From: Desulfobacteraceae bacterium
GTDB lineage: Bacteria > Desulfobacterota > Desulfobacteria > Desulfobacterales > Desulfosalsimonadaceae
Direction of reading: 5' to 3'
Assembly (NCBI GenBank): GCA_011390465.1
Contig: JAABSH010000003.1
Location: 62,001 to 126,000 of the forward strand
DNA length: 64,000 nucleotides
The position numbers and the translations under genes are program-made. Below are positions 1 to 64,000 of the stretch, piece after piece (position 1 is the stretch's first letter; each line of letters starts with the position of its first letter). The notes under the pieces were generated by a model. The model was not told the origin of the DNA, did not search any database, and saw only the letters and a program-made list of their open reading frames with translations.

Positions 1-2
1 AG

Positions 3-1283
3 AGCATTGATCCGGACACCATTGCGGTGGAGGACCGGGTCAAACTCCGGCTGACGGCCGCGCCCCGGATGGGCACGGTTGATATTTCCCCGGAGAAAAC
101 CATTGTCCGGTCTGTAATGATGGCCCCTTTTTTTGACGGGGCAGAAAACCGGCCGCCAGATGCGCGTCTCACCGGCACCCGGCTCAGCAGCTGGATTTTA
201 CTGCCGGCAGATTTTGAACAGGCAGTTGCCCTGCGGTTTGCCAACCAGGCAGCCCCTTTTGCCCGGTTTGAGGTTCGCACCCGGAACGGCGACCCCCTTA
301 CCGCCACCCTGGCCACGTTCCGGCCCCGGAAATTACCGCCAAAAAGCATCCGGATCACCCTTAGCGACATGGCAGAAGATGCCGCATCCGCTGCACTGGT
401 GGTTTTTGACAGGTCCCTTGCGCGGGTTTCAGATTCAGATGCCATGTGGACCCGGATTTCTGATACCTCCCGGCGCATCCTGGAAGAATTGGTTGCCAGA
501 CGCTTTGATCAGTATGTGGAAAATTATTCCGTCACCATTGAGGGCCGCCAGTATACAGCGGCGTTTATAAAAGAAGACGTCCGGTTTCCGTATCCGCCGG
601 TTCAGGGCCATGTGCTGGGCATTGACAGCGCGGGCCGGGATGTGCTGGCCCGCATTATTTACGGCCTCAGGATATCGTTGACCTTTGGCCTGCTGCTGGT
701 GGGCTGCTCCATGCTCATCGGGATCATGGCCGGGGCAGTGCAGGGATATTATGCCGGAAAACTGGATATCACGGCCCAGCGCTTCACGGAAATCTGGAGC
801 GCCCTGCCGTTTTTGTATGTGATGATTTTGATGGGGGCCATTTACGGCCGGAGTTTTATGCTGCTGCTGGTCTGTTACGGCCTGTTCAACTGGGTGGGGA
901 TTTCCTATTACATCCGGGCGGAATTTTTAAGCCTGCGCAAGCGGCCCTTTGTGGAAGCCGCCAGATGCATGGGCGTGTCTTCCTTTACCATTATCGTCCG
1001 TCATATTCTGCCCAATGCCCTGGTGCCGGTGATTACATTTTTTCCGTTTTATCTGGTGGGGGCCATTGGCGCTTTGGCGGCCCTGGATTACCTGGGCTTT
1101 GGTCTGCCGCCCCCCACCCCAAGCTGGGGAGAGCTGCTTTTTCAGGCCCAGCAGTACCGGTGGGCCTGGTGGCTGATTCTGTATCCGGCCCTGGCACTTT
1201 TTGGGGTAATGCTGCTCGGGGTATTTGTGGGGGAAGGGGTGCGCAACGCCTATGATCCCAGGCAATACTCCCGGCTGCGGTAA
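3..1283 (+). CDS. peptide ABC transporter permease, DppC/YejE type (5' end outside window)
   Basis: Inner-membrane permease of a peptide-type ABC importer. The frame is open from base 3 with no stop, so the true start lies left of the window; the GTG at 27 is only an internal codon. The first ~190 visible residues form a soluble, probably periplasmic insert. The motif GIDSAGRDVLARIIYG, typical of DppC/OppC/YejE proteins, follows and leads into about five membrane segments. An EAA-loop-like stretch (VEAARCMGVSS) near base 960 would contact the ATPases. Two ATPase genes follow at 22 and 24 bp, so this is the tail of an operon whose first permease and binding protein are off-window. The large insert before the membrane core resembles YejE-type permeases; the substrate is inferred only as oligopeptides. 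Confidence 0.88.
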   Translation, partial: SIDPDTIAVEDRVKLRLTAAPRMGTVDISPEKTIVRSVMMAPFFDGAENRPPDARLTGTRLSSWILLPADFEQAVALRFANQAAPFARFEVRTRNGDPLTATLATFRPRKLPPKSIRITLSDMAEDAASAALVVFDRSLARVSDSDAMWTRISDTSRRILEELVARRFDQYVENYSVTIEGRQYTAAFIKEDVRFPYPPVQGHVLGIDSAGRDVLARIIYGLRISLTFGLLLVGCSMLIGIMAGAVQGYYAGKLDITAQRFTEIWSALPFLYVMILMGAIYGRSFMLLLVCYGLFNWVGISYYIRAEFLSLRKRPFVEAARCMGVSSFTIIVRHILPNALVPVITFFPFYLVGAIGALAALDYLGFGLPPPTPSWGELLFQAQQYRWAWWLILYPALALFGVMLLGVFVGEGVRNAYDPRQYSRLR

Positions 1284-1304
1284 CACGGGAAAAATGATAA
1301 CGAC

Positions 1305-2294
1305 ATGACAGAACAAAAAAAACAGAACCCGCTGCTCTCGGTCCGGAATCTCACCGTTCAGTTTGAAACGGATGACGGCCTGGTGACAGCGGCTGACCAG
1401 GTGAGTTTTCATCTGATGAAAGGTGAAAATGTCGGACTGGTGGGGGAATCCGGGTGCGGCAAATCCGTAACCGCTCTTTCCATTCCCCGCCTGATTCCAT
1501 CTCCTCCGGGCCGGATTGCGGCAGATGAAATTCTCTTTGACGGTCAGGATATCCTTTCCATGACATCAAAGGAGATGCGGCAGATCCGGGGCCGGGCCGT
1601 GAGCATGATTTTTCAGGAACCGTCATCCGCCCTGTCCCCCCTGCACCGCATCGGCCGGCAGATGACCGAAGCCCTGCTGCTTCACCGGAAACTGCCGGAA
1701 AAAGAGGCCTGGCAGGTGGCACAACAATGGCTGGCAAAAGTGGGCATAGCTGATTCCCCGGAACGAATGTACGCCTATCCGTTTCAGCTTTCCGGCGGCA
1801 TGCAGCAGCGGATCATGATCGCCATGGCCCTGATGCTGTCTCCCCGGCTGATTATTGCGGATGAACCCACCACAGCCCTGGATGTGACCACCCAGGCTCA
1901 GGTGTTTGATCTTATCCGGGACATGAAGCAGGATGACACCTCTATGCTGCTGATTACCCATGATATGGGAGTGGTGTGGGAAATGTGCGAGCGGATTCTG
2001 GTCATGTACGCTTCCCAAATCGTGGAGACCGGTTCCCGGGATGCGATTTTTAAAAATCCGAAACATCCTTACACTGCGGGACTGTTAAAGGCCATTCCCA
2101 AACTGACCACTTCCCGGGGAAAATTAAAGGACATTCCCGGTCAGGTGCCTTCGCCGTTTCATTATCCCGAAGGGTGCCATTTTCAGGCCCGGTGTCCCTT
2201 TGCCATGAAGCAGTGCAGGGAATCGCAGCCCCGGTTTTATGAATGCGGTCCGGATCACCAGGCCGCGTGTTTTTTGCTTGCTTCTGAGAGTTAA
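1305..2294 (+). CDS. peptide ABC transporter ATP-binding protein, DppD/OppD type
   Basis: Cytoplasmic ATPase that powers the peptide permease upstream. All ABC motifs are visible: Walker A GESGCGKS (residues 47-54), signature LSGGMQQR (about 163), Walker B LIIADEP (about 182-188) and an H-loop LLITHD. The last ~90 residues carry the oligopeptide-transporter C-terminal extension ([12 protein letters not shown], then a Cys-containing HFQARCPF segment), which in this family can bind an iron-sulfur cluster. The length of 329 aa is normal. It starts 21 bp after the permease stop and is followed 23 bp later by the second ATPase, consistent with one transcript. Confidence 0.93.
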
Positions 2295-2317
2295 TCTGAT
2301 TGGGTTTGATGTGATTT

Positions 2318-3331
2318 ATGAAAAACAGGATGAAAACTTCTGAAAAAGAAACACCGCCTCTGGTCCGGATCAGGGATTTAAAGACCTGGTTTCCGGTGAA
2401 ACGCGGGCTGTTTTCCCGAACAAAGGACTATGTCCGGGCCGTGGACGGGATCACCCTGGCGATTTATCCCGGCGAGACAGTGGGGCTGGTGGGAGAATCC
2501 GGCTGCGGCAAGACCACCCTGGGGCGGACCCTGTTGGGGCTTGAATCCGCTCACAGCGGGGAAATGTTTTTTGACGGTATTGCCCTGCATGCCATCCGGG
2601 CAAAAGCGATGACCCCCCTGCGGCAGCGGATACAGGTCATTTTTCAGGATCCCCTGTCTTCTTTAAATTCCCGGATGACCATCATGGATATTGTGACCGA
2701 AGGACTGGTGCGGTTTAAAAAAATAAGCACAAGCAAGGCCGACCATGCCCGGCGGCTGCTGGATGAGGTGGGACTGCCCCCGGACGCCATGCACCGGTTT
2801 CCCCATGAATTTTCCGGGGGGCAGCGGCAGCGGATCAATATTGCCCGGGCCATCAGTCTGCGCCCGGAATTTATCGTCTGTGACGAGGCGGTGAGCGCTC
2901 TGGATGTATCGGTCCAGGCCCAGGTCCTGAATCTGCTCATGACCCTTCAGGAACGCCACCAGCTTTCTTATCTGTTTATTTCCCACGATTTGAGTGTGGT
3001 CAGCAATATTGCCGACCGCATCGCCGTCATGTATCTGGGCCGGATCGTGGAGTCCGGCACCACTGCTGATATTATCGGCAATCCCCTGCATCCGTATACA
3101 AAGGCCCTGATTTCGGCCGTACCGGTGCCCGGCAATAACACCGGCAACAACACCGGCCGCCGCATGCGACTGCAGGGCGAAATTCCGTCCGCATCCGCTC
3201 CGCCCGCGGGATGCCGGTTCCATCCCCGGTGTCCGGAAGCAACGGCGGTCTGCAGGGAAAAACCTCCGGAACGGACGGTGACAGAGGGTCGGGAAATCTG
3301 GTGTCATCTCTATGGGGCTTCAGACGGATAA
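2318..3331 (+). CDS. peptide ABC transporter ATP-binding protein, DppF/OppF type
   Basis: Second ATPase of the peptide importer, pairing with the DppD-like protein. Walker A GESGCGKT lies at residues 59-66, followed by the signature FSGGQRQR, a Walker B reading FIVCDEAVSALD and the H-loop LFISHD. The C-terminus has the oligopeptide-family extension (HPYTKALISAVP, CRFHPRCPEA). Length is 337 aa. ATG at 2318 is chosen because it is the first in frame after the preceding stop; a second Met five codons in is possible. A run of repeated NNTG residues near base 3130 looks like local codon expansion. This is the last gene of the transporter operon; the next gene is convergent. Confidence 0.93.
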   Translation: MKNRMKTSEKETPPLVRIRDLKTWFPVKRGLFSRTKDYVRAVDGITLAIYPGETVGLVGESGCGKTTLGRTLLGLESAHSGEMFFDGIALHAIRAKAMTPLRQRIQVIFQDPLSSLNSRMTIMDIVTEGLVRFKKISTSKADHARRLLDEVGLPPDAMHRFPHEFSGGQRQRINIARAISLRPEFIVCDEAVSALDVSVQAQVLNLLMTLQERHQLSYLFISHDLSVVSNIADRIAVMYLGRIVESGTTADIIGNPLHPYTKALISAVPVPGNNTGNNTGRRMRLQGEIPSASAPPAGCRFHPRCPEATAVCREKPPERTVTEGREIWCHLYGASDG

Positions 3332-3358
3332 GTAAAAAAGCGGTTTGAATCCAGGCTT

Positions 3359-4252
3359 TCAGCGAAAGTATTCATTTACGGGTGTTTTTTTCGGGTTAGC
3401 CGGTTCCATCAGGGTGTTTGGTCTCAGTTTTGCCTGTGAGCTGTTTATGCCATAGAGTTCCGGCCGCCGGTGGGGCAGAAAATATCCCATGGGGTGAGTG
3501 CGGATGGCGTTTAAGTCTGCTGCTTTTAAATCCACCACCATCATCTGCTCCGTGCTGCCGGTGCAGGATGCCATGACCCGTCCGGCCGGATTCAGGGCCA
3601 GGCCGACCCCGGGAAAACAGAGCCCATGGCCGTTTTCCCCGCAAAGGTTTGCGGCAATGATAAACAAAGCGTTGTCATAGGCCCGTGCCGGGAGATGCCG
3701 CATCCATGAGGAACGTTTTTCATCCGGAGTGCCCCGGGGAGAGGCGTGAGGAATGAAAACCGCATCCGCGCCTTGAAGGGCCATGGCAGTGGTCAGTTCC
3801 GGAAAATGCGCGTCATAACAGAGCTGGATGCCGAATTTAAGGCCTTTGTAAGAAAATACCGGAATCGTGTTTCCCGGGGTGAAAACGGGCTTTTCAGGGG
3901 GTCCCGGATGGGTTTTGCGGTAAATGCCGAGAGCGCCGTCCGGTGTTATAACCAGATGGGTGGCAAATACCTGACCGTCCGGGCCGGCTTCGGCAAGTCC
4001 CGCCAGAACAGCCATCTCATGGCGCCGGGCAAGACCTGCCAGAAAATCCGTGGCCGGACCGGGTACGGCCTCGGCTGTCTGTTGAATGTCGCCACGCACC
4101 GCATATCCAGTGATTGACATTTCCGGAAAACAGACAATGGCCGCTTTTTCCTGGCTGGCCTTACAGATCCACTGCGCCATGCGGCCAAGGTTTTGTTGCG
4201 TTTGTCCAATTTTTGCTTCAGAAATTACAGCGGCAATGCGGATATTTTTCAT
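3359..4252 (-). CDS. carbon-nitrogen hydrolase (nitrilase superfamily amidohydrolase)
   Basis: Cytosolic amidase/nitrilase-fold hydrolase of 297 aa. The catalytic triad is visible: Glu44 in CFPEMSITGY, Lys113 in YRKTHPG and Cys145 in GIQLCYDAHFPE. The sequence resembles N-carbamoylputrescine or omega-amidase-like branches, but the exact substrate cannot be read from the motifs. It is the last gene of the leftward series containing hdrA, flox, dsrC and ahbA, separated from ahbA by about 60 bp that hold part of a dispersed repeat. Co-transcription is therefore possible but not shown. The gene converges on the peptide transporter. Confidence 0.88.
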   Translation of the reverse strand: MKNIRIAAVISEAKIGQTQQNLGRMAQWICKASQEKAAIVCFPEMSITGYAVRGDIQQTAEAVPGPATDFLAGLARRHEMAVLAGLAEAGPDGQVFATHLVITPDGALGIYRKTHPGPPEKPVFTPGNTIPVFSYKGLKFGIQLCYDAHFPELTTAMALQGADAVFIPHASPRGTPDEKRSSWMRHLPARAYDNALFIIAANLCGENGHGLCFPGVGLALNPAGRVMASCTGSTEQMMVVDLKAADLNAIRTHPMGYFLPHRRPELYGINSSQAKLRPNTLMEPANPKKTPVNEYFR

Positions 4253-4272
4253 GGAATTTTTTCAGGCAATTT

Positions 4273-4300
4273 TGACGGCTTCGTAAAAAGTTTTTTACGG
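4273..4300. repeat. partial copy of a dispersed palindromic repeat (TIR-like end)
   Basis: The sequence TGACGGCTTCGTAAAAAGT occurs here and again at 23492-23510, where it forms one end of a 173-bp palindromic element. Here only the end remains, followed by a short complementary TTTTTTACG. It sits just upstream of the nitrilase gene start. Confidence 0.6.
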
Positions 4301-4312
4301 TTGCATCAATTT

Positions 4313-4765
4313 TTAAAGGTTAAAATGTGCCTTTATTTTAAAAACATGGGTGGCGGGAAGATTGATGATTTCGGTAACGCCGGTTTTTTGGGAAATGGCT
4401 GTCAGGTTGGCATTGATGGTGTCCATGGATGGCGCGATAAACGTAAACCAGATGTTGTAGTTGTTTTCACGGACATAGTTGTGAGTGACACCCGAGTAGC
4501 AGTTTACGGCGTCGGCAAAGTCGCTGATTCTGTCCGCCGGTACTTTGGCGGCACACAGGGTGCTGACATATCCCAGTTTTCCCGGGACAAAATTTGCGCC
4601 GATCCGGCGGATGATGCCGTCTGATTTCAGCCGGCGCACCCGGCGGATGACGTCATTTTCCGTAAGCCCGAATTCATCGGCAATTACGGCCCAGGGCCTT
4701 GAAGATACGGGAAAATCTGACTGAATCCGGTTGAGAATTGATTTGTCCGTAATATCCATTTTCAT
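4313..4765 (-). CDS. ahbA: siroheme decarboxylase subunit, AhbA-like (Lrp/AsnC fold)
   Basis: Cytosolic 150-aa protein with an N-terminal winged-helix region (about 1-60) and a C-terminal ligand-binding half. It looks like an Lrp/AsnC regulator, but the motifs IRRIGANFVPGKLGY, GVTHNYVR and YNIWFTFIAPS are those of AhbA. With AhbB, AhbA removes two acetate groups from siroheme to give didecarboxysiroheme in the alternative heme pathway of sulfate reducers and archaea (established knowledge). No AhbB is visible here; in many sulfate reducers the two are adjacent, so the partner must be elsewhere. The gene lies after dsrC but beyond a strong terminator, so it probably has its own promoter. A true Lrp-type regulator is the alternative. 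Confidence 0.75.
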   Translation of the reverse strand: MKMDITDKSILNRIQSDFPVSSRPWAVIADEFGLTENDVIRRVRRLKSDGIIRRIGANFVPGKLGYVSTLCAAKVPADRISDFADAVNCYSGVTHNYVRENNYNIWFTFIAPSMDTINANLTAISQKTGVTEIINLPATHVFKIKAHFNL

Positions 4766-4810
4766 GCGTTGATCCGTGTTGGATTGAAAAAGGGCATTTC
4801 ATCAAACACA

Positions 4811-4840
4811 AAAAGCCCTGCTGATGCAGCAGGGCTTTTT
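4811..4840 (-). terminator. rho-independent terminator after dsrC
   Basis: A near-perfect hairpin (AAAAGCCCTGCTG / CAGCAGGGCTTTT, loop of 3-4 bases) flanked by A- and T-runs lies 22 bp after the dsrC stop. It is symmetrical enough to work in both directions, but only dsrC reads into it. Confidence 0.9.
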
Positions 4841-4861
4841 GTGTTTTTAAATAAGATACGG

Positions 4862-5179
4862 TTATACACAACCGGTCGGTTTGGGCAGGCCGGCCATTTT
4901 ACAGGCTCCTTTACCCGGTCCTGACGGAAACAGCTCATAGATGTGTTTCAGTTTGAAACCGCTCAGCTTGGAAAGAATCCGAACCATGGGTGCGATACCG
5001 TTTTTCTTGTAATAGTCCTGCAGAACATGGATGACTTTCCAGTGTTCTTCTGTGAGTTCATCAATGCCTTCTTCTTTTTTCACCAATTGTACCCAGTCTT
5101 CGTTATAAGCATTGAAATCTTCAATGAAACCGTCTTCGTCTACGGTAAATGTGCTGCTTCCAAATTCTACTGTTGCCAT
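4862..5179 (-). CDS. dsrC: DsrC, dissimilatory sulfite reductase sulfur-carrier protein
   Basis: Small cytosolic sulfur carrier of dissimilatory sulfite reduction, 105 aa as expected. Its flexible C-terminal arm carries the two conserved cysteines, Cys93 (KGACKMAGLP) and the penultimate Cys104 (PTGCV). These identify true DsrC as opposed to TusE or RspA homologues. In the known cycle DsrAB loads sulfite-derived sulfur between the two cysteines as a trisulfide, which is then reduced by a membrane complex or by heterodisulfide-reductase-like enzymes. A strong ribosome site (AAAGGAGG, 8 nt before ATG) and its own terminator suggest a highly expressed, separately controlled unit. It directly follows the HdrA/Flox genes, so functional coupling is plausible. 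Confidence 0.96.
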   Translation of the reverse strand: MATVEFGSSTFTVDEDGFIEDFNAYNEDWVQLVKKEEGIDELTEEHWKVIHVLQDYYKKNGIAPMVRILSKLSGFKLKHIYELFPSGPGKGACKMAGLPKPTGCV

Positions 5180-5254
5180 GAAATGTTCCTCCTTTAAGTA
5201 TTAATATGTTTTGGCTGATCTATTGCCTTTTAGGTCCAGATAGTAAATTTGTTG

Positions 5255-5281
5255 AATATAAAAAAATCAGATGAATGTCAA
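5255..5281 (-). promoter_or_regulatory. candidate sigma-70 promoter for dsrC
   Basis: On the minus strand a perfect TTGACA (5281-5276) is followed 15 nt later by TATATT (5260-5255), or 17 nt later by the weaker TATTCA. It lies about 75 nt upstream of the dsrC start in an A+T-rich 173-bp gap between floxA and dsrC. The short spacer lowers confidence. Confidence 0.45.
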
Positions 5282-5352
5282 TATCAAAATTCAGAAATTG
5301 TCTTTAAATAATTACATTCAAAAAATATCAAAGGGTTAATCCCTGATCGAAA

Positions 5353-6198
5353 TCAGTATTCCTTGGGCATCTGGTTCAGCTGGGACAGGGTGAACACCGG
5401 GCCGTCCTTGCAGACAAATTTTTCGCCGATGTTGCACCGTCCGCAGATGCCGATACCGCATTTCATCCGGTTTTCCAGAGACATGATGATATTGTCATGA
5501 CTGTATCCGAGCTTGTCCAGCACCGGCTGGGTAAATTTGATCATGATGGGCGGACCGCAGACAATGGCGTACGTATCGTCGCTGCCCGGAGGGGCTTTTT
5601 CTTCCGTGATGGTGGGAACAAAACCCTTGAGGTATTTCCAGTCCGGGTCATCCGTGCCGTCCACGGTGATATTCATGTGGATGTCGTCTCTGGCGGCCCA
5701 TGCCTGGAGTTCTTCTTTGTAAAGCAGCATGCCGGGAGCGCGTGCCCCGTAAATGACGTGAAGATCGCCGAATTTGGAACGGTTGGCCGGGTCCAGCATA
5801 CTGAAAATTGATGACCGCAGGGTGGTGAAAGCAAACCCGCCGCCGATAATCACGATGTTTTTTCCCTCCAGCATATCCCAGGGAAAAGGATGGCCCAGGG
5901 GACCCCGGACCCCCATGATGTCGCCTTCTTTCATGGAATGGAGATAAGAGGTGACTTTTCCGGTTTTGAACACGGTGAACTTGATGAATCCTTTTTCCAT
6001 GGGCGATGATGCGATGCCGATGGGGATTTCACCCAGACCGGGAATGGACAGCTCGGCAAACTGGCCGGATGCATAAGCAAATTTTTTTTCGTCATCCGGA
6101 TTTAAGAAAACAAATTTAAATGTTTTCAGACTTTTGTCTTCGGTTTCAGTGATGATTTCATCAATGCGAACCGGATACGGTAAATATGGATTTTGCAC
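5353..6198 (-). CDS. floxA: FloxA/HdrF-like FAD/NAD(P)-binding oxidoreductase subunit
   Basis: Cytosolic flavoprotein of 281 aa in the ferredoxin-NADP reductase family. It has an FAD-binding beta-barrel (about 1-105, with ASGQFAELSIPG), a nucleotide-binding half (IVIIGGGFAFTTLRS, CGPPIMIKF) and a C-terminal iron-sulfur region (CGIGICGRC, then one more Cys), as in dihydroorotate-dehydrogenase electron-transfer and sulfhydrogenase gamma subunits. In the Flox complex this subunit is the NAD(P)H entry point that passes electrons to HdrA. The start is GTG, preceded by AAAGGGGG. It lies 14 bp after floxB and is the last gene before dsrC. Confidence 0.85.
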   Translation of the reverse strand: MQNPYLPYPVRIDEIITETEDKSLKTFKFVFLNPDDEKKFAYASGQFAELSIPGLGEIPIGIASSPMEKGFIKFTVFKTGKVTSYLHSMKEGDIMGVRGPLGHPFPWDMLEGKNIVIIGGGFAFTTLRSSIFSMLDPANRSKFGDLHVIYGARAPGMLLYKEELQAWAARDDIHMNITVDGTDDPDWKYLKGFVPTITEEKAPPGSDDTYAIVCGPPIMIKFTQPVLDKLGYSHDNIIMSLENRMKCGIGICGRCNIGEKFVCKDGPVFTLSQLNQMPKEY

Positions 6199-6212
6199 GT
6201 ATACCCCCTTTG

Positions 6213-7286
6213 CTAAGACGCAGCTGTTTCACATTTGCAGCTTTCAGCGTCAAAACTGTTCATTTTGTTGCATATTCTTCGTATATCAATATTAACCGGA
6301 CAGAGGCGGATACATCGTCCACATCCGACACATTGAATGCCGTTGTCATATTTATCCACGTAGTATTTCAGTTTATGCATGAACCGCTGGCGAACCCGCT
6401 GATATTTGGCGTCTCTCGGGTTGTGGCCGGAGGCGTGGCTGGTGAAAAGCGGAAACATGCAGGAATCCCAGTTTCGCATCCGGATGCCGGATTTGCCGAA
6501 GGTTTCATCCTGGACATCAAAACACCAGCAGGTGGGGCATACATAGGTGCAGGTGCCGCAGTTGATGCAGCTGAACGCTTCTTCCTGCCAGAACGGGGCA
6601 TCATAGAGTTCAAGGGTGGTTTTTTCCCGCAATTTGTCTGTTTTTACCGCGGATGTGACGGATGTTTCCGCTGCCTGTTTCAGGGCTTCAATTTTTTCAC
6701 CAGCGGAAGCATCTGCTGTTCCGGACCAGCCGGCGGCCCCAACAAAGGCGGTTCCCTTTTCGGTCAGGGGTTTTACATAAAAATCATCCCCATCCGCCAC
6801 CAGCAGCACATCCAAGCCTTCTTCCCCAAACGGACCGGTGCCCGCGGAGGTGCAGAAGCAGGTGCTGCACGCGGAATTGCAGGCCAGCCCGACAAAGGTG
6901 GTGGCTTCATAGGCTTTTACCCAGTACGTGTCCTGGTATTCCGGAGAATCGAAATTCCGGCGGACAATGGGAAAAGACAGGGCATCGCAGGGTCGGACGC
7001 CCACAATGGCCATGGGGGCGGAAACGTTTTCCACTTCTTTCATGATGCGGCAGTCGTCGCTGGTTTCATCCAGGCTGTAGCGAAACATGATCTGGGACTG
7101 CGGGTAGATAATAGATTTGGGCGAAAGCCGGGTGTTCTGAAAATTGAAATCCGGCAGTTCGTTCTTATCCAGCCGTTTATAATCGTGGTCGTTTTTTTGT
7201 TTTACCGGACCAAACACCTGATAGGCGGATTTTGCCTTTTCAATGCCAAGGTCCAGGGCTTTTTTATTGATTTTGATGAGCGTCAT
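6213..7286 (-). CDS. floxB: FloxB/HdrG-like iron-sulfur subunit
   Basis: Cytosolic iron-sulfur protein of 357 aa, related to sulfhydrogenase beta subunits. The N-terminal two thirds contain a conserved cysteine patch (ACNSACSTCFC) and a segment MAIVGVRPCDALSF. The C-terminal third binds two [4Fe-4S] clusters through CINCGTCTYVCP and CVGCGRCIRLCP. It would relay electrons between FloxA and the HdrA/MvhD part of the complex. It starts with ATG (AAGGG about 10 nt upstream), and floxA follows at 14 bp. A 175-bp gap separates it from floxC; I see no gene in that gap. Confidence 0.82.
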   Translation of the reverse strand: MTLIKINKKALDLGIEKAKSAYQVFGPVKQKNDHDYKRLDKNELPDFNFQNTRLSPKSIIYPQSQIMFRYSLDETSDDCRIMKEVENVSAPMAIVGVRPCDALSFPIVRRNFDSPEYQDTYWVKAYEATTFVGLACNSACSTCFCTSAGTGPFGEEGLDVLLVADGDDFYVKPLTEKGTAFVGAAGWSGTADASAGEKIEALKQAAETSVTSAVKTDKLREKTTLELYDAPFWQEEAFSCINCGTCTYVCPTCWCFDVQDETFGKSGIRMRNWDSCMFPLFTSHASGHNPRDAKYQRVRQRFMHKLKYYVDKYDNGIQCVGCGRCIRLCPVNIDIRRICNKMNSFDAESCKCETAAS

Positions 7287-7461
7287 AGTCTTTTGCCCTT
7301 ATCAAAGTTTAACGGCGTCGGAAAAAATCTGTTTTTTCAGGGCACCCATTCCGGTTTTTCCGGCCTGCAAACCGCAGGGGGAAGCGCATGAATGGCTGTG
7401 TCCTGAAGGGGATTGTTTTCCTGCCGTCATTTTAATGTGCAGTAAATATAAATTTGTCTGA

Positions 7462-8409
7462 TTACTTTATGAATGCCTGCGGGTCATCTGCCTTGTAAGT
7501 GTCCAGCGGCGGCCGCTGGTCCAGGGTCAGCCCGGCTTCCCATCCATAGAGTTCCAGGCAGTCTTTGTTCAGCTTTTTGGTGAACTCCCGGATTTTAATG
7601 CCTATGGGGCAGACCCGTTCACAGGCTCCGCAGTCCGTGCATCTGCCGGCACAGTGATAAGCCCGCAGCACATGAAATGTCCGGACATCCACGGAATCCT
7701 GGCTTTTGCCCACCCACTGGGGCCGGGATTCATCCACGAAACAGGTGGGGCAGTAGCACAGGGGACACGCGTTCCGGCAGGCATAACAGCGGATGCAGGG
7801 CGAAAGCAGGTCTTCAAAATATTGCCATTTTTCATCCGGGCTCATGGCTTCCACTTTTTTAACGGATGCATATGGATCCACATCCGTCTGTTCTTCCACC
7901 AGATCCCCCACCAGCTCATCGTATTCCACGGGATTGCGATGGGTGCAGACCGCGCAGTTTTCCGCCAACAGTTCCGGTTTGGGCAGGGTTTCGGAAAACC
8001 CCTCTCCGGAGATGGTGATCTGGTCGCCGGATTCTTCAACCCTTGTTATTTCATTGTCAAACATGGCGTTGATTTTGTGGTGGTCAATCATGCCGGTGCA
8101 GGGCACGCCGATAATATAGAGCTGCTCCCGTTTGATTTTGTTTTCAATGATGTGGGTGACAATATTTCGGGTGTCGCACCCTTTGGCCACAATGGCAATT
8201 TTTTCTTTTTTGTCCGTAATGTAATTGGCCAGGTTCAGCCCGCAATTGCTGTCCCATATCAGTTCGTCCGCAGTCTGTGCGGAGGTGGCATAGTGCGGCT
8301 GGTTCATCATGGGCAGGGTGCCTGCCCGGAATCCGATGACCATGTCGACCTTGCCTTCATCCAGCACGCGCTTTGCGATTTGTCTTATTTTATCTGTATA
8401 ATCCGTCAT
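7462..8409 (-). CDS. floxC: FloxC-like iron-sulfur protein (FrhB/HycB-like)
   Basis: Cytosolic iron-sulfur protein of about 315 aa. The N-terminal half resembles the F420-hydrogenase/dehydrogenase beta-subunit fold, with the motifs VAKGCDTRNIV, GVPCTGMID and ENCAVCTHRNP. The C-terminal half has two ferredoxin-type clusters (CIRCYACRNACP, with a following CYCPTC, and CTDCGACERVCP). In Flox clusters it accompanies FloxA/B and probably relays electrons or interacts with ferredoxin (inferred). The ATG at 8409 is preferred; an in-frame TTG at 8418 exists. It starts 11 bp after the floxD stop, indicating tight coupling. Confidence 0.78.
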   Translation of the reverse strand: MTDYTDKIRQIAKRVLDEGKVDMVIGFRAGTLPMMNQPHYATSAQTADELIWDSNCGLNLANYITDKKEKIAIVAKGCDTRNIVTHIIENKIKREQLYIIGVPCTGMIDHHKINAMFDNEITRVEESGDQITISGEGFSETLPKPELLAENCAVCTHRNPVEYDELVGDLVEEQTDVDPYASVKKVEAMSPDEKWQYFEDLLSPCIRCYACRNACPLCYCPTCFVDESRPQWVGKSQDSVDVRTFHVLRAYHCAGRCTDCGACERVCPIGIKIREFTKKLNKDCLELYGWEAGLTLDQRPPLDTYKADDPQAFIK

Positions 8410-8420
8410 TGTAATCAACC

Positions 8421-8852
8421 TTAGACTTTCGGTTCGGTTTTGACATATTTTTTATTTGCCGGATCCAATTGTTTCACCTCATCGGTGATTTTTTTCACCA
8501 CATCCACAAATTTGGTGGATTCGGCTGATGATATCCAGGAGAACTGAAGCCGTCCCGGTTCAATCCCCGTATGCTCCAACAGGTTTTTCAGCAAAGCAAA
8601 TTTCCGACGCGCGTAGTAATTACCTTCCAGGTAATGGCATTCGCCGGGATGTCACCCGGACACCCACACGGCATCCGCCCCCTGCCGCAACCCCGCCAGG
8701 ATAAATTTGGGGCTCATCCGACCGGTGCACGGAATCCGGATAACCCGGATATTGGACGGGTATTCCATCCGGCTGACCCCTGCCAGGTCCGCAGCGCCAT
8801 AACTGCACCAGTTGCAGAGAAAGCTCAGTATTTTGGGTTCCTTTTCAGACAT
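8421..8852 (-). CDS. mvhD: MvhD/FloxD delta subunit, selenoprotein (Sec67)
   Basis: Small [2Fe-2S] protein that delivers electrons to HdrA. It is 143 aa if the in-frame UGA at 8654-8652 is read as selenocysteine. Translation runs ILSFLCNWCSYGAADLAG, then IRVIRIPCTGRM, then VWVSG-Sec-HPGECHY, and stays in family register to the TAA at 8421. In Cys versions the Sec position is the first residue of CHPGDCHY. A six-bp hairpin begins 17 nt after the UGA, and a tRNA-Sec gene is present at 42680. The start is ATG with AAGGAG upstream. It lies 68 bp after the hdrA-like gene. An ordinary annotation would split it into a truncated 66-aa ORF. Confidence 0.9.
8619..8651 (-). promoter_or_regulatory. candidate bacterial SECIS hairpin in mvhD
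   Basis: Read on the minus strand, 16 nt after the UGA come ATTACC, a five-base loop (TGGAA) and GGTAAT, giving a perfect 6-bp stem. The loop lies about 23-27 nt after the UGA, in the range for bacterial SELB-binding hairpins. Bacterial SECIS elements are poorly conserved, so this is supportive only. Confidence 0.6.
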
Positions 8853-8920
8853 TTCAATAATTCTCCTTGTTTGCGCCTATTTAAAAATATGGATGATCAC
8901 TTATGTTGTTTTCGGGTGCC

Positions 8921-11900
8921 TTAAACCGCGGCATCCAGTTCAAAAATCTGGGAAAAAATCTGGTCCGTGTCAAATCCTTTCAGATGAATCGCGCCGGATC
9001 GGCAGGACGCCACGCACAGGCCGCAGCCTTTGCACAGCACTGGATTGATTTCCGCTTTTCCCGCAAACCGGCCTTCTGCCGCAAACGACGGCGCACTGTA
9101 GGGGCAGATGGAAACACACACGCCGCAGGCGGCACATTTCATGGGGTCCACCTGGGCAATGGTGCCGCTGCTGAAAATGGTTTTCTGGCTCAGCAGGGTC
9201 ACGGCCCGGGAGGATGCGGCTTTGGCCTGGGCAATGGATTCATCAATGGGTTTCGGATAATGGGCCATGCCGCAGAGGAAGGCCCCGTCCGTGGCAAATT
9301 CCGAGGGTCCCAGTTTGGCGTGCTTTTCAATGAAAAATCCGTCCTCGTTCATGGGAACTTTAAAGAAGTTGGCCAGTTTTTCATCCGCATAGGGGATGAT
9401 GGCGGTGGCAAGGGTCACCATATCCACGGACAGTTCCACGGGCAGGCCCAGAACATGATCCGTTACCTTAAGGGTGATGGCACCGCCGGTGGCAGAGACC
9501 ACAGGCTTGTTGTTCAGGGAATACCGGATAAAGATAACCCCCTGTTCCCTGGCCGCTTTGTAGAGATATTCCTTTTCCCCGTAAGTGCGGATATCCCGGT
9601 AAAGGATATAAACATTCATGTCCGGGTTGCGTTTTTTCAGCTCCAGGGCGTTTTCAATGGAATGGGTACAGCAGACCCGGGAGCAGTAAGGCCGGTCCGG
9701 TTCTCTTGATCCCACGCACTGGATAAAAGCCGCTGCGTTCATGGTTTTCAGCATGGGATCGTCAGCGATCAGCTTTTGATCCAGCTCAAGGGAAGTCAGG
9801 ATGTTCGGGGCCTGACCATAGGCGTATTCCGTTGGAATATACGGGGTGGCACCGGTGGCCAGCACGGCAATGCCGTGTTCCAGCTCTTCGGACTGGCCGC
9901 CAGACGCAAGGGTGGAGACAAAATTGCCCACAAACCCGTCCACATGGGTAAGTTCCGTATTCAGGTGAATTTTGATGTTGTCGTTGGCTTCCACGGTCCG
10001 GATGACATCGGCGAGTTTTTCCTGCACCTTGTCCCCCTGGGAGGTGTGGAACAGGTTGACCGCCTGGCCGCCGAGGTAGTCGTTACGCTCGATCAGATGG
10101 GTTTCATACCCCTGGACCGCAAGGCTCTGGGCCGCCGTCATGCCGGCAATACCACCGCCAAGGACCATGGCGGTCTGGTTGATGGACAGCTCGGTTTCGA
10201 CCAGCGGTTCCATGAGCGCCACTTTGGCTACGGCCATGCGGATCAGATCTTTGGCTTTTTCCGTGGCCAGTTCCGGGTTGTTTTTGTGAACCCAGGAGTC
10301 CTGGTTCCGGATGTTGGTCATTTCAAAAAGATATTTGTTGAGCCCGGCATTCACCAGGGTTTCCTGAAACAGGGGCTCATGGGTTTTGGGGGTGCAGGCC
10401 GCTACCACCACCCGGTTCAGGTGCTGTTCCTTGATGATCTGGGTCATCATATCCTGGGTGTCCTGGGAACAGGTATACATATTGTCCGCGGCATAGTCCA
10501 CATAAGGAAGACTCTCCGCGTATTCCCGCACCGACGGCACGTCCACCACCCCGGCGATGTTGCTGCCGCATTTGCAGACAAATACCCCGATGCGCGGCCG
10601 CTCTCCCACGATATTGGTTTCCGGTATGATTTCCTTGGTTTTGGTCATGGTGTTGCGGGCGGTGGCAAGCAGTTCCCCGGCCGCGGATGCCGCCGCGCTG
10701 GCGTCGATCACGGACTGGGGAATGTCTTTGGGACCCTGGAACGCGCCGCAGACAAAAATACCGTCTTTGGAAGTGGCCACGGGGTTAAAAATATCCGTTC
10801 TGGCAAAATTGCCCGGGGTCAGGTCGATATCCAGGCGCCGGGCCAGATCCACCAGATCCGGCGGAGTTTCAAGACCGATGGACAATACCATGATATCAAA
10901 AATTTCATCCACCAGGCGGCCGTCTTCCGTAAAGTACCGGACAGTCAACTGGTTGCCGTCGTCTGTCTGCTCAATGGTATGAATCCGGCTGCGTTCAAAC
11001 CGGATGCCGTGTTTGCCCTTGGCGGTTTCGTAAAAGCGCTCAAATTCTTTGCCCGGGGTCCGCATGTCCATGAAAAAGATGGCGCACTCAAGATCCTCGC
11101 CCGCATGTTCCTTGGAAATAACGGCTTCCTTGATGGCATACATGCAGCAGACCGATGAACAATAGCTGTTGTTGCATTTGTTCTGGTCCCGGGACCCCAC
11201 ACACTGAATCCAGCCGATTTTTTTGGGTTCCTGATGATCTGAGGGCCGTACCAGATGGCCGCCGAAGGGCCCGGAAGCCGACAGCATTCGTTCGTACTGC
11301 ATGGAAGTGACCACATTGGGCAGGGTGTCAAACCCGTAAAAATCAAGCCCGGATGGATCATAAGGGGCAAAGCCGGGGGCCAGGATAATGGCGCCCACAT
11401 TGAGTTCCGTGGAGTGCGGTTTGTCCATGTGGGTGGCCAGGGTCAGGGCATCGGCCCCGCAGGCTTTCACGCACTCGAAGCATTCGCAGCAGACCATGCA
11501 GTTAAGGCATTTTCCCGCTTCCGTCAGGGCCTGTTCCTCGGTAAACCCTTTTTCCACTTCAGTAAACCCGGATACCCGTTCCGCTACGGGAATGCGGGCC
11601 ATCTGTTCCCTAAACTGGGGCTCAATTTTTTCCGGGATCGGGTTGAAGTTTTTCTGGGGTGGTTCAATGGGGTCCCGGCCTTGTTTGAGATCTTCCTTGT
11701 CAATATAGCGCCGGATGGATTCCGCTGCCCGACGGCCGGCGGCAACCGCCCCAATGGCAATCCATGGCCCGGACTGGGCATCCCCGCCCGCGAACACTCC
11801 TGATCGGGACGTTTCGCAGGAGATGGTATCCGTGACAATGGTATTCCATTTGGTAAGTTCAATGCCGCTAGTGCCTTCAAGAAAAGCCGGATTTACCCGC

Positions 11901-13369
11901 TGGCCAATGGCGGGAATGATCATGTCGCAGGCCACCACAAATTCACTGCCTTCAATGGGCACGGGCCGTCTGCGGCCGCTTTCATCCGGCTGGCCCAGTT
12001 CCATGCGGAGACATTTGAGTCCGCTGACTTTGCCGTTTTCCGCCACCACTTCCTGGGGTGCCATCAGAAAATCGATGTGAATGCCTTCTTCGATGGCATC
12101 TTCAATTTCTTCATTGCGTGCCGGCATTTCGGCCCGGGTGCGACGGTACAGAATCGTGACGTTGTCCGCGCCCATGCGGGTAGCAGACCGGGCCGCATCA
12201 ATGGCAACATCCCCGCCGCCCACGATGACCACATGGCCGCTGGCCTGTTTTCGTTCATAAAGCGCGGATTCCCTGAGGAACCGGACCCCGGTAATCACCC
12301 CTTCGGTATCTTCCCCGGGGATATTGAGTTTCATGCTGGCATGGGCCCCGACCGCAAGGTAGACCGATTCAAATCCGTCCGCCATCAGGCTGTCAACCGT
12401 AATATCCCGTCCCAGTGCGGTATCGTATTGAATCTTCACCCCCAGGCGTTGGATGGCCCGAATTTCTTTTTCCAGCACCGCCGGCGGCAGGCGATAATCC
12501 GGGATGCCCACCCGCAGCATGCCCCCGCCCACGGGCAGGGCTTCAAAAATGGTGACCTGAAAACCGTCTATGGCAAGAAAATAGGCAGCGGTCAGACCGG
12601 CAGGGCCGGCACCGATGACGGCGACCTTTTCCTGGCGCGGGGTAATTTCCGGAATCGGGGAGTTTTCGATATCCACCTGATCCGCGACAAAGCGTTTAAG
12701 GGTGCAGATGGAAACCGGCGCATCCACTTCCTGACGCCGGCAGGCATCTTCACAGGGATGGGGACAAACCCGGCCGATCACCCCGGGCAGCGGAAGGGTG
12801 CGTTTGATAACCTCCAGGGCTTCCGGATATTTTTTTTGCGCCACCAGCGCCACATAGGCGTGGGCGTTTACATGATCCGGACACGCATTGGTGCACGGAG
12901 ACCTATCTTTTTTCGTAATGGAATACGCCCCCGGAACTGCCTGTGCATAGGGCCGGTAAGTGGCTTTGCGTTCCCCCAGCCCCTGTTCAAAAAGGCTGGG
13001 CAGGCTGACCGGGCAGGCTGCCGCGCAGTCGCCGCAGCCGGTGCATTTGTTGATATCAATATAGCGTGCGTCTTCATGGAGCGTGACATTAAAATTTCCG
13101 GCGGTTCCCGATACTTCGGTCACTTCGGAAAGGGTGTGCATTTCAATGTTTAGTTTCCGGCCGACCTCGACCAGTTTGGGTGAGATAATTCACATGGCAC
13201 AGTCATTGGTCGGAAATGTTTTATCCAGCTGGGACATGGCCCCGCCGATAGACGGACTTTTTTCAACCAGATGAACGTAATATCCGGAATCCGCAAGGTC
13301 TAAAGCTGATTGCATACCAGCAATACCGCCGCCAACTACCATCACAGATCCAATCACATCTTTACTCAT
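8921..13369 (-). CDS. hdrA: HdrA-like selenoprotein: HdrA / NfnB(GltD)-like insert / second HdrA (1482 aa, Sec60)
   Basis: Very large cytosolic flavin and iron-sulfur protein. The start is ATG at 13369 (AAAGGAG upstream, [19 protein letters not shown]). An in-frame UGA at 13192-13190 falls in TNDCAM[11 protein letters not shown], the HdrA motif that normally reads CAMC, so I read it as Sec60. Modules in order are: HdrA FAD N-terminus (1-150) with a [4Fe-4S] site [12 protein letters not shown]; a glutamate-synthase small-subunit/NfnB-like insert (about 155-560) with its own FAD motif ([12 protein letters not shown]) and nucleotide motif ([12 protein letters not shown]); the rest of the first HdrA; a second HdrA (about 905-1482) with [12 protein letters not shown] and two C-terminal clusters ([24 protein letters not shown]). 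No HdrB or HdrC gene follows. HdrA is the bifurcating subunit of heterodisulfide reductases; the insert suggests direct NAD(P)H use (inferred). Confidence 0.9.
13157..13189 (-). promoter_or_regulatory. weak candidate SECIS hairpin in the hdrA-like gene
   Basis: Beginning 15 nt after the UGA, CTGGTC and GGCCGG can form a 6-bp stem (two of the pairs are G-U) around a GAGGTC loop. Spacing fits bacterial SECIS elements, but the stem is weaker than the one in mvhD. Confidence 0.4.
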
Positions 13370-13499
13370 CGTCCGGTAACTCCTTTTGCAATATTGCGGA
13401 AAAAAAGGGAGATTTGAAATTCCCGATCCGCTTTTGTTAGCAGAAAACAAAATTAAATCAAAGGGTAAGAGTCTGTAAAAATCTTAGAATCAAATTTTG

Positions 13500-13528
13500 T
13501 TGATATCTTCAATGACTTGTGATGTCAA
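13500..13528 (-). promoter_or_regulatory. candidate sigma-70 promoter of the hdrA-flox series
   Basis: Minus-strand TTGACA (13528-13523), a 17-nt spacer, then TATCAA (13505-13500). Transcription would begin near 13493 and leave an untranslated leader of about 120 nt before the ATG at 13369. The 235-bp gap is shared with the divergent miaA gene; no clear promoter for miaA was seen. Confidence 0.6.
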
Positions 13529-13604
13529 TAAAATTTTGAGCAAATGTCCATACTCAGGGGTCGGTTGATCCGGGTCGTGAAAAGTTTTTTGATGCTGTTA
13601 CGAA

Positions 13605-14546
13605 ATGGAAATAACGGGTATGCCGGATAATAAAAAATCCAAAGTGGTTGCGATCTGCGGTCCGACGGGCATTGGAAAGACATCCCTGTCCCTTGAGCTG
13701 GCCCGGGCGTTCAACGGAAGCATTGTGGGGGCGGATTCCATGCAGATTTACCGGTATATGGATATCGGCACTGCCAAACCGGATGCCGGCGAGCGGGCCG
13801 TGGCGCCGCATTATTTAATTGATGTGGCGGAGCCGGATGAAGTTTTTGACGCGGCCCGGTTTGCAAACCAGGGGCGGGAGGCCATTGATCATATTCTGGC
13901 CGAGGGCCGGCAGCCCTTTGTGGTGGGGGGTACGGGATTTTATTTAAAGGCGCTTCTGTACGGTTTGTTTGCCGCCAGAAAAGTGCCGCGGGAAATTCTT
14001 GACCGGTTGAACCAGGAAGCCGCGGAAAAAGGAATTCAGCCCCTCTATGACCGGCTGGTGGTCCATGATCCGGCCGCCGCGGCCCGGATTCACATCAATG
14101 ATGCTTACCGGGTGATCCGGGCCCTGGCCGTGTTTGAAGCCACCGGAAAACCCATGTCTGAATTTCAGCAGGCCCACCAGTTTCAGGACAGCCCGTTTCA
14201 TTGCCTGAAAATTTGTCTGTATACTGCCCGCGAAACCCTATATGAGCGCATCAACCAGCGGGTGGATCAGATGGTGGCGGCCGGTTTCCTCGAAGAGGTG
14301 AAAAACCTCCGGGACATGGGATATGGCGAAAATCTGCGGCCCATGCAGTCCATCGGCTACCGCCACATGAATGATTATATTTCCGGCCGAAGATCCTGGG
14401 AGGAAACCCTGGAGCTGCTGAAAAGAGATACCCGCCGGTTTGCCAAACGGCAGCTGACCTGGTTCCGCAAAGATCCGGAAATGATCTGGAAATCTCCTGA
14501 GGATAGGGAAGAAATTATACAGAGGGTGAAACGGTTTTTGGGATAA
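13605..14546 (+). CDS. miaA: tRNA dimethylallyltransferase MiaA
   Basis: Transfers a dimethylallyl group to N6 of A37 in tRNAs that read UNN codons. It is 313 aa, normal for the family. The P-loop GPTGIGKT is at residues 19-26, followed by the DSMQIYRYMDIGTAKP motif and the conserved VVGGTGFYLKALLYG stretch, ending in KRQLTWFRKDP. The start may be ATG at 13605 or at 13620 (MPDNKK); neither has a convincing Shine-Dalgarno. It stands alone on the plus strand between two leftward operons, so it is probably monocistronic. Since tRNA-Sec also carries a modified A37, a link with selenocysteine decoding is possible but not specific. Confidence 0.95.
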   Translation: MEITGMPDNKKSKVVAICGPTGIGKTSLSLELARAFNGSIVGADSMQIYRYMDIGTAKPDAGERAVAPHYLIDVAEPDEVFDAARFANQGREAIDHILAEGRQPFVVGGTGFYLKALLYGLFAARKVPREILDRLNQEAAEKGIQPLYDRLVVHDPAAAARIHINDAYRVIRALAVFEATGKPMSEFQQAHQFQDSPFHCLKICLYTARETLYERINQRVDQMVAAGFLEEVKNLRDMGYGENLRPMQSIGYRHMNDYISGRRSWEETLELLKRDTRRFAKRQLTWFRKDPEMIWKSPEDREEIIQRVKRFLG

Positions 14547-14580
14547 AGGTAATCCCAGCGTCGAAGGGAGAATCGTTTCG

Positions 14581-14630
14581 CCTTCCACCTTCTACCTTCC
14601 ACCTTCCACCTTTTACCTTTCACCTTTTTT
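14581..14630. repeat. degenerate 7-8 bp tandem array (CCTTCCA/CTTTCAC type)
   Basis: About seven imperfect copies of CCTTCCAC/CCTTTCAC fill the gap between convergent miaA and rnfB and touch the rnfB stop codon. Related arrays occur at 50070, 52889 and 56428. Confidence 0.85.
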
Positions 14631-15528
14631 ATCCCCGCCACTCCGTGTCATCCACCGTGGTCTTGAAATCAGGTTTCACAATATCGCCGGAGTAGTCCGC
14701 AACGTCCTCGGAATCTGATTTACCCACAAACACAATTCTGTGGCGCGGGCATTTTTCACAGGCCTGCATGACGTCTTCGCCGCAGACCGGTTCATAGGCA
14801 TCATAGTTGATGGTGGAAAGATTGTCTTCAATGGAAAAGAGATCTGATGTCCGGGCGCAGGCCCCGCAGCCCAGGCAGCCCACTTTGCAGACTTTGGAAA
14901 CATCTTTTCCCTTGTCTTTGTTGGAACAGGTGACCGCCAGAATCCGTTCCGCCTTGAATGGCGTAATGGTGATAATGTTTCGGGGGCATGCCTTGGCGCA
15001 GGCGCCGCAGCCGATGCATTTGTCATAATCCACGGTTGCAAGGCCGTCAATCACATGGATGGCGTCATAATTGCACGCACGAACACAGTCCCCAAATCCC
15101 AGACAGCCGTATGTGCAGCCCTGGACGTCGGCCACAATATTGGCGGCACTGCAGCGCTGTTCTCCGTGATATTCCGTACGGCCCAGCCGGTCTTCATAAT
15201 GGGCGCCGCAATGCACCACCGGCCGGAACGGCAGGGCCGCTCCCAGTTCAACCCCCATGATCTGGGCCAGGGCCAGTGCGCAGCTTTCCCCGCCCACCGG
15301 GCATTTATTGACCGGCGCGGTGCCGGAAACAATGGCTTCCGCATATTCTCCGCACCCGATAAACCCGCACCCGCCGCAGTTGGCTCCGGGCAGGGTATCC
15401 ATGATGGCATCGATGCGGGGATCCATTTCAACGTGAAACGCTGTATTGGCCCATCCCAGAATATAGGAAAAAACAAGGGCCATAATCAGCATGGTGCCGG
15501 CTGCCAGCCCTATGGTGACAAAACTCAT
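14629..15528 (-). CDS. rnfB: Rnf complex subunit RnfB (multi-cluster ferredoxin)
   Basis: Membrane-anchored ferredoxin-like subunit that accepts electrons from soluble ferredoxin in the ion-pumping Rnf complex. The N-terminal membrane helix (about 1-25) is followed by the RnfB cluster motif [15 protein letters not shown]. Further [4Fe-4S] sites follow in [15 protein letters not shown] and [14 protein letters not shown], and a cysteine-rich tail has [13 protein letters not shown]. Length is 299 aa. It is the last gene of rnfCDGEAB, overlapping rnfA by 4 bp (ATGA), which suggests translational coupling. The stop is immediately followed by a tandem-repeat array rather than a recognisable terminator. 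Confidence 0.95.
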
Positions 15529-16370
15529 GAGTGTTCCTCCGTACCGGTAATCGCCGTATCTTTTACATCGACTATATCAACAGGGGCTTTTCCATCGTCC
15601 GGCAGGTGCTGGCAGCAGGTCTGAATATGTTCCCCTGCAGGTTCCCGGATAATTGCTGACTGGGCCTGGGTGTCGCTTTTTAACGCATTTTTCAGGCCGG
15701 TATCCACCCCGGTAAATCCCATAAACGCCATGGACAGAATGCCGGCCACCACCAGGGTAATGGCAGCGCCTTTCAGCGCATCCGGTACATCGCAGAAATC
15801 CAGTTCCTCCCGGATGCCTGCCATAATCACAATGGCAATGGTAAAACCGATGCCGCCGAAAAAGGCCAGGGTGAGCGATCGGCCCAGGTCCCAGGCGTCC
15901 GCGGGATTGTCCACGCCTGCCACATGGCTCATGATGGTGAGACAGGCGAACAGAATGGCGCAGTTGGTGGTAATCAGCGGTAAAAATACGCCAAAGGACT
16001 TGTAAAGGGCCGGGAAAAACCGGCGCACATACATTTCCACAAACTGCACGGATGATGAAATCGCAAAAATATACACAATATAACTTAAAATGGTCAGATC
16101 GATTTTGGCCGCAGCCTCCGGAGACATGAAAAATCCACCGATCCATGCTGTCAGCGGGGCCGCCGGAATCAGTACCATGGTGGTCATGGTCCAGCTTAAA
16201 AAGGCCGCAATGGAGATGACAAAGGTTACGGCAAGGCCCATGCCCACCGCCATGTCGATCTGGCGGGACACCCCGATAAACGGGCAGATACCCACAAAAT
16301 AATACAGTACAAAGTTATTGATCAAAGCAGCGCTGACCGCAATCAGCATGATGTCTATCAGGTAATTCAT
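15525..16370 (-). CDS. rnfA: Rnf complex membrane subunit RnfA, with unusual C-terminal extension
   Basis: Integral membrane subunit of Rnf. Residues 1-222 form the usual six-helix core ([18 protein letters not shown]; conserved Cys in TTNCAILF; ending [12 protein letters not shown]). RnfA is normally about 190-200 aa, but this one has 281. The extra ~59 residues (223-281) are hydrophilic and contain a Cys pair (TCC) and many acidic residues, with no family match that I recognise. The extension stays in frame until the 4-bp overlap with rnfB, so it is not an obvious frameshift. The gene lies 38 bp after rnfE in the operon. Confidence 0.92.
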
Positions 16371-16384
16371 AAGTTATCCTTTAA

Positions 16385-16424
16385 AAACCATCCTTCAGTC
16401 CATAGCCTTCAGCCTTCAGTCTTC
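16385..16424. repeat. short degenerate array (CCTTCAG type) forming the 3' end of rnfE
   Basis: Imperfect copies of CCTTCAG(T/C) lie in the rnfE-rnfA gap and enter the rnfE reading frame. On the minus strand the GAAGGCTGA unit supplies the rnfE stop codon. Confidence 0.6.
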
Positions 16425-17023
16425 TTCCTTGCCGCCACCCAGTTCACCGCGCCCAGCAGCAGGCCGAAAGTAAGAAACGCACCCGGGGGCAGCACCATGA
16501 TCACCCAGTCCGGCCACATTTCCGGCAGCACCCGGATGCCGAAAAACATGCCCGTGCCCAGTATTTCCCGCACAGCGGCAATGCTGGCAAGGGCCAGGGT
16601 AAATCCCAGGGACTGGCCCACGGCATCCGCGGCCGCTGTAAACGGCGACTGTTTGGAGGCGCAGACTTCGCACCGGCAGATAATGATGCAGTTCACAATG
16701 ATCAGCGGGATGTACGGCCCGAGGTTTTTGCTCATCTGATACATATAGGCCGCCAGAAACCGGTCCACAATGGTCACAAAGGTGGCAATGGTCAAAGTAA
16801 AAATGACAATTCGCAGGTGAGGTTTCAGAAGATCCCGGATCAGACTGATAATGACGTTGGCGCACAGCAGGACAAACAGGACCGCGCCGGCCATGGTGAG
16901 GGCGCCCTGCATGCTGTTGGTAACGGCCAGCGTGGGACAAAGTCCCAGCAATTGGCGATACACCGGGTTTTCCGGCAAGACTCCCTGGGTAAACCTTTCA
17001 AATGCAGTGGGTTGATCTGCCAT
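16409..17023 (-). CDS. rnfE: Rnf complex membrane subunit RnfE
   Basis: Integral membrane subunit of Rnf, paralogous to RnfA with opposite topology. It has 204 aa and about six hydrophobic segments. The conserved IIVNCIIICRCE contains the cysteine thought to coordinate the intramembrane iron-sulfur cluster shared with RnfA, and it is followed by REILGTGMFFG. The N-terminal NPVYRQLLGLCPTLAVT is characteristic. It follows rnfG by 4 bp. The final residues (ARKKTEG) derive from a tandem-repeat unit that has replaced the original end. Confidence 0.95.
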   Translation of the reverse strand: MADQPTAFERFTQGVLPENPVYRQLLGLCPTLAVTNSMQGALTMAGAVLFVLLCANVIISLIRDLLKPHLRIVIFTLTIATFVTIVDRFLAAYMYQMSKNLGPYIPLIIVNCIIICRCEVCASKQSPFTAAADAVGQSLGFTLALASIAAVREILGTGMFFGIRVLPEMWPDWVIMVLPPGAFLTFGLLLGAVNWVAARKKTEG

Positions 17024-17027
17024 GTTC

Positions 17028-17717
17028 TTATTTTGTCTCCTGTGGGTTGTCGGATGTCTGTTGCGTAGCGGTAGCGGCGTTCTCCAGCGGCTGCCGCAGA
17101 TTGTTCAGGCTCTGATTGATAATGTCGCACACCGCCCGGGACGAAATGGTCGCGCCGGTAATGGCATTGATCTGATCCGGGGCGTCCGCTTTTGTCTTGA
17201 CCACCGTCAAAGGCTTCTGGGTGGGTTTATTGATAAACTGGCGGCGCCATTCCGGCGTCATGATTTTATTGCCCAGCCCGGGGGTTTCTTTCTGATCCAG
17301 AATGAACAGCCCGGTAATACCGGCAATATTTTTATCCACGCCCACCAGCAGTTCAATTTTGTCCGCATAGCCCTGCCCCCCGGCCTTGATGACCCAGCCA
17401 AGAAGTTCATTGTCCGCGGCGGCTTTAAAAACACTGTAGGTTTTGGTGCCCGTGGTCATATACTGCCGGTCGATGTTCATTTCCCGGCCGCTGTCCTTGA
17501 AAGTTCGGGCGGCCTCGGCCCCCAGGATCAGTTCCGGCACTTTGTCAAGGGTTTCATTGAGTTTGTTGGCTTCGATCTTTGGTGCCAGAGACAGCTGGAT
17601 ACCGGCCAGGGCGGCCCCGAAAAAAGCGGCCAGCAGCAGCACCAGCCAGGCCTGGATGATAAAAAGCCCGTGGGATGTTTTTTTCTTTTCCGGTGTTGTG
17701 TCTATAGATGCGTTCAT
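17028..17717 (-). CDS. rnfG: Rnf complex FMN-binding subunit RnfG
   Basis: Membrane-anchored flavoprotein subunit of Rnf. One N-terminal membrane helix (about 18-42) anchors a periplasmic FMN-binding domain. The covalent flavinylation motif is intact in INAITGATISSRAVC, whose Thr would be joined to FMN by ApbE (established chemistry for RnfG/NqrC). Length is 229 aa, normal. It lies between rnfD (29 bp) and rnfE (4 bp). No apbE gene is present in the window, so the flavin transferase must be encoded elsewhere. Confidence 0.95.
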   Translation of the reverse strand: MNASIDTTPEKKKTSHGLFIIQAWLVLLLAAFFGAALAGIQLSLAPKIEANKLNETLDKVPELILGAEAARTFKDSGREMNIDRQYMTTGTKTYSVFKAAADNELLGWVIKAGGQGYADKIELLVGVDKNIAGITGLFILDQKETPGLGNKIMTPEWRRQFINKPTQKPLTVVKTKADAPDQINAITGATISSRAVCDIINQSLNNLRQPLENAATATQQTSDNPQETK

Positions 17718-17746
17718 AGGGGTGTTATCTCATTTGTATTTGCGGT

Positions 17747-18742
17747 TTATTCGCCCATGACCCGGGGAATCGTCCAGCGGTTGATCAGCGGTGTAACGGC
17801 ATTCATCAGGAGTACGGCAAACATGACCCCTTCGGGATAGCCGCTGAAAAATCGCAGCACCATGATAAAAAATCCAATACCCGCGCCGAAAATAAATTTA
17901 CCTTTGGGCGTGAGCGGGCTGGAAACCGGATCCGTGGCAATAAAAAAAGCCCCGAACAGCAGGGAGCCGGAAAACAGGTGGTGGATCACGGTCCAGTTAT
18001 CCGAACTGCCGAAAATATCGGCCAACCCGCCCATCACCAGGACAGCGGCAATCACCCCGGCCGGGATTTCCCAGGAGGCGGTCCGCCGGATGCACAGGTA
18101 GGCCCCGCCGATCAAACAGGCCAGTGCGCTGGTTTCGCCGAGACTGCCGTTGGTAAGCCCCAAAAACAGGTCCTTGAGCGGTGTGCTGATGCCCATCTGC
18201 TTGAAAGCATTCAGGGGGGTTGCCTGGGTAATGGCGTCAATGCCGGTTTGCAGACTTTCATATCCGGATGCCGCCATGGCGCCGGCAAAGGCGATCATGA
18301 CAAAGGCCCGTCCCACCATGGCCGGGTTGAACAGGTTCATGCCGACACCGCCGAAAATGACCTTGCCGATGCCAATGGCCACCACTGAGGCAATAACCCC
18401 CACATACCAGGGGGCTGTGGCGGGCAGGGAAAGGCCTAAAATGACACCGGTCACCGCGGCTGAAAAGTCAAATAAGCTCAGGGGCCGTTGGCGCATTTTC
18501 GTAAACAGGGCTTCCGCCGCCAGGCAGGTGGTGAGGCAGACGGCCAGCTGGAAAACCGCATAGAATTGAAATACGTAAACGGCCATGCCCACCACCGGCA
18601 CCAGGGCGATCAATACATCGATCATCATGCGCCGGGTGGTGAAGGAAGCGTCGGATAAATGCGGTGAATGGCCAACCTGAATTGCCGGCGCCCTTTTTGT
18701 GTCATCTTGCGGGATTTCTGTGGTATTGGGTGTATCGTTCAT
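17747..18742 (-). CDS. rnfD: Rnf complex membrane subunit RnfD
   Basis: Integral membrane flavoprotein subunit of Rnf with 331 aa and about nine hydrophobic segments. The start of the fold is marked by SPHLSDASFTTRRMM and FGGVGMNLFNPAMVGRAF. The covalent-FMN site, usually (S/T)GAT in RnfD/NqrB, reads DAITQATPL here, so Gly is replaced by Gln while the acceptor Thr remains. Other conserved stretches include FFIATDPVSSPLTPKG and YPEGVMFAVLLMNA. It lies 25 bp after rnfC, in operon order C-D-G-E-A-B. Confidence 0.95.
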   Translation of the reverse strand: MNDTPNTTEIPQDDTKRAPAIQVGHSPHLSDASFTTRRMMIDVLIALVPVVGMAVYVFQFYAVFQLAVCLTTCLAAEALFTKMRQRPLSLFDFSAAVTGVILGLSLPATAPWYVGVIASVVAIGIGKVIFGGVGMNLFNPAMVGRAFVMIAFAGAMAASGYESLQTGIDAITQATPLNAFKQMGISTPLKDLFLGLTNGSLGETSALACLIGGAYLCIRRTASWEIPAGVIAAVLVMGGLADIFGSSDNWTVIHHLFSGSLLFGAFFIATDPVSSPLTPKGKFIFGAGIGFFIMVLRFFSGYPEGVMFAVLLMNAVTPLINRWTIPRVMGE

Positions 18743-18767
18743 GGAAATTTTCGTTTACCGTTCAAGA

Positions 18768-20126
18768 TTATTTTTTGGTTTTGCTGGCGATTATCTGGGC
18801 CTTGCCGACACGGATAAACTGAACCAGCGGAATATGGGCCGGGCAGACATATGCACAGCAGCCGCATTCCATACATCCCCCGATTTTATATTTTTCAGCC
18901 AGGGCCAGATTGCCGTGCCGTGCCGCCACGGCCAGCCGGGCCGGTATCAGGTTCATGGGGCAGACATCCACGCACCGGCCGCACCGGACACAGGTGGTTG
19001 CCGCTTCTTTTCGGAGATCGTCATGGGTCAGCACGGTAATGCCGCCGGTGCCTTTGGTCAACGGCATGCTCAGATCGGCAAAGGAAAATCCCATCATGGG
19101 GCCGCCGGAAAGGATTCGGGCGGCATTTTGGGTTAATCCGCCGCAGAAGTCAATCAGCTCTCCGTAACTGATGCCAATCGGCACCAGGAGATTTTTCGGC
19201 TGCACAATGCCGCCGCCGGTGACGCAGACCACCCGGTGGGTCAGGGGCATGCCGCGGAAAACGGCCCGGGCCACCGCGGTCATGGTGGTGACGTTGCTCA
19301 CGGCCACTCCCGCATCCGCCGGCAGGCATCCCAGGGGAACCTCCCGGTTCAGCACGGCCTTGATCAGATGTTTTTCACTGCCCTGGGGATATTTGGTTTT
19401 GAGCACTGCAATCTGAATGTTTGTCCCCTGGGCGGATTTGCGGATGGCTGCGATGGCTTCGGGCTTGTTTTCTTCTATGCCGATAATGATATTTTCAATG
19501 CCCATGGCAAAGCGTGAGAGCAATGCGCCGCTGATGACGGTATCCGGGATATCCCGCATGAGCCGGTCGTCGGCGGTGAGGTACGGCTCGCATTCACAGC
19601 CGTTGACAATCAGGGTGTCCACCTTTTTTTTATAGGGCGCGATTTTTACGTGGGTGGGAAAGGCCGCTCCCCCGAGACCGACAATCCCCGCATCGTGGAT
19701 GGCCCGGGTCACTTCGTCCGGGTCATATCCCACCACGCTTTTGGACCAGCGACCGCCCATGAGTTCCCGGTAGTTTTCATCAACCGTGAACTGACGCCCC
19801 TCCGCTTTGATGCGGATGGCCTGCACATGCCGGCCGTTGGGCAGGGTGGTGATCGCCATTTTCTGAACCACGCCGAAAATCGGGGAATGGATTTTGGCGG
19901 AAATGGGAGCGTCCTTGTTGTCCGCGATAAGGTCGCCGTATTCCACCGTCTGTTTGGGCTTGACCAGCGGTTTGCTGGGGGCGCCGATATGCTGCTGAAG
20001 GGGAATGACCACTTCTTTGGGCGTCGGGATCACTTCTATGGGAGCATCAGCGGAAAAATGTTTCCGTTCCGGCGGGTGAATGCCTTTGGGGAATGTTCCG
20101 CTTCCTGAAAAAATATTTTTTTTCAC
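18768..20126 (-). CDS. rnfC: Rnf complex NADH-side subunit RnfC
   Basis: Peripheral cytosolic subunit of Rnf that exchanges electrons with NAD+/NADH. It has 452 aa. The N-terminal GGIHPPERK and the flavin/NADH-binding GLGGAAFPTHVK region (about 150) are present. Two [4Fe-4S] motifs lie near the C-terminus (CVRCGRCVDVCP and CMECGCCAYVCP). The start is GTG at 20126, with AAGGA 11 nt upstream. It is the first gene of the operon. Desulfovibrio-type Rnf operons often start with a multiheme cytochrome c gene; none is found in the 488 bp upstream. Confidence 0.95.
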   Translation of the reverse strand: MKKNIFSGSGTFPKGIHPPERKHFSADAPIEVIPTPKEVVIPLQQHIGAPSKPLVKPKQTVEYGDLIADNKDAPISAKIHSPIFGVVQKMAITTLPNGRHVQAIRIKAEGRQFTVDENYRELMGGRWSKSVVGYDPDEVTRAIHDAGIVGLGGAAFPTHVKIAPYKKKVDTLIVNGCECEPYLTADDRLMRDIPDTVISGALLSRFAMGIENIIIGIEENKPEAIAAIRKSAQGTNIQIAVLKTKYPQGSEKHLIKAVLNREVPLGCLPADAGVAVSNVTTMTAVARAVFRGMPLTHRVVCVTGGGIVQPKNLLVPIGISYGELIDFCGGLTQNAARILSGGPMMGFSFADLSMPLTKGTGGITVLTHDDLRKEAATTCVRCGRCVDVCPMNLIPARLAVAARHGNLALAEKYKIGGCMECGCCAYVCPAHIPLVQFIRVGKAQIIASKTKK

Positions 20127-20614
20127 AACAAAAGGATTCCTTAACGTCAGGGTGGTTGTTTGTTGAAATTGTACGTACTTATTTTAGTGCGGTCGATATG
20201 CCGCTGTCTGATTAAAGAAAAGCTTTTATATAAATATATATTTAAATTGAGTGCAATAAATTTTTTGGGCTTATCCAAAAAAAACCGCTTCGTCGACCGG
20301 CAGGGCATTGCATCAATTTATTTTTGCGGTTAATTTTTCAATACCTGATGCCTGTTTGCGCCTTTATATTAAGGATGAATTTTAGGGGTTGAAAAAGGAT
20401 GCATCATCTGGAATGAACGAATACGATATGAGGGGTTGCGGGGCCTGGACAATGTCACGGATGCTGAATGCCGTTTTGGGCGGGCAGTATATTTTATGGT
20501 TGATTTTTCATCTGGAAACCGTGTATGACCATATTTTTGGCATTTACTCATAAAACAAATAAGTTAAGATGTGTCAGCGTCAGGGTTTTTTAAAAATATC
20601 AGCGGAGGTATGAG
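20127..20614. other. divergent intergenic region between rnfC and nfnA
   Basis: About 490 bp, A+T-rich around 20210-20280 (a TATA/TTTAAA-rich tract that probably contains the rnf promoter). I see no convincing gene. Reading frames here lack family features and codon bias. A good ribosome site (GCGGAGG) lies just before nfnA. Confidence 0.6.
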
Positions 20615-21451
20615 ATGTCTAAAATTGTAAAGCGGGAAGAGATGGCCCAGGGAACGGTCATCATGAATCAGATCGAGGCGCCCCGGATCGCGTCAAAAGC
20701 CAAACCGGGCCAGTTCGTGATTTTAAAGGCCAATGAAACCGGAGAGCGGATTCCGTTGACCATCTCGGACAGTGATGCGGACAAAGGCACCATTACCATT
20801 ATTTATATGGTGGTGGGAAAATCCACGGCCCTGTTCAAGGAGCTGCAGGTAGGAGACGCCTTTCAGGATGTGATCGGCCCCCTGGGAAAACCCACCCATA
20901 TTGAGAAGCTGGGCAATGTGGTTTGTGTGGGCGGCGGCACCGGTGTGGCAGTGCTTTATCCCATTACCCGCGGATTCAAAAACGCGGGCAACAAAGTTAC
21001 CAGCATCATCGGGGCGCGCAATAAGGATCTCCTGATTCTCGAAGACAAGATGAAGGCTGCTTCGAATGAATTTCATGTGTGCACGGATGACGGCTCTTAC
21101 GGTCACAAGGGATTTGTAACGGAAGTATTGGAAGATGTGCTCAAGAAAGAAAAAATTGATCTGGTGGTGGCCATCGGGCCGGTACCCATGATGAAATTTG
21201 TTTCAAAGATCACCAAAAATTACAATGTGAAAACCCTTGTCAGCTTAAACCCCATCATGATCGACGGCACGGGCATGTGCGGCGGATGCCGGGTGAGCGT
21301 GGGCGGAAAGACCCGGTTTGCCTGTGTGGACGGCCCGGAATTTGACGGTCATGAGGTGGATTATGACGGCCTGATGACACGGTTGCAGGCCTATCAGGAA
21401 GATGAGAAAAAAGCGTATGATGATTATTGCCGGATGACTGGCACAAAATAA
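20615..21451 (+). CDS. nfnA: NfnA, ferredoxin:NADP+ oxidoreductase (bifurcating) alpha subunit
   Basis: Flavin- and [2Fe-2S]-containing subunit of the NADH-dependent reduced ferredoxin:NADP+ oxidoreductase (sulfide-dehydrogenase-like). It has 278 aa. The FAD domain (AKPGQFVILKANE, RIPLTISD) precedes the nucleotide-binding half (VVCVGGGTGVAVLYPI, GPVPMMKFV). The C-terminal cluster motif is DGTGMCGGCRVSV plus a later Cys (RFACVDG). NfnAB couples NADH and NADPH pools with ferredoxin, and so links to the neighbouring Rnf and Hdr systems. It is followed 42 bp later by nfnB with a clear ribosome site (GGAGG). Confidence 0.93.
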   Translation: MSKIVKREEMAQGTVIMNQIEAPRIASKAKPGQFVILKANETGERIPLTISDSDADKGTITIIYMVVGKSTALFKELQVGDAFQDVIGPLGKPTHIEKLGNVVCVGGGTGVAVLYPITRGFKNAGNKVTSIIGARNKDLLILEDKMKAASNEFHVCTDDGSYGHKGFVTEVLEDVLKKEKIDLVVAIGPVPMMKFVSKITKNYNVKTLVSLNPIMIDGTGMCGGCRVSVGGKTRFACVDGPEFDGHEVDYDGLMTRLQAYQEDEKKAYDDYCRMTGTK

Positions 21452-21493
21452 TACAGCAACCAAACCAGCGGATTTTGCTGACGGAGGAATAAC

Positions 21494-22906
21494 ATGGCAG
21501 AAAAGAGTGCTAAAAAGGAAAAAATCGAAAGACAACCCATGCCGGAGCAGCCGGCGGATGTCCGGCGTCGCAATTTTGAAGAAGTGCCCTTGGGATATAC
21601 CGAGGAAACGGCGTTTATGGAAGCCCAGCGGTGCCTGCAATGCAAAAAACCCGCCTGCGTCACCGGTTGCCCGGTGAGCGTTTCCATTCCGGATTTTATT
21701 CGATGCATCGCGGAAAAAGATTTTAAAGGCGCCATTCGGAAAATCTGGGAAAAAAATGCCCTGCCGGCGGTGTGCGGCCGGGTGTGTCCCCAGGAAATGC
21801 AGTGTGAAGGCCAGTGTGTGGTGGGTAAAAAAGACAAGCCCGTGGCCATCGGTAACCTGGAGCGGTTTGTTGCGGATATGGAGCGAGATTCAGGCAGTGA
21901 CGAAATTCCCTCAAAGGCTGCGCCCACCGGCAAAAGAGTGGCCGTGGTGGGGTCTGGCCCGGCCGGACTGACCGTGGCCGGCGACCTGTTGCTCAAAGGC
22001 CATGATGTGACCCTGTTTGAAGCATTTCACAAAACCGGCGGGGTGCTGATATACGGCATTCCCGAATTCCGTCTGCCCAAGGCCATTGTGGCATCCGAAG
22101 TCGCGACCCTGGAAAAAATGGGGTTGAAAATCGAATGCAACATGGTGGTGGGCAGCATTGTAAGCGTTGATGAACTTTTTGAAGAAGGCTATGATGCCGT
22201 GTTTATCGGCGTGGGTGCGGGCCTGCCGCGCTTTTTGAATATTCCGGGCGAAGATCTCATCGGCATTTACTCCGCCAATGAATACCTGACCCGGGCCAAC
22301 CTGATGAAGGGCTACAAATTCCCGGAATATGACACCCCGATTATCCGCGGAAAAAATGTGATTGTTTTTGGCGCGGGAAATGTGTCCATGGACTCCGCCA
22401 GAACCGCCATGCGGCTGGGTGCGGACCGGGTGCGGATTGTGTATCGCCGGTCCAGAGAGGAAATGCCGGCCCGGGCCGCTGAAATTCATCACGCGGAAGA
22501 AGAGGGCATTGAATTTCATCTGCTGACCGCACCGGTGCGGTTTATCGGAGATGAAAACGGCCGGCTGAAACAGCTGGAAGGCCTGAAAATGGAACTGGGC
22601 GAACCGGATGCCTCGGGCAGGCGTCGCCCGATCCCTATTGAAGGATCGGAATTTCTGATGGACTGCGATCTGGCGGTCGTGGCGGTGGGCGCCAATGCCA
22701 ATCCGCTGCTCACCCAGTCGGATGATGAGATCACGTTGAACAAATGGGGCTATATTGTGGCGGACGAAGAAACCGGTAAAACCACCAAAAAAGGCGTATG
22801 GGCCGGGGGCGACATTGTCACCGGGTCTGCCACCGTGATTCTGGCCATGGGCGCCGGCAGAAAAGCGGCAAATTCCATGCATGATTATTTGACTCTGGGG
22901 TGGTAA
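21494..22906 (+). CDS. nfnB: NfnB, bifurcating oxidoreductase beta subunit (GltD-like)
   Basis: Large NADPH-binding, FAD-bifurcating subunit of NfnAB, 470 aa. It resembles glutamate synthase small subunit. An N-terminal iron-sulfur domain (CLQCKKPACVTGCP, CGRVCPQEMQCEGQC) precedes an FAD motif GSGPAGLTVAG and a second nucleotide motif GAGNVSMDSARTAMR, ending with VWAGGDIVTG. The absence of a glutamate-synthase large subunit and the adjacency to nfnA favour Nfn over GltD. The GltD-like insert inside the hdrA-like protein at 8921-13369 belongs to the same family. A terminator follows. Confidence 0.93.
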   Translation: MAEKSAKKEKIERQPMPEQPADVRRRNFEEVPLGYTEETAFMEAQRCLQCKKPACVTGCPVSVSIPDFIRCIAEKDFKGAIRKIWEKNALPAVCGRVCPQEMQCEGQCVVGKKDKPVAIGNLERFVADMERDSGSDEIPSKAAPTGKRVAVVGSGPAGLTVAGDLLLKGHDVTLFEAFHKTGGVLIYGIPEFRLPKAIVASEVATLEKMGLKIECNMVVGSIVSVDELFEEGYDAVFIGVGAGLPRFLNIPGEDLIGIYSANEYLTRANLMKGYKFPEYDTPIIRGKNVIVFGAGNVSMDSARTAMRLGADRVRIVYRRSREEMPARAAEIHHAEEEGIEFHLLTAPVRFIGDENGRLKQLEGLKMELGEPDASGRRRPIPIEGSEFLMDCDLAVVAVGANANPLLTQSDDEITLNKWGYIVADEETGKTTKKGVWAGGDIVTGSATVILAMGAGRKAANSMHDYLTLGW

Positions 22907-22950
22907 CTTTTTACAGTATTTTCATTTGCCAAAACTGAAAATATCAACCT

Positions 22951-23003
22951 AAAAAACCAGGGAGCCGGCCGGAGATGCATTTCCGGTCTGTTCTCTGGTT
23001 TTT
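22951..23003 (+). terminator. rho-independent terminator after nfnB
   Basis: The stem AAAACCAGGGAG / TTCTCTGGTTTT, with an inner CCGGA/TCCGG helix, ends in a T-run 45-97 nt after the nfnB stop. Confidence 0.8.
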
Positions 23004-23021
23004 CGCTTAAAGGAGACGCGT

Positions 23022-23488
23022 ATTTCATTTTTCGGCCTTATTCTCACTTCCCTGGTAACAGTGCTGCACCTTTATGTGTTTTACCGGCTCCATGACCTGC
23101 CGTTTTTTAAAAACCGGATCGGGCAGGTGGTTCTGGTCTCAGCCGGCGTGCTGCTCTGGCTGGTGTTTTTTCTTGGCCGCCTCTATGGCGGGCATGGATA
23201 TGGCGCAAAGGACAGCGCGATTATGTTGCTGTCTCATACCCCCTGGATGGTAGAAGCGGCAGCAGCCGCCGGCGCGGATTTGATGATTTCCGGTCATACC
23301 CATAACGGCCAGATTTGGCCGTTTTCCTATCTGGTAAAAACCCGGTATCCGTATATATCCGGGGCTGTTATGAGGTCTCCGGTATGACGCTTATCGTGTC
23401 CCGTGGCACTGGTACGTGGGGGCCCCGTATGCGTCTCTGGTCCGCTGGTGAAATTTCGCTGATCACCCTGCGCGCGGCGCTAAATTAA
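23022..23488 (+). pseudogene. broken membrane metallophosphoesterase
   Basis: Remnant of a YkuE/YaeI-like metallophosphoesterase with membrane helices. A ribosome site (AAAGGAG, 23008-23015) is followed by an ATT codon at 23022 where ATG is expected, then a hydrophobic N-terminus. After about 65 residues the text jumps straight to the C-terminal catalytic part (SHTPWMVEAAA, MISGHTHNGQIWPF), so the first metal-binding motifs and most of the core are missing. Near 23373 the frame shifts: the downstream YEVSGMTLIVSRGTGTWGP continues the family in another frame up to TAA at 23488. Internal deletion plus frameshift plus lost start make function unlikely. Confidence 0.82.
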
Positions 23489-23661
23489 CGTTGACGGCTT
23501 CGTAAAAAGTCCAAATTCTTTGTTGCGCTGCATCCCCCGCGGCTTCAACGTACGCCAAGTACGCCTCATTGCTGGGGATTTGCGCGCCTCGCCAATTTTA
23601 TGAGATTGGTGGAGCTTTTTTCTTTGCCGTCTGAATTCGACTTTTTACGAGAACATCAACG
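23489..23661. repeat. palindromic MITE-like element, about 173 bp
   Basis: Imperfect inverted ends (CGTTGACGGCTTCGTAAAAAG on the left; the right end is the complement of CGTTGATGTTCTCGTAAAAAG) enclose a core containing GTACGCCAAGTACGCC. There is no reading frame of its own. It directly abuts the broken metallophosphoesterase. One end is also present at 4273. Confidence 0.75.
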
Positions 23662-23764
23662 TTATTCATTTTCCAGAAATATCAAAAGCGTCGACATTAT
23701 CGCGGCACCTGCGATGTCTGCGGGGGAAATAATTGTCCCGATCGGGAATTGAACAGCGGTTTGT

Positions 23765-24898
23765 TTATTCCATTACATGCAGCCCGCCGATATCCATGAT
23801 CAAAAACCGTCCCGCATCCAGGTTGGTTTCGGCAATGGTGCGGCGCAGGTCCAGGGCGGGATAGCCTGCGGGCTCATCTCCTAAAGAAAACGTCCCCCAC
23901 TGGGTGGGAATAAAAGTAGCCGCTCCGAGATCGTCGAACGCCCGGACGGCTTCAATGACGTTCATGTGCGCGTAATGCATAAACCATCGGGGGTGATACG
24001 CTGTAACGGGAATCAGGGCATAGTCAATGCCGGGAAACCGGCGGCCGATTTCCCGGTATCCTTTAAAATAGCCGCCGTCCCCGTCAAAATAAACTGAAAC
24101 CGCAGGGGTGGTGATGAGATAACTGGCCCACAGGGTGGTGTTGAGCCCATGACCGATCCGCCGGGACCAGTGCTGCATAGGGGTGCACACCAGGCGGGTG
24201 CCGTCTTCCATGTCCACGGATTCCCACCAGTCCATTTCCGTTACATGGGGTTTGCCAAGATCGGCCACAAACTTTTTCAGGCCAAGGGGCACGAAAAACC
24301 GGGTGGCGTCCGGCAGGGCCCGGATGCTGTTTTCGTCCAGATGATCATAGTGGTTGTGGCTGATGATGCAGGTGATCTGATCCGTGATGGCGAGGATCTC
24401 ATCAATGGTGATGCCGGGCCGAGTTTTGCGTTTGGGCAAGAGGGCACGGTCTGAAAACATGGGATCTGTCAGCCAGTATCGGCCGTTGATGCGCATAAAA
24501 AAAGTGCCATGCCCCGCCCATAAGATGAAATCTTTATCTCTTGCGGCCCGGATACGGGCAATCGCGTCCGGAACCACCGGCGGCAGAAAGGCCTTTTCCG
24601 TTTTTGTGTAATTCTGCGCAGGAGACAGCCGCCATCGCAGCAGCGTTCCCAGGCTCTTTTTTTCCATGGGCATCCAGGGATTAAAAAACACCCCGTCTTT
24701 TTCATGGGGCGCGTACAGGTCTTTTGAGTCGGTCGCCATCACCCGTTCATGCCAGGCGGATTCGCTAAAATCCGGTGCGAGCCCGGACACAAACCCGGAA
24801 CAGCCGGGGCAGAAAGATAGAACTCCGTATCCCGCAGCTGCAATAAAAAAGATAAAAATTGCAGTTCTCAGGCGTTTCAAAATTTTCGGATTTTGCAT
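23765..24898 (-). CDS. membrane-anchored MBL-fold hydrolase (NAPE-PLD/UlaG-like)
   Basis: Metallo-beta-lactamase-fold hydrolase of about 377 aa. An N-terminal hydrophobic segment (about 10-30, IFIFFIAAAGYGVL) suggests export or anchoring. Zinc ligands lie in SHNHYDHLDE (about 177-186), followed by the family's MDWWES, CTPMQHWS and VYFDGDGGYFKG motifs. This pattern is that of the NAPE-phospholipase D/RomA branch, which acts on N-acyl lipids or unknown substrates. The start is uncertain: ATG at 24898 or GTG at 24931, neither with a good ribosome site. It lies 72 bp downstream of the serpin fusion gene and is probably read with it. Confidence 0.82.
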   Translation of the reverse strand: MQNPKILKRLRTAIFIFFIAAAGYGVLSFCPGCSGFVSGLAPDFSESAWHERVMATDSKDLYAPHEKDGVFFNPWMPMEKKSLGTLLRWRLSPAQNYTKTEKAFLPPVVPDAIARIRAARDKDFILWAGHGTFFMRINGRYWLTDPMFSDRALLPKRKTRPGITIDEILAITDQITCIISHNHYDHLDENSIRALPDATRFFVPLGLKKFVADLGKPHVTEMDWWESVDMEDGTRLVCTPMQHWSRRIGHGLNTTLWASYLITTPAVSVYFDGDGGYFKGYREIGRRFPGIDYALIPVTAYHPRWFMHYAHMNVIEAVRAFDDLGAATFIPTQWGTFSLGDEPAGYPALDLRRTIAETNLDAGRFLIMDIGGLHVME

Positions 24899-24970
24899 TT
24901 TATGGTTAATCAGGCTTGAAAAAAATCTCACAATTCAAATTGACGTTGGATTTTGTATTCATTCTCAGGC

Positions 24971-27763
24971 TCAGGCGGTCGGATCAAGGACCCGTCCCAT
25001 AAACAGAATGGTTTGGGTAAAATGGTCATAAATGATAAACATAAAGGGCCTGTCCGCGGACAGAGTCGTTATTTGAGGCATTCCGGTTTCCGACATGACA
25101 ACCGCGGTGGCGGCCGCCGCTTCCGTGCCGTTTTCATCCACTGCCACAAATGCTTTGTGAAATACCTCATCAATCCAGGGTCTGGACTGAACCGGGCTGA
25201 CCATGTTGCTGAAATCGGCCAATGTCCAGTCAAAGGCATCTGTCATGCCAAGCCCCGTTAAAATATCTTTGCACCGGGTTTCACACGCAAACTCAAATTT
25301 CGGAAATGTTAAATTGACTGTCCCCATGGACAAAGCGTCAATAACCGATTCAATACCGGCGATATCAAGGCCGGCCTCCACGGATTGGAATTCACCGGCA
25401 TGGGGAATGATGACCAGCATGGCAAGCTCCTGCGGATAGGCATATTCCGGGAATTTGGGGCTGGCATAGGGAAGTTCCACAACGTCAAATCCGTTCCCCT
25501 TAAAATACCGGGTATCTGTTTGCCGATGCATGAAATGGGCGGTTACCACGGTTTGGTCAAGCAAGGTAAATGATCCCGGCGCCGTTCTTTCCGCGTTGAA
25601 TTTTTCATACCAGGAGCCCTTGAAATAGATGGCATTGGTCAGCACCACTGCTGTTGACGGGGAGATGGAACCGGGCGGCAAGAGATCTTTTATTTTTTCA
25701 TTGGTCTGGTCTTCCACCCACAGGTTAATGGTTTGTCTGCTGCGGGCCGGGTTTCCCGCGAAATCCAGGGTTCGCACACCGGTATCATAATTTTTTGCGA
25801 TGAGATCCAGATAATTCGGAAGAAACGGATACCCTATGCGGCTCCACACGGCATTGACCAGGCTCAGGGCAAAGGGATCGCCGGAGGGTGGCGGTTGGTC
25901 ATCCCGGCTGTTGATGTCGATATTCAAGGCATTCAAGGTGGGATGGAATCGGTCTTGCGGCAGGTTCAAATGCAGTGCGTCCGCCATTTGAGCGCTGGTT
26001 TGCCCGTTGGCCCCGGCCCAGGTCATGGCAAGGGCGTTTTCAATGCTGTAAGGGGAAAAGAAAAGATTTTTTCCGGATGAGGACGCCGCATTTCTTAAAG
26101 CATGATAAAAATCCAGGGTGAATTCGGAAAATCCCGCAACAAGGGTTTTTTGATCCGCATCAGAAGCCACCGGGGCCGAATCATACAATACGGATGATTT
26201 TACCAGACCTTCGGAAGGCATTGCCACACCGGACAGATAGTTCATGATAAAAAGTGCTTCCGCGAGTCCGATGCGATGATCGCAGTTCACGTCCGCTGAC
26301 GGATTAAGCGCAACACTGGTTTCCGTTTCTGTGCAGATTTTTAACGCAAGTATCAGATCCCCCAAATCAATGGTGCCGTCGCCGTTGATATCACCGGCAT
26401 CAGCGGCGGTATTTTCTTGACCATATTCATAAGCCCCGATATCCACACTTTCGCCCTTGGGCCGGGAGTTCCCCTCAAAATCCCGGGTGGGTGCATTGGT
26501 GTTGGTGCCATTGTCAATGGCGGGACTGGTTTCACTGAGATGAAGATCAAAATTTCCGGCATCCACAAACAGATCCGCTGGCGAAGCGGCTGTCAGCGAA
26601 TGCGCATCCTGATTGCCGCTGTAGGCTGTCCAATCGCCGCCGGCGATGTCGTCCGCGGAAAATTCATCCTCATATCCCACGGCAATCACGCGGCCCGGAT
26701 TGTCATTGTGAAACAGATTGTAATCCCCCGTATAATTGGCAACGCTTCTCTGTTCAAAGGCCAGACCGATATTGTCGCCCCCGGCAAGAATACAGTTCAC
26801 CATATGAAGCGCATCCCCGCTGTTTTCCACCCAGATGTTATATGTATCAGCATCCATGAAGGTGCAGTTGCGAAGGGTGGTCGTACCGGGAGTGCCGTCC
26901 CAGTCCAGTTCCAGATTGGAAATGCCGTTATTGTATGACAGACAGTTGGTCAGCGTAATCTGATCCGCCCATATTTTGTATCCGCCGTTAGCGCAGTTAA
27001 AAGCGGAACACCGATCAAGAAGAGTGCGATTTCCGCTGATATCAAAACCATCAAACACATTGTACGCCGTGCACCGGTTGAAGGTAAAGTCGTGCTGGCC
27101 GCCGTGCCCGATGGCAAAACCATCCACATTTTGTTCCGGATCCCTGCCGGTATGGGCGTTACAATCATTGAACACGCCGTTATAACAATCCGCGCCGCCG
27201 GATGGCGACGCATCTACCCCATACAAATCAAAATGGTGAATGAGAACCCGATTTAAAACAAAATCATGGCTCCCGTCGGCCAGGCCGATCCCATAGACCA
27301 CATGGCTCACTTCACAATCGGAAATCTCCAGAAATCCCGCGTGCATGGCCCATATGCCGTTATCCGGCCAGTTTCGGATTTCAAGATGCCGCAAATGGAT
27401 ATGATCATGGCTGATTAAAAAACCGTTGCCGCCGGACGATACCCCGGTGCCGTCAAGAATAACCTGTTCTTCCGGATATGCGGAAAAAATAATGGGCGCA
27501 TCTGCATTGCCGCTGGCCGTCGTATAAACCCGATCATTGTAAATTCCGCCCCGGATATAGACAATGTCTCCTGCCCGCAGCGTGTCGGCGGCATGCTGAA
27601 TGGTTTGCCAGGGCTGGGTGATGGTGCCGGCAAATGCATTATTCCCGTCAGTTGCCACATAATAGGTATCGGCGGCTGCGTTTGTACTTCCGAAAAATCC
27701 GATAAAAATGCCGATCCACAGAAAAATACAGCGAAATAAACACGACCACGATAATGTTTTCAT
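24971..27763 (-). CDS. secreted beta-helix / dockerin-like / serpin fusion protein
   Basis: A 930-aa exported protein with three modules. After a signal peptide (about 1-31), residues 32-445 form a right-handed parallel beta-helix (DTYYVATDGNNAFAGT, DRVYTTASGN; many Asn-rich turns; ends AYEYGQENT), as in pectate-lyase-like/NosD proteins. Residues about 451-515 hold two EF-hand-type calcium loops (GDINGDGTIDLGDL and ADVNCDHRIGLAEAL), a dockerin-like pair. Residues about 540-930 are a complete serpin (KNLFFSPYSIENALAMTWAGA, VLTNAIYFKGSW, FHKAFVAVDENGTEAAAAT, DRPFMFIIYD). The small-residue hinge before the reactive loop (about 877-890) is that of inhibitory serpins. The P1 residue is Thr or Met depending on alignment. 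Target protease unknown. Confidence 0.9.
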   Translation of the reverse strand: MKTLSWSCLFRCIFLWIGIFIGFFGSTNAAADTYYVATDGNNAFAGTITQPWQTIQHAADTLRAGDIVYIRGGIYNDRVYTTASGNADAPIIFSAYPEEQVILDGTGVSSGGNGFLISHDHIHLRHLEIRNWPDNGIWAMHAGFLEISDCEVSHVVYGIGLADGSHDFVLNRVLIHHFDLYGVDASPSGGADCYNGVFNDCNAHTGRDPEQNVDGFAIGHGGQHDFTFNRCTAYNVFDGFDISGNRTLLDRCSAFNCANGGYKIWADQITLTNCLSYNNGISNLELDWDGTPGTTTLRNCTFMDADTYNIWVENSGDALHMVNCILAGGDNIGLAFEQRSVANYTGDYNLFHNDNPGRVIAVGYEDEFSADDIAGGDWTAYSGNQDAHSLTAASPADLFVDAGNFDLHLSETSPAIDNGTNTNAPTRDFEGNSRPKGESVDIGAYEYGQENTAADAGDINGDGTIDLGDLILALKICTETETSVALNPSADVNCDHRIGLAEALFIMNYLSGVAMPSEGLVKSSVLYDSAPVASDADQKTLVAGFSEFTLDFYHALRNAASSSGKNLFFSPYSIENALAMTWAGANGQTSAQMADALHLNLPQDRFHPTLNALNIDINSRDDQPPPSGDPFALSLVNAVWSRIGYPFLPNYLDLIAKNYDTGVRTLDFAGNPARSRQTINLWVEDQTNEKIKDLLPPGSISPSTAVVLTNAIYFKGSWYEKFNAERTAPGSFTLLDQTVVTAHFMHRQTDTRYFKGNGFDVVELPYASPKFPEYAYPQELAMLVIIPHAGEFQSVEAGLDIAGIESVIDALSMGTVNLTFPKFEFACETRCKDILTGLGMTDAFDWTLADFSNMVSPVQSRPWIDEVFHKAFVAVDENGTEAAAATAVVMSETGMPQITTLSADRPFMFIIYDHFTQTILFMGRVLDPTA

Positions 27764-27811
27764 GATTTTTTCCTTTTTCTGCTCTCATCATTTTGTTTGT
27801 ATTCAGTGAAT

Positions 27812-28474
27812 TTATCGGATAATCCCGCTTCCGCTTGTTCGCTCCCCGGCCCAGGTGCCGGCCATATCCGGAACCATAAGGTGATCAAAATCAACCGCCC
27901 AGGTGCCGGCCATGCTTTCACAATCAGTTGTGCCGGTGATTAAAAGGGTAAATTGTACGCTGAAGCCGCCATATGCCGGGGGCAGGGTGACAGTATCCGA
28001 ATAGACCGATGTTATCTGATTTCCTTCTATGGTAACGGGCTGGTTGGTGAAATCACCGGTGATGGTGTCCCCGTATTCAACGGAATAATCCCCATCCGCC
28101 ACTACCTCCCCGGAAACCGCCTGGCGCAGCACAAAATTCAAGGTGCCAAGCAACTGGGATGACGCATCATAAATATCTGCGGTCCATTCTTCTTCAGGGC
28201 CGGTGATACCGGAAAGCCATTGCATATCAAAAATGGCGTCCATAAGATTGATCCGGTGATCCCCATTCACATCCGCTTCCAGAAGGGCCGATCCACCGGC
28301 TTCAGCGCCGGCGCTAATCTGAAGGCAGATGAGAATATCCGCCAGGTCAACCTGCCCGTCTGAATTAACATCGCCGATGATGGTGGTCGCACTTTCGTTC
28401 GGTGCTGCAAATGCAAATCCTGCCAAAAATACAATACAAACAGCTATAATTAAATTGATACTGCGAATGTTCAT
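27812..28474 (-). CDS. exported dockerin-like protein
   Basis: 220-aa secreted protein of unknown function. It has a clear signal peptide (about 1-23, ending AGFAFA). Residues about 32-93 are a dockerin-like pair of calcium loops (GDVNSDGQVDLADIL, ADVNGDHRINLMDAI) very similar in design to the module inside the neighbouring serpin fusion. The C-terminal ~125 residues (WTADIYDASSQLLG, TGTWAVDFDHLM) look like a beta-rich domain that I do not recognise. It is 48 bp upstream of the serpin fusion gene on the same strand, so the two are probably one operon. No cohesin-bearing scaffold is visible. Confidence 0.82.
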   Translation of the reverse strand: MNIRSINLIIAVCIVFLAGFAFAAPNESATTIIGDVNSDGQVDLADILICLQISAGAEAGGSALLEADVNGDHRINLMDAIFDMQWLSGITGPEEEWTADIYDASSQLLGTLNFVLRQAVSGEVVADGDYSVEYGDTITGDFTNQPVTIEGNQITSVYSDTVTLPPAYGGFSVQFTLLITGTTDCESMAGTWAVDFDHLMVPDMAGTWAGERTSGSGIIR

Positions 28475-28655
28475 TTTTTCCCTCAGCTTCTTTTGATTAT
28501 TTTAGCCTTGATTATCCTTTCGGCCACCGTCATTTTTTTATCATGAACAAAGAGTTTTTTTGAGAACACGGTATATTATCATTATTTTTTCCTTTCTTTT
28601 AAATCAGCCATGATCGAGGTTTCCGGTTTTCATGGAATACCCCTCCGTATATCTT

Positions 28656-29645
28656 TCAGCCGTCAACCAGGCCTGCCGCCTCTCCGGCCGCCTGTTCCTG
28701 TTTTGCGCCAGCCCAGGCCGCAGCCTTGTTTTTGAGTTCACCGAATTTAGATGACACAGTCTCCAGTTTAACTTCCCATTCCGGATTGGCCGTTTGTCCC
28801 TCCGTCACTTTGAAAAATACCTGCATCAGCGCGGTCATGCCGATGGGTTCAATCACGGCCTGTTTGATGCCCCATGCAAAAACGATTGCAATGATCAGTG
28901 TCAGAGGTCCGGCTGTGCCGGGAAATAACCCCACAAGAAGCGCCACCGGTCCGAGTACCACTAAAAACACAAGAAATGTCAACACCCAGATAAAGATGGC
29001 CAGCCAGACCGCGTTTTTGAGAAATTTTGTGTAATTCTGCGCATACAGTATCAGTGCGGTACGGCTTGTGGCCCAGGGATTTTCGGCCCGGGTTTTTATC
29101 AGATACGCCAAAATGACTTCATCGAGATACGTAAGGGAAAGGGTGATGATGGTGTTGATAAATTTTACGGCGCCGCCTGTCCCCGGGATGGGTAAAATGG
29201 ATGCAATACTTAGAAATACCCGGTTAAAGGCCCGCAAAACCCCCTTGATCAGCTGATCCAGCCCAAAAAGCAGCGAGGATGTGGCAAAGCGCTCCTGAAC
29301 CTGCTGGCGGGCATAATCAATTTGACCTTTTCCTTGGGGGATTTCTTTGCCATGGACCAGCTCCACCAGTACCGCAATATGCCCGGCTTTGACAATGTAG
29401 AGCAGATATTCGCGGATGAAATACATGATCGCGGCAGCCAGGCCAAATCCCGCCAAACCGCCCCACATGCCCCCTTCAGGCGCACTGCCGGCAATTGAGC
29501 CGATACCGTAACCGATACCGGCCCCCACGCCGGTGATCAGAACAAAGCCCAGGGTGATGCCAAAATAAATGATAAACCGAAAAACAAGAAAAGGCGCTGT
29601 TTTCATCATTAAGCCCAATACTTCTCCCAAATTGAAATCTTTCAT
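28656..29645 (-). CDS. polytopic membrane protein of unknown function
   Basis: 329-aa predicted inner-membrane protein. The start is set at ATG 29645 by a strong ribosome site (GGAGGGGG); a longer open frame reaches 29732 but lacks one. Hydrophobic stretches include FLVFRFIIYFGITLGFVLI, a Gly-rich GVGAGIGYGIGSIAG, AAIMYFIREYLLYIV, AVWLAIFIWVLTFLVFLVV and LTLIIAIVFAWGIKQAV. The C-terminal ~40 residues are hydrophilic and Ala/Glu-rich, possibly helical. I do not recognise the family. It is 84 bp downstream of the DUF4412-like gene in a run of leftward envelope genes. Confidence 0.7.
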   Translation of the reverse strand: MKDFNLGEVLGLMMKTAPFLVFRFIIYFGITLGFVLITGVGAGIGYGIGSIAGSAPEGGMWGGLAGFGLAAAIMYFIREYLLYIVKAGHIAVLVELVHGKEIPQGKGQIDYARQQVQERFATSSLLFGLDQLIKGVLRAFNRVFLSIASILPIPGTGGAVKFINTIITLSLTYLDEVILAYLIKTRAENPWATSRTALILYAQNYTKFLKNAVWLAIFIWVLTFLVFLVVLGPVALLVGLFPGTAGPLTLIIAIVFAWGIKQAVIEPIGMTALMQVFFKVTEGQTANPEWEVKLETVSSKFGELKNKAAAWAGAKQEQAAGEAAGLVDG

Positions 29646-29728
29646 GATCCCCCTCCACGTCCGCAAGATAGAAAATGGCGAAATCCCCACCGTGCCTTTG
29701 AATTTTAATGAAAAGCCGGTTCCGGGAA

Positions 29729-30490
29729 TCACCGTCCGATTAAATTCCAGAATCCCTTTCCAGCATCCTTTATCATGTCGGCAACCCCTGTTTCCTTTTC
29801 TGCTTCAGTCTCCTGAGCCGTCTTGGGATTTCTTTGTCTTTTCTCTCCCCCAAAATTCATTCCCATTACCGCCATCATGTTATCGACTTTCGTGTAACCG
29901 GAAAGCGGCCTGAAAAGATTTGCGGAAGGTTTTTTGGTGCTGATGTTGCGTAATTCTGAGACATTGCCTTTCTCCCCCTGAATTTTTAGCGGCATCTCAA
30001 ATTTGTCGGATTGCCAGATAATTGAAGACTGCTTGAATTTCATGCCCATCATGGTCGTTGTGGTGGTCACTTTCTTTTTTGTGCAGGTATAGCCGCTGAC
30101 GGTTTCCTTGCCCAGGATTTTTTCGGAATCCACATTTTGATAGGATTTCATTAAATCCATCATTTCCTGTTCATCAATTTCTGATTCATAAACCAGTTTT
30201 TTGTCATGGTTATACATGTACTGCCTGTTTTTATCCTTGAACGCCAAAATTGTCATATCCTTTGGCATTCCTTGCTGCCCGGCCCCCATGAGCATCCCGT
30301 CCATGCGATACGCTTCAGGGGTGACATATAATTTTGATGTGTTTACCGAATCGCTGTCGGGTAAAATCATGACCCAGTCTGCTGAAAAACTGGTAATTTT
30401 GCCCCCGAAAAAACCGAAAGCGGATGTTGCGGATATAAACAGAAAAATAAAAGATACCCCGAAAATGATCCGCCATAATCTTGAAAACAT
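29729..30490 (-). CDS. exported protein, DUF4412-like (periplasmic)
   Basis: 253-aa predicted periplasmic protein. ATG at 30490 is chosen because AGGAG lies 9 nt upstream. A signal peptide (about 8-24, FGVSFIFLFISATSAFG) is followed by a beta-rich domain (SADWVMILPDSD, YRMDGMLMGAG, ILAFKDKNRQYMYNHD, VSGYTCTKKKV) of the DUF4412 type, related in shape to lipoprotein-carrier proteins such as LolA/LolB. The C-terminus is charged. Function unknown; an envelope role is inferred from the signal peptide and fold. Confidence 0.65.
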   Translation of the reverse strand: MFSRLWRIIFGVSFIFLFISATSAFGFFGGKITSFSADWVMILPDSDSVNTSKLYVTPEAYRMDGMLMGAGQQGMPKDMTILAFKDKNRQYMYNHDKKLVYESEIDEQEMMDLMKSYQNVDSEKILGKETVSGYTCTKKKVTTTTTMMGMKFKQSSIIWQSDKFEMPLKIQGEKGNVSELRNISTKKPSANLFRPLSGYTKVDNMMAVMGMNFGGEKRQRNPKTAQETEAEKETGVADMIKDAGKGFWNLIGR

Positions 30491-30656
30491 AATCGTTAAT
30501 CTCCTGCTTTTTATGAATTTAATAAAAAAGACCCGCAACAATAGCCATAACAGAATAATTTCAGCGAACAAGCTGAAGGAATGCCGGTCAACCGATAGCC
30601 GGGGCAGCGGCCGGGGCGATAAAATTGCGTCCCGGCCGCCACTGTAAGATGATTTC

Positions 30657-32075
30657 CTATTTCACTGAATAATCTTTGAGTTCGCCTCTGATCATGGCTA
30701 CACCGATATCCATCTCGTACTTCACCTCGCCGACGCCCACTGCCCACCAGTGATCCGCATGAGACCCCGCTTCACCAAACCCTCTTACAAGGATACAATC
30801 AAATGTACCCGCCGGGACCGTTACCCTTTCGGATGTGGAAATTACCTCCCAGTCCACCACTCCGCCCTGACCGCTGGTCTGCCATGTGTCACCGGTTTTC
30901 AGGGAAGATTCAAACCAGAGATCCGGAGTGGTTAAGATACCATTAAATGAATCCCCATAACAGAGCAGAGCGTCGCCCTGATTAGCCAATAAACTCCAAT
31001 GCCCCTCATACATCGGATCCCCTGAATACTCGATGCGTGTCGCCGTCACACCGCTGATGTTTTGCGTCCGGACGGCATCCATGCGATAGGTGCCAGGTAC
31101 GGCGCCGCCCGATTCAAGGGAATACAACCACCAGTTCCCAATGGAGAGAGACATAATCCCCTCGGCAACACTGTTTGAATCATCTCCGCCGCCACTGCCT
31201 GTATCATCATCGTCTCCGCCGTTATTCCCCGTATCATCACCTCCGGCGCCGGCGTCATTATCCAGTCCGCAGATTTTTACATGCTCGATGCGGTGACCGG
31301 CAAGCCCCCAGATGCGGACTTTGGAAGACGCAAATGTCCCCGCGGGCATGGCCAATGTTTCGATGGTGGTGCCTTCGCTGTTGGTCCATGACACCTGGAC
31401 AGTGCCGTTATTGTATGTCAGGGTCAGCAATCCTTCCAGGTCTCCCACATGATCTAATTCCTCCAAATATCTGGGATCCTCCCGGATGCACTCAAATGCC
31501 CGGGTCTGGCCGGATACCGGCGGTTTTCCAATATTAATGCTTTCCATGGCATCCAACCCATACCGGAACCGCATGATGGCGGAAACACCGTCCAATCCTA
31601 CGAGTTCAACAAAATAAGAAGCACATTGGGTGCTGCCAACCCCCGCGTTGCGTTTCAGATTTGCCTGAACCTGGAAATTGCCGGTGAACGCTTTTTTGGT
31701 TTCAATATAATCATAATGCTGGGAGAACAGAACCTCCTGGTTGTCAATGGCAACCTTGTGGCCGCCGGCATTGACTGCTGTATTGGTCCCGGTGGTCCAG
31801 TTGGTTGTTAAGGAGCCGCTGAAATCGTCTTCCAGCAGAACGACCTTGCACATCGGGTCCTCTCCGTCATCACCGGTGTCACCATTATCACCGGTGTCGC
31901 CATTCTCTCCGGTATCCCCATTATCCCCCGTCCCGTTTCCGTTTTCCCCGGCAGTATCTTTTGAATCGCTGCTACTACTGCTGTTGCATCCCACCGCAAC
32001 AGCCATAACCAGAAACAGAATCATAAAAATTGACAACATGGGTCCTGCAACACACCTGAATGCCTTTTTTTTCAT
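30657..32075 (-). CDS. lipoprotein with Asp/Gly-rich linkers
   Basis: 472-aa predicted lipoprotein. The signal peptide ends in a lipobox-like VAVGC (Cys30). A low-complexity linker (about 31-75) of repeated GDNGDTG-type units comes next. Then follow a jelly-roll-like domain (EDDFSGSLTTNW, AGHRIEHVKICG) resembling carbohydrate-binding or laminin-G-like modules, a second Asp/Gly/Ser linker (about 275-300), and a C-terminal domain (IGNWWLYSLES, VTVPAGTFDCILVRG, HWWAVGVGEVKYE) that recurs in bacterial surface lipoproteins. Calcium binding by the acidic linkers is possible (inferred). The linker DNA (about 31860-31945) is an in-frame tandem repeat and may vary in length. Confidence 0.78.
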   Translation of the reverse strand: MKKKAFRCVAGPMLSIFMILFLVMAVAVGCNSSSSSDSKDTAGENGNGTGDNGDTGENGDTGDNGDTGDDGEDPMCKVVLLEDDFSGSLTTNWTTGTNTAVNAGGHKVAIDNQEVLFSQHYDYIETKKAFTGNFQVQANLKRNAGVGSTQCASYFVELVGLDGVSAIMRFRYGLDAMESINIGKPPVSGQTRAFECIREDPRYLEELDHVGDLEGLLTLTYNNGTVQVSWTNSEGTTIETLAMPAGTFASSKVRIWGLAGHRIEHVKICGLDNDAGAGGDDTGNNGGDDDDTGSGGGDDSNSVAEGIMSLSIGNWWLYSLESGGAVPGTYRMDAVRTQNISGVTATRIEYSGDPMYEGHWSLLANQGDALLCYGDSFNGILTTPDLWFESSLKTGDTWQTSGQGGVVDWEVISTSERVTVPAGTFDCILVRGFGEAGSHADHWWAVGVGEVKYEMDIGVAMIRGELKDYSVK

Positions 32076-32534
32076 TTTTTCCTCCCCTGTTTTAGTTAAG
32101 TTTCAAAACCTGTTTGGTGAGCAATAACAGGTTATAAAGGATGAAGTTCTGCAATCAGATGAAGTGAGTGGTTCCAAACCATGATTTGAAAAACCGATTG
32201 CTGTATAAAACGAATTTGACATCAGGAGATAAACCCTGAAATATGTCATTTGGTTTTGTGTAACCCGGTTTTGGAAGGAAAGCTCACTCCTTGTTTGCTG
32301 TTTTCAGTCTTTTTTTTGCGGTTTGGCAACCACCGGCACAAGGAGTCAGGATGAGCTGAAATGATTTTGAAAAGTCAGAAACAGACCGGGTGACTGATAT
32401 GTTATGTTTTTTGCACAAATACCATAAACCGGATCGATTGGCAATAGAATATACTGACCGATTTTTCGGATTTCCTATTTTTAATTTTGGTTGGGCCGGG
32501 TATTTTTTATAAATATTTTGGGGGCTTTGCAAAA
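32076..32534. other. intergenic region between divergent lipoprotein and mgtE genes
   Basis: About 460 bp with no convincing gene. It should hold the promoters of the leftward lipoprotein and of mgtE. I looked for a magnesium riboswitch (M-box) ahead of mgtE and did not recognise one. Confidence 0.5.
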
Positions 32535-33956
32535 ATGAACGCGATTGCGACGAACAAGGATAACAAGGATAACAAGGATCAAACAGATAAAGCGGAAACA
32601 ACGGACAAACCCTGGGAAAAATTGCATGAACTGATTGCCGGTGCGGGCACGGAAGAAATTCTGGCGTTTTTTGATCTTCTGGGGGCCGCGGAAACCGCCC
32701 GCACTATTTCCCGTATCCCGCCCGATGACCAGATCCGGTTGTTTTCACTGCTCACGCCGGCGGATGCAGCCGATATTATCGAAGAAATTTCCGATACCCA
32801 GGCCGCGGACCTGATTGAAGATTTGCCCCCGGAGATGGCGGCTGCCATTCTCGAAGAACTGGACAGCGACCATGTGGTGGATGTGCTCGGTGAAATCAGC
32901 GATCACCGGGCCGAGGCCATTTTGGATGAAATGGATTCTGAAGATGCCCGGGAAGCCCGGCAGTTTTTGGAATATCCCGGTGATTCCGCCGGCGGTCTCA
33001 TGGTGTCCGAATTTCTGGCCTATCCCGGGAATCTGCGGGTGAGCGATATTTTGAAAGATCTTGAGGTGAACCGGGAATCTTATGCGGATTACAATGTGCA
33101 GTACCTGTATGTGACAGAAACGGGAAACCGGCTGGCCGGGGTGCTGCGGATGCATGATTTATTATTCCCCTCGCAAAATGCATATCTGCGCGATTTGATG
33201 ATACGAAATCCGCTCAAGGTGTCCGTGGACGCGCCCCTGGAAACGCTGCGGGATTTTTTTGAGGAACATCGGCTGTTCGGGGTGCCGGTGGTGGATGCGG
33301 ATGGCCAGATGCTGGGGGTGGTGCTGCCGGAGGCAGTGGAAGAAGCGTCTCAGGAACGGTCCGTGCGCCAGTTTCTGGGGTTCAGCGGTATTGTGGGCGG
33401 CGAGGAATTCCGGTCCATGCCGCTTTTGGTGCGGTCCGGCCGCCGTCTGTCCTGGCTCAGTCTCAATATTGTGCTCAATATTATCGCGGCCAGCGTGATT
33501 GCCATGTATCAGGATACCTTGTCCGCCGTTATTGCCCTTGCCGTATTTCTGCCCATGGTCAGCGACATGAGCGGGTGCTCGGGCAATCAGGCCGTGGCCG
33601 TGTCCATGCGGGAACTCTCCCTGGGCCTGGTCCGCCCAAATGAATTGATTCGCGTTTTAATAAAAGAAGCCGGTTTAGGGCTGATCAACGGCGCGGCGCT
33701 GGGGCTGCTGCTGGGCGGTCTGGCGTTCTTGTGGAAGGGCAACCTTTATCTCGGGCTGGTGGTAGGCGGGGCCTTGGCCGTCAATACCGTTGTGGCGGTT
33801 TCTTTGGGCGGTCTTTTGCCGCTTTTTTTAAAAAGATTGAAAATGGACCCGGCCCTGGTGTCTTCTCCTTTGCTTACAACAGTGACGGATATGTGCGGAT
33901 TTTTCTTTGTGCTCAGTTTTGCCACGGCGGTCATGGCAAAGATCAGCGGGGTATAG
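32535..33956 (+). CDS. mgtE: magnesium transporter MgtE
   Basis: Mg2+ channel of 473 aa. The cytosolic N-domain (about 30-140, with repeated IIEEISDTQAADLIEDLPPE) is followed by two CBS domains (about 145-265) that sense Mg2+. Five membrane helices occupy the C-terminal third, including the pore-lining PMVSDMSGCSGNQAVAVSMREL. ATG at 32535 is favoured over the open frame from 32487. The first ~20 residues contain a DNKDNKDN repeat typical of low-complexity N-termini. The gene ends 28 bp before the Hsp70-operon repeat protein, so read-through into that operon is possible. Confidence 0.94.
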   Translation: MNAIATNKDNKDNKDQTDKAETTDKPWEKLHELIAGAGTEEILAFFDLLGAAETARTISRIPPDDQIRLFSLLTPADAADIIEEISDTQAADLIEDLPPEMAAAILEELDSDHVVDVLGEISDHRAEAILDEMDSEDAREARQFLEYPGDSAGGLMVSEFLAYPGNLRVSDILKDLEVNRESYADYNVQYLYVTETGNRLAGVLRMHDLLFPSQNAYLRDLMIRNPLKVSVDAPLETLRDFFEEHRLFGVPVVDADGQMLGVVLPEAVEEASQERSVRQFLGFSGIVGGEEFRSMPLLVRSGRRLSWLSLNIVLNIIAASVIAMYQDTLSAVIALAVFLPMVSDMSGCSGNQAVAVSMRELSLGLVRPNELIRVLIKEAGLGLINGAALGLLLGGLAFLWKGNLYLGLVVGGALAVNTVVAVSLGGLLPLFLKRLKMDPALVSSPLLTTVTDMCGFFFVLSFATAVMAKISGV

Positions 33957-33984
33957 CAAGGGCAAAAACTCATGGTTGATTTTG

Positions 33985-36663
33985 ATGCTGGAATTGAATA
34001 ATAACCGTCATAATAAAAATTCAAAAAGCATTCCCGGACATATGGCAAAAAATAAAAAAAACAAAAAAAATCGGAATAAGGACAAACAGGCCCTGCATTC
34101 TGTTTCCGCCGAAAGCCTTTTTCATCAGGGAAAAGCGCACCTGGAATCCGGAAAATACCGGGATGCCATTGCCGCATTGAAAATAGCGGTCAAAAAAGGA
34201 TGGCCCCGGGATGACATTGACGGTCTTTTGGCAAAGGCCTATTCCCTGCGGGCGGTTCAGCTGCGGGAAAAAGGAATGGACGCGGAAGCCGCGGAAGTTC
34301 AGAAACATGCCGGCGCCTTTTTGCCGTCTTATCAGGCATTGACAGATTCAGACCTGCTGCTTTTTATGCAGGCTGAAAATATTGGAAAATCGGTTTCAAT
34401 GTATGCGGATTTTTTGGGGGCGAACCCGCCTTCAAAAAAGATTGAGCAGCATCTTGCCGAAAAATTCCTGGTGCATCCGAAATGGGAGCTGATGGACGGG
34501 CTGGATGATACATGTGCACTGAAAAAGGATGTTTCTCAGGTGAAGGATGCGGTCCGGTTGATGACCGCGGGGGAGTGGGAAGCTGCTTATGAAAAACTCA
34601 AGCCAATCCCCCGGTCTTCCCCATGGGCCGCCGCGCGTATATTGTGTCATGCCATGGTCTGCTTTTACAGAGAAGATGATACGGGCATGCAGCGGGCTCT
34701 GAATATGATTGCCGATGACTCCGTGCTGAAACCGTTTTCCCGGAAACTGATGCAGGATATCCGATCCGTTTCCTGTCTGTGGGATGGTCCCGTGCATCTG
34801 GAACGTCAGGTTGCGGCCCTGTGTGATGAAATGCAAAACAATCGATTCAACGCCGCCGGGGACACTCTTAAACAGATTGCGGAAACCATTTCTCCCCGGG
34901 AACCCGGCATCGCGATTTTTCACATTCTGGAATTGTTCTGGACAATGACGAGCAAAGGCCAAATGGCGGAATCTGATTTTTTTAAAATCGCCCACCGGGT
35001 TCTGCCTCAATCCTATGCCGCGCTGCTGGAAGCAAAACTGTATTGTCTCATGGTGTCGCCCACGCCGTTTCACAATGCGGCGGTCTATCTTTCCATGCTC
35101 GATGTTGAATTCCCAAGGGAAGAAGACCGCATGATGGCTTCCGGCCTTGTTATCCAGGAAGCCGTTGGAAATTATGAGCGTGCGTTTTCTATGGGGATAA
35201 ACGTTCAGGAAAACGGGGATGCCTTAAAAAAATTATTGCATCTGACATCTGAAAGCTTAGACGCTTTGGTTGCGGAGCTCCTGGTATGCGCGGTTCGCAG
35301 GGACCCCGGCAACCGGGAAGTCTGTGAATTGCTGGCCCGCCAGATGTTTTACAAAGAAACGTATCCCTGGATTGAAGAGGGACTGCTGCTCATGCAGGCG
35401 CATTTTCCGGATGATCCTTACCCCTGCATGGAACTGGCAAAATTATACTACCGAAAAAATGCCTACCGAAAAGCGGAAAGAATATTGGAAACCGCCATGA
35501 CCCGGGCTCCGCATGATCGCCGCGTCATTGATATGCATGTCATGTCCCTGCTGATTTCCGCGGACAAAAACATTGCCCGGGGAAAGCTGCCCCTGGCGAA
35601 AAAGGATATTGAAAAGGCGGAAAGTCTGACCAGCCCGGAAATCCGGTTTCTTGTAATTGAAAAACAGATATTGCTTGCTGTTGCCGAAAAAGGGCAAATG
35701 ACATTGTTTAAAGATACCACGGTGGTTGATCACGGCGATGTCCGCCGAGTCATCGATGAATTCATGAACCGCCTTTCCCTTTTTGACGGTCTCCGGTCTC
35801 TTGGGGTATTGTGGCTGGATGTCACCAGCGCCCAAAAGAAAAAATGGGACAAAAAGATGATCCAGGTGGTTGACAAGGCCATCCGCCATCGGCTGAAATC
35901 AGTTGATGCGTTGACGCCTCCGGAAATAGATGCCTTGCTCATGCCGCTCTCTCTTGATCTGCCGGTTGTTTACAGGCGGGATATGGCGGAGATCTTTGTT
36001 CAGCGGGCCAGGGGAATACTTGCCCGGATATCGGATGCCTGTATTATGCCTGTTTTTGACAGCCTGATCGGTGTGCGTCAGTATGATCCGGTACTTAAGG
36101 AAATAAAACGCCGGCGGAAAAAAGCGGATAAAAAGTTTGCCGCCCTGCTCAGTTTTTATGAAGTCACGGTCAAGCACTTCAAGGGAAAACTGATTAATAA
36201 GGAATTTGCGTTCTTAAAGGTCCTGGACGAGATCCCGCCTGGCGAAATGGAAACCATCCGGGCGGCCGCGCGCCGGCTTTCAACCATGATACATGATCAG
36301 CCGGTATTGAAAAGAGCCCTGGAATCCTTTGATTTCAAAGTCCTGGACGCCGATTATGCGTTGTCTCCCTGGGACGATGATGATTTTGATGATTTTGAGG
36401 ATGACGACGATTTTGACCATTTTAATGAATTCTTTGCACCTGAATTCTCGAATATGAGCCGGGACTTGGTTAAACACCTGGAGATCCTGATCATGGAAGT
36501 CGGTCTGACCGGCGCATCCAAAAAGGCGGTGTTGAATTTCAAGCAGCATATTACCACCGGCCCGTATGCCCTGCCCATTGATGCCATGGCGGAATTCATG
36601 GATCCGGAAATTGTTTCGCAAATGTCGCGTGAAGTGAGAATTATATTCTTTGGAAAAGCCTGA
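33985..36663 (+). CDS. large helical-repeat (TPR-like) protein at the head of a divergent Hsp70 operon
   Basis: About 892-aa soluble protein that I cannot assign to a family. After a Lys/Asn-rich start (MAKNKKNKKNRNKD at 34042, an alternative start), the sequence is almost wholly alpha-helical with tetratricopeptide-like elements (ESGKYRDAIAALKIAVKKGW; PYPCMELAKLYYRKNAYRKA). An extremely acidic run (about 796-822, Asp/Glu/Phe-rich) comes near the C-terminus. Acidic tails of this kind could mimic an unfolded or nucleic-acid-like ligand (inferred). No ribosome site clearly decides the start. It precedes J-like, GrpE and Hsp70 genes at short spacing, so it may be the client or scaffold of this chaperone set. 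Confidence 0.8.
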   Translation: MLELNNNRHNKNSKSIPGHMAKNKKNKKNRNKDKQALHSVSAESLFHQGKAHLESGKYRDAIAALKIAVKKGWPRDDIDGLLAKAYSLRAVQLREKGMDAEAAEVQKHAGAFLPSYQALTDSDLLLFMQAENIGKSVSMYADFLGANPPSKKIEQHLAEKFLVHPKWELMDGLDDTCALKKDVSQVKDAVRLMTAGEWEAAYEKLKPIPRSSPWAAARILCHAMVCFYREDDTGMQRALNMIADDSVLKPFSRKLMQDIRSVSCLWDGPVHLERQVAALCDEMQNNRFNAAGDTLKQIAETISPREPGIAIFHILELFWTMTSKGQMAESDFFKIAHRVLPQSYAALLEAKLYCLMVSPTPFHNAAVYLSMLDVEFPREEDRMMASGLVIQEAVGNYERAFSMGINVQENGDALKKLLHLTSESLDALVAELLVCAVRRDPGNREVCELLARQMFYKETYPWIEEGLLLMQAHFPDDPYPCMELAKLYYRKNAYRKAERILETAMTRAPHDRRVIDMHVMSLLISADKNIARGKLPLAKKDIEKAESLTSPEIRFLVIEKQILLAVAEKGQMTLFKDTTVVDHGDVRRVIDEFMNRLSLFDGLRSLGVLWLDVTSAQKKKWDKKMIQVVDKAIRHRLKSVDALTPPEIDALLMPLSLDLPVVYRRDMAEIFVQRARGILARISDACIMPVFDSLIGVRQYDPVLKEIKRRRKKADKKFAALLSFYEVTVKHFKGKLINKEFAFLKVLDEIPPGEMETIRAAARRLSTMIHDQPVLKRALESFDFKVLDADYALSPWDDDDFDDFEDDDDFDHFNEFFAPEFSNMSRDLVKHLEILIMEVGLTGASKKAVLNFKQHITTGPYALPIDAMAEFMDPEIVSQMSREVRIIFFGKA

Positions 36664-36678
36664 TAAAGGAAATTTGAT

Positions 36679-36993
36679 ATGCTCTCGGATTATTATATTC
36701 TCGGGCTGGATACGGATGCGTCGGAAGGGGAAATCAGAGATCAGTATCTGGAACTGGTAAAACGCTATTCACCGGAAAAACATCCCCGTCGGTTTCAGGA
36801 TATCACGGAGTCCTATGAACGAATTAAATCAAAACGACGGGCAATCAAGAGCCGGATTTTGTCCGCGGTTCAGGCTTCCGATTCAGAAGCGGCCCTGGCC
36901 GCCCTGGGCCGTTCCGTCAATATTGTCAGACGCCGGGCCGGACTGTCGGAGGTGCTGATGGAAGCCGGATTATTGGATAAAGACGGGGTATAA
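36679..36993 (+). CDS. J-domain-like protein lacking the HPD motif
   Basis: 104-aa protein. Residues 4-60 look like a DnaJ J-domain (DYYILGLDTDASEGEIRDQY, helix II, then the loop, then ITESYERIKSKRRAI). The invariant His-Pro-Asp, which triggers Hsp70 ATP hydrolysis, is replaced by Ser-Pro-Glu at residues 31-33. The remaining C-terminus is a short helical tail. The start has a good ribosome site (AAAGGAAA). It sits 15 bp after the repeat protein and 7 bp before grpE. It may be a non-stimulating J-like adaptor that tethers Hsp70 to a partner, as known for other HPD-less J-like proteins. Confidence 0.8.
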   Translation: MLSDYYILGLDTDASEGEIRDQYLELVKRYSPEKHPRRFQDITESYERIKSKRRAIKSRILSAVQASDSEAALAALGRSVNIVRRRAGLSEVLMEAGLLDKDGV

Positions 36994-37000
36994 GGATACC

Positions 37001-37771
37001 ATGACGGAAAAAAATCGACTACAGCAATTTTTTGCAAAATTCCGCCGGCAATCGGAACCATGCACGGAACCATTCGATATCAAGGAAGAGAACATTGCGC
37101 CGGAACACGGATGGAAAGAAACGGCATTGGCGGATTTTAAAGCCTGGCTGGATGATTTGCCTGATGAAAAACCGGCACCGCCAGGGAAAGCATCAGCGGA
37201 CGGTCTCGTGGACGCCTGTGACCTGTATACCCTTTTGATGGAATTCACAGCCCTGCGCCAGGAAATCAGACTCCAGAACCGGGAGCAGAACAATGCCATT
37301 CGGGTTCACGGGGACCTGGTGGACAATACCATGGAATATGCCACTCTTTTTAAAGAGCGGACCCGGGACCTGGACACCCTGGCGGAACGAATACATAATG
37401 CCTGTGAAACCCGAACCGCTGCGTCTTTTTTTGATGTGCGCGATGCCATGGTGCGGGGATTGGAAGCGGTTCAAGAAGCCCTTGCCGCAGGTATTTATTT
37501 CCGGCGATCCAGCCGCCGCCGGATTGAAGGCGTGGCGGAAGGCTATGAAATGGCCCTGCGCCGGTTTGACCGGATATTGGCGAAGTTCGGCATCACGCCC
37601 GTTGTCAGTGCGGGACAGCCCTTTAACCCGTCGCTGATGCGGGCGGTGGGAAAGCGCAATGATCCGGAAAAAGACCATAATGTCGTGCTTGAGGAATATC
37701 TCTGCGGTTTTACAAAAGGGGAAAAAGTGCTGCGCACCGCGGAAGTCATTGTCAACAGCAAGACGGATTGA
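37001..37771 (+). CDS. divergent GrpE nucleotide-exchange factor
   Basis: 256-aa GrpE-family protein. The N-terminal 75 residues are not conserved. The coiled-coil region (ALRQEIRLQNREQNNAIRV and on) and the C-terminal beta domain (ILAKFGITPVVSAGQPFNP, LCGFTKGEKVLRTAEVIV) match GrpE, with the final GEKVLRTAEVIV close to the canonical end. Its divergence and linkage to a non-standard Hsp70 suggest a dedicated exchange factor, not the housekeeping GrpE. Spacing to the Hsp70 gene is 61 bp. Confidence 0.85.
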   Translation: MTEKNRLQQFFAKFRRQSEPCTEPFDIKEENIAPEHGWKETALADFKAWLDDLPDEKPAPPGKASADGLVDACDLYTLLMEFTALRQEIRLQNREQNNAIRVHGDLVDNTMEYATLFKERTRDLDTLAERIHNACETRTAASFFDVRDAMVRGLEAVQEALAAGIYFRRSSRRRIEGVAEGYEMALRRFDRILAKFGITPVVSAGQPFNPSLMRAVGKRNDPEKDHNVVLEEYLCGFTKGEKVLRTAEVIVNSKTD

Positions 37772-37832
37772 GGCATAATTTTTATCAACTTGAAATAAAT
37801 GAACAATACTTTTGCTATTTATGGAGTGTAAT

Positions 37833-39584
37833 ATGGAACCGATCATTGGTATCGATCTCGGCACCACCAATTCTGAAGTCGCATTTATTTTTAACGGGGA
37901 AATCGAGGTCATAACGGACAATGACAACGGCATTGTCCCTTCCTGCGTGGGATTAAATGAAAGCGGGAACGTGATTGTGGGCACCGAGGCCTTTAACCAG
38001 GCCCTGGTGTCCCCGGAAAAGACGATTTTATCGGTGAAGCGGCTGATGGGGGCCGAGCAGCAGATCAAGCTGGGGGAGGAGTTGTTTACCCCCCAGGAAA
38101 TCTCCGCGTTTATCCTCAAGGGCCTGAAAGAACGGGCGGAAAAACGGCTGCAGCAGACGGTGTCCAAAGCGGTGATTACGGTGCCTGCCTATTTTACGGA
38201 TGCCCAGCGCCAGGCAACCCGCGAAGCCGGCGAAATCGCCGGACTTCAGGTGGTGCGCATTATCAATGAACCAACGGCCGCCTCCCTTGCGTATGAACGC
38301 GTGAATCCGGAAACCCGGAGAATCCTGGTGTATGATCTTGGCGGCGGCACGTTTGATGTTTCCATTGTCAAAGTCGAACAGGGGGTGGTGGAAGTGCTGT
38401 CCAGCACCGGAGACAATCATCTGGGCGGAGATGATTTTGACTGGAAAATCGTGGATCACCTGGCCGGAGAAATTCAGACACAGCACAAAATTTCTGTAAA
38501 AGATGATCCCATGATCATGGCGCGCCTGAAACGGGCCGCGGAAAAGGCGAAAATTGAACTTTCCGCCGCGCCGTTTGCAATGGTTGAAGAAGATCATCTT
38601 GTGAAGCACGGCGGAAAAGATATTCATTTCTCCTATGAATTATCGCGGACCGCGTTTGAAGATATGATTGAACCCGATCTGTCCCGCACCATGGAATCCA
38701 TTACCCGGGCCATGAAAGATGCCGCCGTGCTGCCGTCTGCCATTGAAAAAATTATTCTTGTGGGCGGCAGTACCCGAATCCCCATGGTATCGCGAATGCT
38801 GGAAGAAAAAATCGGGCTTCAGCCCCATGGTGAAATTGATCCGGATCTGTGTGTGGCCATGGGGGCCGGAATGCAGGCGGCAAGGGAGATGGGGCTGGAG
38901 GATTCCGGCGTTTTGATTGATGTCACGCCCTATACCTTCGGCACGTCCGCGTTGGGCGAGATTGACGGGCGGCCCACGGAAACCCGGGCCGTTCCCCTGA
39001 TTCGGCGCAACACAAAGCTGCCGGCCCGCAAAAGCGAAGTTTTTTTAACGGTGTATGATGACCAGGAAGCCGTGGATGTTCAGGTGTGTCAGGGCGAAGC
39101 CCCGGATGCGCTGGATAATATTTTGCTGGGAAATTACCTGTTTGAACTGACCAAGGCCCCTGCCGGCAGCCCTATTGTGCTGCATTTTGATCTGGATCTG
39201 AACGGCATACTGAAAATCAAGGCGGTGGAAAAAAATACCGGCAATGAAATTAATGCGGTGATTGAAAACGCCATCTCCCGGTTTTCCGACCAGGAACTTG
39301 TTGACACGCAAAACCGGATCAACGGCATCTGGTCCGGAAAAGGAAGTGCGGTTGACGGGGAGGACAATGCATCGGAAAAACCTGATTCAGACAATGCCCT
39401 TCCGGCCAAATATGAAGAAATGATTACCCGGGCCAGGGCAACGCTGGACGCGGCCGCGGAAGACGACCGGGATGAAATCATTAATATCATCGAAGACATT
39501 CGGGATGCGGCAGCCGAAGAACGCTGGGAGGATGCGGACGCAGCCTGTTCGGAACTGGATGATATTCTTTTTTACATTGGATAA
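37833..39584 (+). CDS. divergent Hsp70 (DnaK/HscC-like) chaperone
   Basis: 583-aa Hsp70. ATG at 37833 is set by GGAG 8 nt upstream and the N-terminal GIDLGTTNSEVAFIF. The ATPase domain is complete (VPAYFTDAQRQATREAG, YDLGGGTFDVSI, LVGGSTRIPMVSRM). The substrate-binding beta domain spans about 385-500 (TPYTFGTSALGEIDG, GILKIKAVEKNTG). The lid is shortened to a single acidic helical segment and the tail ends in FYIG. Length and tail are closer to HscC-type than to housekeeping DnaK. It belongs to a five-gene operon with its own GrpE and an HPD-less J-like protein; a canonical J partner is absent here. Confidence 0.93.
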   Translation: MEPIIGIDLGTTNSEVAFIFNGEIEVITDNDNGIVPSCVGLNESGNVIVGTEAFNQALVSPEKTILSVKRLMGAEQQIKLGEELFTPQEISAFILKGLKERAEKRLQQTVSKAVITVPAYFTDAQRQATREAGEIAGLQVVRIINEPTAASLAYERVNPETRRILVYDLGGGTFDVSIVKVEQGVVEVLSSTGDNHLGGDDFDWKIVDHLAGEIQTQHKISVKDDPMIMARLKRAAEKAKIELSAAPFAMVEEDHLVKHGGKDIHFSYELSRTAFEDMIEPDLSRTMESITRAMKDAAVLPSAIEKIILVGGSTRIPMVSRMLEEKIGLQPHGEIDPDLCVAMGAGMQAAREMGLEDSGVLIDVTPYTFGTSALGEIDGRPTETRAVPLIRRNTKLPARKSEVFLTVYDDQEAVDVQVCQGEAPDALDNILLGNYLFELTKAPAGSPIVLHFDLDLNGILKIKAVEKNTGNEINAVIENAISRFSDQELVDTQNRINGIWSGKGSAVDGEDNASEKPDSDNALPAKYEEMITRARATLDAAAEDDRDEIINIIEDIRDAAAEERWEDADAACSELDDILFYIG

Positions 39585-39629
39585 CCCGACCGGATAAGTC
39601 CAAACCGGATAGCTCCAAACAGGATAAAT

Positions 39630-39917
39630 ATGGAACGTTGCCCGACCTGCAAGGCGAAATACAACGGCAAGTCTGTTTGTTATCGGTGCGGCACGGAGCT
39701 GGGTCTTTTGCTGAAAATTGAAAAAGACGCAGCCATGCATCTGGACAAAGCAAAACAGGCCTTTTTGGAAAAAGATTTTGAAAAAATGTTTTTCCATGCC
39801 CGGCGGGCCTGGTCCCTGCGCCAACTGCCGGAAGGGAGAAAAATGCTGGCCTGCGCGGCCATGCTGACCTGGCGGTTTGAAACGGCCATCAAGCTCCACC
39901 ATGATCAGGGTTCATAA
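39630..39917 (+). CDS. small zinc-ribbon protein, last gene of the Hsp70 operon
   Basis: 95-aa protein. An N-terminal zinc ribbon of four cysteines (CPTCKAKYNG, then CYRCG) is followed by a helical region (HLDKAKQAFLEKDFEKMFFHARRAWSLR) that resembles one or two tetratricopeptide repeats, like the large repeat protein at the head of the operon. Function unknown. The ribosome site AGGA precedes ATG by 6 nt. The 256 bp after it up to 40173 hold only a degenerate dispersed repeat. Confidence 0.75.
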   Translation: MERCPTCKAKYNGKSVCYRCGTELGLLLKIEKDAAMHLDKAKQAFLEKDFEKMFFHARRAWSLRQLPEGRKMLACAAMLTWRFETAIKLHHDQGS

Positions 39918-40020
39918 TTGGCCCCAATACGTTGCATAGATGGAATGAGGGTTTCTGTTCAACGAAAACCTCCACAAAAAGTGAATTTCAGGGACAGTGC
40001 ACGGAATAATATGAAAGCAG

Positions 40021-40103
40021 AAATCCGTGTTAATCCGCGTCAAAAAATATCTGGTTGTCCGTTTCTCTCAGGTTCGGGTCCGCTGGTTTTTCGCGACGCT
40101 GTA
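40021..40103. repeat. dispersed repeat, copy 1 (CCGTGTTAATCCGCG type)
   Basis: The stretch AAATCCGTGTTAATCCGCG followed by TCAAAAAATATCTGG and a CGCTGGTTTTTCGCGACG end resembles the stretch at 40799-40887. It is non-coding and degenerate. Confidence 0.5.
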
Positions 40104-40173
40104 AGGGGTTATATTTCCGGGGTCGTCCATTTCCGGTTTCCGTGGCGGGGTCAAAAATTCATTTTCGGATACA

Positions 40174-40389
40174 CTATACAGCAAGCGGCTGCATTTTGTA
40201 AAGGCGCGCGGTTTTTGCCGCATTTTTTAAATCTCCGCTACGCAATGCTTCTCTGACATTATCCAGCTTCAAAGCCTCTTCAATCGGTAAATAAGGGGCC
40301 CATCCTCCTTCTGTATCGATCAGTTCAACATCGATTTCAGCGACATACCTGCCTTCATGGGTATATTTTGTTTTATACGTTTTGTTCAT
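40174..40389 (-). CDS. antitoxin-like small protein (partner of a DUF4258-type toxin)
   Basis: 71-aa protein (MNKTYKTKYTHEGRYVAEID..., with APYLPIEEALKLDNVREAL and ARLYKMQPLAV). From memory, proteins of this pattern accompany small DUF4258/RelE-like toxins in many bacteria. The start overlaps by 4 bp the frame of a toxin-like remnant upstream (40386-40613), the usual toxin-first coupling. It appears intact while its partner looks truncated, as in a decaying toxin-antitoxin pair. No experimental function can be claimed. Confidence 0.6.
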   Translation of the reverse strand: MNKTYKTKYTHEGRYVAEIDVELIDTEGGWAPYLPIEEALKLDNVREALRSGDLKNAAKTARLYKMQPLAV

Positions 40390-40613
40390 TTGTTACGCCT
40401 CCTGAAATCCGTTGACCATTTATTGGGATCAGGTCTGTACGCGGTTACAATAACGGCGGGACCTGATGCGCCTTTCGGGATGCCCCAAACGACATGGAGT
40501 GGTCTCTTATCAATGTTTTGCTCATGGTTAAATATTATTATGTAAAAATACTTGATTTCGCAATGCTTTTTATAAAACACCCGTGATGCAAATTCTGTTG
40601 AATGCCGGCCGCA
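40386..40613 (-). pseudogene. truncated DUF4258-like toxin remnant
   Basis: An open frame without a good start (only a GTG at 40580, preceded in frame by a stop at about 40616). Its C-terminal ~45 residues (RPLHVVWGIPKGASGP, AYRPDPNKWSTDFRRR) match the end of DUF4258-type toxins, which resemble RelE nucleases. The N-terminal two thirds, including the usual His-Ala-Xaa-Xaa-Arg start region, are absent. It is joined to the antitoxin-like gene by a 4-bp overlap. A short functional protein cannot be excluded. Confidence 0.45.
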
Positions 40614-40890
40614 TCATGTTGAATAAGCCGGATGTGATGACAAAGGGGGATATTCGGATGTGTCTGTCCCACGTTTATTTGGAAACAATGATATGAAAAC
40701 CCGATAAACACCCGAGACGGGATCATCCGCTTGGTTGTGTGAAATTAGGGGCCAACACGGGTTTAGCCGCAGATGAACGCAGACAAACACCGACAAAATC
40801 AAAAATCCGTGTTAATCCGCGAAATCCGTGTCAAAAAAATTCTGATCATCTGTTTCCCTGCGTCGCGGCAGGCTGGTTTGCGGTGACGTC
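40614..40890. repeat. intergenic stretch with dispersed repeat, copy 2
   Basis: No gene is seen. From about 40760 it contains AGCCGCAGATGAACGCAGAC and, at 40799-40887, a second copy of the CCGTGTTAATCCGCG-type repeat found at 40021. These low-copy degenerate sequences lie on both sides of the toxin-antitoxin remnant. Confidence 0.45.
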
Positions 40891-41322
40891 CTATGATCCT
40901 TCATAAAACGGAATGGGTTTTCCCGTGCGAAAAGCAATGGTTTTGGCGGTGGCGATGAGCCGACCGGCATCGTCCGTGACCGATATGTCATAATGAGCGA
41001 TTTTTTTGGACCGGGTGATCTCTTTTGCTTCGGCGGTCAGGCGCGCGCCGGGTTCCGGGCTGGCAGTGTAGGAGACATTTACGTTTAACGCCACCGCAAT
41101 ATCGCCATGGGTCTGGCAGGAGGTTTCAAAGGCTTCGTCGATCAGGGAATAAATCACCCCGCCGTGGGTTCGCTGGTATATGTTGTCCATTTTATCGGGC
41201 TGATACGCCATTTCAACGCGAGCATATCCCAATTTCAGATCAATCAGCCGCATGCCCAGGGTTCGGGCAAAAGGTTCTTTTTCCACTGCACGGTAAATCG
41301 CTTTTTTCAGATCCGGGTCCAT
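40891..41322 (-). CDS. PaaI-type hotdog thioesterase
   Basis: 143-aa cytosolic acyl-CoA thioesterase of the hotdog fold. The motif HGGVIYSLIDEAF (residues 53-65) carries the family's His-Gly-Gly and the acidic residue. The second half (ALNVNVSYTASPEPGARL, YDISVTDDAGRLIATAK) fits PaaI/YbgC-like enzymes that hydrolyse aryl- or acyl-CoA esters to prevent CoA sequestration. ATG is preceded by AAGGAAG. It is isolated, with no operon partner. Confidence 0.88.
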   Translation of the reverse strand: MDPDLKKAIYRAVEKEPFARTLGMRLIDLKLGYARVEMAYQPDKMDNIYQRTHGGVIYSLIDEAFETSCQTHGDIAVALNVNVSYTASPEPGARLTAEAKEITRSKKIAHYDISVTDDAGRLIATAKTIAFRTGKPIPFYEGS

Positions 41323-41595
41323 TTTTAGCTTCCTTTCCCTGTCTTTTTTCCATGATGTTCCGGGAACTATATCGGTACCACAGGCTCCGGGTCAACCTGG
41401 TTTTCTTTTTTCCGTGACGGTTTTGTAAAATCGGTTAAGGCTTGCCAGTGTCCCTGTAAATCTGTATAATCACCGTGTCTTTTTGATGAATTCAAGGTAA
41501 GAAATGCTGTTAACAGATGATGTGACGGACATTTTTTCGATAATGGTCCCGGGGCCGTTGGGCCTTTCATCATTTGTTAATGGAGGAGGGAAGCA
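41323..41595. other. intergenic region, nothing recognised
   Basis: About 270 bp between divergent genes, presumably holding both promoters. I see no gene or RNA. A strong ribosome site (GGAGGAGGG) lies just before 41596. Confidence 0.5.
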
Positions 41596-42006
41596 TTGAA
41601 TATCCGGGATAGGATCATTAAAACCGTATTGGCGCACTACCCCGCGGTGGAAGGAATTTATCTGTTTGGCTCCCATGCGGAAAACGCTGCCAGGCCGGAC
41701 AGTGATATGGATATCGCTCTGCTCCTGCCCCATGAGCCGGCGAAAGCGGAAAAGAATCTCATTTTAAGCAAATGTCGATTTGACCTGGAAGCAGCACTTC
41801 ATCTGAGAGTTGATTTGCTGAACGCCCGGCATGTCTCGACAGTGTTTCAAAAAGAAATTATTTCAGGGACTCTGATTTATTGCGGAAATCGGTATGCGGT
41901 GGATGAATTCGAAATGCTGACCCTGTCCTATTATCAGCGATTGAACCGGGAACGGGCCGGGCTTCTTGAAGCTTTTTACAAATCAGGGCGGGCTTATGCG
42001 GTATGA
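41596..42006 (+). CDS. minimal nucleotidyltransferase (MNT-type) protein
   Basis: 136-aa protein with the minimal nucleotidyltransferase motif GS-x10-DxD: Gly25-Ser26 and Asp37/Asp39 in FGSHAENAARPDSDMDIAL. The third acidic residue is probably in HLRVDLLNA (about 78). The start is TTG at 41596, chosen because of a very strong ribosome site. In toxin-antitoxin pairs such proteins (MntA) act with an adjacent HEPN RNase by AMP-transfer. No HEPN protein follows here; the next DNA is an inverted repeat, so this is either an orphan or a survivor of a broken pair. Confidence 0.82.
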   Translation: MNIRDRIIKTVLAHYPAVEGIYLFGSHAENAARPDSDMDIALLLPHEPAKAEKNLILSKCRFDLEAALHLRVDLLNARHVSTVFQKEIISGTLIYCGNRYAVDEFEMLTLSYYQRLNRERAGLLEAFYKSGRAYAV

Positions 42007-42037
42007 ATGACAATGCAATACGGCTCTTTTTTTAATG

Positions 42038-42203
42038 GATTGAACGTCCAACATCGAACATTGAACGTCCAACATCGAATGTGGAACGCCTGCGGCGATC
42101 ATTTTTATGGATAGACCGGCCGATGCCGCGCTATAAACCGGTGAGCGCCAGCGACATTCCTTATTCGATGTTCAATGTTGGACGTTCGATGTTCGATGTT
42201 CAC
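42038..42203. repeat. inverted repeat element with internally duplicated arms
   Basis: The left arm (42038-42087) contains GAACGTCCAACATCGAA twice. The right arm (42161-42203) is its complement, with similar internal duplication (TTCGATGTTCAATGTTGGACG, then TTCGATGTTCGATGTTC). The ~75-bp centre is unrelated. The whole could fold into a long hairpin. There is no transposase. Confidence 0.8.
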
Positions 42204-42316
42204 AGATTTTTTCCCGTATATCCAAATGCGGCAACAAATTCACCTTAACGCCTTACGGCGTCACTACGAACCAGAGTCTCCCAATCTGGCGGCAGTGGAT
42301 AGCCTGTTAGATTTTT

Positions 42317-42470
42317 TTAACCGCCCCAGACTTCCGCGATTTTGTCCTTGATTTTCTGCTCAAACATTTTGATGAGGCGTTTGTTGGCGTTTATTATTTT
42401 TTGCTCTGCCTCGATTTGACTGAAGATTTCCTGCAGTAGCGCGTCCCTTGGATTAAAATGGTGCGCATGG
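42317..42470 (-). pseudogene. C-terminal fragment of a type I restriction-type DNA methylase
   Basis: About 50 codons ending at TAA 42319-42317 read LLQEIFSQIEAEQKIINANK, then LIKMFEQKIKDKIAEVWGG. This is the coiled C-terminal tail seen in HsdM-like N6-adenine methylases of restriction systems. The frame dissolves upstream and no catalytic NPPY is present. It is a remnant of a lost restriction-modification gene, bordered by an inverted repeat and a tandem repeat. Confidence 0.6.
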
Positions 42471-42581
42471 ATTTTTTAAGTATTGAAAATTAAGGCAAGA
42501 GATGAAATAAAAAACCAACATCCAGCTCAAAGCCGGGACCCGCACAATGAAAAAAAATGAAAATCCCGAGCAAGAACCGGA

Positions 42582-42618
42582 TAAAAACGGGACAAAAACG
42601 GGACAAAAACGGGACAAG
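42582..42618. repeat. 12-bp tandem repeat (ACGGGACAAAAA)
   Basis: Three copies of ACGGGACAAAAA in the gap between the methylase remnant and tRNA-Sec. A 43-codon open frame spans it but looks artefactual. Confidence 0.7.
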
Positions 42619-42679
42619 AAAACTGGATCAGAAAAGAGGGGTTTTAATATTAATAAAGAATTGCATTTATTGATATAAT

Positions 42680-42777
42680 TGGCGGAAGTGCATGGGAATC
42701 GAACCCACCCGGGACGGTTTTAACGCCCCACACCGGATTTGAAGTCCGGGAGCCCCACCAGTGAGCTGCGCACTTCC
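42680..42777 (-). tRNA. selC: tRNA-Sec (anticodon UCA)
   Basis: 98 nt including an encoded CCA. The acceptor stem is 8 bp (GGAAGTGC / GCACTTCC), longer than in normal tRNAs. The D-arm is long, the anticodon loop CUUCAAA carries UCA (bases 42742-42740) and there is a long variable arm (GTGGGGCGTTAAAACC...), followed by GGTTCGATTCC in the T-arm. These are the hallmarks of bacterial selenocysteine tRNA, charged with serine by SerRS and converted by SelA. It provides the decoding tRNA for the UGA codons in the hdrA-like and mvhD genes of this window. No selA, selB or selD is visible here. Confidence 0.96.
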
Positions 42778-42842
42778 GTTATCCGTTTTCTAATCGTAGT
42801 CCCTGGCAGATGTCAATAAATTATTAAAGGGAAATATTCAAA

Positions 42843-43997
42843 ATGACCATAAACCGAAGCCGGCTGGCAGACACGTTTATGTCGCTGGCATCCATTGACA
42901 GTGTCTCACGGCATGAAGCCCGGATGGCAGATGAAATCCGCGGCATATTATCGCCGTTGGCCGAAGAAATTTTCACTGACACGGCCGGGCAGGCAGTGGG
43001 CAGCGACAGCAATAATCTTGTGATTAAAATCAGCGGCAACCGGGACGTGCCGCCCCTGCTCCTGAACGCGCACATGGATACGGTGGAACCCGGTATCGGC
43101 GTAAGGCCGCGGTTGAAAGACGGCATATTCACCAGTGACGGCACCACCGTCCTGGGCGCGGATGACAAAAGCGCCATTGCCATTATCATTGAAACCGTGC
43201 GCATGCTTAAAGAAAACAACCTGCCCCACGGCCCCCTGGAGATCGTGATTACCATTTGCGAGGAAATCGGGTTGCTGGGGGCCAAACACCTTGATTTTAA
43301 TCTGATTTCCGCAACATACGGATATGCCCTGGACACGGCGGATACCGAGGGCATTGTCATCCGGGCGCCCGGGGCCAACCGGTTTGAAGTTGTTGTCCAT
43401 GGCAAAGCCGCCCATGCCGGCGCAGACCCGGAAAACGGTATCAACGCCATTCTTCTGGCCAGTCAGGCAGTGGCCGGCCTGCCCTTAGGCCGGATTGACG
43501 CGGAAACCACCTGCAATATCGGTACCATGGAAGCGCGCGGCGCCACCAATATTGTGCCGAACCGGGTGCGCTTAAGCGGCGAAGTGCGGAGTCATGATGC
43601 GGCAAAACTGGCGGAGATCACCCGCCGGATCAAGGCCGCGTTTGAAACCGTGGTGGAAAACTTTCGAAAGGAAAACGCTACCGGGGACCTGCCGCGGGTG
43701 GAATTTCATGTGGAAAATGATTTTCACCGCACCGCCATTCCAGAAGATCACCCTGTGGTGGCCCTGGCGGAAACCGCTGCCGCCCGCCTGGGCCGGCCCA
43801 TGCGATGCCGGCAGTCCGGGGGCGGTTCCGACGCCAATGTGTTTTTTCAAAACGGTCTTATGGTGGGGGTGCTCGGTACGGGTATGCGGGATATTCACAC
43901 GGTAAGGGAATCCATAGCCCTGGCGGACATGGAAAAAACCGTGGCCCTGCTGCTTGAGATAATCAGCATTCATGCCCGGGGAGGCGCGGATCAATGA
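42843..43997 (+). CDS. M20-family zinc peptidase (PepT-like)
   Basis: 384-aa cytosolic metallopeptidase. First metal site His77-x-Asp79 (NAHMDTVEPG); bridging Asp in VLGADDKSA (about 107-108); catalytic Glu140-Glu141 (TICEEIGLLGAKHL); dimerisation domain with VVVHGKAAHAGADP. The pattern is that of tripeptidase T/YqjE-like enzymes. ATG lies 7 nt after a weak AAAGGGA. It overlaps larC by 4 bp, so the two are translationally coupled even though no metabolic link is obvious. Confidence 0.9.
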   Translation: MTINRSRLADTFMSLASIDSVSRHEARMADEIRGILSPLAEEIFTDTAGQAVGSDSNNLVIKISGNRDVPPLLLNAHMDTVEPGIGVRPRLKDGIFTSDGTTVLGADDKSAIAIIIETVRMLKENNLPHGPLEIVITICEEIGLLGAKHLDFNLISATYGYALDTADTEGIVIRAPGANRFEVVVHGKAAHAGADPENGINAILLASQAVAGLPLGRIDAETTCNIGTMEARGATNIVPNRVRLSGEVRSHDAAKLAEITRRIKAAFETVVENFRKENATGDLPRVEFHVENDFHRTAIPEDHPVVALAETAAARLGRPMRCRQSGGGSDANVFFQNGLMVGVLGTGMRDIHTVRESIALADMEKTVALLLEIISIHARGGADQ

Positions 43998-45154
43998 TTG
44001 CCTATTTTGACTGTTTTGCCGGCATCAGCGGGGACATGACCCTGGGCGCTTTCGTGGACGCGGGCGTTGACGCAAACTGGCTGGAAAAAACCCTGAAAGA
44101 CCATTTGATAAAGGATTTTGATCTGGCGGTTTCAACGGTTTCCAAAATGGGCATATCGGCCCGGAAAGTGGATGTGCTGGTGCATGGCCGGGCGGAACGA
44201 AACTATGCCGATATCCAGGCGATGATTTGCGGCTGCGGCCTGCCGGATGCGGTAAAAGACACAAGTCTTGCCATTTTTGAAAAACTGGCCGTCAGCGAGG
44301 CAAAAATTCACGGGTGTCCCAAAGCCCATGTGCATTTTCATGAAGTGGGCGGGGTGGATGCCATTGTGGACATTGTGGGTGCGGCCCTGTGCGTTCATTA
44401 TCTGGGGCTGAGCCGTATCCGTGCGTCAAAAATTCCCCTGGGCAGCGGGTTTGTTTCCTGCACCCACGGCATCCTGCCGGTGCCGGCCCCGGCCACAGCG
44501 GATATTTTAAAAGATGTTCCGGTTTACGGAACAGATGATCCGGTTGAACTGGTGACCCCCACGGGTGCCGCCATTATCACAACCCTGGCAACGGGTTTCG
44601 GCCCCATGCCGGATATGCAGGTATCAAAAATCGGTTATGGCGCCGGCACCCGGGAGCTTAAATCCCGGCCCAATCTGCTGCGCGTTTTTACCGGCCCATT
44701 GCCGAAAAATGCGGATATCGTCACCATGGTTGAAACCACCATTGACGACATGAATCCTGAAGTGTTCGGGTTTTTGATGGAGCAGCTGTTTGCGGACGGG
44801 GCCCTGGATGTGTATCTGATTCCGGTGTTTATGAAGAAAAATCGCCCCGGCACCCTGCTTCAGGTGCTGTGCCGTGAGAATACCAAAGAAACCCTGATCC
44901 GGCGGATTCTTACGGAATCCACCACCCTGGGGGTCCGGTGCCACAGCGTGGAACGCCGCCTGCTTCACCGGGAAAGCGTGTGCCTGAAAACCCCCTATGG
45001 TGAGGTGAGTGCCAAAAAAGTTTTTGGCCCGGACGGGCAGATCCGGATTGTGCCGGAATATGAGGTGTGCCGGCAAATTGCCCGGGAAAAAGAGATTCCC
45101 ATCCGCACGGTTTACCAGACCATTGGCCAACATGCTGAAAATCTGATGAAATGA
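43994..45154 (+). CDS. larC: LarC, nickel-pincer cofactor insertion enzyme
   Basis: 386-aa protein of the LarC (former DUF111) family. It begins with IAYFDCFAGISGDMTLGAF and has the HFHEVGGVDAIVDIVGAA metal-binding stretch, PVPAPATADIL and ELVTPTGAA. LarC cytidylylates and inserts nickel into the pincer nucleotide cofactor used by lactate racemase and related LarA-type enzymes (established). LarB, LarE and a LarA-type apoenzyme are not in this window, so the other steps must be encoded elsewhere. It is coupled to the M20 peptidase by an ATGA overlap. Confidence 0.92.
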   Translation: MIAYFDCFAGISGDMTLGAFVDAGVDANWLEKTLKDHLIKDFDLAVSTVSKMGISARKVDVLVHGRAERNYADIQAMICGCGLPDAVKDTSLAIFEKLAVSEAKIHGCPKAHVHFHEVGGVDAIVDIVGAALCVHYLGLSRIRASKIPLGSGFVSCTHGILPVPAPATADILKDVPVYGTDDPVELVTPTGAAIITTLATGFGPMPDMQVSKIGYGAGTRELKSRPNLLRVFTGPLPKNADIVTMVETTIDDMNPEVFGFLMEQLFADGALDVYLIPVFMKKNRPGTLLQVLCRENTKETLIRRILTESTTLGVRCHSVERRLLHRESVCLKTPYGEVSAKKVFGPDGQIRIVPEYEVCRQIAREKEIPIRTVYQTIGQHAENLMK

Positions 45155-45225
45155 CCCGCCTTCGCCGGCAGAGGGTCGTGCAACAATGCCTTGACAGAAC
45201 CCCTGTCCGCATATAGAAACAGAGC

Positions 45226-45687
45226 ATGAAAATCAGCGAAAAATTTATTATCGGCGCGGCCACCGGCGGCTGGATCGGGTTTTTGCCTTTTTCGCCGGGC
45301 ACCTTTGGCTCGCTTCCCGGCATTTTGCTGTTTTACGGGATCGCCGGTATTCCTTTTGCCGCATCATTGGTGCTTGTGGCGGCTTTGATTGCGGCAGCGG
45401 TCTGGATTGCGGGGGCCGCGGAAAACCTGCTGGCGGCAAAAGATCCCGGATGCATAGTGATTGATGAAATCGCCGGCATGGGGGTGACCTTTCTGGGGGT
45501 GTCCTTCAGCATGGAAGCCGCCATTATCGGGTTTATGGTTTTCCGATTTTTTGATATTTTAAAACCCTTTCCGGTTCGGTATCTGGAAAAGCGCCTGTCC
45601 GGCGGTCTGGGCGTGGTAATGGATGATGTGGCCGCCGGCATCATGAGCAATATCGTGCTGCACGTGATACTGGTGGTGATAAAATGA
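45226..45687 (+). CDS. pgpA: phosphatidylglycerophosphatase A
   Basis: 153-aa inner-membrane phosphatase that removes phosphate from phosphatidylglycerophosphate. Motifs are FLPFSPGTFGSLPG, the acidic CIVIDEIAGM, FRFFDILKPFPVRYLE and GVVMDDVAAGI, with three to four hydrophobic segments. Length is normal. It overlaps thpR by 4 bp and begins a small run leading to recA and alaS. Confidence 0.93.
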   Translation: MKISEKFIIGAATGGWIGFLPFSPGTFGSLPGILLFYGIAGIPFAASLVLVAALIAAAVWIAGAAENLLAAKDPGCIVIDEIAGMGVTFLGVSFSMEAAIIGFMVFRFFDILKPFPVRYLEKRLSGGLGVVMDDVAAGIMSNIVLHVILVVIK

Positions 45688-46280
45688 CAGACAGCCCCAC
45701 ATCCCTTATCCGAACCTTTGTTGCGGTAAAAGTGCCGGATACGGTGATAAACCAGATTGCCGGACTGCAAAAAGAAATAAAGCGTGAGAGATTTTCGGCC
45801 CGGTGGACCCGGCCGGAAACCATTCATTTAACCCTGAAGTTTTTAGGGGATATTGCCCGAAAGGACGTTGATCCGGTGTGCCAGAAGGTGGCGGCGGCCG
45901 CGGCGGGGCATGCTCCCGTTACCCTTTGCGCCAGCGGGGCCGGGTGTTTTCCGTCTGTCCGGAAGGCCCGGGTGCTGTGGACCGGGATTGCCGGCGAAAC
46001 AGATCGCCTGGCCCGTCTGCACCAGGCTGTGGACCGGCAGCTTCATGAACTCGGATTTGCGCCTGACCCGCGGCGGTTTACCGGACATCTGACCCTGGCC
46101 CGTTTCAAGAACCGGTTCGGGAGCCGGGTGGATGCGGAAGCCCTGATCAATATGATGACCCAATATGCACACTGGCGGTCGGATGAATTTACCGCGGATG
46201 CGGTGTATGTGATGCAAAGCGATTTGACCCCATCCGGCCCGATATACAGGGAGCTTTCCAGGATTTCCCTCGACGGATAA
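45684..46280 (+). CDS. thpR: RNA 2',3'-cyclic phosphodiesterase (2H family)
   Basis: 198-aa cytosolic enzyme of the LigT/ThpR family. The two catalytic His-x-Thr motifs are visible as HLTLKFLGD (His48) and HLTLARFK (His135). The family opens 2',3'-cyclic phosphates on RNA ends. Length is usual. The neighbours pgpA (4-bp overlap) and recA (64 bp) agree with the position often seen for this gene near recA/cinA in bacteria. Confidence 0.92.
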   Translation: MTDSPTSLIRTFVAVKVPDTVINQIAGLQKEIKRERFSARWTRPETIHLTLKFLGDIARKDVDPVCQKVAAAAAGHAPVTLCASGAGCFPSVRKARVLWTGIAGETDRLARLHQAVDRQLHELGFAPDPRRFTGHLTLARFKNRFGSRVDAEALINMMTQYAHWRSDEFTADAVYVMQSDLTPSGPIYRELSRISLDG

Positions 46281-46344
46281 TTAATATTCCGGTATTATCA
46301 ACAGATAACTTCTTTCAGCAGAAAAAAACATAAAGGAGGCCCCT

Positions 46345-47424
46345 ATGACCAGAAGCATGGACAAAGAAAAGGCTGTGGAATCCGCCATCACACAGATTGA
46401 ACGTCAGTTCGGCAAGGGTTCCATCATGAAACTGGGCGGAAAGGCCATTGTCCAGGTTCCCGTGATTCCCACCGGCTCTCTGGCCCTGGACAAAGCCCTC
46501 GGCGTCGGCGGCATTCCCCGGGGCCGGGTGACGGAAATATACGGCCCGGAATCTTCCGGTAAAACCACCCTGGCCCTGCATGTGGTGGCCGAAGCCCAGA
46601 AACAGGGCGGTATTGCCGCGTTTATCGACGCGGAGCATGCATTAGACACCGCCTATGCCAGAAAGCTTGGTGTGAATTGTGATGAGCTTCTGGTATCCCA
46701 GCCCGATACCGGTGAGCAGGCCCTTGAAATCGCGGACATGCTGGTGCGGAGCGGGGCCATTGATGTGCTGGTGATTGACTCTGTGGCAGCCCTGGTGCCC
46801 CGGGCCGAGATTGAAGGGGAAATGGGCGACTCCCACATGGGGCTTCAGGCCCGGCTTATGTCCCAGGCCCTGCGGAAACTCACCGGCACCATCAGCAAGA
46901 CCATGACCTCGGTGATTTTCATCAACCAGATCCGCATGAAAATCGGGGTCATGTTCGGCAATCCGGAAACCACCACCGGCGGCAATGCCCTGAAATTCTA
47001 TTCCTCCGTGCGTATTGAAATCCGCCGGATATCGTCCATCAAAGACGGCCAGGAAGAGATGGGCAACCGCACCCGGGCCAAGGTGGTGAAAAACAAAATG
47101 GCCCCGCCGTTCAAAAAAGCGGAATTCGACATCATGTATGGCGAGGGGATTTCCAGCACCGGCGAGCTGCTGGACATGGGCGTGGAAGCCAATGTGATCG
47201 AAAAAAGCGGGTCCTGGTATTCCTATGAAGGGGAACGCATCGGCCAGGGCCGGGAAAATGTGAAAAAGTTTTTCAAGGAAAATGATGAAATGTTTCAGCG
47301 GCTGCTGCTGAAGGTAAAAACCGCCATCGGACTGGCCGGGGATGCGGAAAATCCCCCGGCTGCAAAGACCGCTGATCCGGCGGAAGTTACGGCGGAAGCC
47401 GCGGCGGAAGCCAAATCCAAATAA
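46345..47424 (+). CDS. recA: RecA recombinase
   Basis: 359-aa homologous-recombination ATPase and SOS co-protease. Walker A GPESSGKT (67-74), Walker [11 protein letters not shown], the MAW-like loop [21 protein letters not shown] and the C-terminal domain are all present. A strong ribosome site (AAAGGAGG) precedes ATG. The 64-bp upstream gap is too short to show a clear SOS box. The extreme C-terminus is Ala/Glu-rich ([10 protein letters not shown]). It is followed 14 bp later by alaS, a conserved recA-alaS order in many bacteria. Confidence 0.98.
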
Positions 47425-47438
47425 AAAACGGGGGATGA

Positions 47439-50069
47439 ATGACAGGCGACGAAATACGCAGGATTTTTTTTGAATATTTTAAGGAAAAAGGCCATCACTG
47501 GGTCCGGAGCGCTTCCGTGGTGCCCCAGGATGATCCCACCCTGCTGTTTACCAATGCGGGCATGGTGCAGTTCAAGCGGACTTTTCTGGGGGAGGAGCGG
47601 CGGGATTACACCCGGGCCGTGACATCCCAGAAATGCATCCGGGCCGGGGGAAAGCACAATGATCTTGAAAATGTGGGATACACGGCCCGGCACCATACGT
47701 TTTTTGAAATGCTGGGAAATTTTTCTTTTGGCGATTATTTTAAAAAACAGGCCATCGCCTATGCATGGGATGTCCTGGTCGGCAAATTCCACCTGCCGCC
47801 GGATAAATTATATGTTTCCGTGTATTTTGATGATGACGAGGCCTATAAGATCTGGCACCAGGAGATCGGCGTTCCCGAAGATCACATTGTGCGGCTTGGG
47901 GAAAAAGACAATTTCTGGTCCATGGGAGACACCGGCCCCTGCGGCCCCTGTTCCGAGATACTGATTGACCGGGGCGCGGAATTCGGCTGCAACAGCGATA
48001 CCTGCGCGCCAGGCTGCGACTGCGACCGGTATCTGGAGATCTGGAACCTGGTGTTTATGCAGTTTAACCGGGATGAAACCGGAAAAATGACGCCCCTTCC
48101 CCGGCCCAGCATTGACACCGGCATGGGCCTGGAGCGCATTGCCGCGGTGATTCAGAACGTGCCCACCAATTATGACACGGATCTGTTCATGCCCATCATG
48201 CGAAAAATTGAAGCCCTGTCCGGCCGCAATCTCGGCACGGATGCGGCAACGGACGTGGCCATGAAGGTGATTGCGGATCACTCCCGGGCCGGGGCGTTTA
48301 TGGTGGGCGACGGGGTGCTGCCGTCCAATGAAGGCCGGGGATATGTGCTGCGCCGCATTCTGCGCCGGGCCATCCGCTATGGCCGCAATATTGCGCTCAC
48401 TGAATCGTTTTTGCACGAAACCGTGGCCACTGTTTTTGAAGTGATGCAAGCAGGCTATCCGGAACTCATGGAGGACCGGGCTTTTATCACCAATGTGATT
48501 AAAAATGAGGAACTGCGGTTTTCCGAAACCCTGGACAACGGGATGAAACTGCTCAATGAAACCATTGCCCGGATGAAGGAAAAAGGGGAAACCACAGTGC
48601 CGGGGGATGTGATTTTCAAACTCTACGACACCTATGGGTTTCCCGTGGATATTGTCCGGGATGTGGTAAGAGACAGCCGTCTGGATCTGGATATGGCGGG
48701 CTATGAGCAGGCCATGGCGGATCAGCGGGAAAAGTCCCGGGCCAGGGTGACGTTTTCAAATCTTTCCGATGCGTATAAAAATTTCACCGCAAAAATGGAC
48801 AGACTGCCTGTTTTTACAGGCTATGACCGGGTTCAGGACACCTCTGAAATTCTGCTGCTGGTGGTGGACGGGGCAGCCGCGGAAACCGCGGATGCCGGGC
48901 AGATGGTTGATGTGGTGACCGGCAAAACCCCGTTTTACGCGGAGTCCGGGGGCCAGGTGGGGGACAGGGGAGAAATCAGCGGCAAGGGTTTCCGGATCTT
49001 TGTTCAAAATACCATAAAAGATCCCACCGGGCTTATCATTCACAAAGGCAAAGTGGCCTCAGGGCCGGTGCGCACCGGGGATGCGGCGGTACTGGTTGTG
49101 GACAGGGAAAAGCGAAACGCCACGGCCGCCAATCACACGGCCACCCATCTGCTGCACGCGGCGTTGCGCAAGGTGCTGGGGGATCATGTGCGTCAGGCCG
49201 GGAGCCATGTGGGGCCGGACCGGCTGCGGTTTGACTTTACCCATTTTTCCCAGGTGGATGCAAGCACCCTTGATGAAATTGAAACCCTGGTCAATTGCCG
49301 GGTCAGGGACAATATTCAGGTGAATATCACTGAAATGTCCGCGGATGAGGCCTTTAAAAGCGGGGCCATGGCCCTGTTTGAAGAAAAATACGGGGATGTG
49401 GTGCGGGTGATTTCCCTGGATACCTTCAGCAAGGAGTTGTGCGGCGGCACCCATACGGATCTCACCGGCAATATCGGATTGTTTAAAATTATCAGTGAAT
49501 CCAGCGTGGCCTCCGGGGTGCGGCGCATTGAAGCCCTGACCGGCGGTGCGGCGCTCAGCCATGTCCAGGCCGCCGTGAAAATATTGCAGGAGACGGCCGG
49601 GCTGGTCAGGGAACGGCCGGAAAATCTGAAACAACGGGTGGAGACGGTTCTTGCCAGCCAGCGGTCCCTTGAAAAGGAAGTGGAAAAATTAAAATCCCGG
49701 ATGGCGGCCAAGTCTGCGGATGCCATTGAACAGGACGTGCGCACAATCAACGGCATCAGCGTGGTGGCCAAAAAGGTGACGGTGGATAATCCTGCGGCCT
49801 TGCGGGATCTGGCGGATAAATTCCGGGATAAAATCACATCCGGCGTGGTGGTGCTGGGCGCGGAGAATGGCGGAAAAGCCCTGCTCATTGCGGTGGTGAC
49901 CAAAGATCTGCTGGACCGTTTTCATGCCGGCAATATCATCAAAGCGGTGGCGGCAGTGGTGGGCGGCGGCGGCGGGGGCCGGCCGGATATGGCCCAGGCC
50001 GGCGGATCAAAACCGGAAAACCTGGACGCGGCCATGGAAAAGGTGGCTGAGATTGTGGGAGGGGAGTGA
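47439..50069 (+). CDS. alaS: alanyl-tRNA synthetase
   Basis: 876-aa class II synthetase that charges tRNA-Ala. Domains in order are: aminoacylation core ([29 protein letters not shown]), tRNA-recognition region, editing domain with metal ligands [11 protein letters not shown] and [10 protein letters not shown], a coiled coil (about 730-760) and a C-terminal Ala domain with a Gly run. The core has an extra Cys-rich segment ([18 protein letters not shown]) common in some AlaRS. The stop is directly followed by a tandem array, with no recognisable terminator. Confidence 0.98.
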
Positions 50070-50222
50070 AGTTCAAAGCTCAAAGGTGAAAGGTGAAAGG
50101 TGAAAGCTAAAAGTTCGAAGGTGAAAGGTGAAAGTTCGAAGGTGAAAGGTGAAAGTTCGAAGCTGAAAGCTGAAAGCTGAAAGCTAAAAGCTGAAGGCTA
50201 AAGGCTGAAGGCTAAAGGCTGA
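50070..50222. repeat. degenerate 7-8 bp tandem array (AAAGGTG/AAAGCTG type)
   Basis: About twenty imperfect units such as GTGAAAG, CTGAAAG, TTCGAAG and CTAAAGG start at the alaS stop and drift from AAAGGTG to AAGGCTG types along the array. It is the opposite-strand version of the arrays at 56428 and 14581. Confidence 0.9.
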
Positions 50223-50250
50223 TAAACGTATTTATTTAGCTATTATTTTT

Positions 50251-50335
50251 TAAACCACAGAGGCCACGGAGATCACTGAGAAAAGACCTTGTCTGCTATC
50301 CTCTGTGATCTCCGTGAGCTCAAGTGAGCATCGCG
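50251..50335. repeat. inverted repeat (CACGGAGATCAC)
   Basis: A perfect 12-bp inverted repeat, CACGGAGATCAC (50265-50276) and GTGATCTCCGTG (50305-50316), with further imperfect CCACAGAG pairing outside. It lies between convergent alaS and htpX and could terminate transcription, though no T-run follows. Confidence 0.7.
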
Positions 50336-50384
50336 AACGGGTGGTTAAGATATTTTTTGAAAATCGCTGAGTAGTTACATCAAA

Positions 50385-51377
50385 TTACGACATATTATCC
50401 CAAAAGCGCCTGGCCTGATCGGTCATGGTGCTTTTGTTTTTTGTATCTTCGGATGTGCGAGATGTGCGGGAGGCATCATCCGTTGTAATGTCCGGTGAAA
50501 TTTCCGTTGTAATGTCCGGGGTATTGCCGGCCGCCCGGGTGCCCCGGAGTCTGGCAACGCGTTCTTCAATGGGCGGATGGGTGGAGAACAGGTTGCTCAG
50601 GTTGCGTCCGGCCAGAGGGTTTGAAATAAACATGTGGGCCGTGGCCGGTTCCGCCTGCATGGGGATTTTTCCGGAATACGCCCCCAGCTTTTCCAGGGCG
50701 CTGGCAAGCCCCTCACTGTTGCCGGTAATTTTAGCGGCTGTGGCATCTGCCAGGTATTCCCGGGACCGGGAAATGGCCATCTGGATCAGCATGGCCGCAA
50801 TGGGCGCAACGATTGCCATGGCAATCAGGCTGATAAATCCGCCGCCGCCCTCGTCATCGCCGCCCCGAAATCCGCCGAAAATGGCCGACCACTTGGCCAT
50901 GTTGGCAATCAGCATGATCGCCCCGGCCATGGTGGCGGCAATGGTGCCGATCAGGATGTCCCGGTTTTTCACATGCCCCAGTTCATGGGCCAGCACTCCG
51001 GCCAGCTCATCCGGATTCATAGTGCGCAGCAGGCCCTGGGTGACGGCCACCACGGCATTTTCCGGATTTCGGCCCGTGGCAAAGGCATTGGGCGCATCCT
51101 GGGGAATAATGTATACTTTGGGCATGGGAAGACCGGCTTCTGCGGCCAGCACTTCTACCATCCGGTACACCAGCGACGCTTCTTCCCGGGTGGCTTCCCG
51201 GGCTTTATACATTTTGAGTACAATTTTATCCGAATACCAGTAGGAAAAGAAATTCATGCCGCCGGCCAGTACCAGCGCTATGACCATGCCGGTGGTGCCG
51301 CCAAGCATTTTCCCGATCCACATGATAAAAGCGGTCATTACTGCCAGCAGCAGGGTGGTTTTTATCTGGTTGCTCAT
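50385..51377 (-). CDS. htpX: membrane zinc protease HtpX
   Basis: 330-aa inner-membrane M48 metalloprotease of envelope quality control. Two N-terminal membrane helices (about 8-45) are followed by the zinc motif HELGH (His131, Glu132, His135) and a second hydrophobic pair (about 155-200). The third ligand Glu is in [12 protein letters not shown], and [16 protein letters not shown] is conserved. ATG at 51377 (MSNQIK) is chosen over an open frame reaching 51431, since GAGGAG lies upstream. The C-terminal ~50 residues are a Thr/Asp-rich tail with [13 protein letters not shown] repeats. A palindromic element begins 31 bp upstream and probably carries or disturbs its promoter. Confidence 0.94.
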
Positions 51378-51407
51378 TCTCTGGTCTCTCCTCGTTACTA
51401 TCGTTTC

Positions 51408-51564
51408 GTAAGCGTTCACAGGGCACCGCATCTGCTTTGTTCCCGGGCACTTGAAGTACGACGAGTACGTCTTCGTGCCCGGCGCCTCGCATCTGCGGCA
51501 CCCTGCAAACGCTTACAGACTATTGGTTTAGAAAAAATTAAAAATTTTGACCCCGTGAACGGGT
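51408..51564. repeat. palindromic element, copy A (156-157 bp)
   Basis: Begins GTAAGCGTTCACAGGG and its palindromic part ends CCCTGCAAACGCTTAC, with GTACGACGAGTACGTC at the centre. A ~45-bp tail (TTGACCCCGTGAACGGGT) follows. Copy B lies inverted at 57429-57584 and is nearly identical over the full length. Confidence 0.92.
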
Positions 51565-51750
51565 ACATAATTTCAATATGATAATACCGGTTTTGTGGGA
51601 CCGGGCGGACTCATAAAATAATCTCTGATCAGAAAAAATCAAGGGGGAGGGGATGGGGATAAACAGTTAAGCAGTTCATAATCTTTTAATCATGGAGTGT
51701 CCATGGACTATCCAAGGATAAAAATCAATTTCGATTCCGATACCGACCAT

Positions 51751-51788
51751 CGAAATCGGGATCGAAATCGGGAGCGAAATCGGGAGCG
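51751..51788. repeat. 12-bp tandem repeat (CGAAATCGGGAG)
   Basis: Three copies of CGAAATCGGG(A)(T/G) in the 300-bp gap between htpX and the DUF2804 gene. The rest of the gap (51565-51864) shows no gene. Confidence 0.75.
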
Positions 51789-51864
51789 ACGCGGATTGAC
51801 TGTGGGGATCAGGGCAGCCGCATTTGTATTTGTTTCCGGTGAGGGTCAGGAGATGAGGTAAAAT

Positions 51865-52872
51865 TTACCACTTGGCATAGTGGTCTTCAGCCCACCCGGG
51901 ACAGTTTTGAATGACGATTTCTTCGCCGCTGTCCGTGGTCAGGGTGCCGCTTAAATCTCCCATGAGCTGGGTGAATCGGGTGGCAATCAGGCCGGCATTG
52001 ATGTTTTCGGCCCGGTGTTTCTGGCCGCTAAACGTAAGGCGGATTTTTTTGTCATGGGATGAGATGGTCCAGGGATCATAGAGGTTCTCCGGATTGAAGC
52101 CAAAGCTTACGGTATCCACTTTGGTCATTTTTCCGTCAATCCAGAATGCGTTTTCTGTAAAACTGGTTTCATTGACCCCGCAGGACAGGTTCAGCCCCAA
52201 AGAGCGGCCGTCCGGCAGAATGCAGGCACTGGCGGCCCAGTTCCAGAAAGTTTGCCGGCGCATGTACCCGGCGGTCCAGTCCATGAGCCCCATGTGCGCG
52301 GCGGGCGAAAGGGGTATTTCCTGGGTTCCCACGGTGATGCGGCCGTCGACCGGGATGGGGGCGGTTTTTTCCGTATACACCCAGCCGCTGTACCCCGCTT
52401 TGGTGCAGATGCGCAAAGGGGATGTTCCGGAGCGGTCAAAGCCGAGATCTATGCTGATGGCAGTGTTTGTATTGTTGGCCCGGGCCGAGATGCGGTTGTC
52501 GCCAATGGTGATGTTGACGTTGCCGGCCTTGAATCCGGCGGAAACATCAGCCGGATTTTCCGAAATAAAGGTGCTGCTGAAAATGGGCACGGCGGTTTTT
52601 CCAACTTCCGCCAGGGTGCCTGCCCGGCGGTCATAAACATACAGAAATCCGCTGGACAGGTATTTTAAATCCACCACTGCAAGGCCTGCCATAACATCCG
52701 GACCGGTGAGGCCGAAAAACACGAATTGGTTGAATTTCAGGTTTTTAATGACGCCCGGCACCCTGGCGCCCATGGGCGTGGTCAGGGGGTAATCCCGGTA
52801 ATTGATCTGGTCGATGGGCGCGGAAAAAATACCAAAGGGCAGTTGCCCCTGATCATCAATAAGACGGGTCAT
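51865..52872 (-). CDS. DUF2804 protein
   Basis: 335-aa soluble protein of the DUF2804 family. It is beta-rich with conserved stretches such as DYPLTTPMGARVPG, KYLSSGFLYVYDRRAG, the catalytic-looking HMGLMDWTAGYMRRQTFWNW and NLSCGVNETSFTENAFW. The family resembles lipocalin-like or hydroxysteroid-acting folds, but I know of no established reaction. It is preceded by a large alpha/beta hydrolase 42 bp upstream on the same strand, so a lipid-related operon is plausible (inferred). Confidence 0.8.
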   Translation of the reverse strand: MTRLIDDQGQLPFGIFSAPIDQINYRDYPLTTPMGARVPGVIKNLKFNQFVFFGLTGPDVMAGLAVVDLKYLSSGFLYVYDRRAGTLAEVGKTAVPIFSSTFISENPADVSAGFKAGNVNITIGDNRISARANNTNTAISIDLGFDRSGTSPLRICTKAGYSGWVYTEKTAPIPVDGRITVGTQEIPLSPAAHMGLMDWTAGYMRRQTFWNWAASACILPDGRSLGLNLSCGVNETSFTENAFWIDGKMTKVDTVSFGFNPENLYDPWTISSHDKKIRLTFSGQKHRAENINAGLIATRFTQLMGDLSGTLTTDSGEEIVIQNCPGWAEDHYAKW

Positions 52873-52888
52873 GGATTCCCTTCCTTAT

Positions 52889-52951
52889 ACCTTCGAGCTT
52901 CGCGCTTTCCCCTTTCAGCTTTCACCTTTGAGCTTCCCGCTTTCCACTTCC
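52889..52951. repeat. degenerate tandem array overlapping a gene 3' end
   Basis: Units such as TTCGAGCTT, CTTTCAGCT and TTCACCTTTG run from the intergenic gap into the last ~12 codons of the hydrolase gene; its C-terminus VESGKLKGES is encoded by the array. Confidence 0.75.
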
Positions 52952-54759
52952 TGTTCAGTTTCCGGATGCTGGATGTCATCATAGGACCAGTTGTCCCAGA
53001 TTTTTTCGATGATCTGCATCACGAGGGGCTTGACGATTTCTTCGGCCAGCCGGCCATAGAGCAGATCCAGATGATTGGCCCCTTCAATGACAAAATCCAC
53101 CACCTGACTGCGGCGGGTGGAAATTTCTATTTTTGCCGCGTCTTCCGGCTTTTCAATATAATAAATTTTTTTGGACCGGTGGGGGTAGTGTTTGCTGAAC
53201 TGGAGGTTGTCCGGCGACGCAAGCGGATCTTTGGTGCCCCAGAAGTGAAACATGGGGATGTTTTTGGGCATTAAATTCACATGGCTGGAATAATTGAACC
53301 GGCTGGCATCCATGCGTTTAAACCCTTCACCATTGTAAATGGCCTTTAAAAATTGAAATCCCAATCCCAGGGGAACGGATTCAAGCACTTTGTTCACGTA
53401 GAGTTTGGTGAAAATTTTATCAGACCGATGGTTGTCGGGATTGAGAATAAAATTCAACTCCCCGACATTGCTGTTTAATATTTTCTGGGTGAGGTCGTTG
53501 AGCACCGGGATTTGCATAAGAACCTGCAGGGCGTCTTTTACCGGAATATCCCGGAGCCGGAGAATCCGGGCCAGATGATTCAGCCAGAGCATGACCGGAA
53601 AAATGGCATGGGACTGGCGGTTGAAAAATTTAGGGGAGCCCATGGAAATCACCCCCCGGACCTGTCTCAGATTTTGGGCGGCTTCTTCTGCTGCCGGCAG
53701 AATCTGGTTGAGAATGGCTTTTTGCTGAATACTCAGGCCGCTGATTTCATTGAGGTGTTTTCTGACGCTCCAGGAAAGCAGCATGTTTTCCGCAATAATG
53801 CCCCCCATGCTGTGGCCGATGAGAATAGAGGGTTTTGCTTTGGTGCGGGTGTAAATGAAATTTAATACCGTGGGAAGGTCGTGGTCAATGAGGGTGTCCA
53901 CCGTGTAAAGGGGATCGAACTTTCCCTCGTTGATTCCCATGCCCCGGGGGTCGAATAAATAGATCCAGTTTCCCTTGTCCGCCAGATCTTTGGCCAGGGA
54001 TTGCTTGTCCGTAAGGTCATAGCAGTTGCTGTTGTTGGTAAAGCCGGGCACCATCAAAAGCGAGGGCTGGTTGTCGCCGTAAGTGACCGCTTCAATGCTG
54101 ACCAGGCGCCGGAATTTGATTTTTTTACCCTCGTCCGTATAGTCCCGGTAATAAACGATTTCATAATCGCCCCGGCCGTTTTGACTTTTTTCTTCGATTT
54201 CACTGTCAAAATAGGCGGGCAGGCGGTTTTCTTTTAATGTTTCAAGGAGAATGCGCCGGCGGGTGGCTTCCTCAAGGATGTCCGTAAAAAAATACGCCGG
54301 AATGTTCAGCCGGTTGACCGTAAGATATTTCAGCTGTTTGCGGTTCAGGATAATCACATTTTCCGTGAGCTTGATATGCCCGGCTTCCAAATCCGCGATG
54401 AGCACGTATTTGATTTGATCCCTGGGAATCCGGATGCCGGTGACGCGCAGAAAAATATGATACAGGGTGAGGGCCAGTTTTCCGGCGGCAATGCCCCGCA
54501 TTTCCGCCTGGGTTTTGAGCAGGTCCCGGGATACCGGAAGCCCCAGCCGCAGCTGGCCTTCATAAAACCGGCTGTAAGAGTTGTATGTGGCATTGAACCA
54601 GCGGGTGATGAGATCGTTGGTTAGAAACCGGATGCTGTTTTTGCCGAAGTTCCGGAACCGTGCCAGGGGCTGGAACGTTAAATCTATGTTGAATATTGGC
54701 GTAACGGGCTTTGAGATCGCAAGCCGGGTATCGGCAACCGCTGTTTCAAAGGTGTCCAT
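52915..54759 (-). CDS. large alpha/beta hydrolase (lipase-like)
   Basis: 614-aa protein. ATG at 54759 is chosen for its ribosome site (AAGGAAA); the open frame extends to 54819. The first ~220 residues are an uncharacterised helical region. The C-terminal ~390 residues form an alpha/beta-hydrolase fold with MVPGFTNNSNCYDL, DPRGMGINEG, the nucleophile elbow GHSMGG (about 313-318) and the catalytic His region VIEGANHLDLLYG near the end. There is an Asp candidate in FWGTKDPLASPDN. The pattern resembles poly(3-hydroxyalkanoate) synthase/lipase-like hydrolases, but the nucleophile is Ser, not Cys. Substrate unknown; it is upstream of the DUF2804 gene. Confidence 0.82.
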   Translation of the reverse strand: MDTFETAVADTRLAISKPVTPIFNIDLTFQPLARFRNFGKNSIRFLTNDLITRWFNATYNSYSRFYEGQLRLGLPVSRDLLKTQAEMRGIAAGKLALTLYHIFLRVTGIRIPRDQIKYVLIADLEAGHIKLTENVIILNRKQLKYLTVNRLNIPAYFFTDILEEATRRRILLETLKENRLPAYFDSEIEEKSQNGRGDYEIVYYRDYTDEGKKIKFRRLVSIEAVTYGDNQPSLLMVPGFTNNSNCYDLTDKQSLAKDLADKGNWIYLFDPRGMGINEGKFDPLYTVDTLIDHDLPTVLNFIYTRTKAKPSILIGHSMGGIIAENMLLSWSVRKHLNEISGLSIQQKAILNQILPAAEEAAQNLRQVRGVISMGSPKFFNRQSHAIFPVMLWLNHLARILRLRDIPVKDALQVLMQIPVLNDLTQKILNSNVGELNFILNPDNHRSDKIFTKLYVNKVLESVPLGLGFQFLKAIYNGEGFKRMDASRFNYSSHVNLMPKNIPMFHFWGTKDPLASPDNLQFSKHYPHRSKKIYYIEKPEDAAKIEISTRRSQVVDFVIEGANHLDLLYGRLAEEIVKPLVMQIIEKIWDNWSYDDIQHPETEQEVESGKLKGES

Positions 54760-54948
54760 AGCTATTTCCTTAGGGGCATCTGTTTCAGCAGCAGCTGAAT
54801 GGCGGGCTTGTCTTGTCATAAATTATTAAAATACCGTTAAATATTATTGTTTACAATTTAATCAAAATATCAGCATCTTTTGGATAAATCAATATGCTTG
54901 TGAATAAAAATAACGGTTTTATGAAAAAAACGATCCCTGGCACCTGGT

Positions 54949-55383
54949 TCAAAGCGCTTTTTGCGGTTGTCGTATTTTTTTTTCACCGGGCCGGTGATGC
55001 GGGGAAAAGGGCCGGCTGCCGGAATGTCGGCACTTAAACCGGTTTTTGATCTGTTCAAATTTTTCACGCTGATCCGGCCGCAGAATATCATCTACCTGTT
55101 CAAAATAGTGGGTCAGGATTTTTTCAATCTCAGGGTCATATTTTTTGCGGAACGTACGGAATTGTGCTTCTGTCTGGCTGACAACCCGGTCAAAAGCGGC
55201 CTGCTGCGGGGGCGTGAGGCGGAGCGCGCGGCTGACCCGCTGACTGAGAATATGAAGAATTGCCGGCGGCCCCTGGCGATAGAGTTTGTTTTTAAAAAGA
55301 TAAACTGTGCTCAGGTGGCCGGCGAACGCACCGGTCAGAAAAATCAGCAGGATACCGGCGATCAGTTTAAATCGTTTCATCAT
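54949..55383 (-). CDS. periplasmic Spy/CnrX-like stress protein
   Basis: 144-aa protein. An N-terminal membrane helix (about 5-25, GILLIFLTGAFAGHLS) is followed by a helical periplasmic domain with the LTxxQ-like RLTPPQQAAFDRVV, and DDILRPDQREKFEQI at the end. These are traits of the heavy-metal-resistance/Spy/CnrX family of chaperone-like metal sensors. The basic, His-containing tail (HSGSRPFSPHHRPG) is not conserved. It is the third gene of a set with an ECF sigma factor and a small membrane protein, so it may help to control the sigma factor, as CnrX does with CnrY/CnrH. Confidence 0.75.
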   Translation of the reverse strand: MMKRFKLIAGILLIFLTGAFAGHLSTVYLFKNKLYRQGPPAILHILSQRVSRALRLTPPQQAAFDRVVSQTEAQFRTFRKKYDPEIEKILTHYFEQVDDILRPDQREKFEQIKNRFKCRHSGSRPFSPHHRPGEKKIRQPQKAL

Positions 55384-55393
55384 GGCGCCTCCG

Positions 55394-55714
55394 TTAGCCC
55401 AGAAACAGACCCCCGTAAATGGCGGTCACGGGGTCGTTCAAATAGGTATCATTGATCACGGTTTCAAAGGACAAATCAAAGGAAACCATGCCGGCTGCCA
55501 GGATAATGAGCAAAACGCAGAATGCCGGGACCGCCTTCCACACCATTTCCGAAAATACAAATCCCGCGGCAGCTCCCCGGGCCAGCGGACCGATGCGCCG
55601 AATTTCCCGCAGGGTGTTCCGGTGCCATTCGGCCGGAATATCCACGGGGGGCGCGCTGTGAAAGGCAGTGGTCAGGTTTTTTTTTAAAATCGGATCATTC
55701 AACGGCTTTTTCAT
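55394..55714 (-). CDS. small single-pass membrane protein, candidate anti-sigma factor
   Basis: 106-aa protein. The first ~55 residues are soluble (KKPLNDPILKKNLTTAFHS, then WHRNTLREIRRIG) and a single membrane helix follows (about 65-85, AVPAFCVLLIILAAGMV). Its position just after an ECF sigma gene and before a CnrX-like gene is the place of a CnrY-type anti-sigma factor. It lacks the zinc-binding HxxxCxxC motif of ZAS anti-sigma factors. The function is inferred from context only. ATG at 55714 lies 5 bp before the sigma stop, with GAGG upstream. Confidence 0.6.
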   Translation of the reverse strand: MKKPLNDPILKKNLTTAFHSAPPVDIPAEWHRNTLREIRRIGPLARGAAAGFVFSEMVWKAVPAFCVLLIILAAGMVSFDLSFETVINDTYLNDPVTAIYGGLFLG

Positions 55715-55718
55715 GCAA

Positions 55719-56318
55719 TCAGGCCTCAATCAAATGGGTTAAGATGTTGTTCAGCTGCTGCCGGCTTCTGAACGCGCGGACTTTCACGTTTGCCGCGCTC
55801 CAGCCCAGCAGTTTTGCGGTTTCTTTTACTGAATACCCTTCAAGATAAAGCAGGGTGATCAGTATTCGATTTTTCGGGTGCAATTGTTCCAGTGCCCATG
55901 TCAAAAGCTTTCGGGTTTCCGTGGTATCGCTGTTTTGGGTGAAAGCCGCCCTGGCCTGGGCGGATAATGCGGCTTCATAGGGGGTGATTTTGTCTTCCCC
56001 GGCGCCGGACAAGGCGGATACAGGGGTTTCTCTGGACCGGTATTGTTTGCGCAGGGCATCATAGCAGGTACGGATGGTGATGGTGGTCATCCAGTGCTTG
56101 AAGGCGCTTTGGTTGTCAACGCCGGGCAGGGCCTTGTAAATCCGGATAAACGCGTCCTGGGCCGTATCTTCAACCAGCTGTGCTGGCACATGCCGCTTTA
56201 CAATGGAAAAAACATAATGCTGGTATTTGCTGATGATCACTTCAAACGCGTTGACGTCTCCGTCAAGAATCCGGCGGATGATATCAATATCGCGGGTTTT
56301 CCGGGGCGCAGTCGGCAT
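55719..56318 (-). CDS. ECF-type sigma factor
   Basis: 199-aa RNA-polymerase sigma factor of the extracytoplasmic-function group. Region 2 spans about 10-85 (AFEVIISKYQHYVFSIVKRH, EDTAQDAFIRIYKALPG, FKHWMTTITIRTC) and region 4 about 135-190 (ALEQLHPKNRILITLLYLEGYSVKETAKLLGWSAANVKVR). The 45-residue linker is long for an ECF factor. It heads a three-gene set with a membrane protein and a CnrX-like protein, which suggests sensing of metal or envelope stress. Its upstream gap is filled by tandem arrays. Confidence 0.93.
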   Translation of the reverse strand: MPTAPRKTRDIDIIRRILDGDVNAFEVIISKYQHYVFSIVKRHVPAQLVEDTAQDAFIRIYKALPGVDNQSAFKHWMTTITIRTCYDALRKQYRSRETPVSALSGAGEDKITPYEAALSAQARAAFTQNSDTTETRKLLTWALEQLHPKNRILITLLYLEGYSVKETAKLLGWSAANVKVRAFRSRQQLNNILTHLIEA

Positions 56319-56332
56319 GGAAGAAGATTTTT

Positions 56333-56365
56333 AATTACGAATTACGAATTATGAATTATGAATTG
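56333..56365. repeat. 7-bp tandem repeat (AATTACG/AATTATG)
   Basis: Four to five copies of AATTACG drifting into AATTATG just upstream of the sigma gene. The same heptamer array occurs at 63745. Confidence 0.8.
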
Positions 56366-56427
56366 GCGAAAGGATCGGTTGTGATGATACCGGATTTCCC
56401 ATCACCCGCCCCGACCCCTTATCCCTT

Positions 56428-56606
56428 TGCCTTCCAGCTTTGAGCTTTCAGCTTTCACCTTTGAGCTTTCACCTTTCACCTTCCACCTTTCACCTTTCAC
56501 CTTTCACCTTTGAGCTTTCACCTTTGAGCTTTCAGCTTTGAGCTTTCACCTTTCACCTTCCACCTTTGAGCTTTCAGCTTTCAGCTTTGAGCTTTGAGCT
56601 TTTCTT
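56428..56606. repeat. long degenerate tandem array (CTTTCACCTTTGAG type)
   Basis: About 24 imperfect units mixing CTTTCAC, CTTTGAG, CTTTCAG and CTTCCAC fill the gap between the Spy-like gene and the sigma gene. It is the longest of the arrays of this type in the window. Confidence 0.9.
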
Positions 56607-56609
56607 TTC

Positions 56610-57233
56610 CTATTTATCCGAATACTTGTCAATCCACAAGTCCATCATTTCCCGGTGCTGGCCGGTTGCTTTTTTCATTTTCATTTTGTCCCCGTGCTTC
56701 ATCCCTTTCATATTTTTGTGCGGGTGCCGGCCATTGGCGGCTTTAAGGGCCGCGAACTGGTCCTCGGTCAGGATGGTTTTCAGCGCAGACATCAGTTCCA
56801 GTTTGTCCATGATTTGCGCTTCCCTGGCCCCGGCCAGGCCCTGATGGGCGGCGCGCAGGGCAGCTTCATCCGGAAGGGGGTCTGAATCAAGGGTGCTGTA
56901 AAATGCTTTTTTTGCGTCTTGAAGCTGATCCGCCAGGGCCCGGGCATTGTCCCGCCGTTCGGCCAGGATGTTGGCAACAGCAGTTTTCTGGGCATCGGAA
57001 AGTTCCAGCTGGCTGAGCTGAGACAAACTGATACCGCCCATGCCGCCCATACCGCATTTCATGCCTTTCTTGATATCTCCCTGGTATCCGGCATCATCGG
57101 AAAGCCCGGATTCCGCCTGATCGTATTGGCATTTTCCCTGGGTATCTTTCATGGGGCGTTTCTGGGCAAATGCGGTAGCGGCAAACGCAACTACCACGGT
57201 CAGCAGCATAATAAGGGTAAGATGTTTTTTCAT
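56610..57233 (-). CDS. Spy/CpxP-like periplasmic protein
   Basis: 207-aa exported protein. ATG at 57233 is set by AGGAG 12 nt upstream. A signal peptide (about 1-24, LLTVVVAFAATAFAQ) is followed by a Met/Gly/Cys-rich stretch (KKGMKCGMGGMGG), then helices with LSQLELSDAQKTAVANILA and LKTILTEDQFAALKA, both LTxxQ-like motifs of Spy/CpxP. The tail is rich in His, Met and Lys (HPHKNMKGMKHGDKMKMKK), suggesting metal binding (inferred). It lies upstream of the ECF sigma set, separated by a repeat array, and is a likely target of that sigma factor. Confidence 0.83.
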   Translation of the reverse strand: MKKHLTLIMLLTVVVAFAATAFAQKRPMKDTQGKCQYDQAESGLSDDAGYQGDIKKGMKCGMGGMGGISLSQLSQLELSDAQKTAVANILAERRDNARALADQLQDAKKAFYSTLDSDPLPDEAALRAAHQGLAGAREAQIMDKLELMSALKTILTEDQFAALKAANGRHPHKNMKGMKHGDKMKMKKATGQHREMMDLWIDKYSDK

Positions 57234-57428
57234 GTTTTTTCTCCTGTTTGGGGGGGGGTTAAACGTTATGAACAACTGTAGTGCTTTTGTGTGCAAAACA
57301 GCCAGACCAAAAGGCCTTTACAGATAAAGTCGCATTGCCCGTGAAAATAGTTACAAAAAATGTGTTTTTTACCTGCCGTATTGTGATAAAAAAAAATAAA
57401 TAATCGGAAAAACGTGATAATAAAAAGG

Positions 57429-57584
57429 ACCCGTTCACGGGGTCAAAATTTTTAATTTTTTTTAAACCAAAGTCTGTAAGCGTTTGCAGGGTGCCGCAGA
57501 TGCGAGGCGCCGGGCACGAAGACGTACGCGTTGTACTTCAAGTGCCCGGGAACAAAGCAGATGCGGTGCCCTGTGAACGCTTAC
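57429..57584. repeat. palindromic element, copy B (inverted relative to copy A)
   Basis: Reverse-complement copy of 51408-51564 with only a few differences (for example GTACAACGCGTACG at the centre instead of GTACGACGAGTACG). It starts ACCCGTTCACGGGG and ends GTGAACGCTTAC. It ends 25 bp before glpK. Confidence 0.92.
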
Positions 57585-57609
57585 AATAAAAACAAGGAGG
57601 CGCATCATC

Positions 57610-59112
57610 ATGCCAGGAGAAAAGTTTGTGGGCGCAATTGACCAGGGGACCACCAGTTCACGGTTTTTTATTTTTAACCATCGCGGGGAAATTGTTTCCA
57701 TGCATCAGCTGGAACATCGTCAGATCTACCCCCGTCCGGGCTGGGTGGAACATGATCCCATGGAAATCCGGGACCGGGTGTATGATGCCATCAAAATCGG
57801 GCTCCAGAAATCCGCCATTAACCGGGACCAGCTTGCCGGCATCGGCATTACCAATCAGCGGGAGACAACGGTATTGTGGAATCCTGAAACCGGCATGCCT
57901 TATTGCAATGCCATTGTGTGGCAGGATACGCGCACGGAAGCCCTGTGTAAAACCCTTGCCGAAGCGGGCAATATGGACTGCTTTCGCCAAAAAGTCGGCC
58001 TGCCGCTCACCACCTATTTTTCAGGGCCTAAAATCAAATGGATGATGGACAATATTGACGGCATCCAGGCGGCGGTGGACAACAATGCCGTGCTGTTCGG
58101 CAATATGGACACCTGGCTGATCTGGTGGCTCACGGGCGGCCCGGACGGGGGGGTGCATGTGACGGATGTGACCAATGCCAGCCGCACCATGCTCATGAAC
58201 CTGGACACCCTGGACTGGGACCCGGAAATGCTGGCGACCATGGGGGTGCCCCGCCGAATGCTGCCGGAAATCCGGTCTTCCAGTGAAATTTACGGCCATA
58301 CGTCACCGTCCGGGGTTTTTGGCGACAAAATACCCGTGGCCGGGGATCTCGGGGACCAGCAGGCCGCATTGTTCGGCCAGACCTGCTTTGCGCCCGGAGA
58401 AGCCAAAAATACCTATGGCACGGGCTGTTTCATGCTGCTCAACACCGGGGAAAAGAGCGTACAGTCCCGGTTCGGACTGCTCACCACGGTGGGCTATAAA
58501 ATCGGGGACCAGCCCGCGGTGTTTGCCCTGGAAGGTTCTATCGCCATTGCCGGTTCCCTGGTGCAGTGGTTCCGGGACAACCTGGGGTTGATCACGGAAT
58601 CCCACGACATAGAAGCCCTTGCCAGGACAGTGAAAGATAACGGGGGGATTTATTTTGTACCGGCATTTTCCGGACTCTTTGCCCCGCACTGGCGAAGTGA
58701 TGCCCAGGGTCTGATCACGGGGCTTACCCATTATGTCCACAAGGGCCACATTGCCCGGGCCGTGCTCGAAGCCTGCGCGTTTCAGGCCCGGGAAATTTTT
58801 GAGGCCATGGAAAAGGATTCCGGTATTCATCTGACCACGCTCAAGGTGGATGGCGGCATGGTGGCCAATGAGCTGCTCATGCAGTTTCAGGCAGACATTC
58901 TGGATCTTCCGGTGATTTGTCCGAAAAACCGGGAAACCTCGGTGCTGGGGGCGGCCTATGCCGCCGGATTGGCCGTGGGGTTCTGGCAGGATCAGGCAGA
59001 ACTGAAAAAACATTGGGCCATTGATAAAACATGGAAAGGAAACATGCCGGCTGCCGCGCGGCAGACCCTTTATGATGGCTGGCTGAGCGCTGTTCGTCGC
59101 AGTTATGCGTGA
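57610..59112 (+). CDS. glpK: glycerol kinase
   Basis: 500-aa FGGY-family kinase that makes sn-glycerol-3-phosphate from glycerol. The N-terminal [15 protein letters not shown], the substrate loop [10 protein letters not shown], the conserved [11 protein letters not shown], and the C-terminal [21 protein letters not shown] with [12 protein letters not shown] are all present. A strong ribosome site (AAGGAGG) precedes ATG. No glpF or glpD is adjacent, so it stands alone. Copy B of the palindromic element sits directly upstream and must contain or adjoin its promoter. Confidence 0.97.
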
Positions 59113-59177
59113 TAACTATTTGAAACTTAACGAAAACGTCAAGATTTTATATTTGACAGCCTGAGCGGACAGTGATA

Positions 59178-59206
59178 TTGACTTACTCTTTTTAATTCCA
59201 TATGAT
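59178..59206 (+). promoter_or_regulatory. candidate sigma-70 promoter of the ferredoxin / acyl-reductase-like operon
   Basis: TTGACT (59178-59183), a 17-nt spacer, then TATGAT (59201-59206). Transcription would begin near 59213, about 95 nt before the ferredoxin start. Confidence 0.65.
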
Positions 59207-59308
59207 TATCTTGACCGTAACTATTTTTACAAAAATAAACAGTGTTCAGGTTTTCCGGTTTCAAGGATGGGATGTTAAGTTACAACAAGTGCTGGCGGGG
59301 ACGGGTGC

Positions 59309-59566
59309 ATGGCAGACCGGTGGGAAAAATTTTCTGAAAACACAAAAGGCAGGTATTATGTCACCAAAGTCTGTATCGGGTGCACCCTCTGTTCTGTTAT
59401 CGCGCCGTCCAGTTTCAGGGAAAATACCGATATGGAACTGTCGGTGGGGCATTGCTATGTTTACCGGCAGCCGGAAAATGAAACCGAAGAGGCCCTGTGC
59501 CGGGAAGCCATGGATTCCTGCCCGGCGGGTGCCATTGGGAATAACGGATCACGCAACAACCAATAG
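59309..59566 (+). CDS. small single-cluster ferredoxin
   Basis: 85-aa electron carrier. Cys22, Cys25 and Cys28 (VCIGCTLCSVIAP) plus Cys71 (DSCPAGAI) form one [4Fe-4S] (or 3Fe-4S) site, as in Thermotoga/Desulfovibrio-type monocluster ferredoxins. A further Cys64 could pair with Cys49. The start is ATG at 59309 after a GGGGACGGG stretch. Its stop TAG overlaps the ribosome site (TAGGAGGAG) of the next gene, so the two are tightly coupled. This suggests that it feeds electrons to the 700-aa protein downstream (inferred). Confidence 0.85.
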   Translation: MADRWEKFSENTKGRYYVTKVCIGCTLCSVIAPSSFRENTDMELSVGHCYVYRQPENETEEALCREAMDSCPAGAIGNNGSRNNQ

Positions 59567-59575
59567 GAGGAGACC

Positions 59576-61678
59576 GTGAAGCAGATTGTCAGTATCAGTC
59601 AGGGCAACAGTGAAGATGATTATGAATTTGTTGCTGAGTTCATGGGACAGGAGTTTAATATCACCCGGATCGGTACGGACGGTGATGTGAATATGGCCGC
59701 GGATCTGCTGGAAGAGTGGGATACCAAAGCCGATGCCATCAGTCTGGGCGGGCTGAATTTCAATTATGCCATCGGCTCCAGCCGTGCCCTTGAAAAACAG
59801 GCCAAAAAAGTGGAAGCCCTGAAAACCCGGATCAATTCGCCGGTCACCATTGGCGAAAAACTTCGGCGGGTATCTTTTGAGTGGGCCATTCGGCATCTTC
59901 AGTTCAAATTCGGCAATAATTATTTTAATCACACCAAGGTTCTTTTCCTCTCCGGCATGATCAATTACAATATTGCCAAGGTCATGAGCGAATACACGGA
60001 CAACCTGACCTTTGCGGACCCGGTGTTTGAAAACGGAATTCCCAAGTTCCTCAATTCCATCGCAGATCTTGAAATGTACGCAAAAGGCGCTCATGACTTT
60101 CTGGAATGGGTGCCCAGCAAACGGATTGCCACCACGGCCCTGCCGGTAAGGCGGTGGAATGATTACATCCGGCGCAAAGCCATCCAGAAAGCCAATATCC
60201 TGGTGGTGCCGAGTTATGGCTTTTACGAATATCTCCGGGATTGCGGCCTGGAAGAACTGGGCGGCAAGACCATTATCACGGCAACGGTGTATCAGGACCG
60301 GATTCAGTTTCTCAAGGAACGGGGCGTGGATGTGATTATTGACTGCACCCCGAAAATCCTGGAGCAGGTGGTGGGGTTCAATGTATTGGAGGCCATGATT
60401 TCCGCGGCCCTGGACATCCCGCTGGATGAAATCAGTGAAGATGATATTCTGGAGATTATCAGCGAACACAATCTGGATCCCCGGGTGATTTATCCCCAGG
60501 GGGAATTCCGCCGGGTCAACCGGTTTGCGTTTGTGATTCATCCCCTTTCCCAGGAACAGTTAAAAAAAGATCCCACCATTAAACTGGCGGCCCGTTACGG
60601 GCCGTCCGGATTCATGGACGCGGTGGAGAAAATCATGGCGTATTCTCCGCCATTTGTTTATTCCAAAATTACAGGGGTCAAGTCCCCCACTGGCGTGGAG
60701 GCTGAAGGCTGGCTCATTACCGTGGGCGGCACCCCGAAACAGATGCTGGCCCACAGTGCGGAATTCACCTATAAACGCCTGCTTCAGTCCGCAAAAATGG
60801 CCAAGCGCCTGGGGGCGCAGATCATGGGGCTGGGGGCCTTTACCAAGGTGGTGGGGGATGCCGGAAAAACCGTGGCCAAGCTGGCGGACCTTCCCATTAC
60901 CACGGGAAACAGCTACAGCGCGTCCGGTGCTTTGTGGGCGGCCGCGGATGCCGGTCGCCGCATGGGGCTGCTCAAGGTGGAAAAAGGCAAAAAGCTCAAA
61001 GGCAATGCCATGGTGGTGGGTGCCACCGGCGCCATCGGCTCGGTGTGCTGCCGGCTGCTGGCCATGGCGTTTACGGATCTGTATATGATTGATGTCCGGC
61101 ATTCAAAGCTTCTGGCGCTAAAGGAGTCCATTCTGGATGAAACCCCGGATACCCATATTGAGATTTCCACCCGGGCGGATAAATATCTGGAGGATATGGA
61201 TGTTATTGTAACGGCCACGTCCGCGGGCGGCGGAAAAAGCGTGATTGATATCATGAAGGTAAAACCAGGCTGTATTATTACGGATGTGGCCCGTCCCCTG
61301 GATCTCAGTGCCGAAGATGTGGCCAAACGGCCGGATGTGCTGGTGATTGAATCCGGTGAAATTCTGCTGCCCGGCGCAAATGTGGAAATGAAAGATATCG
61401 GGCTGCCCCCCAAGGTGGCCTATGCATGTCTTGCGGAAACCATTGTGCTGGCCCTGGAAGGCCGGTATGAAATTTTTACCATCGGCCGGGACATTGAATG
61501 GCAGAAGGTCAAGGAAATCTATCAACTGGGGCTTAAGCACGGCATGAAACTGGCGGCCATATCCGGGGTAAACGGCGTGTATTCAGATGCGGATATTGCG
61601 GAGGTGGCCCGGCGGGCCGTGGAAGCCAGAAAGGCAAAAGCCCTGGAAACCCCCAAAAAGAAACAATCCGCGGGTTGA
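59576..61678 (+). CDS. two-domain dehydrogenase with acyl-ACP-reductase-like C-terminal half
   Basis: 700-aa cytosolic protein with GTG start (AGGAGG 6 nt upstream). The first ~330 residues are a domain I do not recognise (SLGGLNFNYAIGSSRALEK; TTALPVRRWNDYIRR; YPQGEFRRVNRFAFVIH). The rest resembles cyanobacterial long-chain acyl-ACP reductase: GAFTKVVGDAG, GNSYSASGALWAA, a Rossmann motif VVGATGAIGS (about 480-489), and ACLAETIVLALEG, where Cys618 falls at the place of the catalytic Cys of that enzyme (ACFAEA); GRDIEW is also shared. An acyl-thioester-to-aldehyde reaction is thus plausible, with NAD(P)H or the upstream ferredoxin as donor (inferred). The alternative is another saccharopine/shikimate-like dehydrogenase. 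Confidence 0.7.
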   Translation: MKQIVSISQGNSEDDYEFVAEFMGQEFNITRIGTDGDVNMAADLLEEWDTKADAISLGGLNFNYAIGSSRALEKQAKKVEALKTRINSPVTIGEKLRRVSFEWAIRHLQFKFGNNYFNHTKVLFLSGMINYNIAKVMSEYTDNLTFADPVFENGIPKFLNSIADLEMYAKGAHDFLEWVPSKRIATTALPVRRWNDYIRRKAIQKANILVVPSYGFYEYLRDCGLEELGGKTIITATVYQDRIQFLKERGVDVIIDCTPKILEQVVGFNVLEAMISAALDIPLDEISEDDILEIISEHNLDPRVIYPQGEFRRVNRFAFVIHPLSQEQLKKDPTIKLAARYGPSGFMDAVEKIMAYSPPFVYSKITGVKSPTGVEAEGWLITVGGTPKQMLAHSAEFTYKRLLQSAKMAKRLGAQIMGLGAFTKVVGDAGKTVAKLADLPITTGNSYSASGALWAAADAGRRMGLLKVEKGKKLKGNAMVVGATGAIGSVCCRLLAMAFTDLYMIDVRHSKLLALKESILDETPDTHIEISTRADKYLEDMDVIVTATSAGGGKSVIDIMKVKPGCIITDVARPLDLSAEDVAKRPDVLVIESGEILLPGANVEMKDIGLPPKVAYACLAETIVLALEGRYEIFTIGRDIEWQKVKEIYQLGLKHGMKLAAISGVNGVYSDADIAEVARRAVEARKAKALETPKKKQSAG

Positions 61679-61765
61679 TTCACAAGCGGGCAGGGGCGGC
61701 CGGCAGGGTGTTTCAACACCCCTTATCCTGTGACCGCCTGCAAACAAGGTGATGCGGAGAGGTAT

Positions 61766-62476
61766 ATGGTAATCGGATTTGTTCAGACAAAAGGCGGTAC
61801 CGGAAAGAGTACCCTGGCAGTGAATACGGCATTTTCCAGGTATATGAATCAAAAATTCAGCTCTATTGCCCTGGTTGAGCTGGATTCCCAGGGTACGCTG
61901 AAAAACTGGTGGCAGGACCGGGAAGAAATGGGCTATGATCCGGGCAACGTTTCCTTTCATCATATTTCCAGTACGCAGAAAGAAGTATTTCAGCAGGGGA
62001 TCAAATCCATCTCTGATTATAATGATCTGATCATTATGGATATTCCCGGCGAAGGCACCGGCAAGCTGCATACCCGGTTTGCCTGTGCCTACTGCGATCT
62101 GGTCATTATTCCCATGCGAATGTCCACCAATGATGAATCCGCGTTTATGAACAACCTTTATCCCCTCATCAAACAGATTGTCCGGGCGGTTCCGGAAAAA
62201 AAAGGCCGGTTTTTTGTGCTGCCGGTATTTGTTCATCCGCTTCAGAACTGGCAAACCTGTGTTAATTATTTTGAAGAAGTCCTGCCCTCGCAGGTGGCCT
62301 GTCTGCCGGCGGTGTTTCCCAGCCGGTCGGTGTATGAAAATTACAACCGGAAAGGGCTGACGCTGAAGGAGTACGCAACAGTAGTGGCATCCAATAAAAA
62401 ATTGACCGCCCAGGTGGAAAAAGCCATTACCGATATTGATAAGATTTGTAAAACCATTTTAGACAGGGGAAGGTAA
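61766..62476 (+). CDS. ParA/MinD-like ATPase
   Basis: 236-aa P-loop ATPase of the ParA/MinD group. The deviant Walker A KGGTGKST lies at residues 9-16 (FVQTKGGTGKSTLAVN), Walker A' at VELDSQGTLKNWW and Walker B at LIIMDIPGEGTGK. The start at 61766 has GGAGAGG upstream. There is no parB partner and no parS-like site, so a chromosome or plasmid partition role is unlikely; orphan members position protein machines or complexes. It lies 87 bp after the acyl-reductase-like gene and 3 bp before the next gene, which probably encodes its partner. Confidence 0.85.
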   Translation: MVIGFVQTKGGTGKSTLAVNTAFSRYMNQKFSSIALVELDSQGTLKNWWQDREEMGYDPGNVSFHHISSTQKEVFQQGIKSISDYNDLIIMDIPGEGTGKLHTRFACAYCDLVIIPMRMSTNDESAFMNNLYPLIKQIVRAVPEKKGRFFVLPVFVHPLQNWQTCVNYFEEVLPSQVACLPAVFPSRSVYENYNRKGLTLKEYATVVASNKKLTAQVEKAITDIDKICKTILDRGR

Positions 62477-62479
62477 CCT

Positions 62480-62869
62480 ATGACGTCAACGGAAAATAAC
62501 GATAAAAAAGTTGACCGGGCATTTGAAGTCATCGACCGCCTGGAAAGCCGGCGGGAAAAATCCGACGCAGCAGCCCAGCATCCGGCATCTGCCCGGGAAA
62601 AGAAGACAAAGCACCGCTCGGGCCTGCGGCTTCACTTTTCAATGGAAGCGCTGATTTCAGATGAGGACAGAAAAGGACTGCCCCGGGAAGAGGGGGTTAA
62701 AGCCGGCGCATCCAATCTTCTGAATTTCAATATTACCCTGCCCCATGTATGGAGAATACCTGTGGTGGGACCGGCCGCGCTCAAGATCATCAAACGGATT
62801 CAGTCAGATAATTATCAGGATTCGATTAAGGATATTTTGAACTCCCTGCGAAAAAAGAAGCCGTTTTAG
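62480..62869 (+). CDS. small basic protein of unknown function, partner of the ParA-like ATPase
   Basis: 129-aa protein that I do not recognise. The N-terminal 60 residues are charged and probably disordered (DRLESRREKSDAAAQHP). The centre has FSMEALISDEDRKGLP, and the C-terminal third is a short conserved-looking block (LNFNITLPHVWRIPVVGPAALKIIKRIQ) ending in a basic helix (SLRKKKPF). It starts 3 bp after the ParA-like stop, so translation is coupled. It may be the cargo adaptor of that ATPase (inferred). Confidence 0.65.
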   Translation: MTSTENNDKKVDRAFEVIDRLESRREKSDAAAQHPASAREKKTKHRSGLRLHFSMEALISDEDRKGLPREEGVKAGASNLLNFNITLPHVWRIPVVGPAALKIIKRIQSDNYQDSIKDILNSLRKKKPF

Positions 62870-62891
62870 GAGAAGGTGAAAAAAAATCATT

Positions 62892-63737
62892 ATGCAATGT
62901 GGAAAATACGATTGTTTTAGTGTGGAACTGGATAGTTTTTACCTGGATGGCGGGGCCATGTTCGGGGTGGTGCCGAAGGTGCTGTGGGAGAAGAAAATTC
63001 CCGCGGACAGGGAAAACCGGATTCCCATGAAATCCCGTTCCCTGGTCATCCGCGGGGAAGGCCGGGTGATCCTGGTGGACACCGGCATTGGGGACAAACT
63101 CTCAGACAAGATGAAAAAGATTTACGCCATCCAGACCCCGGCCGGGTCCATGGCGGAAAGGCTTGCCCCCTATGGGCTGGGGGTGAAGGATATCACGGAT
63201 GTGGTGCTGACCCATCTTCATTTTGACCATTGCGGCGGCTCAACCCTGTATGCCGGCGACAGAGCGGTTCCTGCATTTCCAAATGCAATGTATTATGTGC
63301 AGCAGGAGCAGTGGGATCTGGCCGCCAATCCCTCGGCCCGGGACCGATCCAGTTATCTGCCGGAAAATTACATGCCCCTTCTGGAAAAAGGGGTGCTGAA
63401 AATTCTGGATGGTCCGGAAGCGGTCTTTGACGGGATTGATCTCATCATCACCCACGGCCATACCCGGGGCCAGCAGCATGTGCTGGTAAACGGCAAAGAC
63501 ACGGCCATCTTTTTCTGTGCGGACCTGATTCCCACGGCAGCCCACGTCCCCACGGCCTGGAACATGGGGTATGACAATGAGCCTCTGGCCATTATGGCGG
63601 AAAAAGACGCTATCCTGGCCCGGGCCGTGGAAGAAAACTGGATTCTGTGTTTTGAGCATGATCCCGTGGTGGCCGCTGCCCGGGTGCACAGGGAAAAAGG
63701 CCGGGTGGTGGTTGGGGAGCCGGTGGCGGTGTCATAA
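62892..63737 (+). CDS. MBL-fold hydrolase (lactonase-like)
   Basis: 281-aa metallo-beta-lactamase-fold protein. The metal motif HLHFDH (His108, His110, Asp112, His113) in VVLTHLHFDHCGGS, further ligands in ITHGHTRGQQ (about 192-200), and the CADLIPTAAHV and CFEHDPVV ends match quorum-quenching lactonase-like hydrolases. The N-terminal DGGAMFGVVPKVLW is typical for this branch. The substrate cannot be read. Spacing of 22 bp to the previous gene suggests it ends the operon. It lacks a signal peptide. Confidence 0.87.
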   Translation: MQCGKYDCFSVELDSFYLDGGAMFGVVPKVLWEKKIPADRENRIPMKSRSLVIRGEGRVILVDTGIGDKLSDKMKKIYAIQTPAGSMAERLAPYGLGVKDITDVVLTHLHFDHCGGSTLYAGDRAVPAFPNAMYYVQQEQWDLAANPSARDRSSYLPENYMPLLEKGVLKILDGPEAVFDGIDLIITHGHTRGQQHVLVNGKDTAIFFCADLIPTAAHVPTAWNMGYDNEPLAIMAEKDAILARAVEENWILCFEHDPVVAAARVHREKGRVVVGEPVAVS

Positions 63738-63744
63738 TGTTAAA

Positions 63745-63771
63745 TTACGAATTACGAATTACGAATTACGA
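63745..63771. repeat. 7-bp tandem repeat (ATTACGA)
   Basis: Nearly four perfect copies of ATTACGA between convergent genes, joined to GAAGCCGTC, which is the complement of the GACGGCTTC end of the dispersed palindromic repeat seen at 4273 and 23491. Confidence 0.8.
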
Positions 63772-63800
63772 AGCCGTCATGAATGGGGTATTCAGTTTTT

Positions 63801-64000
63801 TTATTTCGGCAGGGAAATGCCATGGGACTGCCGGTATTTTTTGATCAGTTCAAGCCATTCGGTTATCAGAGCCGGCAGTTTTGGTTTGCGGGCGGTTTTT
63901 ATCTGGTTCCGGCGGCCTTCCATGTCTGCGATGTCCTGTTTGATTTCTTCAATATCTTTTCGCTCCGGAAAATCGCGCACCAGATGCCGGCAAATTTCAA
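63801..64000 (-). CDS. C-terminal end of an unknown protein (runs off the window)
   Basis: Open frame on the minus strand from the right edge to TAA at 63803-63801, 65 visible codons. The text is charged and helical (LVRDFPERKDIEEIKQDI, MEGRRNQIKTARKPKLP, LIKKYRQSHGISLPK). Codon use looks like that of neighbouring genes. I do not recognise the family. Confidence 0.6.
   Translation of the reverse strand, partial: EICRHLVRDFPERKDIEEIKQDIADMEGRRNQIKTARKPKLPALITEWLELIKKYRQSHGISLPK

Follow-up and report, generated by a model that had tools for sequence, protein, structure and literature searches.

Serpins that carry a dockerin are already known from cellulosomes. The Doc-Serpin of R. flavefaciens consists, in the available excerpt of its description, of a signal peptide, a dockerin and a serpin, in that order (PMC2930009), C. 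thermocellum has the serpin PinA (known here from a title cited in PMC5301203), and anaerobic fungi possess comparable secreted proteins. Dockerin-serpins have been proposed to protect the cellulosome, according to an excerpt of PMC5301203. The hub-type prokaryotic serpins occur in sulfur-metabolising and marine prokaryotes, where intracellular housekeeping has been proposed for them, in a source whose excerpts describe what prokaryotic serpins do as relatively enigmatic (PMC8233489). Cohesin/dockerin proteins are also found outside cellulosomes, in methane-syntrophic sulfate reducers, and parts of the same report propose them as adhesins (PMC10553843). No publication on a serpin joined to a beta-helix and dockerin, or on any serpin from a sulfate reducer, was found among the literature matches listed.

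The gene described here, which lies in a window of 64,000 nucleotides (the whole stretch of DNA that was analysed) from a Desulfobacteraceae bacterium, varies the cellulosomal theme. Its 930-aa product likewise combines a dockerin with a serpin and, judging from its N-terminus, is probably secreted. In contrast to the serpins of fibre degraders' cellulosomes, it comes from a genome bearing dsrA (618.7 bits, above cut-off, in agreement with the sulfate reducer named in the first-pass annotation), it adds an N-terminal beta-helix and a choice-of-anchor segment, and the serpins closest to its own have no dockerin; the clostridial and fungal proteins were compared by description rather than by sequence. 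Hub-type serpins share the hinge ExGTEAAAA with it, although x is Asn here and E/K/R in the excerpts of PMC8233489; with its probable signal peptide and its docking module the fusion product differs from the intracellular role proposed for that group. The cohesin/dockerin proteins of PMC10553843 are non-cellulosomal proteins of sulfate reducers, as this one probably is, but the word serpin does not occur in the main text of that report. The modules joined to this serpin hint at where it works and what for: an extracellular cohesin/dockerin assembly, in a bacterium for which no cellulolytic habit is known here. The fusion thereby joins two questions, the role of bacterial serpins and that of non-cellulosomal dockerins, both of which are testable with small recombinant pieces (dockerin, cohesin, serpin).

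Anatomy of the gene and integrity of the fusion

The features of the locus are as follows.

24971..27763, minus strand: whole gene, 930 aa, one open frame with Pfam and NCBIfam domains
27671..27763, minus strand: probable Sec/SPI signal peptide, residues 1-31 (hydrophobic stretch to ...STNAAA-D, by eye)
26549..27670, minus strand: right-handed parallel beta-helix, residues 32-405 (Pfam Beta_helix, AF2, VIA-align, family alignment)
26423..26548, minus strand: choice-of-anchor Q segment, residues 406-447 (NF041518, E 1.9e-14)
26234..26398, minus strand: type I dockerin, residues 456-510 (Pfam PF00404; calcium loops from D458 and D491)
24974..26212, minus strand: serpin cassette, residues 518-930, the unit common to other genomes (blastp)
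24980..26128, minus strand: serpin domain, residues 546-928 (Pfam PF00079, 1.9e-101; own-genome search)
25085..25135, minus strand: hinge to P1, residues 877-893 (P17-P1), with predicted P1 = T893 and P1' = G894
27812..28474, minus strand: upstream neighbour, 220 aa and probably secreted, its dockerin at residues 34-80
23765..24931, minus strand: downstream neighbour, a metallo-beta-lactamase-fold protein (Pfam Lactamase_B_2)

The first-pass annotation had read a beta-helix, a dockerin-like calcium-loop pair and a serpin in one protein, and this holds: the frame contains no internal stop, the serpin and the beta-helix are both picked up by their profiles, all three modules exceed their Pfam cut-offs, and the calcium-loop pair can now be called a Pfam type I dockerin. 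Chance or low-complexity domain matches are ruled out by the E-values. That annotation had also named a sequencing error joining two genes as a possible cause of the fusion. An assembly or sequencing artefact that fused a beta-helix-dockerin gene with a serpin gene is extremely improbable, since the fusion junctions coincide with module borders in other genomes. The locus is known from a single assembly, and two proteins of the same genome stop right behind their dockerin; against this, the frame is open along the whole gene, GC stays at 0.50-0.52, the serpin starts with a linker, LVKSSVLYDSAP, that is common to both close relatives and is preceded here by no signal-like stretch, and a dockerin also stands ahead of the serpin in five other proteins of the phylum sample (L035, L036, L052, L059 and L103, by custom profile). 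Module borders and recurrence together led to gene joining being judged unlikely.

The dockerin-bearing upstream neighbour is separated from the gene by 48 bp, and the downstream gene, on the same strand, by 39 bp. Among the 42 non-self matches listed for the non-dockerin part of the upstream protein, 38 stop by residue 105 and 4 extend to 120-155. Nothing points to a functional link with the Lactamase_B_2 neighbour, and a Pfam scan of five neighbours listed no peptidase. Promoter-like sites are about as frequent as chance predicts (10, with 11.9 expected), and terminator-like sites are more frequent (22, with 13.4 expected, sd 4.6); neither defines an operon around the gene.

The serpin cassette, its hinge and its relatives

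The Pfam serpin match covers residues 546-928 and profile positions 4-370 of 370 (E 1.9e-101, 340.4 bits; cut-off 27). From residue 877 the hinge reads ENGTEAAAATAVV (P17-P5), and includes the EAAAATAVV quoted in the first-pass annotation as inhibitory. In the excerpts of PMC8233489 the inhibitory motif is ExGTEAAAA at P17-P9, with x = E/K/R; ENGTEAAAA at residues 877-885 agrees at every fixed position, so that the hinge is of inhibitory type apart from its Asn. This Asn at P16, outside the E/K/R of the excerpted consensus, counts against a docked, matrix-protecting inhibitor. The 17-residue spacing rule places P1 at T893, while the HMMER alignment to 8gxv sets E892 opposite its Arg. A structure of dockerin plus serpin predicted without an alignment (pLDDT 34.3) was discarded.

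By blastp the cassette is 62% identical to L069 (from residue 518) and 60% identical to L066 (from residue 520), and residues 1-518 have no blastp match in L069, L066 or L028. In these two other genomes of the order the cassette stands behind a lipoprotein-like leader or DUF4214. G124 and G129, which are close relatives, have the same serpin without a dockerin. The view that bacterial serpins are uncommon and usually single-domain needs correcting here: in this order they occur in 42/291 sampled genomes and 34/138 sampled genera, and they are often not single-domain, since in 20 of the 69 rows of the serpin tree the serpin lies 140 aa or more behind the first Met of its frame. None of four other genomes of the same genus has a serpin, which also speaks against the docked-matrix role.

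For the tree, 74 serpin rows were extracted and duplicates merged; six incomplete frames (L023 twice, L070, L119, one of L121, L136) did not enter it, and five further rows (L053, L068, L122, L125, L126) were dropped before the final 69, in which L081 forms a long branch. The survey set aside fragments in G006:C955, G057, G184 and G249, as well as matches without a locus save those fetched otherwise. The tree rejects a single clade for the six dockerin-serpins of the phylum sample (the fusion protein and the five named above). Dockerin presence is hardly clustered on it (5 changes, where shuffling gives a mean of 5.8), and the dockerins of the other five are mostly weak, 0/5 reaching the Pfam cut-off; both observations count against docking to a matrix.

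A related beta-helix with a dockerin also occurs with another C-terminal module. G006 and G144 have a related beta-helix and then a dockerin, as here, with an HNH-type module in place of the serpin. The G006 beta-helix matches that of the fusion protein at hhalign E 3.3e-30, choice_anch_Q is present in G006, and its dockerin is under the Pfam cut-off; the GmrSD_C/HNH-type end was identified by Pfam in G006 and is the same by eye in G144. Tentatively, the sulfate-reducer-type bacteria of this order may possess a beta-helix/choice-of-anchor/dockerin chassis that serves for docking and takes C-terminal payloads (a serpin here, perhaps an HNH-type nuclease domain in G006 and G144), with the dockerin as an internal latch and the serpin as a movable matrix-guard cassette. 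The placements of that cassette would then include a lipoprotein-like leader, DUF4214, cohesin-like plus dockerin modules, and the beta-helix chassis.

The beta-helix, the anchor segment and the dockerins

Pfam Beta_helix has its best stretch at residues 216-339 (1.7e-13, 51 bits; cut-off 25.9), and choice_anch_Q (NF041518) at 406-447 passes its curated cut-off of 25 (53.7 bits). Structure prediction, which had been suggested as a check, supports a right-handed beta-helix: the AF2 model has a mean pLDDT of 77.6 and is weak beyond about residue 350. Its top fold match by VIA-align is Pel9A (1ru4; Z 33.3, rmsd 3.3 over 319 residues), followed by a rhamnogalacturonan lyase (5olq) and, tied with it at Z 32.4, a glycoside hydrolase; AlgE epimerases, tailspikes and an adhesin reach Z 28-32, and other beta-helix enzymes come within about 1 Z of Pel9A. 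By sequence, the closest protein of known structure is a xylosidase (2.9e-12), over residues 32-110 only. The PL9 lyases thus share the fold, together with NVDGF and DGFD stretches, but identity is 18%, the Pfam Pel9A-like match covers residues 29-76 only and is under its curated cut-off (18.6 bits against 25.2), and in the 5olq alignment F237 stands opposite the first Asp of the SDDG stretch. In a search of 118 genomes of the phylum, PF22842 gave three weak partial matches, the fusion protein included, and none over cut-off.

D214, D238 and K263 are unchanged in 7/7 rows of the beta-helix family alignment, and D241, present here, is Val in L048. These four residues are putative counterparts of the PL9 calcium-site Asp residues and catalytic Lys; K263 lies in GGYK[LI]W, a candidate equivalent of the motif that holds the catalytic Lys in Pel9A.

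Over residues 1-447 the fusion protein has counterparts at 51-59% identity in Ignavibacteria, KSB1, Stahlbacteria and Bacteroidetes. Both Ignavibacteria relatives scanned have choice_anch_Q and end in a T9SS sorting domain, whereas the fusion protein continues with dockerin and serpin; two other proteins of its genome also have a dockerin after the anchor segment. Display on a surface or matrix, as the first-pass annotation had proposed, is plausible because the dockerin follows the choice-of-anchor segment at the position of the T9SS tail in both scanned relatives. A scan of named genomes returned six loci, none of which matched the serpin part; as it used exact peptide patterns, it does not demonstrate the absence of the fusion elsewhere.

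The dockerin (PF00404, residues 456-510, 2e-6, 28.4 bits; cut-off 22.9) has two F-hand calcium loops, DINGDGTIDLGD and DVNCDHRIGLAE, beginning at D458 and D491, and in both of them loop positions 1, 3 and 5 are still Asp/Asn and position 12 is acidic. The genome has at least 12 dockerins; its PF00404 matches number 12, 11 of them over cut-off. Nine of the 12 are C-terminal, the others being those of the serpin fusion, of the gene product upstream of it and of a 5392-aa protein (near the N-terminus); across the order, 19/22 dockerin ORFs scored by custom profile are terminal (29 loci). Two proteins of the genome combine beta-helix, choice_anch_Q and terminal dockerin, directly adjoining in L078 and with a TSP_3 repeat between in L072. 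In seven dockerin proteins of the genome Pfam listed no glycoside hydrolase. Only one cohesin (PF00963, in a 184-aa ORF) is over cut-off, against at least 12 dockerins, which weighs against the docked-matrix role. Near it, a weakly cohesin-like ORF (17.8 bits; cut-off 24.1) reaches the contig end; over 205 columns it shares 34% identity with a domain that lies ahead of the serpin in L052.

Proposed role and alternatives

The reading favoured here, held with about even confidence, is that the protein is a secreted suicide inhibitor docked to, and protecting, a non-cellulosomal cohesin/dockerin matrix. The beta-helix would act on or bind polysaccharide, and the dockerin behind the choice-of-anchor segment would attach to a putative cohesin of a non-cellulosomal extracellular assembly. 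A protease cutting the exposed serpin loop near T893 would cause the hinge to insert into sheet A, leaving the protease locked and inactive, so that the serpin may guard the surface or matrix proteins assembled through dockerins as well as its own protein. Observed are the anatomy, the module borders, the exchange of modules and the presence of dockerins and a cohesin in one genome; secretion, inhibition, cohesin binding, any enzyme activity and the target are proposed.

The dockerin could instead be a calcium-stabilised spacer or relic, with the protein secreted, no cohesin bound and the serpin working in solution. This is possible, though clearly on the less probable side: the single clear cohesin, the relatives G124 and G129 with the same serpin and no dockerin, and the unusual internal position of the dockerin favour it, but both calcium loops are preserved, dockerin-serpins occur outside a single clade, and R. 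flavefaciens has SIGN-Doc-SERPIN proteins, whose Doc-Serpin row in the excerpted interaction table is marked with a plus in one column. Less probable still, and on balance unlikely, is a beta-helix that is a working enzyme (a lyase, epimerase or hydrolase acting on matrix or on algal or plant polymers) which the serpin shields alone. The two top-ranked lyase folds, the invariant D214, D238 and K263 and the GGYK[LI]W motif are consistent with it; a glycoside hydrolase nevertheless scores as high as the second of these lyases, epimerases, tailspikes and an adhesin follow closely, and the nearest sequence is a partial xylosidase match. Lyase activity in particular is doubtful because of the Phe at the SDDG Asp and the Pel9A-like score under cut-off.

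A serpin directed outward at host or grazer proteases, as the first-pass annotation had supposed, is improbable. Surface display is plausible and a Thr at P1, as placed by the spacing rule, could suit elastase-like proteases, but no host link was found, serpins are spread over a quarter or so of the sampled genera of the order, and for the hub-type serpins of marine and sulfur-metabolising bacteria the excerpts of PMC8233489 consider action on hosts unlikely. A non-inhibitory serpin of storage, folding or signalling type is very improbable: the ambiguous P1 and the Asn at P16 would allow it, but GTEAAAA at P15-P9 fits the inhibitory motif. For the docked inhibitor, the target proteases might come from the surroundings or be the cell's own exported ones. 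The genome encodes a C25 peptidase with a terminal dockerin (L073) and one subtilase ORF, so that candidate exported proteases are present.

Anatomy of the serpin-fusion protein

A fusion of a beta-helix, a dockerin-like element and a serpin had been proposed in the first-pass annotation, and Pfam recovers all three in a single 930-aa frame:

24971-27763, minus strand, serpin-fusion gene, one open frame, 930 aa

By eye, the protein begins with what looks like a signal peptide. The assigned domains are Beta_helix (Pfam, E 1.7e-13), a choice-of-anchor Q segment (residues 406-447; NCBIfam, E 1.9e-14), Dockerin_1 (residues 456-510; Pfam, E 2e-6), and Serpin (residues 546-928; Pfam, E 1.9e-101). 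Both this anatomy and the exchange of its modules, documented below, are established. The host genome measures 3.93 Mb in 119 contigs (completeness 100%, contamination 1.19%). It carries dsrA (618.7 bits, above cut-off), and therefore encodes a dissimilatory sulfite reductase. The upstream neighbor (27812-28474), separated from the serpin-fusion gene by 48 bp, encodes a 220-aa, probably secreted protein that has a dockerin near its N-terminus; its C-terminal half matches no Pfam family at E 0.1.

The beta-helix chassis and its payloads

A pattern scan of named genomes identified six relatives of the beta-helix module (Ignavibacteria, 2; KSB1, 2; Stahlbacteria, 1; Bacteroidetes, 1), all matched inside residues 1-452 at 51-59% identity. 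Four of the six terminate in a QNxPNPFN-type tail, identified by NCBIfam as a T9SS type A sorting domain in both relatives scanned (L045 and L047); L049 has a diverged version of the tail, and L048 terminates directly past the anchor segment. An AF2 model of the module, built from seven rows, has a mean pLDDT of 77.6 and is weak from approximately residue 350 onward, so that the anchor segment is poorly modelled. The predicted fold is clear: the best match is Pel9A (VIA-align; Z 33.3, rmsd 3.3, 319 residues), and two others, a PL9 rhamnogalacturonan lyase and a glycoside hydrolase, tie with it (Z 32.4 each). AlgE epimerases and a tailspike come next (Z 31-32). By sequence profile, the best solved structure is xylosidase 3vst (2.9e-12, residues 32-110 only), with rhamnogalacturonan lyase 5olq second (6.4e-7). 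Asp214, Asp238, and Lys263 are invariant across the seven rows, but the first Asp of the 5olq SDDG stretch is aligned to a Phe in the window protein.

Among 291 genomes of the order, five have the beta-helix module at E 1e-30 or better, as do 3 of the 390 genomes in a phylum sample (own genome included in both). No serpin was found in the available stretches of the seven other beta-helix loci (L092-L096, L184, L185), three of these stretches being truncated by a locus border. One genome (G214) has two copies with a different C-terminal region, in neither of which is there a dockerin or serpin match. In the host genome, locus L078 encodes a beta-helix, choice-of-anchor Q, and dockerin followed by the end of the protein, and L072 has the same order plus a TSP_3 repeat ahead of the dockerin; these are the chassis of the window protein without the serpin. 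The G006 protein (L141:758-2998, G006:C719) has a beta-helix related to that of the window (hhalign E 3.3e-30), choice_anch_Q, a dockerin of 18.6 bits (under the Pfam cut-off) and, after it, GmrSD_C (E 1.7e-12). The G144 protein (L094, G144:C118) is arranged likewise, its nuclease part being identified by eye and cut by the locus end. In both, sequence likeness to the window beta-helix covers part of the helix only. Since these nuclease parts lie behind the dockerin, this kind of chassis is able to bear another payload. The two proteins, probably secreted, carry a GmrSD_C/HNH-type nuclease on a chassis resembling that of the window.

The serpin cassette and its relatives

Among solved structures, the serpin part is closest to the I4 serpin 8gxv (6.7e-65) and then to 9j91 (3.5e-59), below which animal serpins predominate (best 60 of 204 solved-structure matches). 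Of the 291 genomes of the order, 42 encode a serpin, and these cover 34 of 138 genera; the four other genomes of the host's genus have none, and within the family 1 of 14 genomes belonging to other genera has one. At E 1e-30 the cassette is in 34 of 395 genomes of a phylum sample, own genome included. The closest cassettes are those of L069 (62% over 414 columns; its leader looks lipoprotein-like by eye) and L066 (60% over 412 columns; two DUF4214 stretches), with homology beginning at window protein residues 518 and 520, respectively. Residues 1-518 have no match in L069, L066, or L028.

In a serpin tree of 69 rows, the window serpin clusters with L066 and L069 (support 100/100), and the other five dockerin-serpins fall inside a separate 12-row group (98/92); a single clade for all six is rejected (p-AU 4.8e-62). 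The dockerin label requires five changes, three of them forced by starred branches, with gains and losses indistinguishable, and its clustering is barely above that of shuffles (mean 5.8 changes; 74 of 500 as low). At least 140 aa separate the frame's first Met from the serpin in 20 of the 69 rows, and at most 60 residues lie behind the serpin in 68. A custom profile detects a dockerin in six rows. Only that of the window protein exceeds the Pfam cut-off; L056 (L035 gene) is 0.1 bit below it, L133 (L103 gene) has 19.5 bits (Pfam), and L057 (L036 gene), L052, and L059 have no Pfam dockerin at E 0.01.

The serpin lies behind a cohesin-like domain and dockerin-like repeats in L057:3161-5131 (cohesin by weak Pfam match) and L052:95-2491 (by similarity to an ORF on host contig C52); judging from these domains, a single such protein might serve as docking partner and as docking site alike. 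Two unrelated inhibitor types stand in tandem in the protein of L131:369-2513 (G495:C94), which combines a serpin with an I42 inhibitor domain of chagasin type (2.9e-10, above cut-off). The serpin domain of L067:2523-4181 (G271, same family) is interrupted near its start by about 86 inserted residues (matched stretches 73-130 and 217-552), and the serpin gene of L023 (G281; 1315-2619) is broken by one in-frame TGA.

Reactive loop, dockerins, and proposed role

Residues P17-P5 of the window serpin are ENGTEAAAATAVV. They include all fixed positions of the hinge consensus in PMC8233489; P16 is Asn, where the consensus, as excerpted from that paper, has E/K/R. According to the same excerpt, marine and sulfur-metabolising prokaryotes have hub-type serpins that share this hinge motif. 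By the spacing rule, P1 is Thr893 and P1' is Gly894; alignment to 8gxv would instead set P1 at Glu892. Thr is the commonest spacing-derived P1 (24 of 72 scored, from 74 rows; Lys, 17), and a Thr at P1 would hint at a protease cutting after small residues.

Dockerins are present in 52 of 194 genomes of the order. The host genome has 12 PF00404 matches (11 above cut-off), further weaker dockerins, and one match to the cohesin family PF00963. In nine of the 12 the dockerin is the extreme end of the protein; the others are the window protein, its upstream neighbor (N-terminal), and a 5392-aa protein (near the N-terminus). In the 29 new loci of the order search, 22 ORFs were scored with a small custom dockerin profile (none in seven loci), and in 19 of them no more than 40 residues separate the dockerin from the protein end; one ORF runs past its locus border, and in two the dockerin is followed by over 280 residues. 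The dockerin-serpin shares its genome with a C25 (gingipain-type) peptidase (1.4e-41) bearing a C-terminal dockerin (L073:861-5132, G000:C38).

Like the window protein, the SIGN-Doc-SERPIN proteins of R. flavefaciens, as described in the portion of PMC2930009 consulted, unite dockerin and serpin in one protein, and an extract of PMC5301203 proposes that dockerin-serpins shield the cellulosome from proteolysis. Cohesin/dockerin proteins are proposed adhesins of methane-syntrophic sulfate reducers (PMC10553843, in part), whose archaeal partners also have such proteins (PMC9012536, in part); the word "serpin" is absent from the main texts of these two papers. The hinge suggests suicide inhibition by the window serpin, and docking is plausible. 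Our best reading, which we hold with about even confidence, is that the serpin would protect, as a suicide inhibitor, a docked matrix.

On host contig C52 (L079:9282-11956), a small cohesin gene is followed by an ORF with an apparent single dockerin loop, seen by eye and with no match to the custom dockerin profile, and then by a weakly cohesin-like ORF. The ORFs farther upstream resemble, by eye, a type I secretion system.
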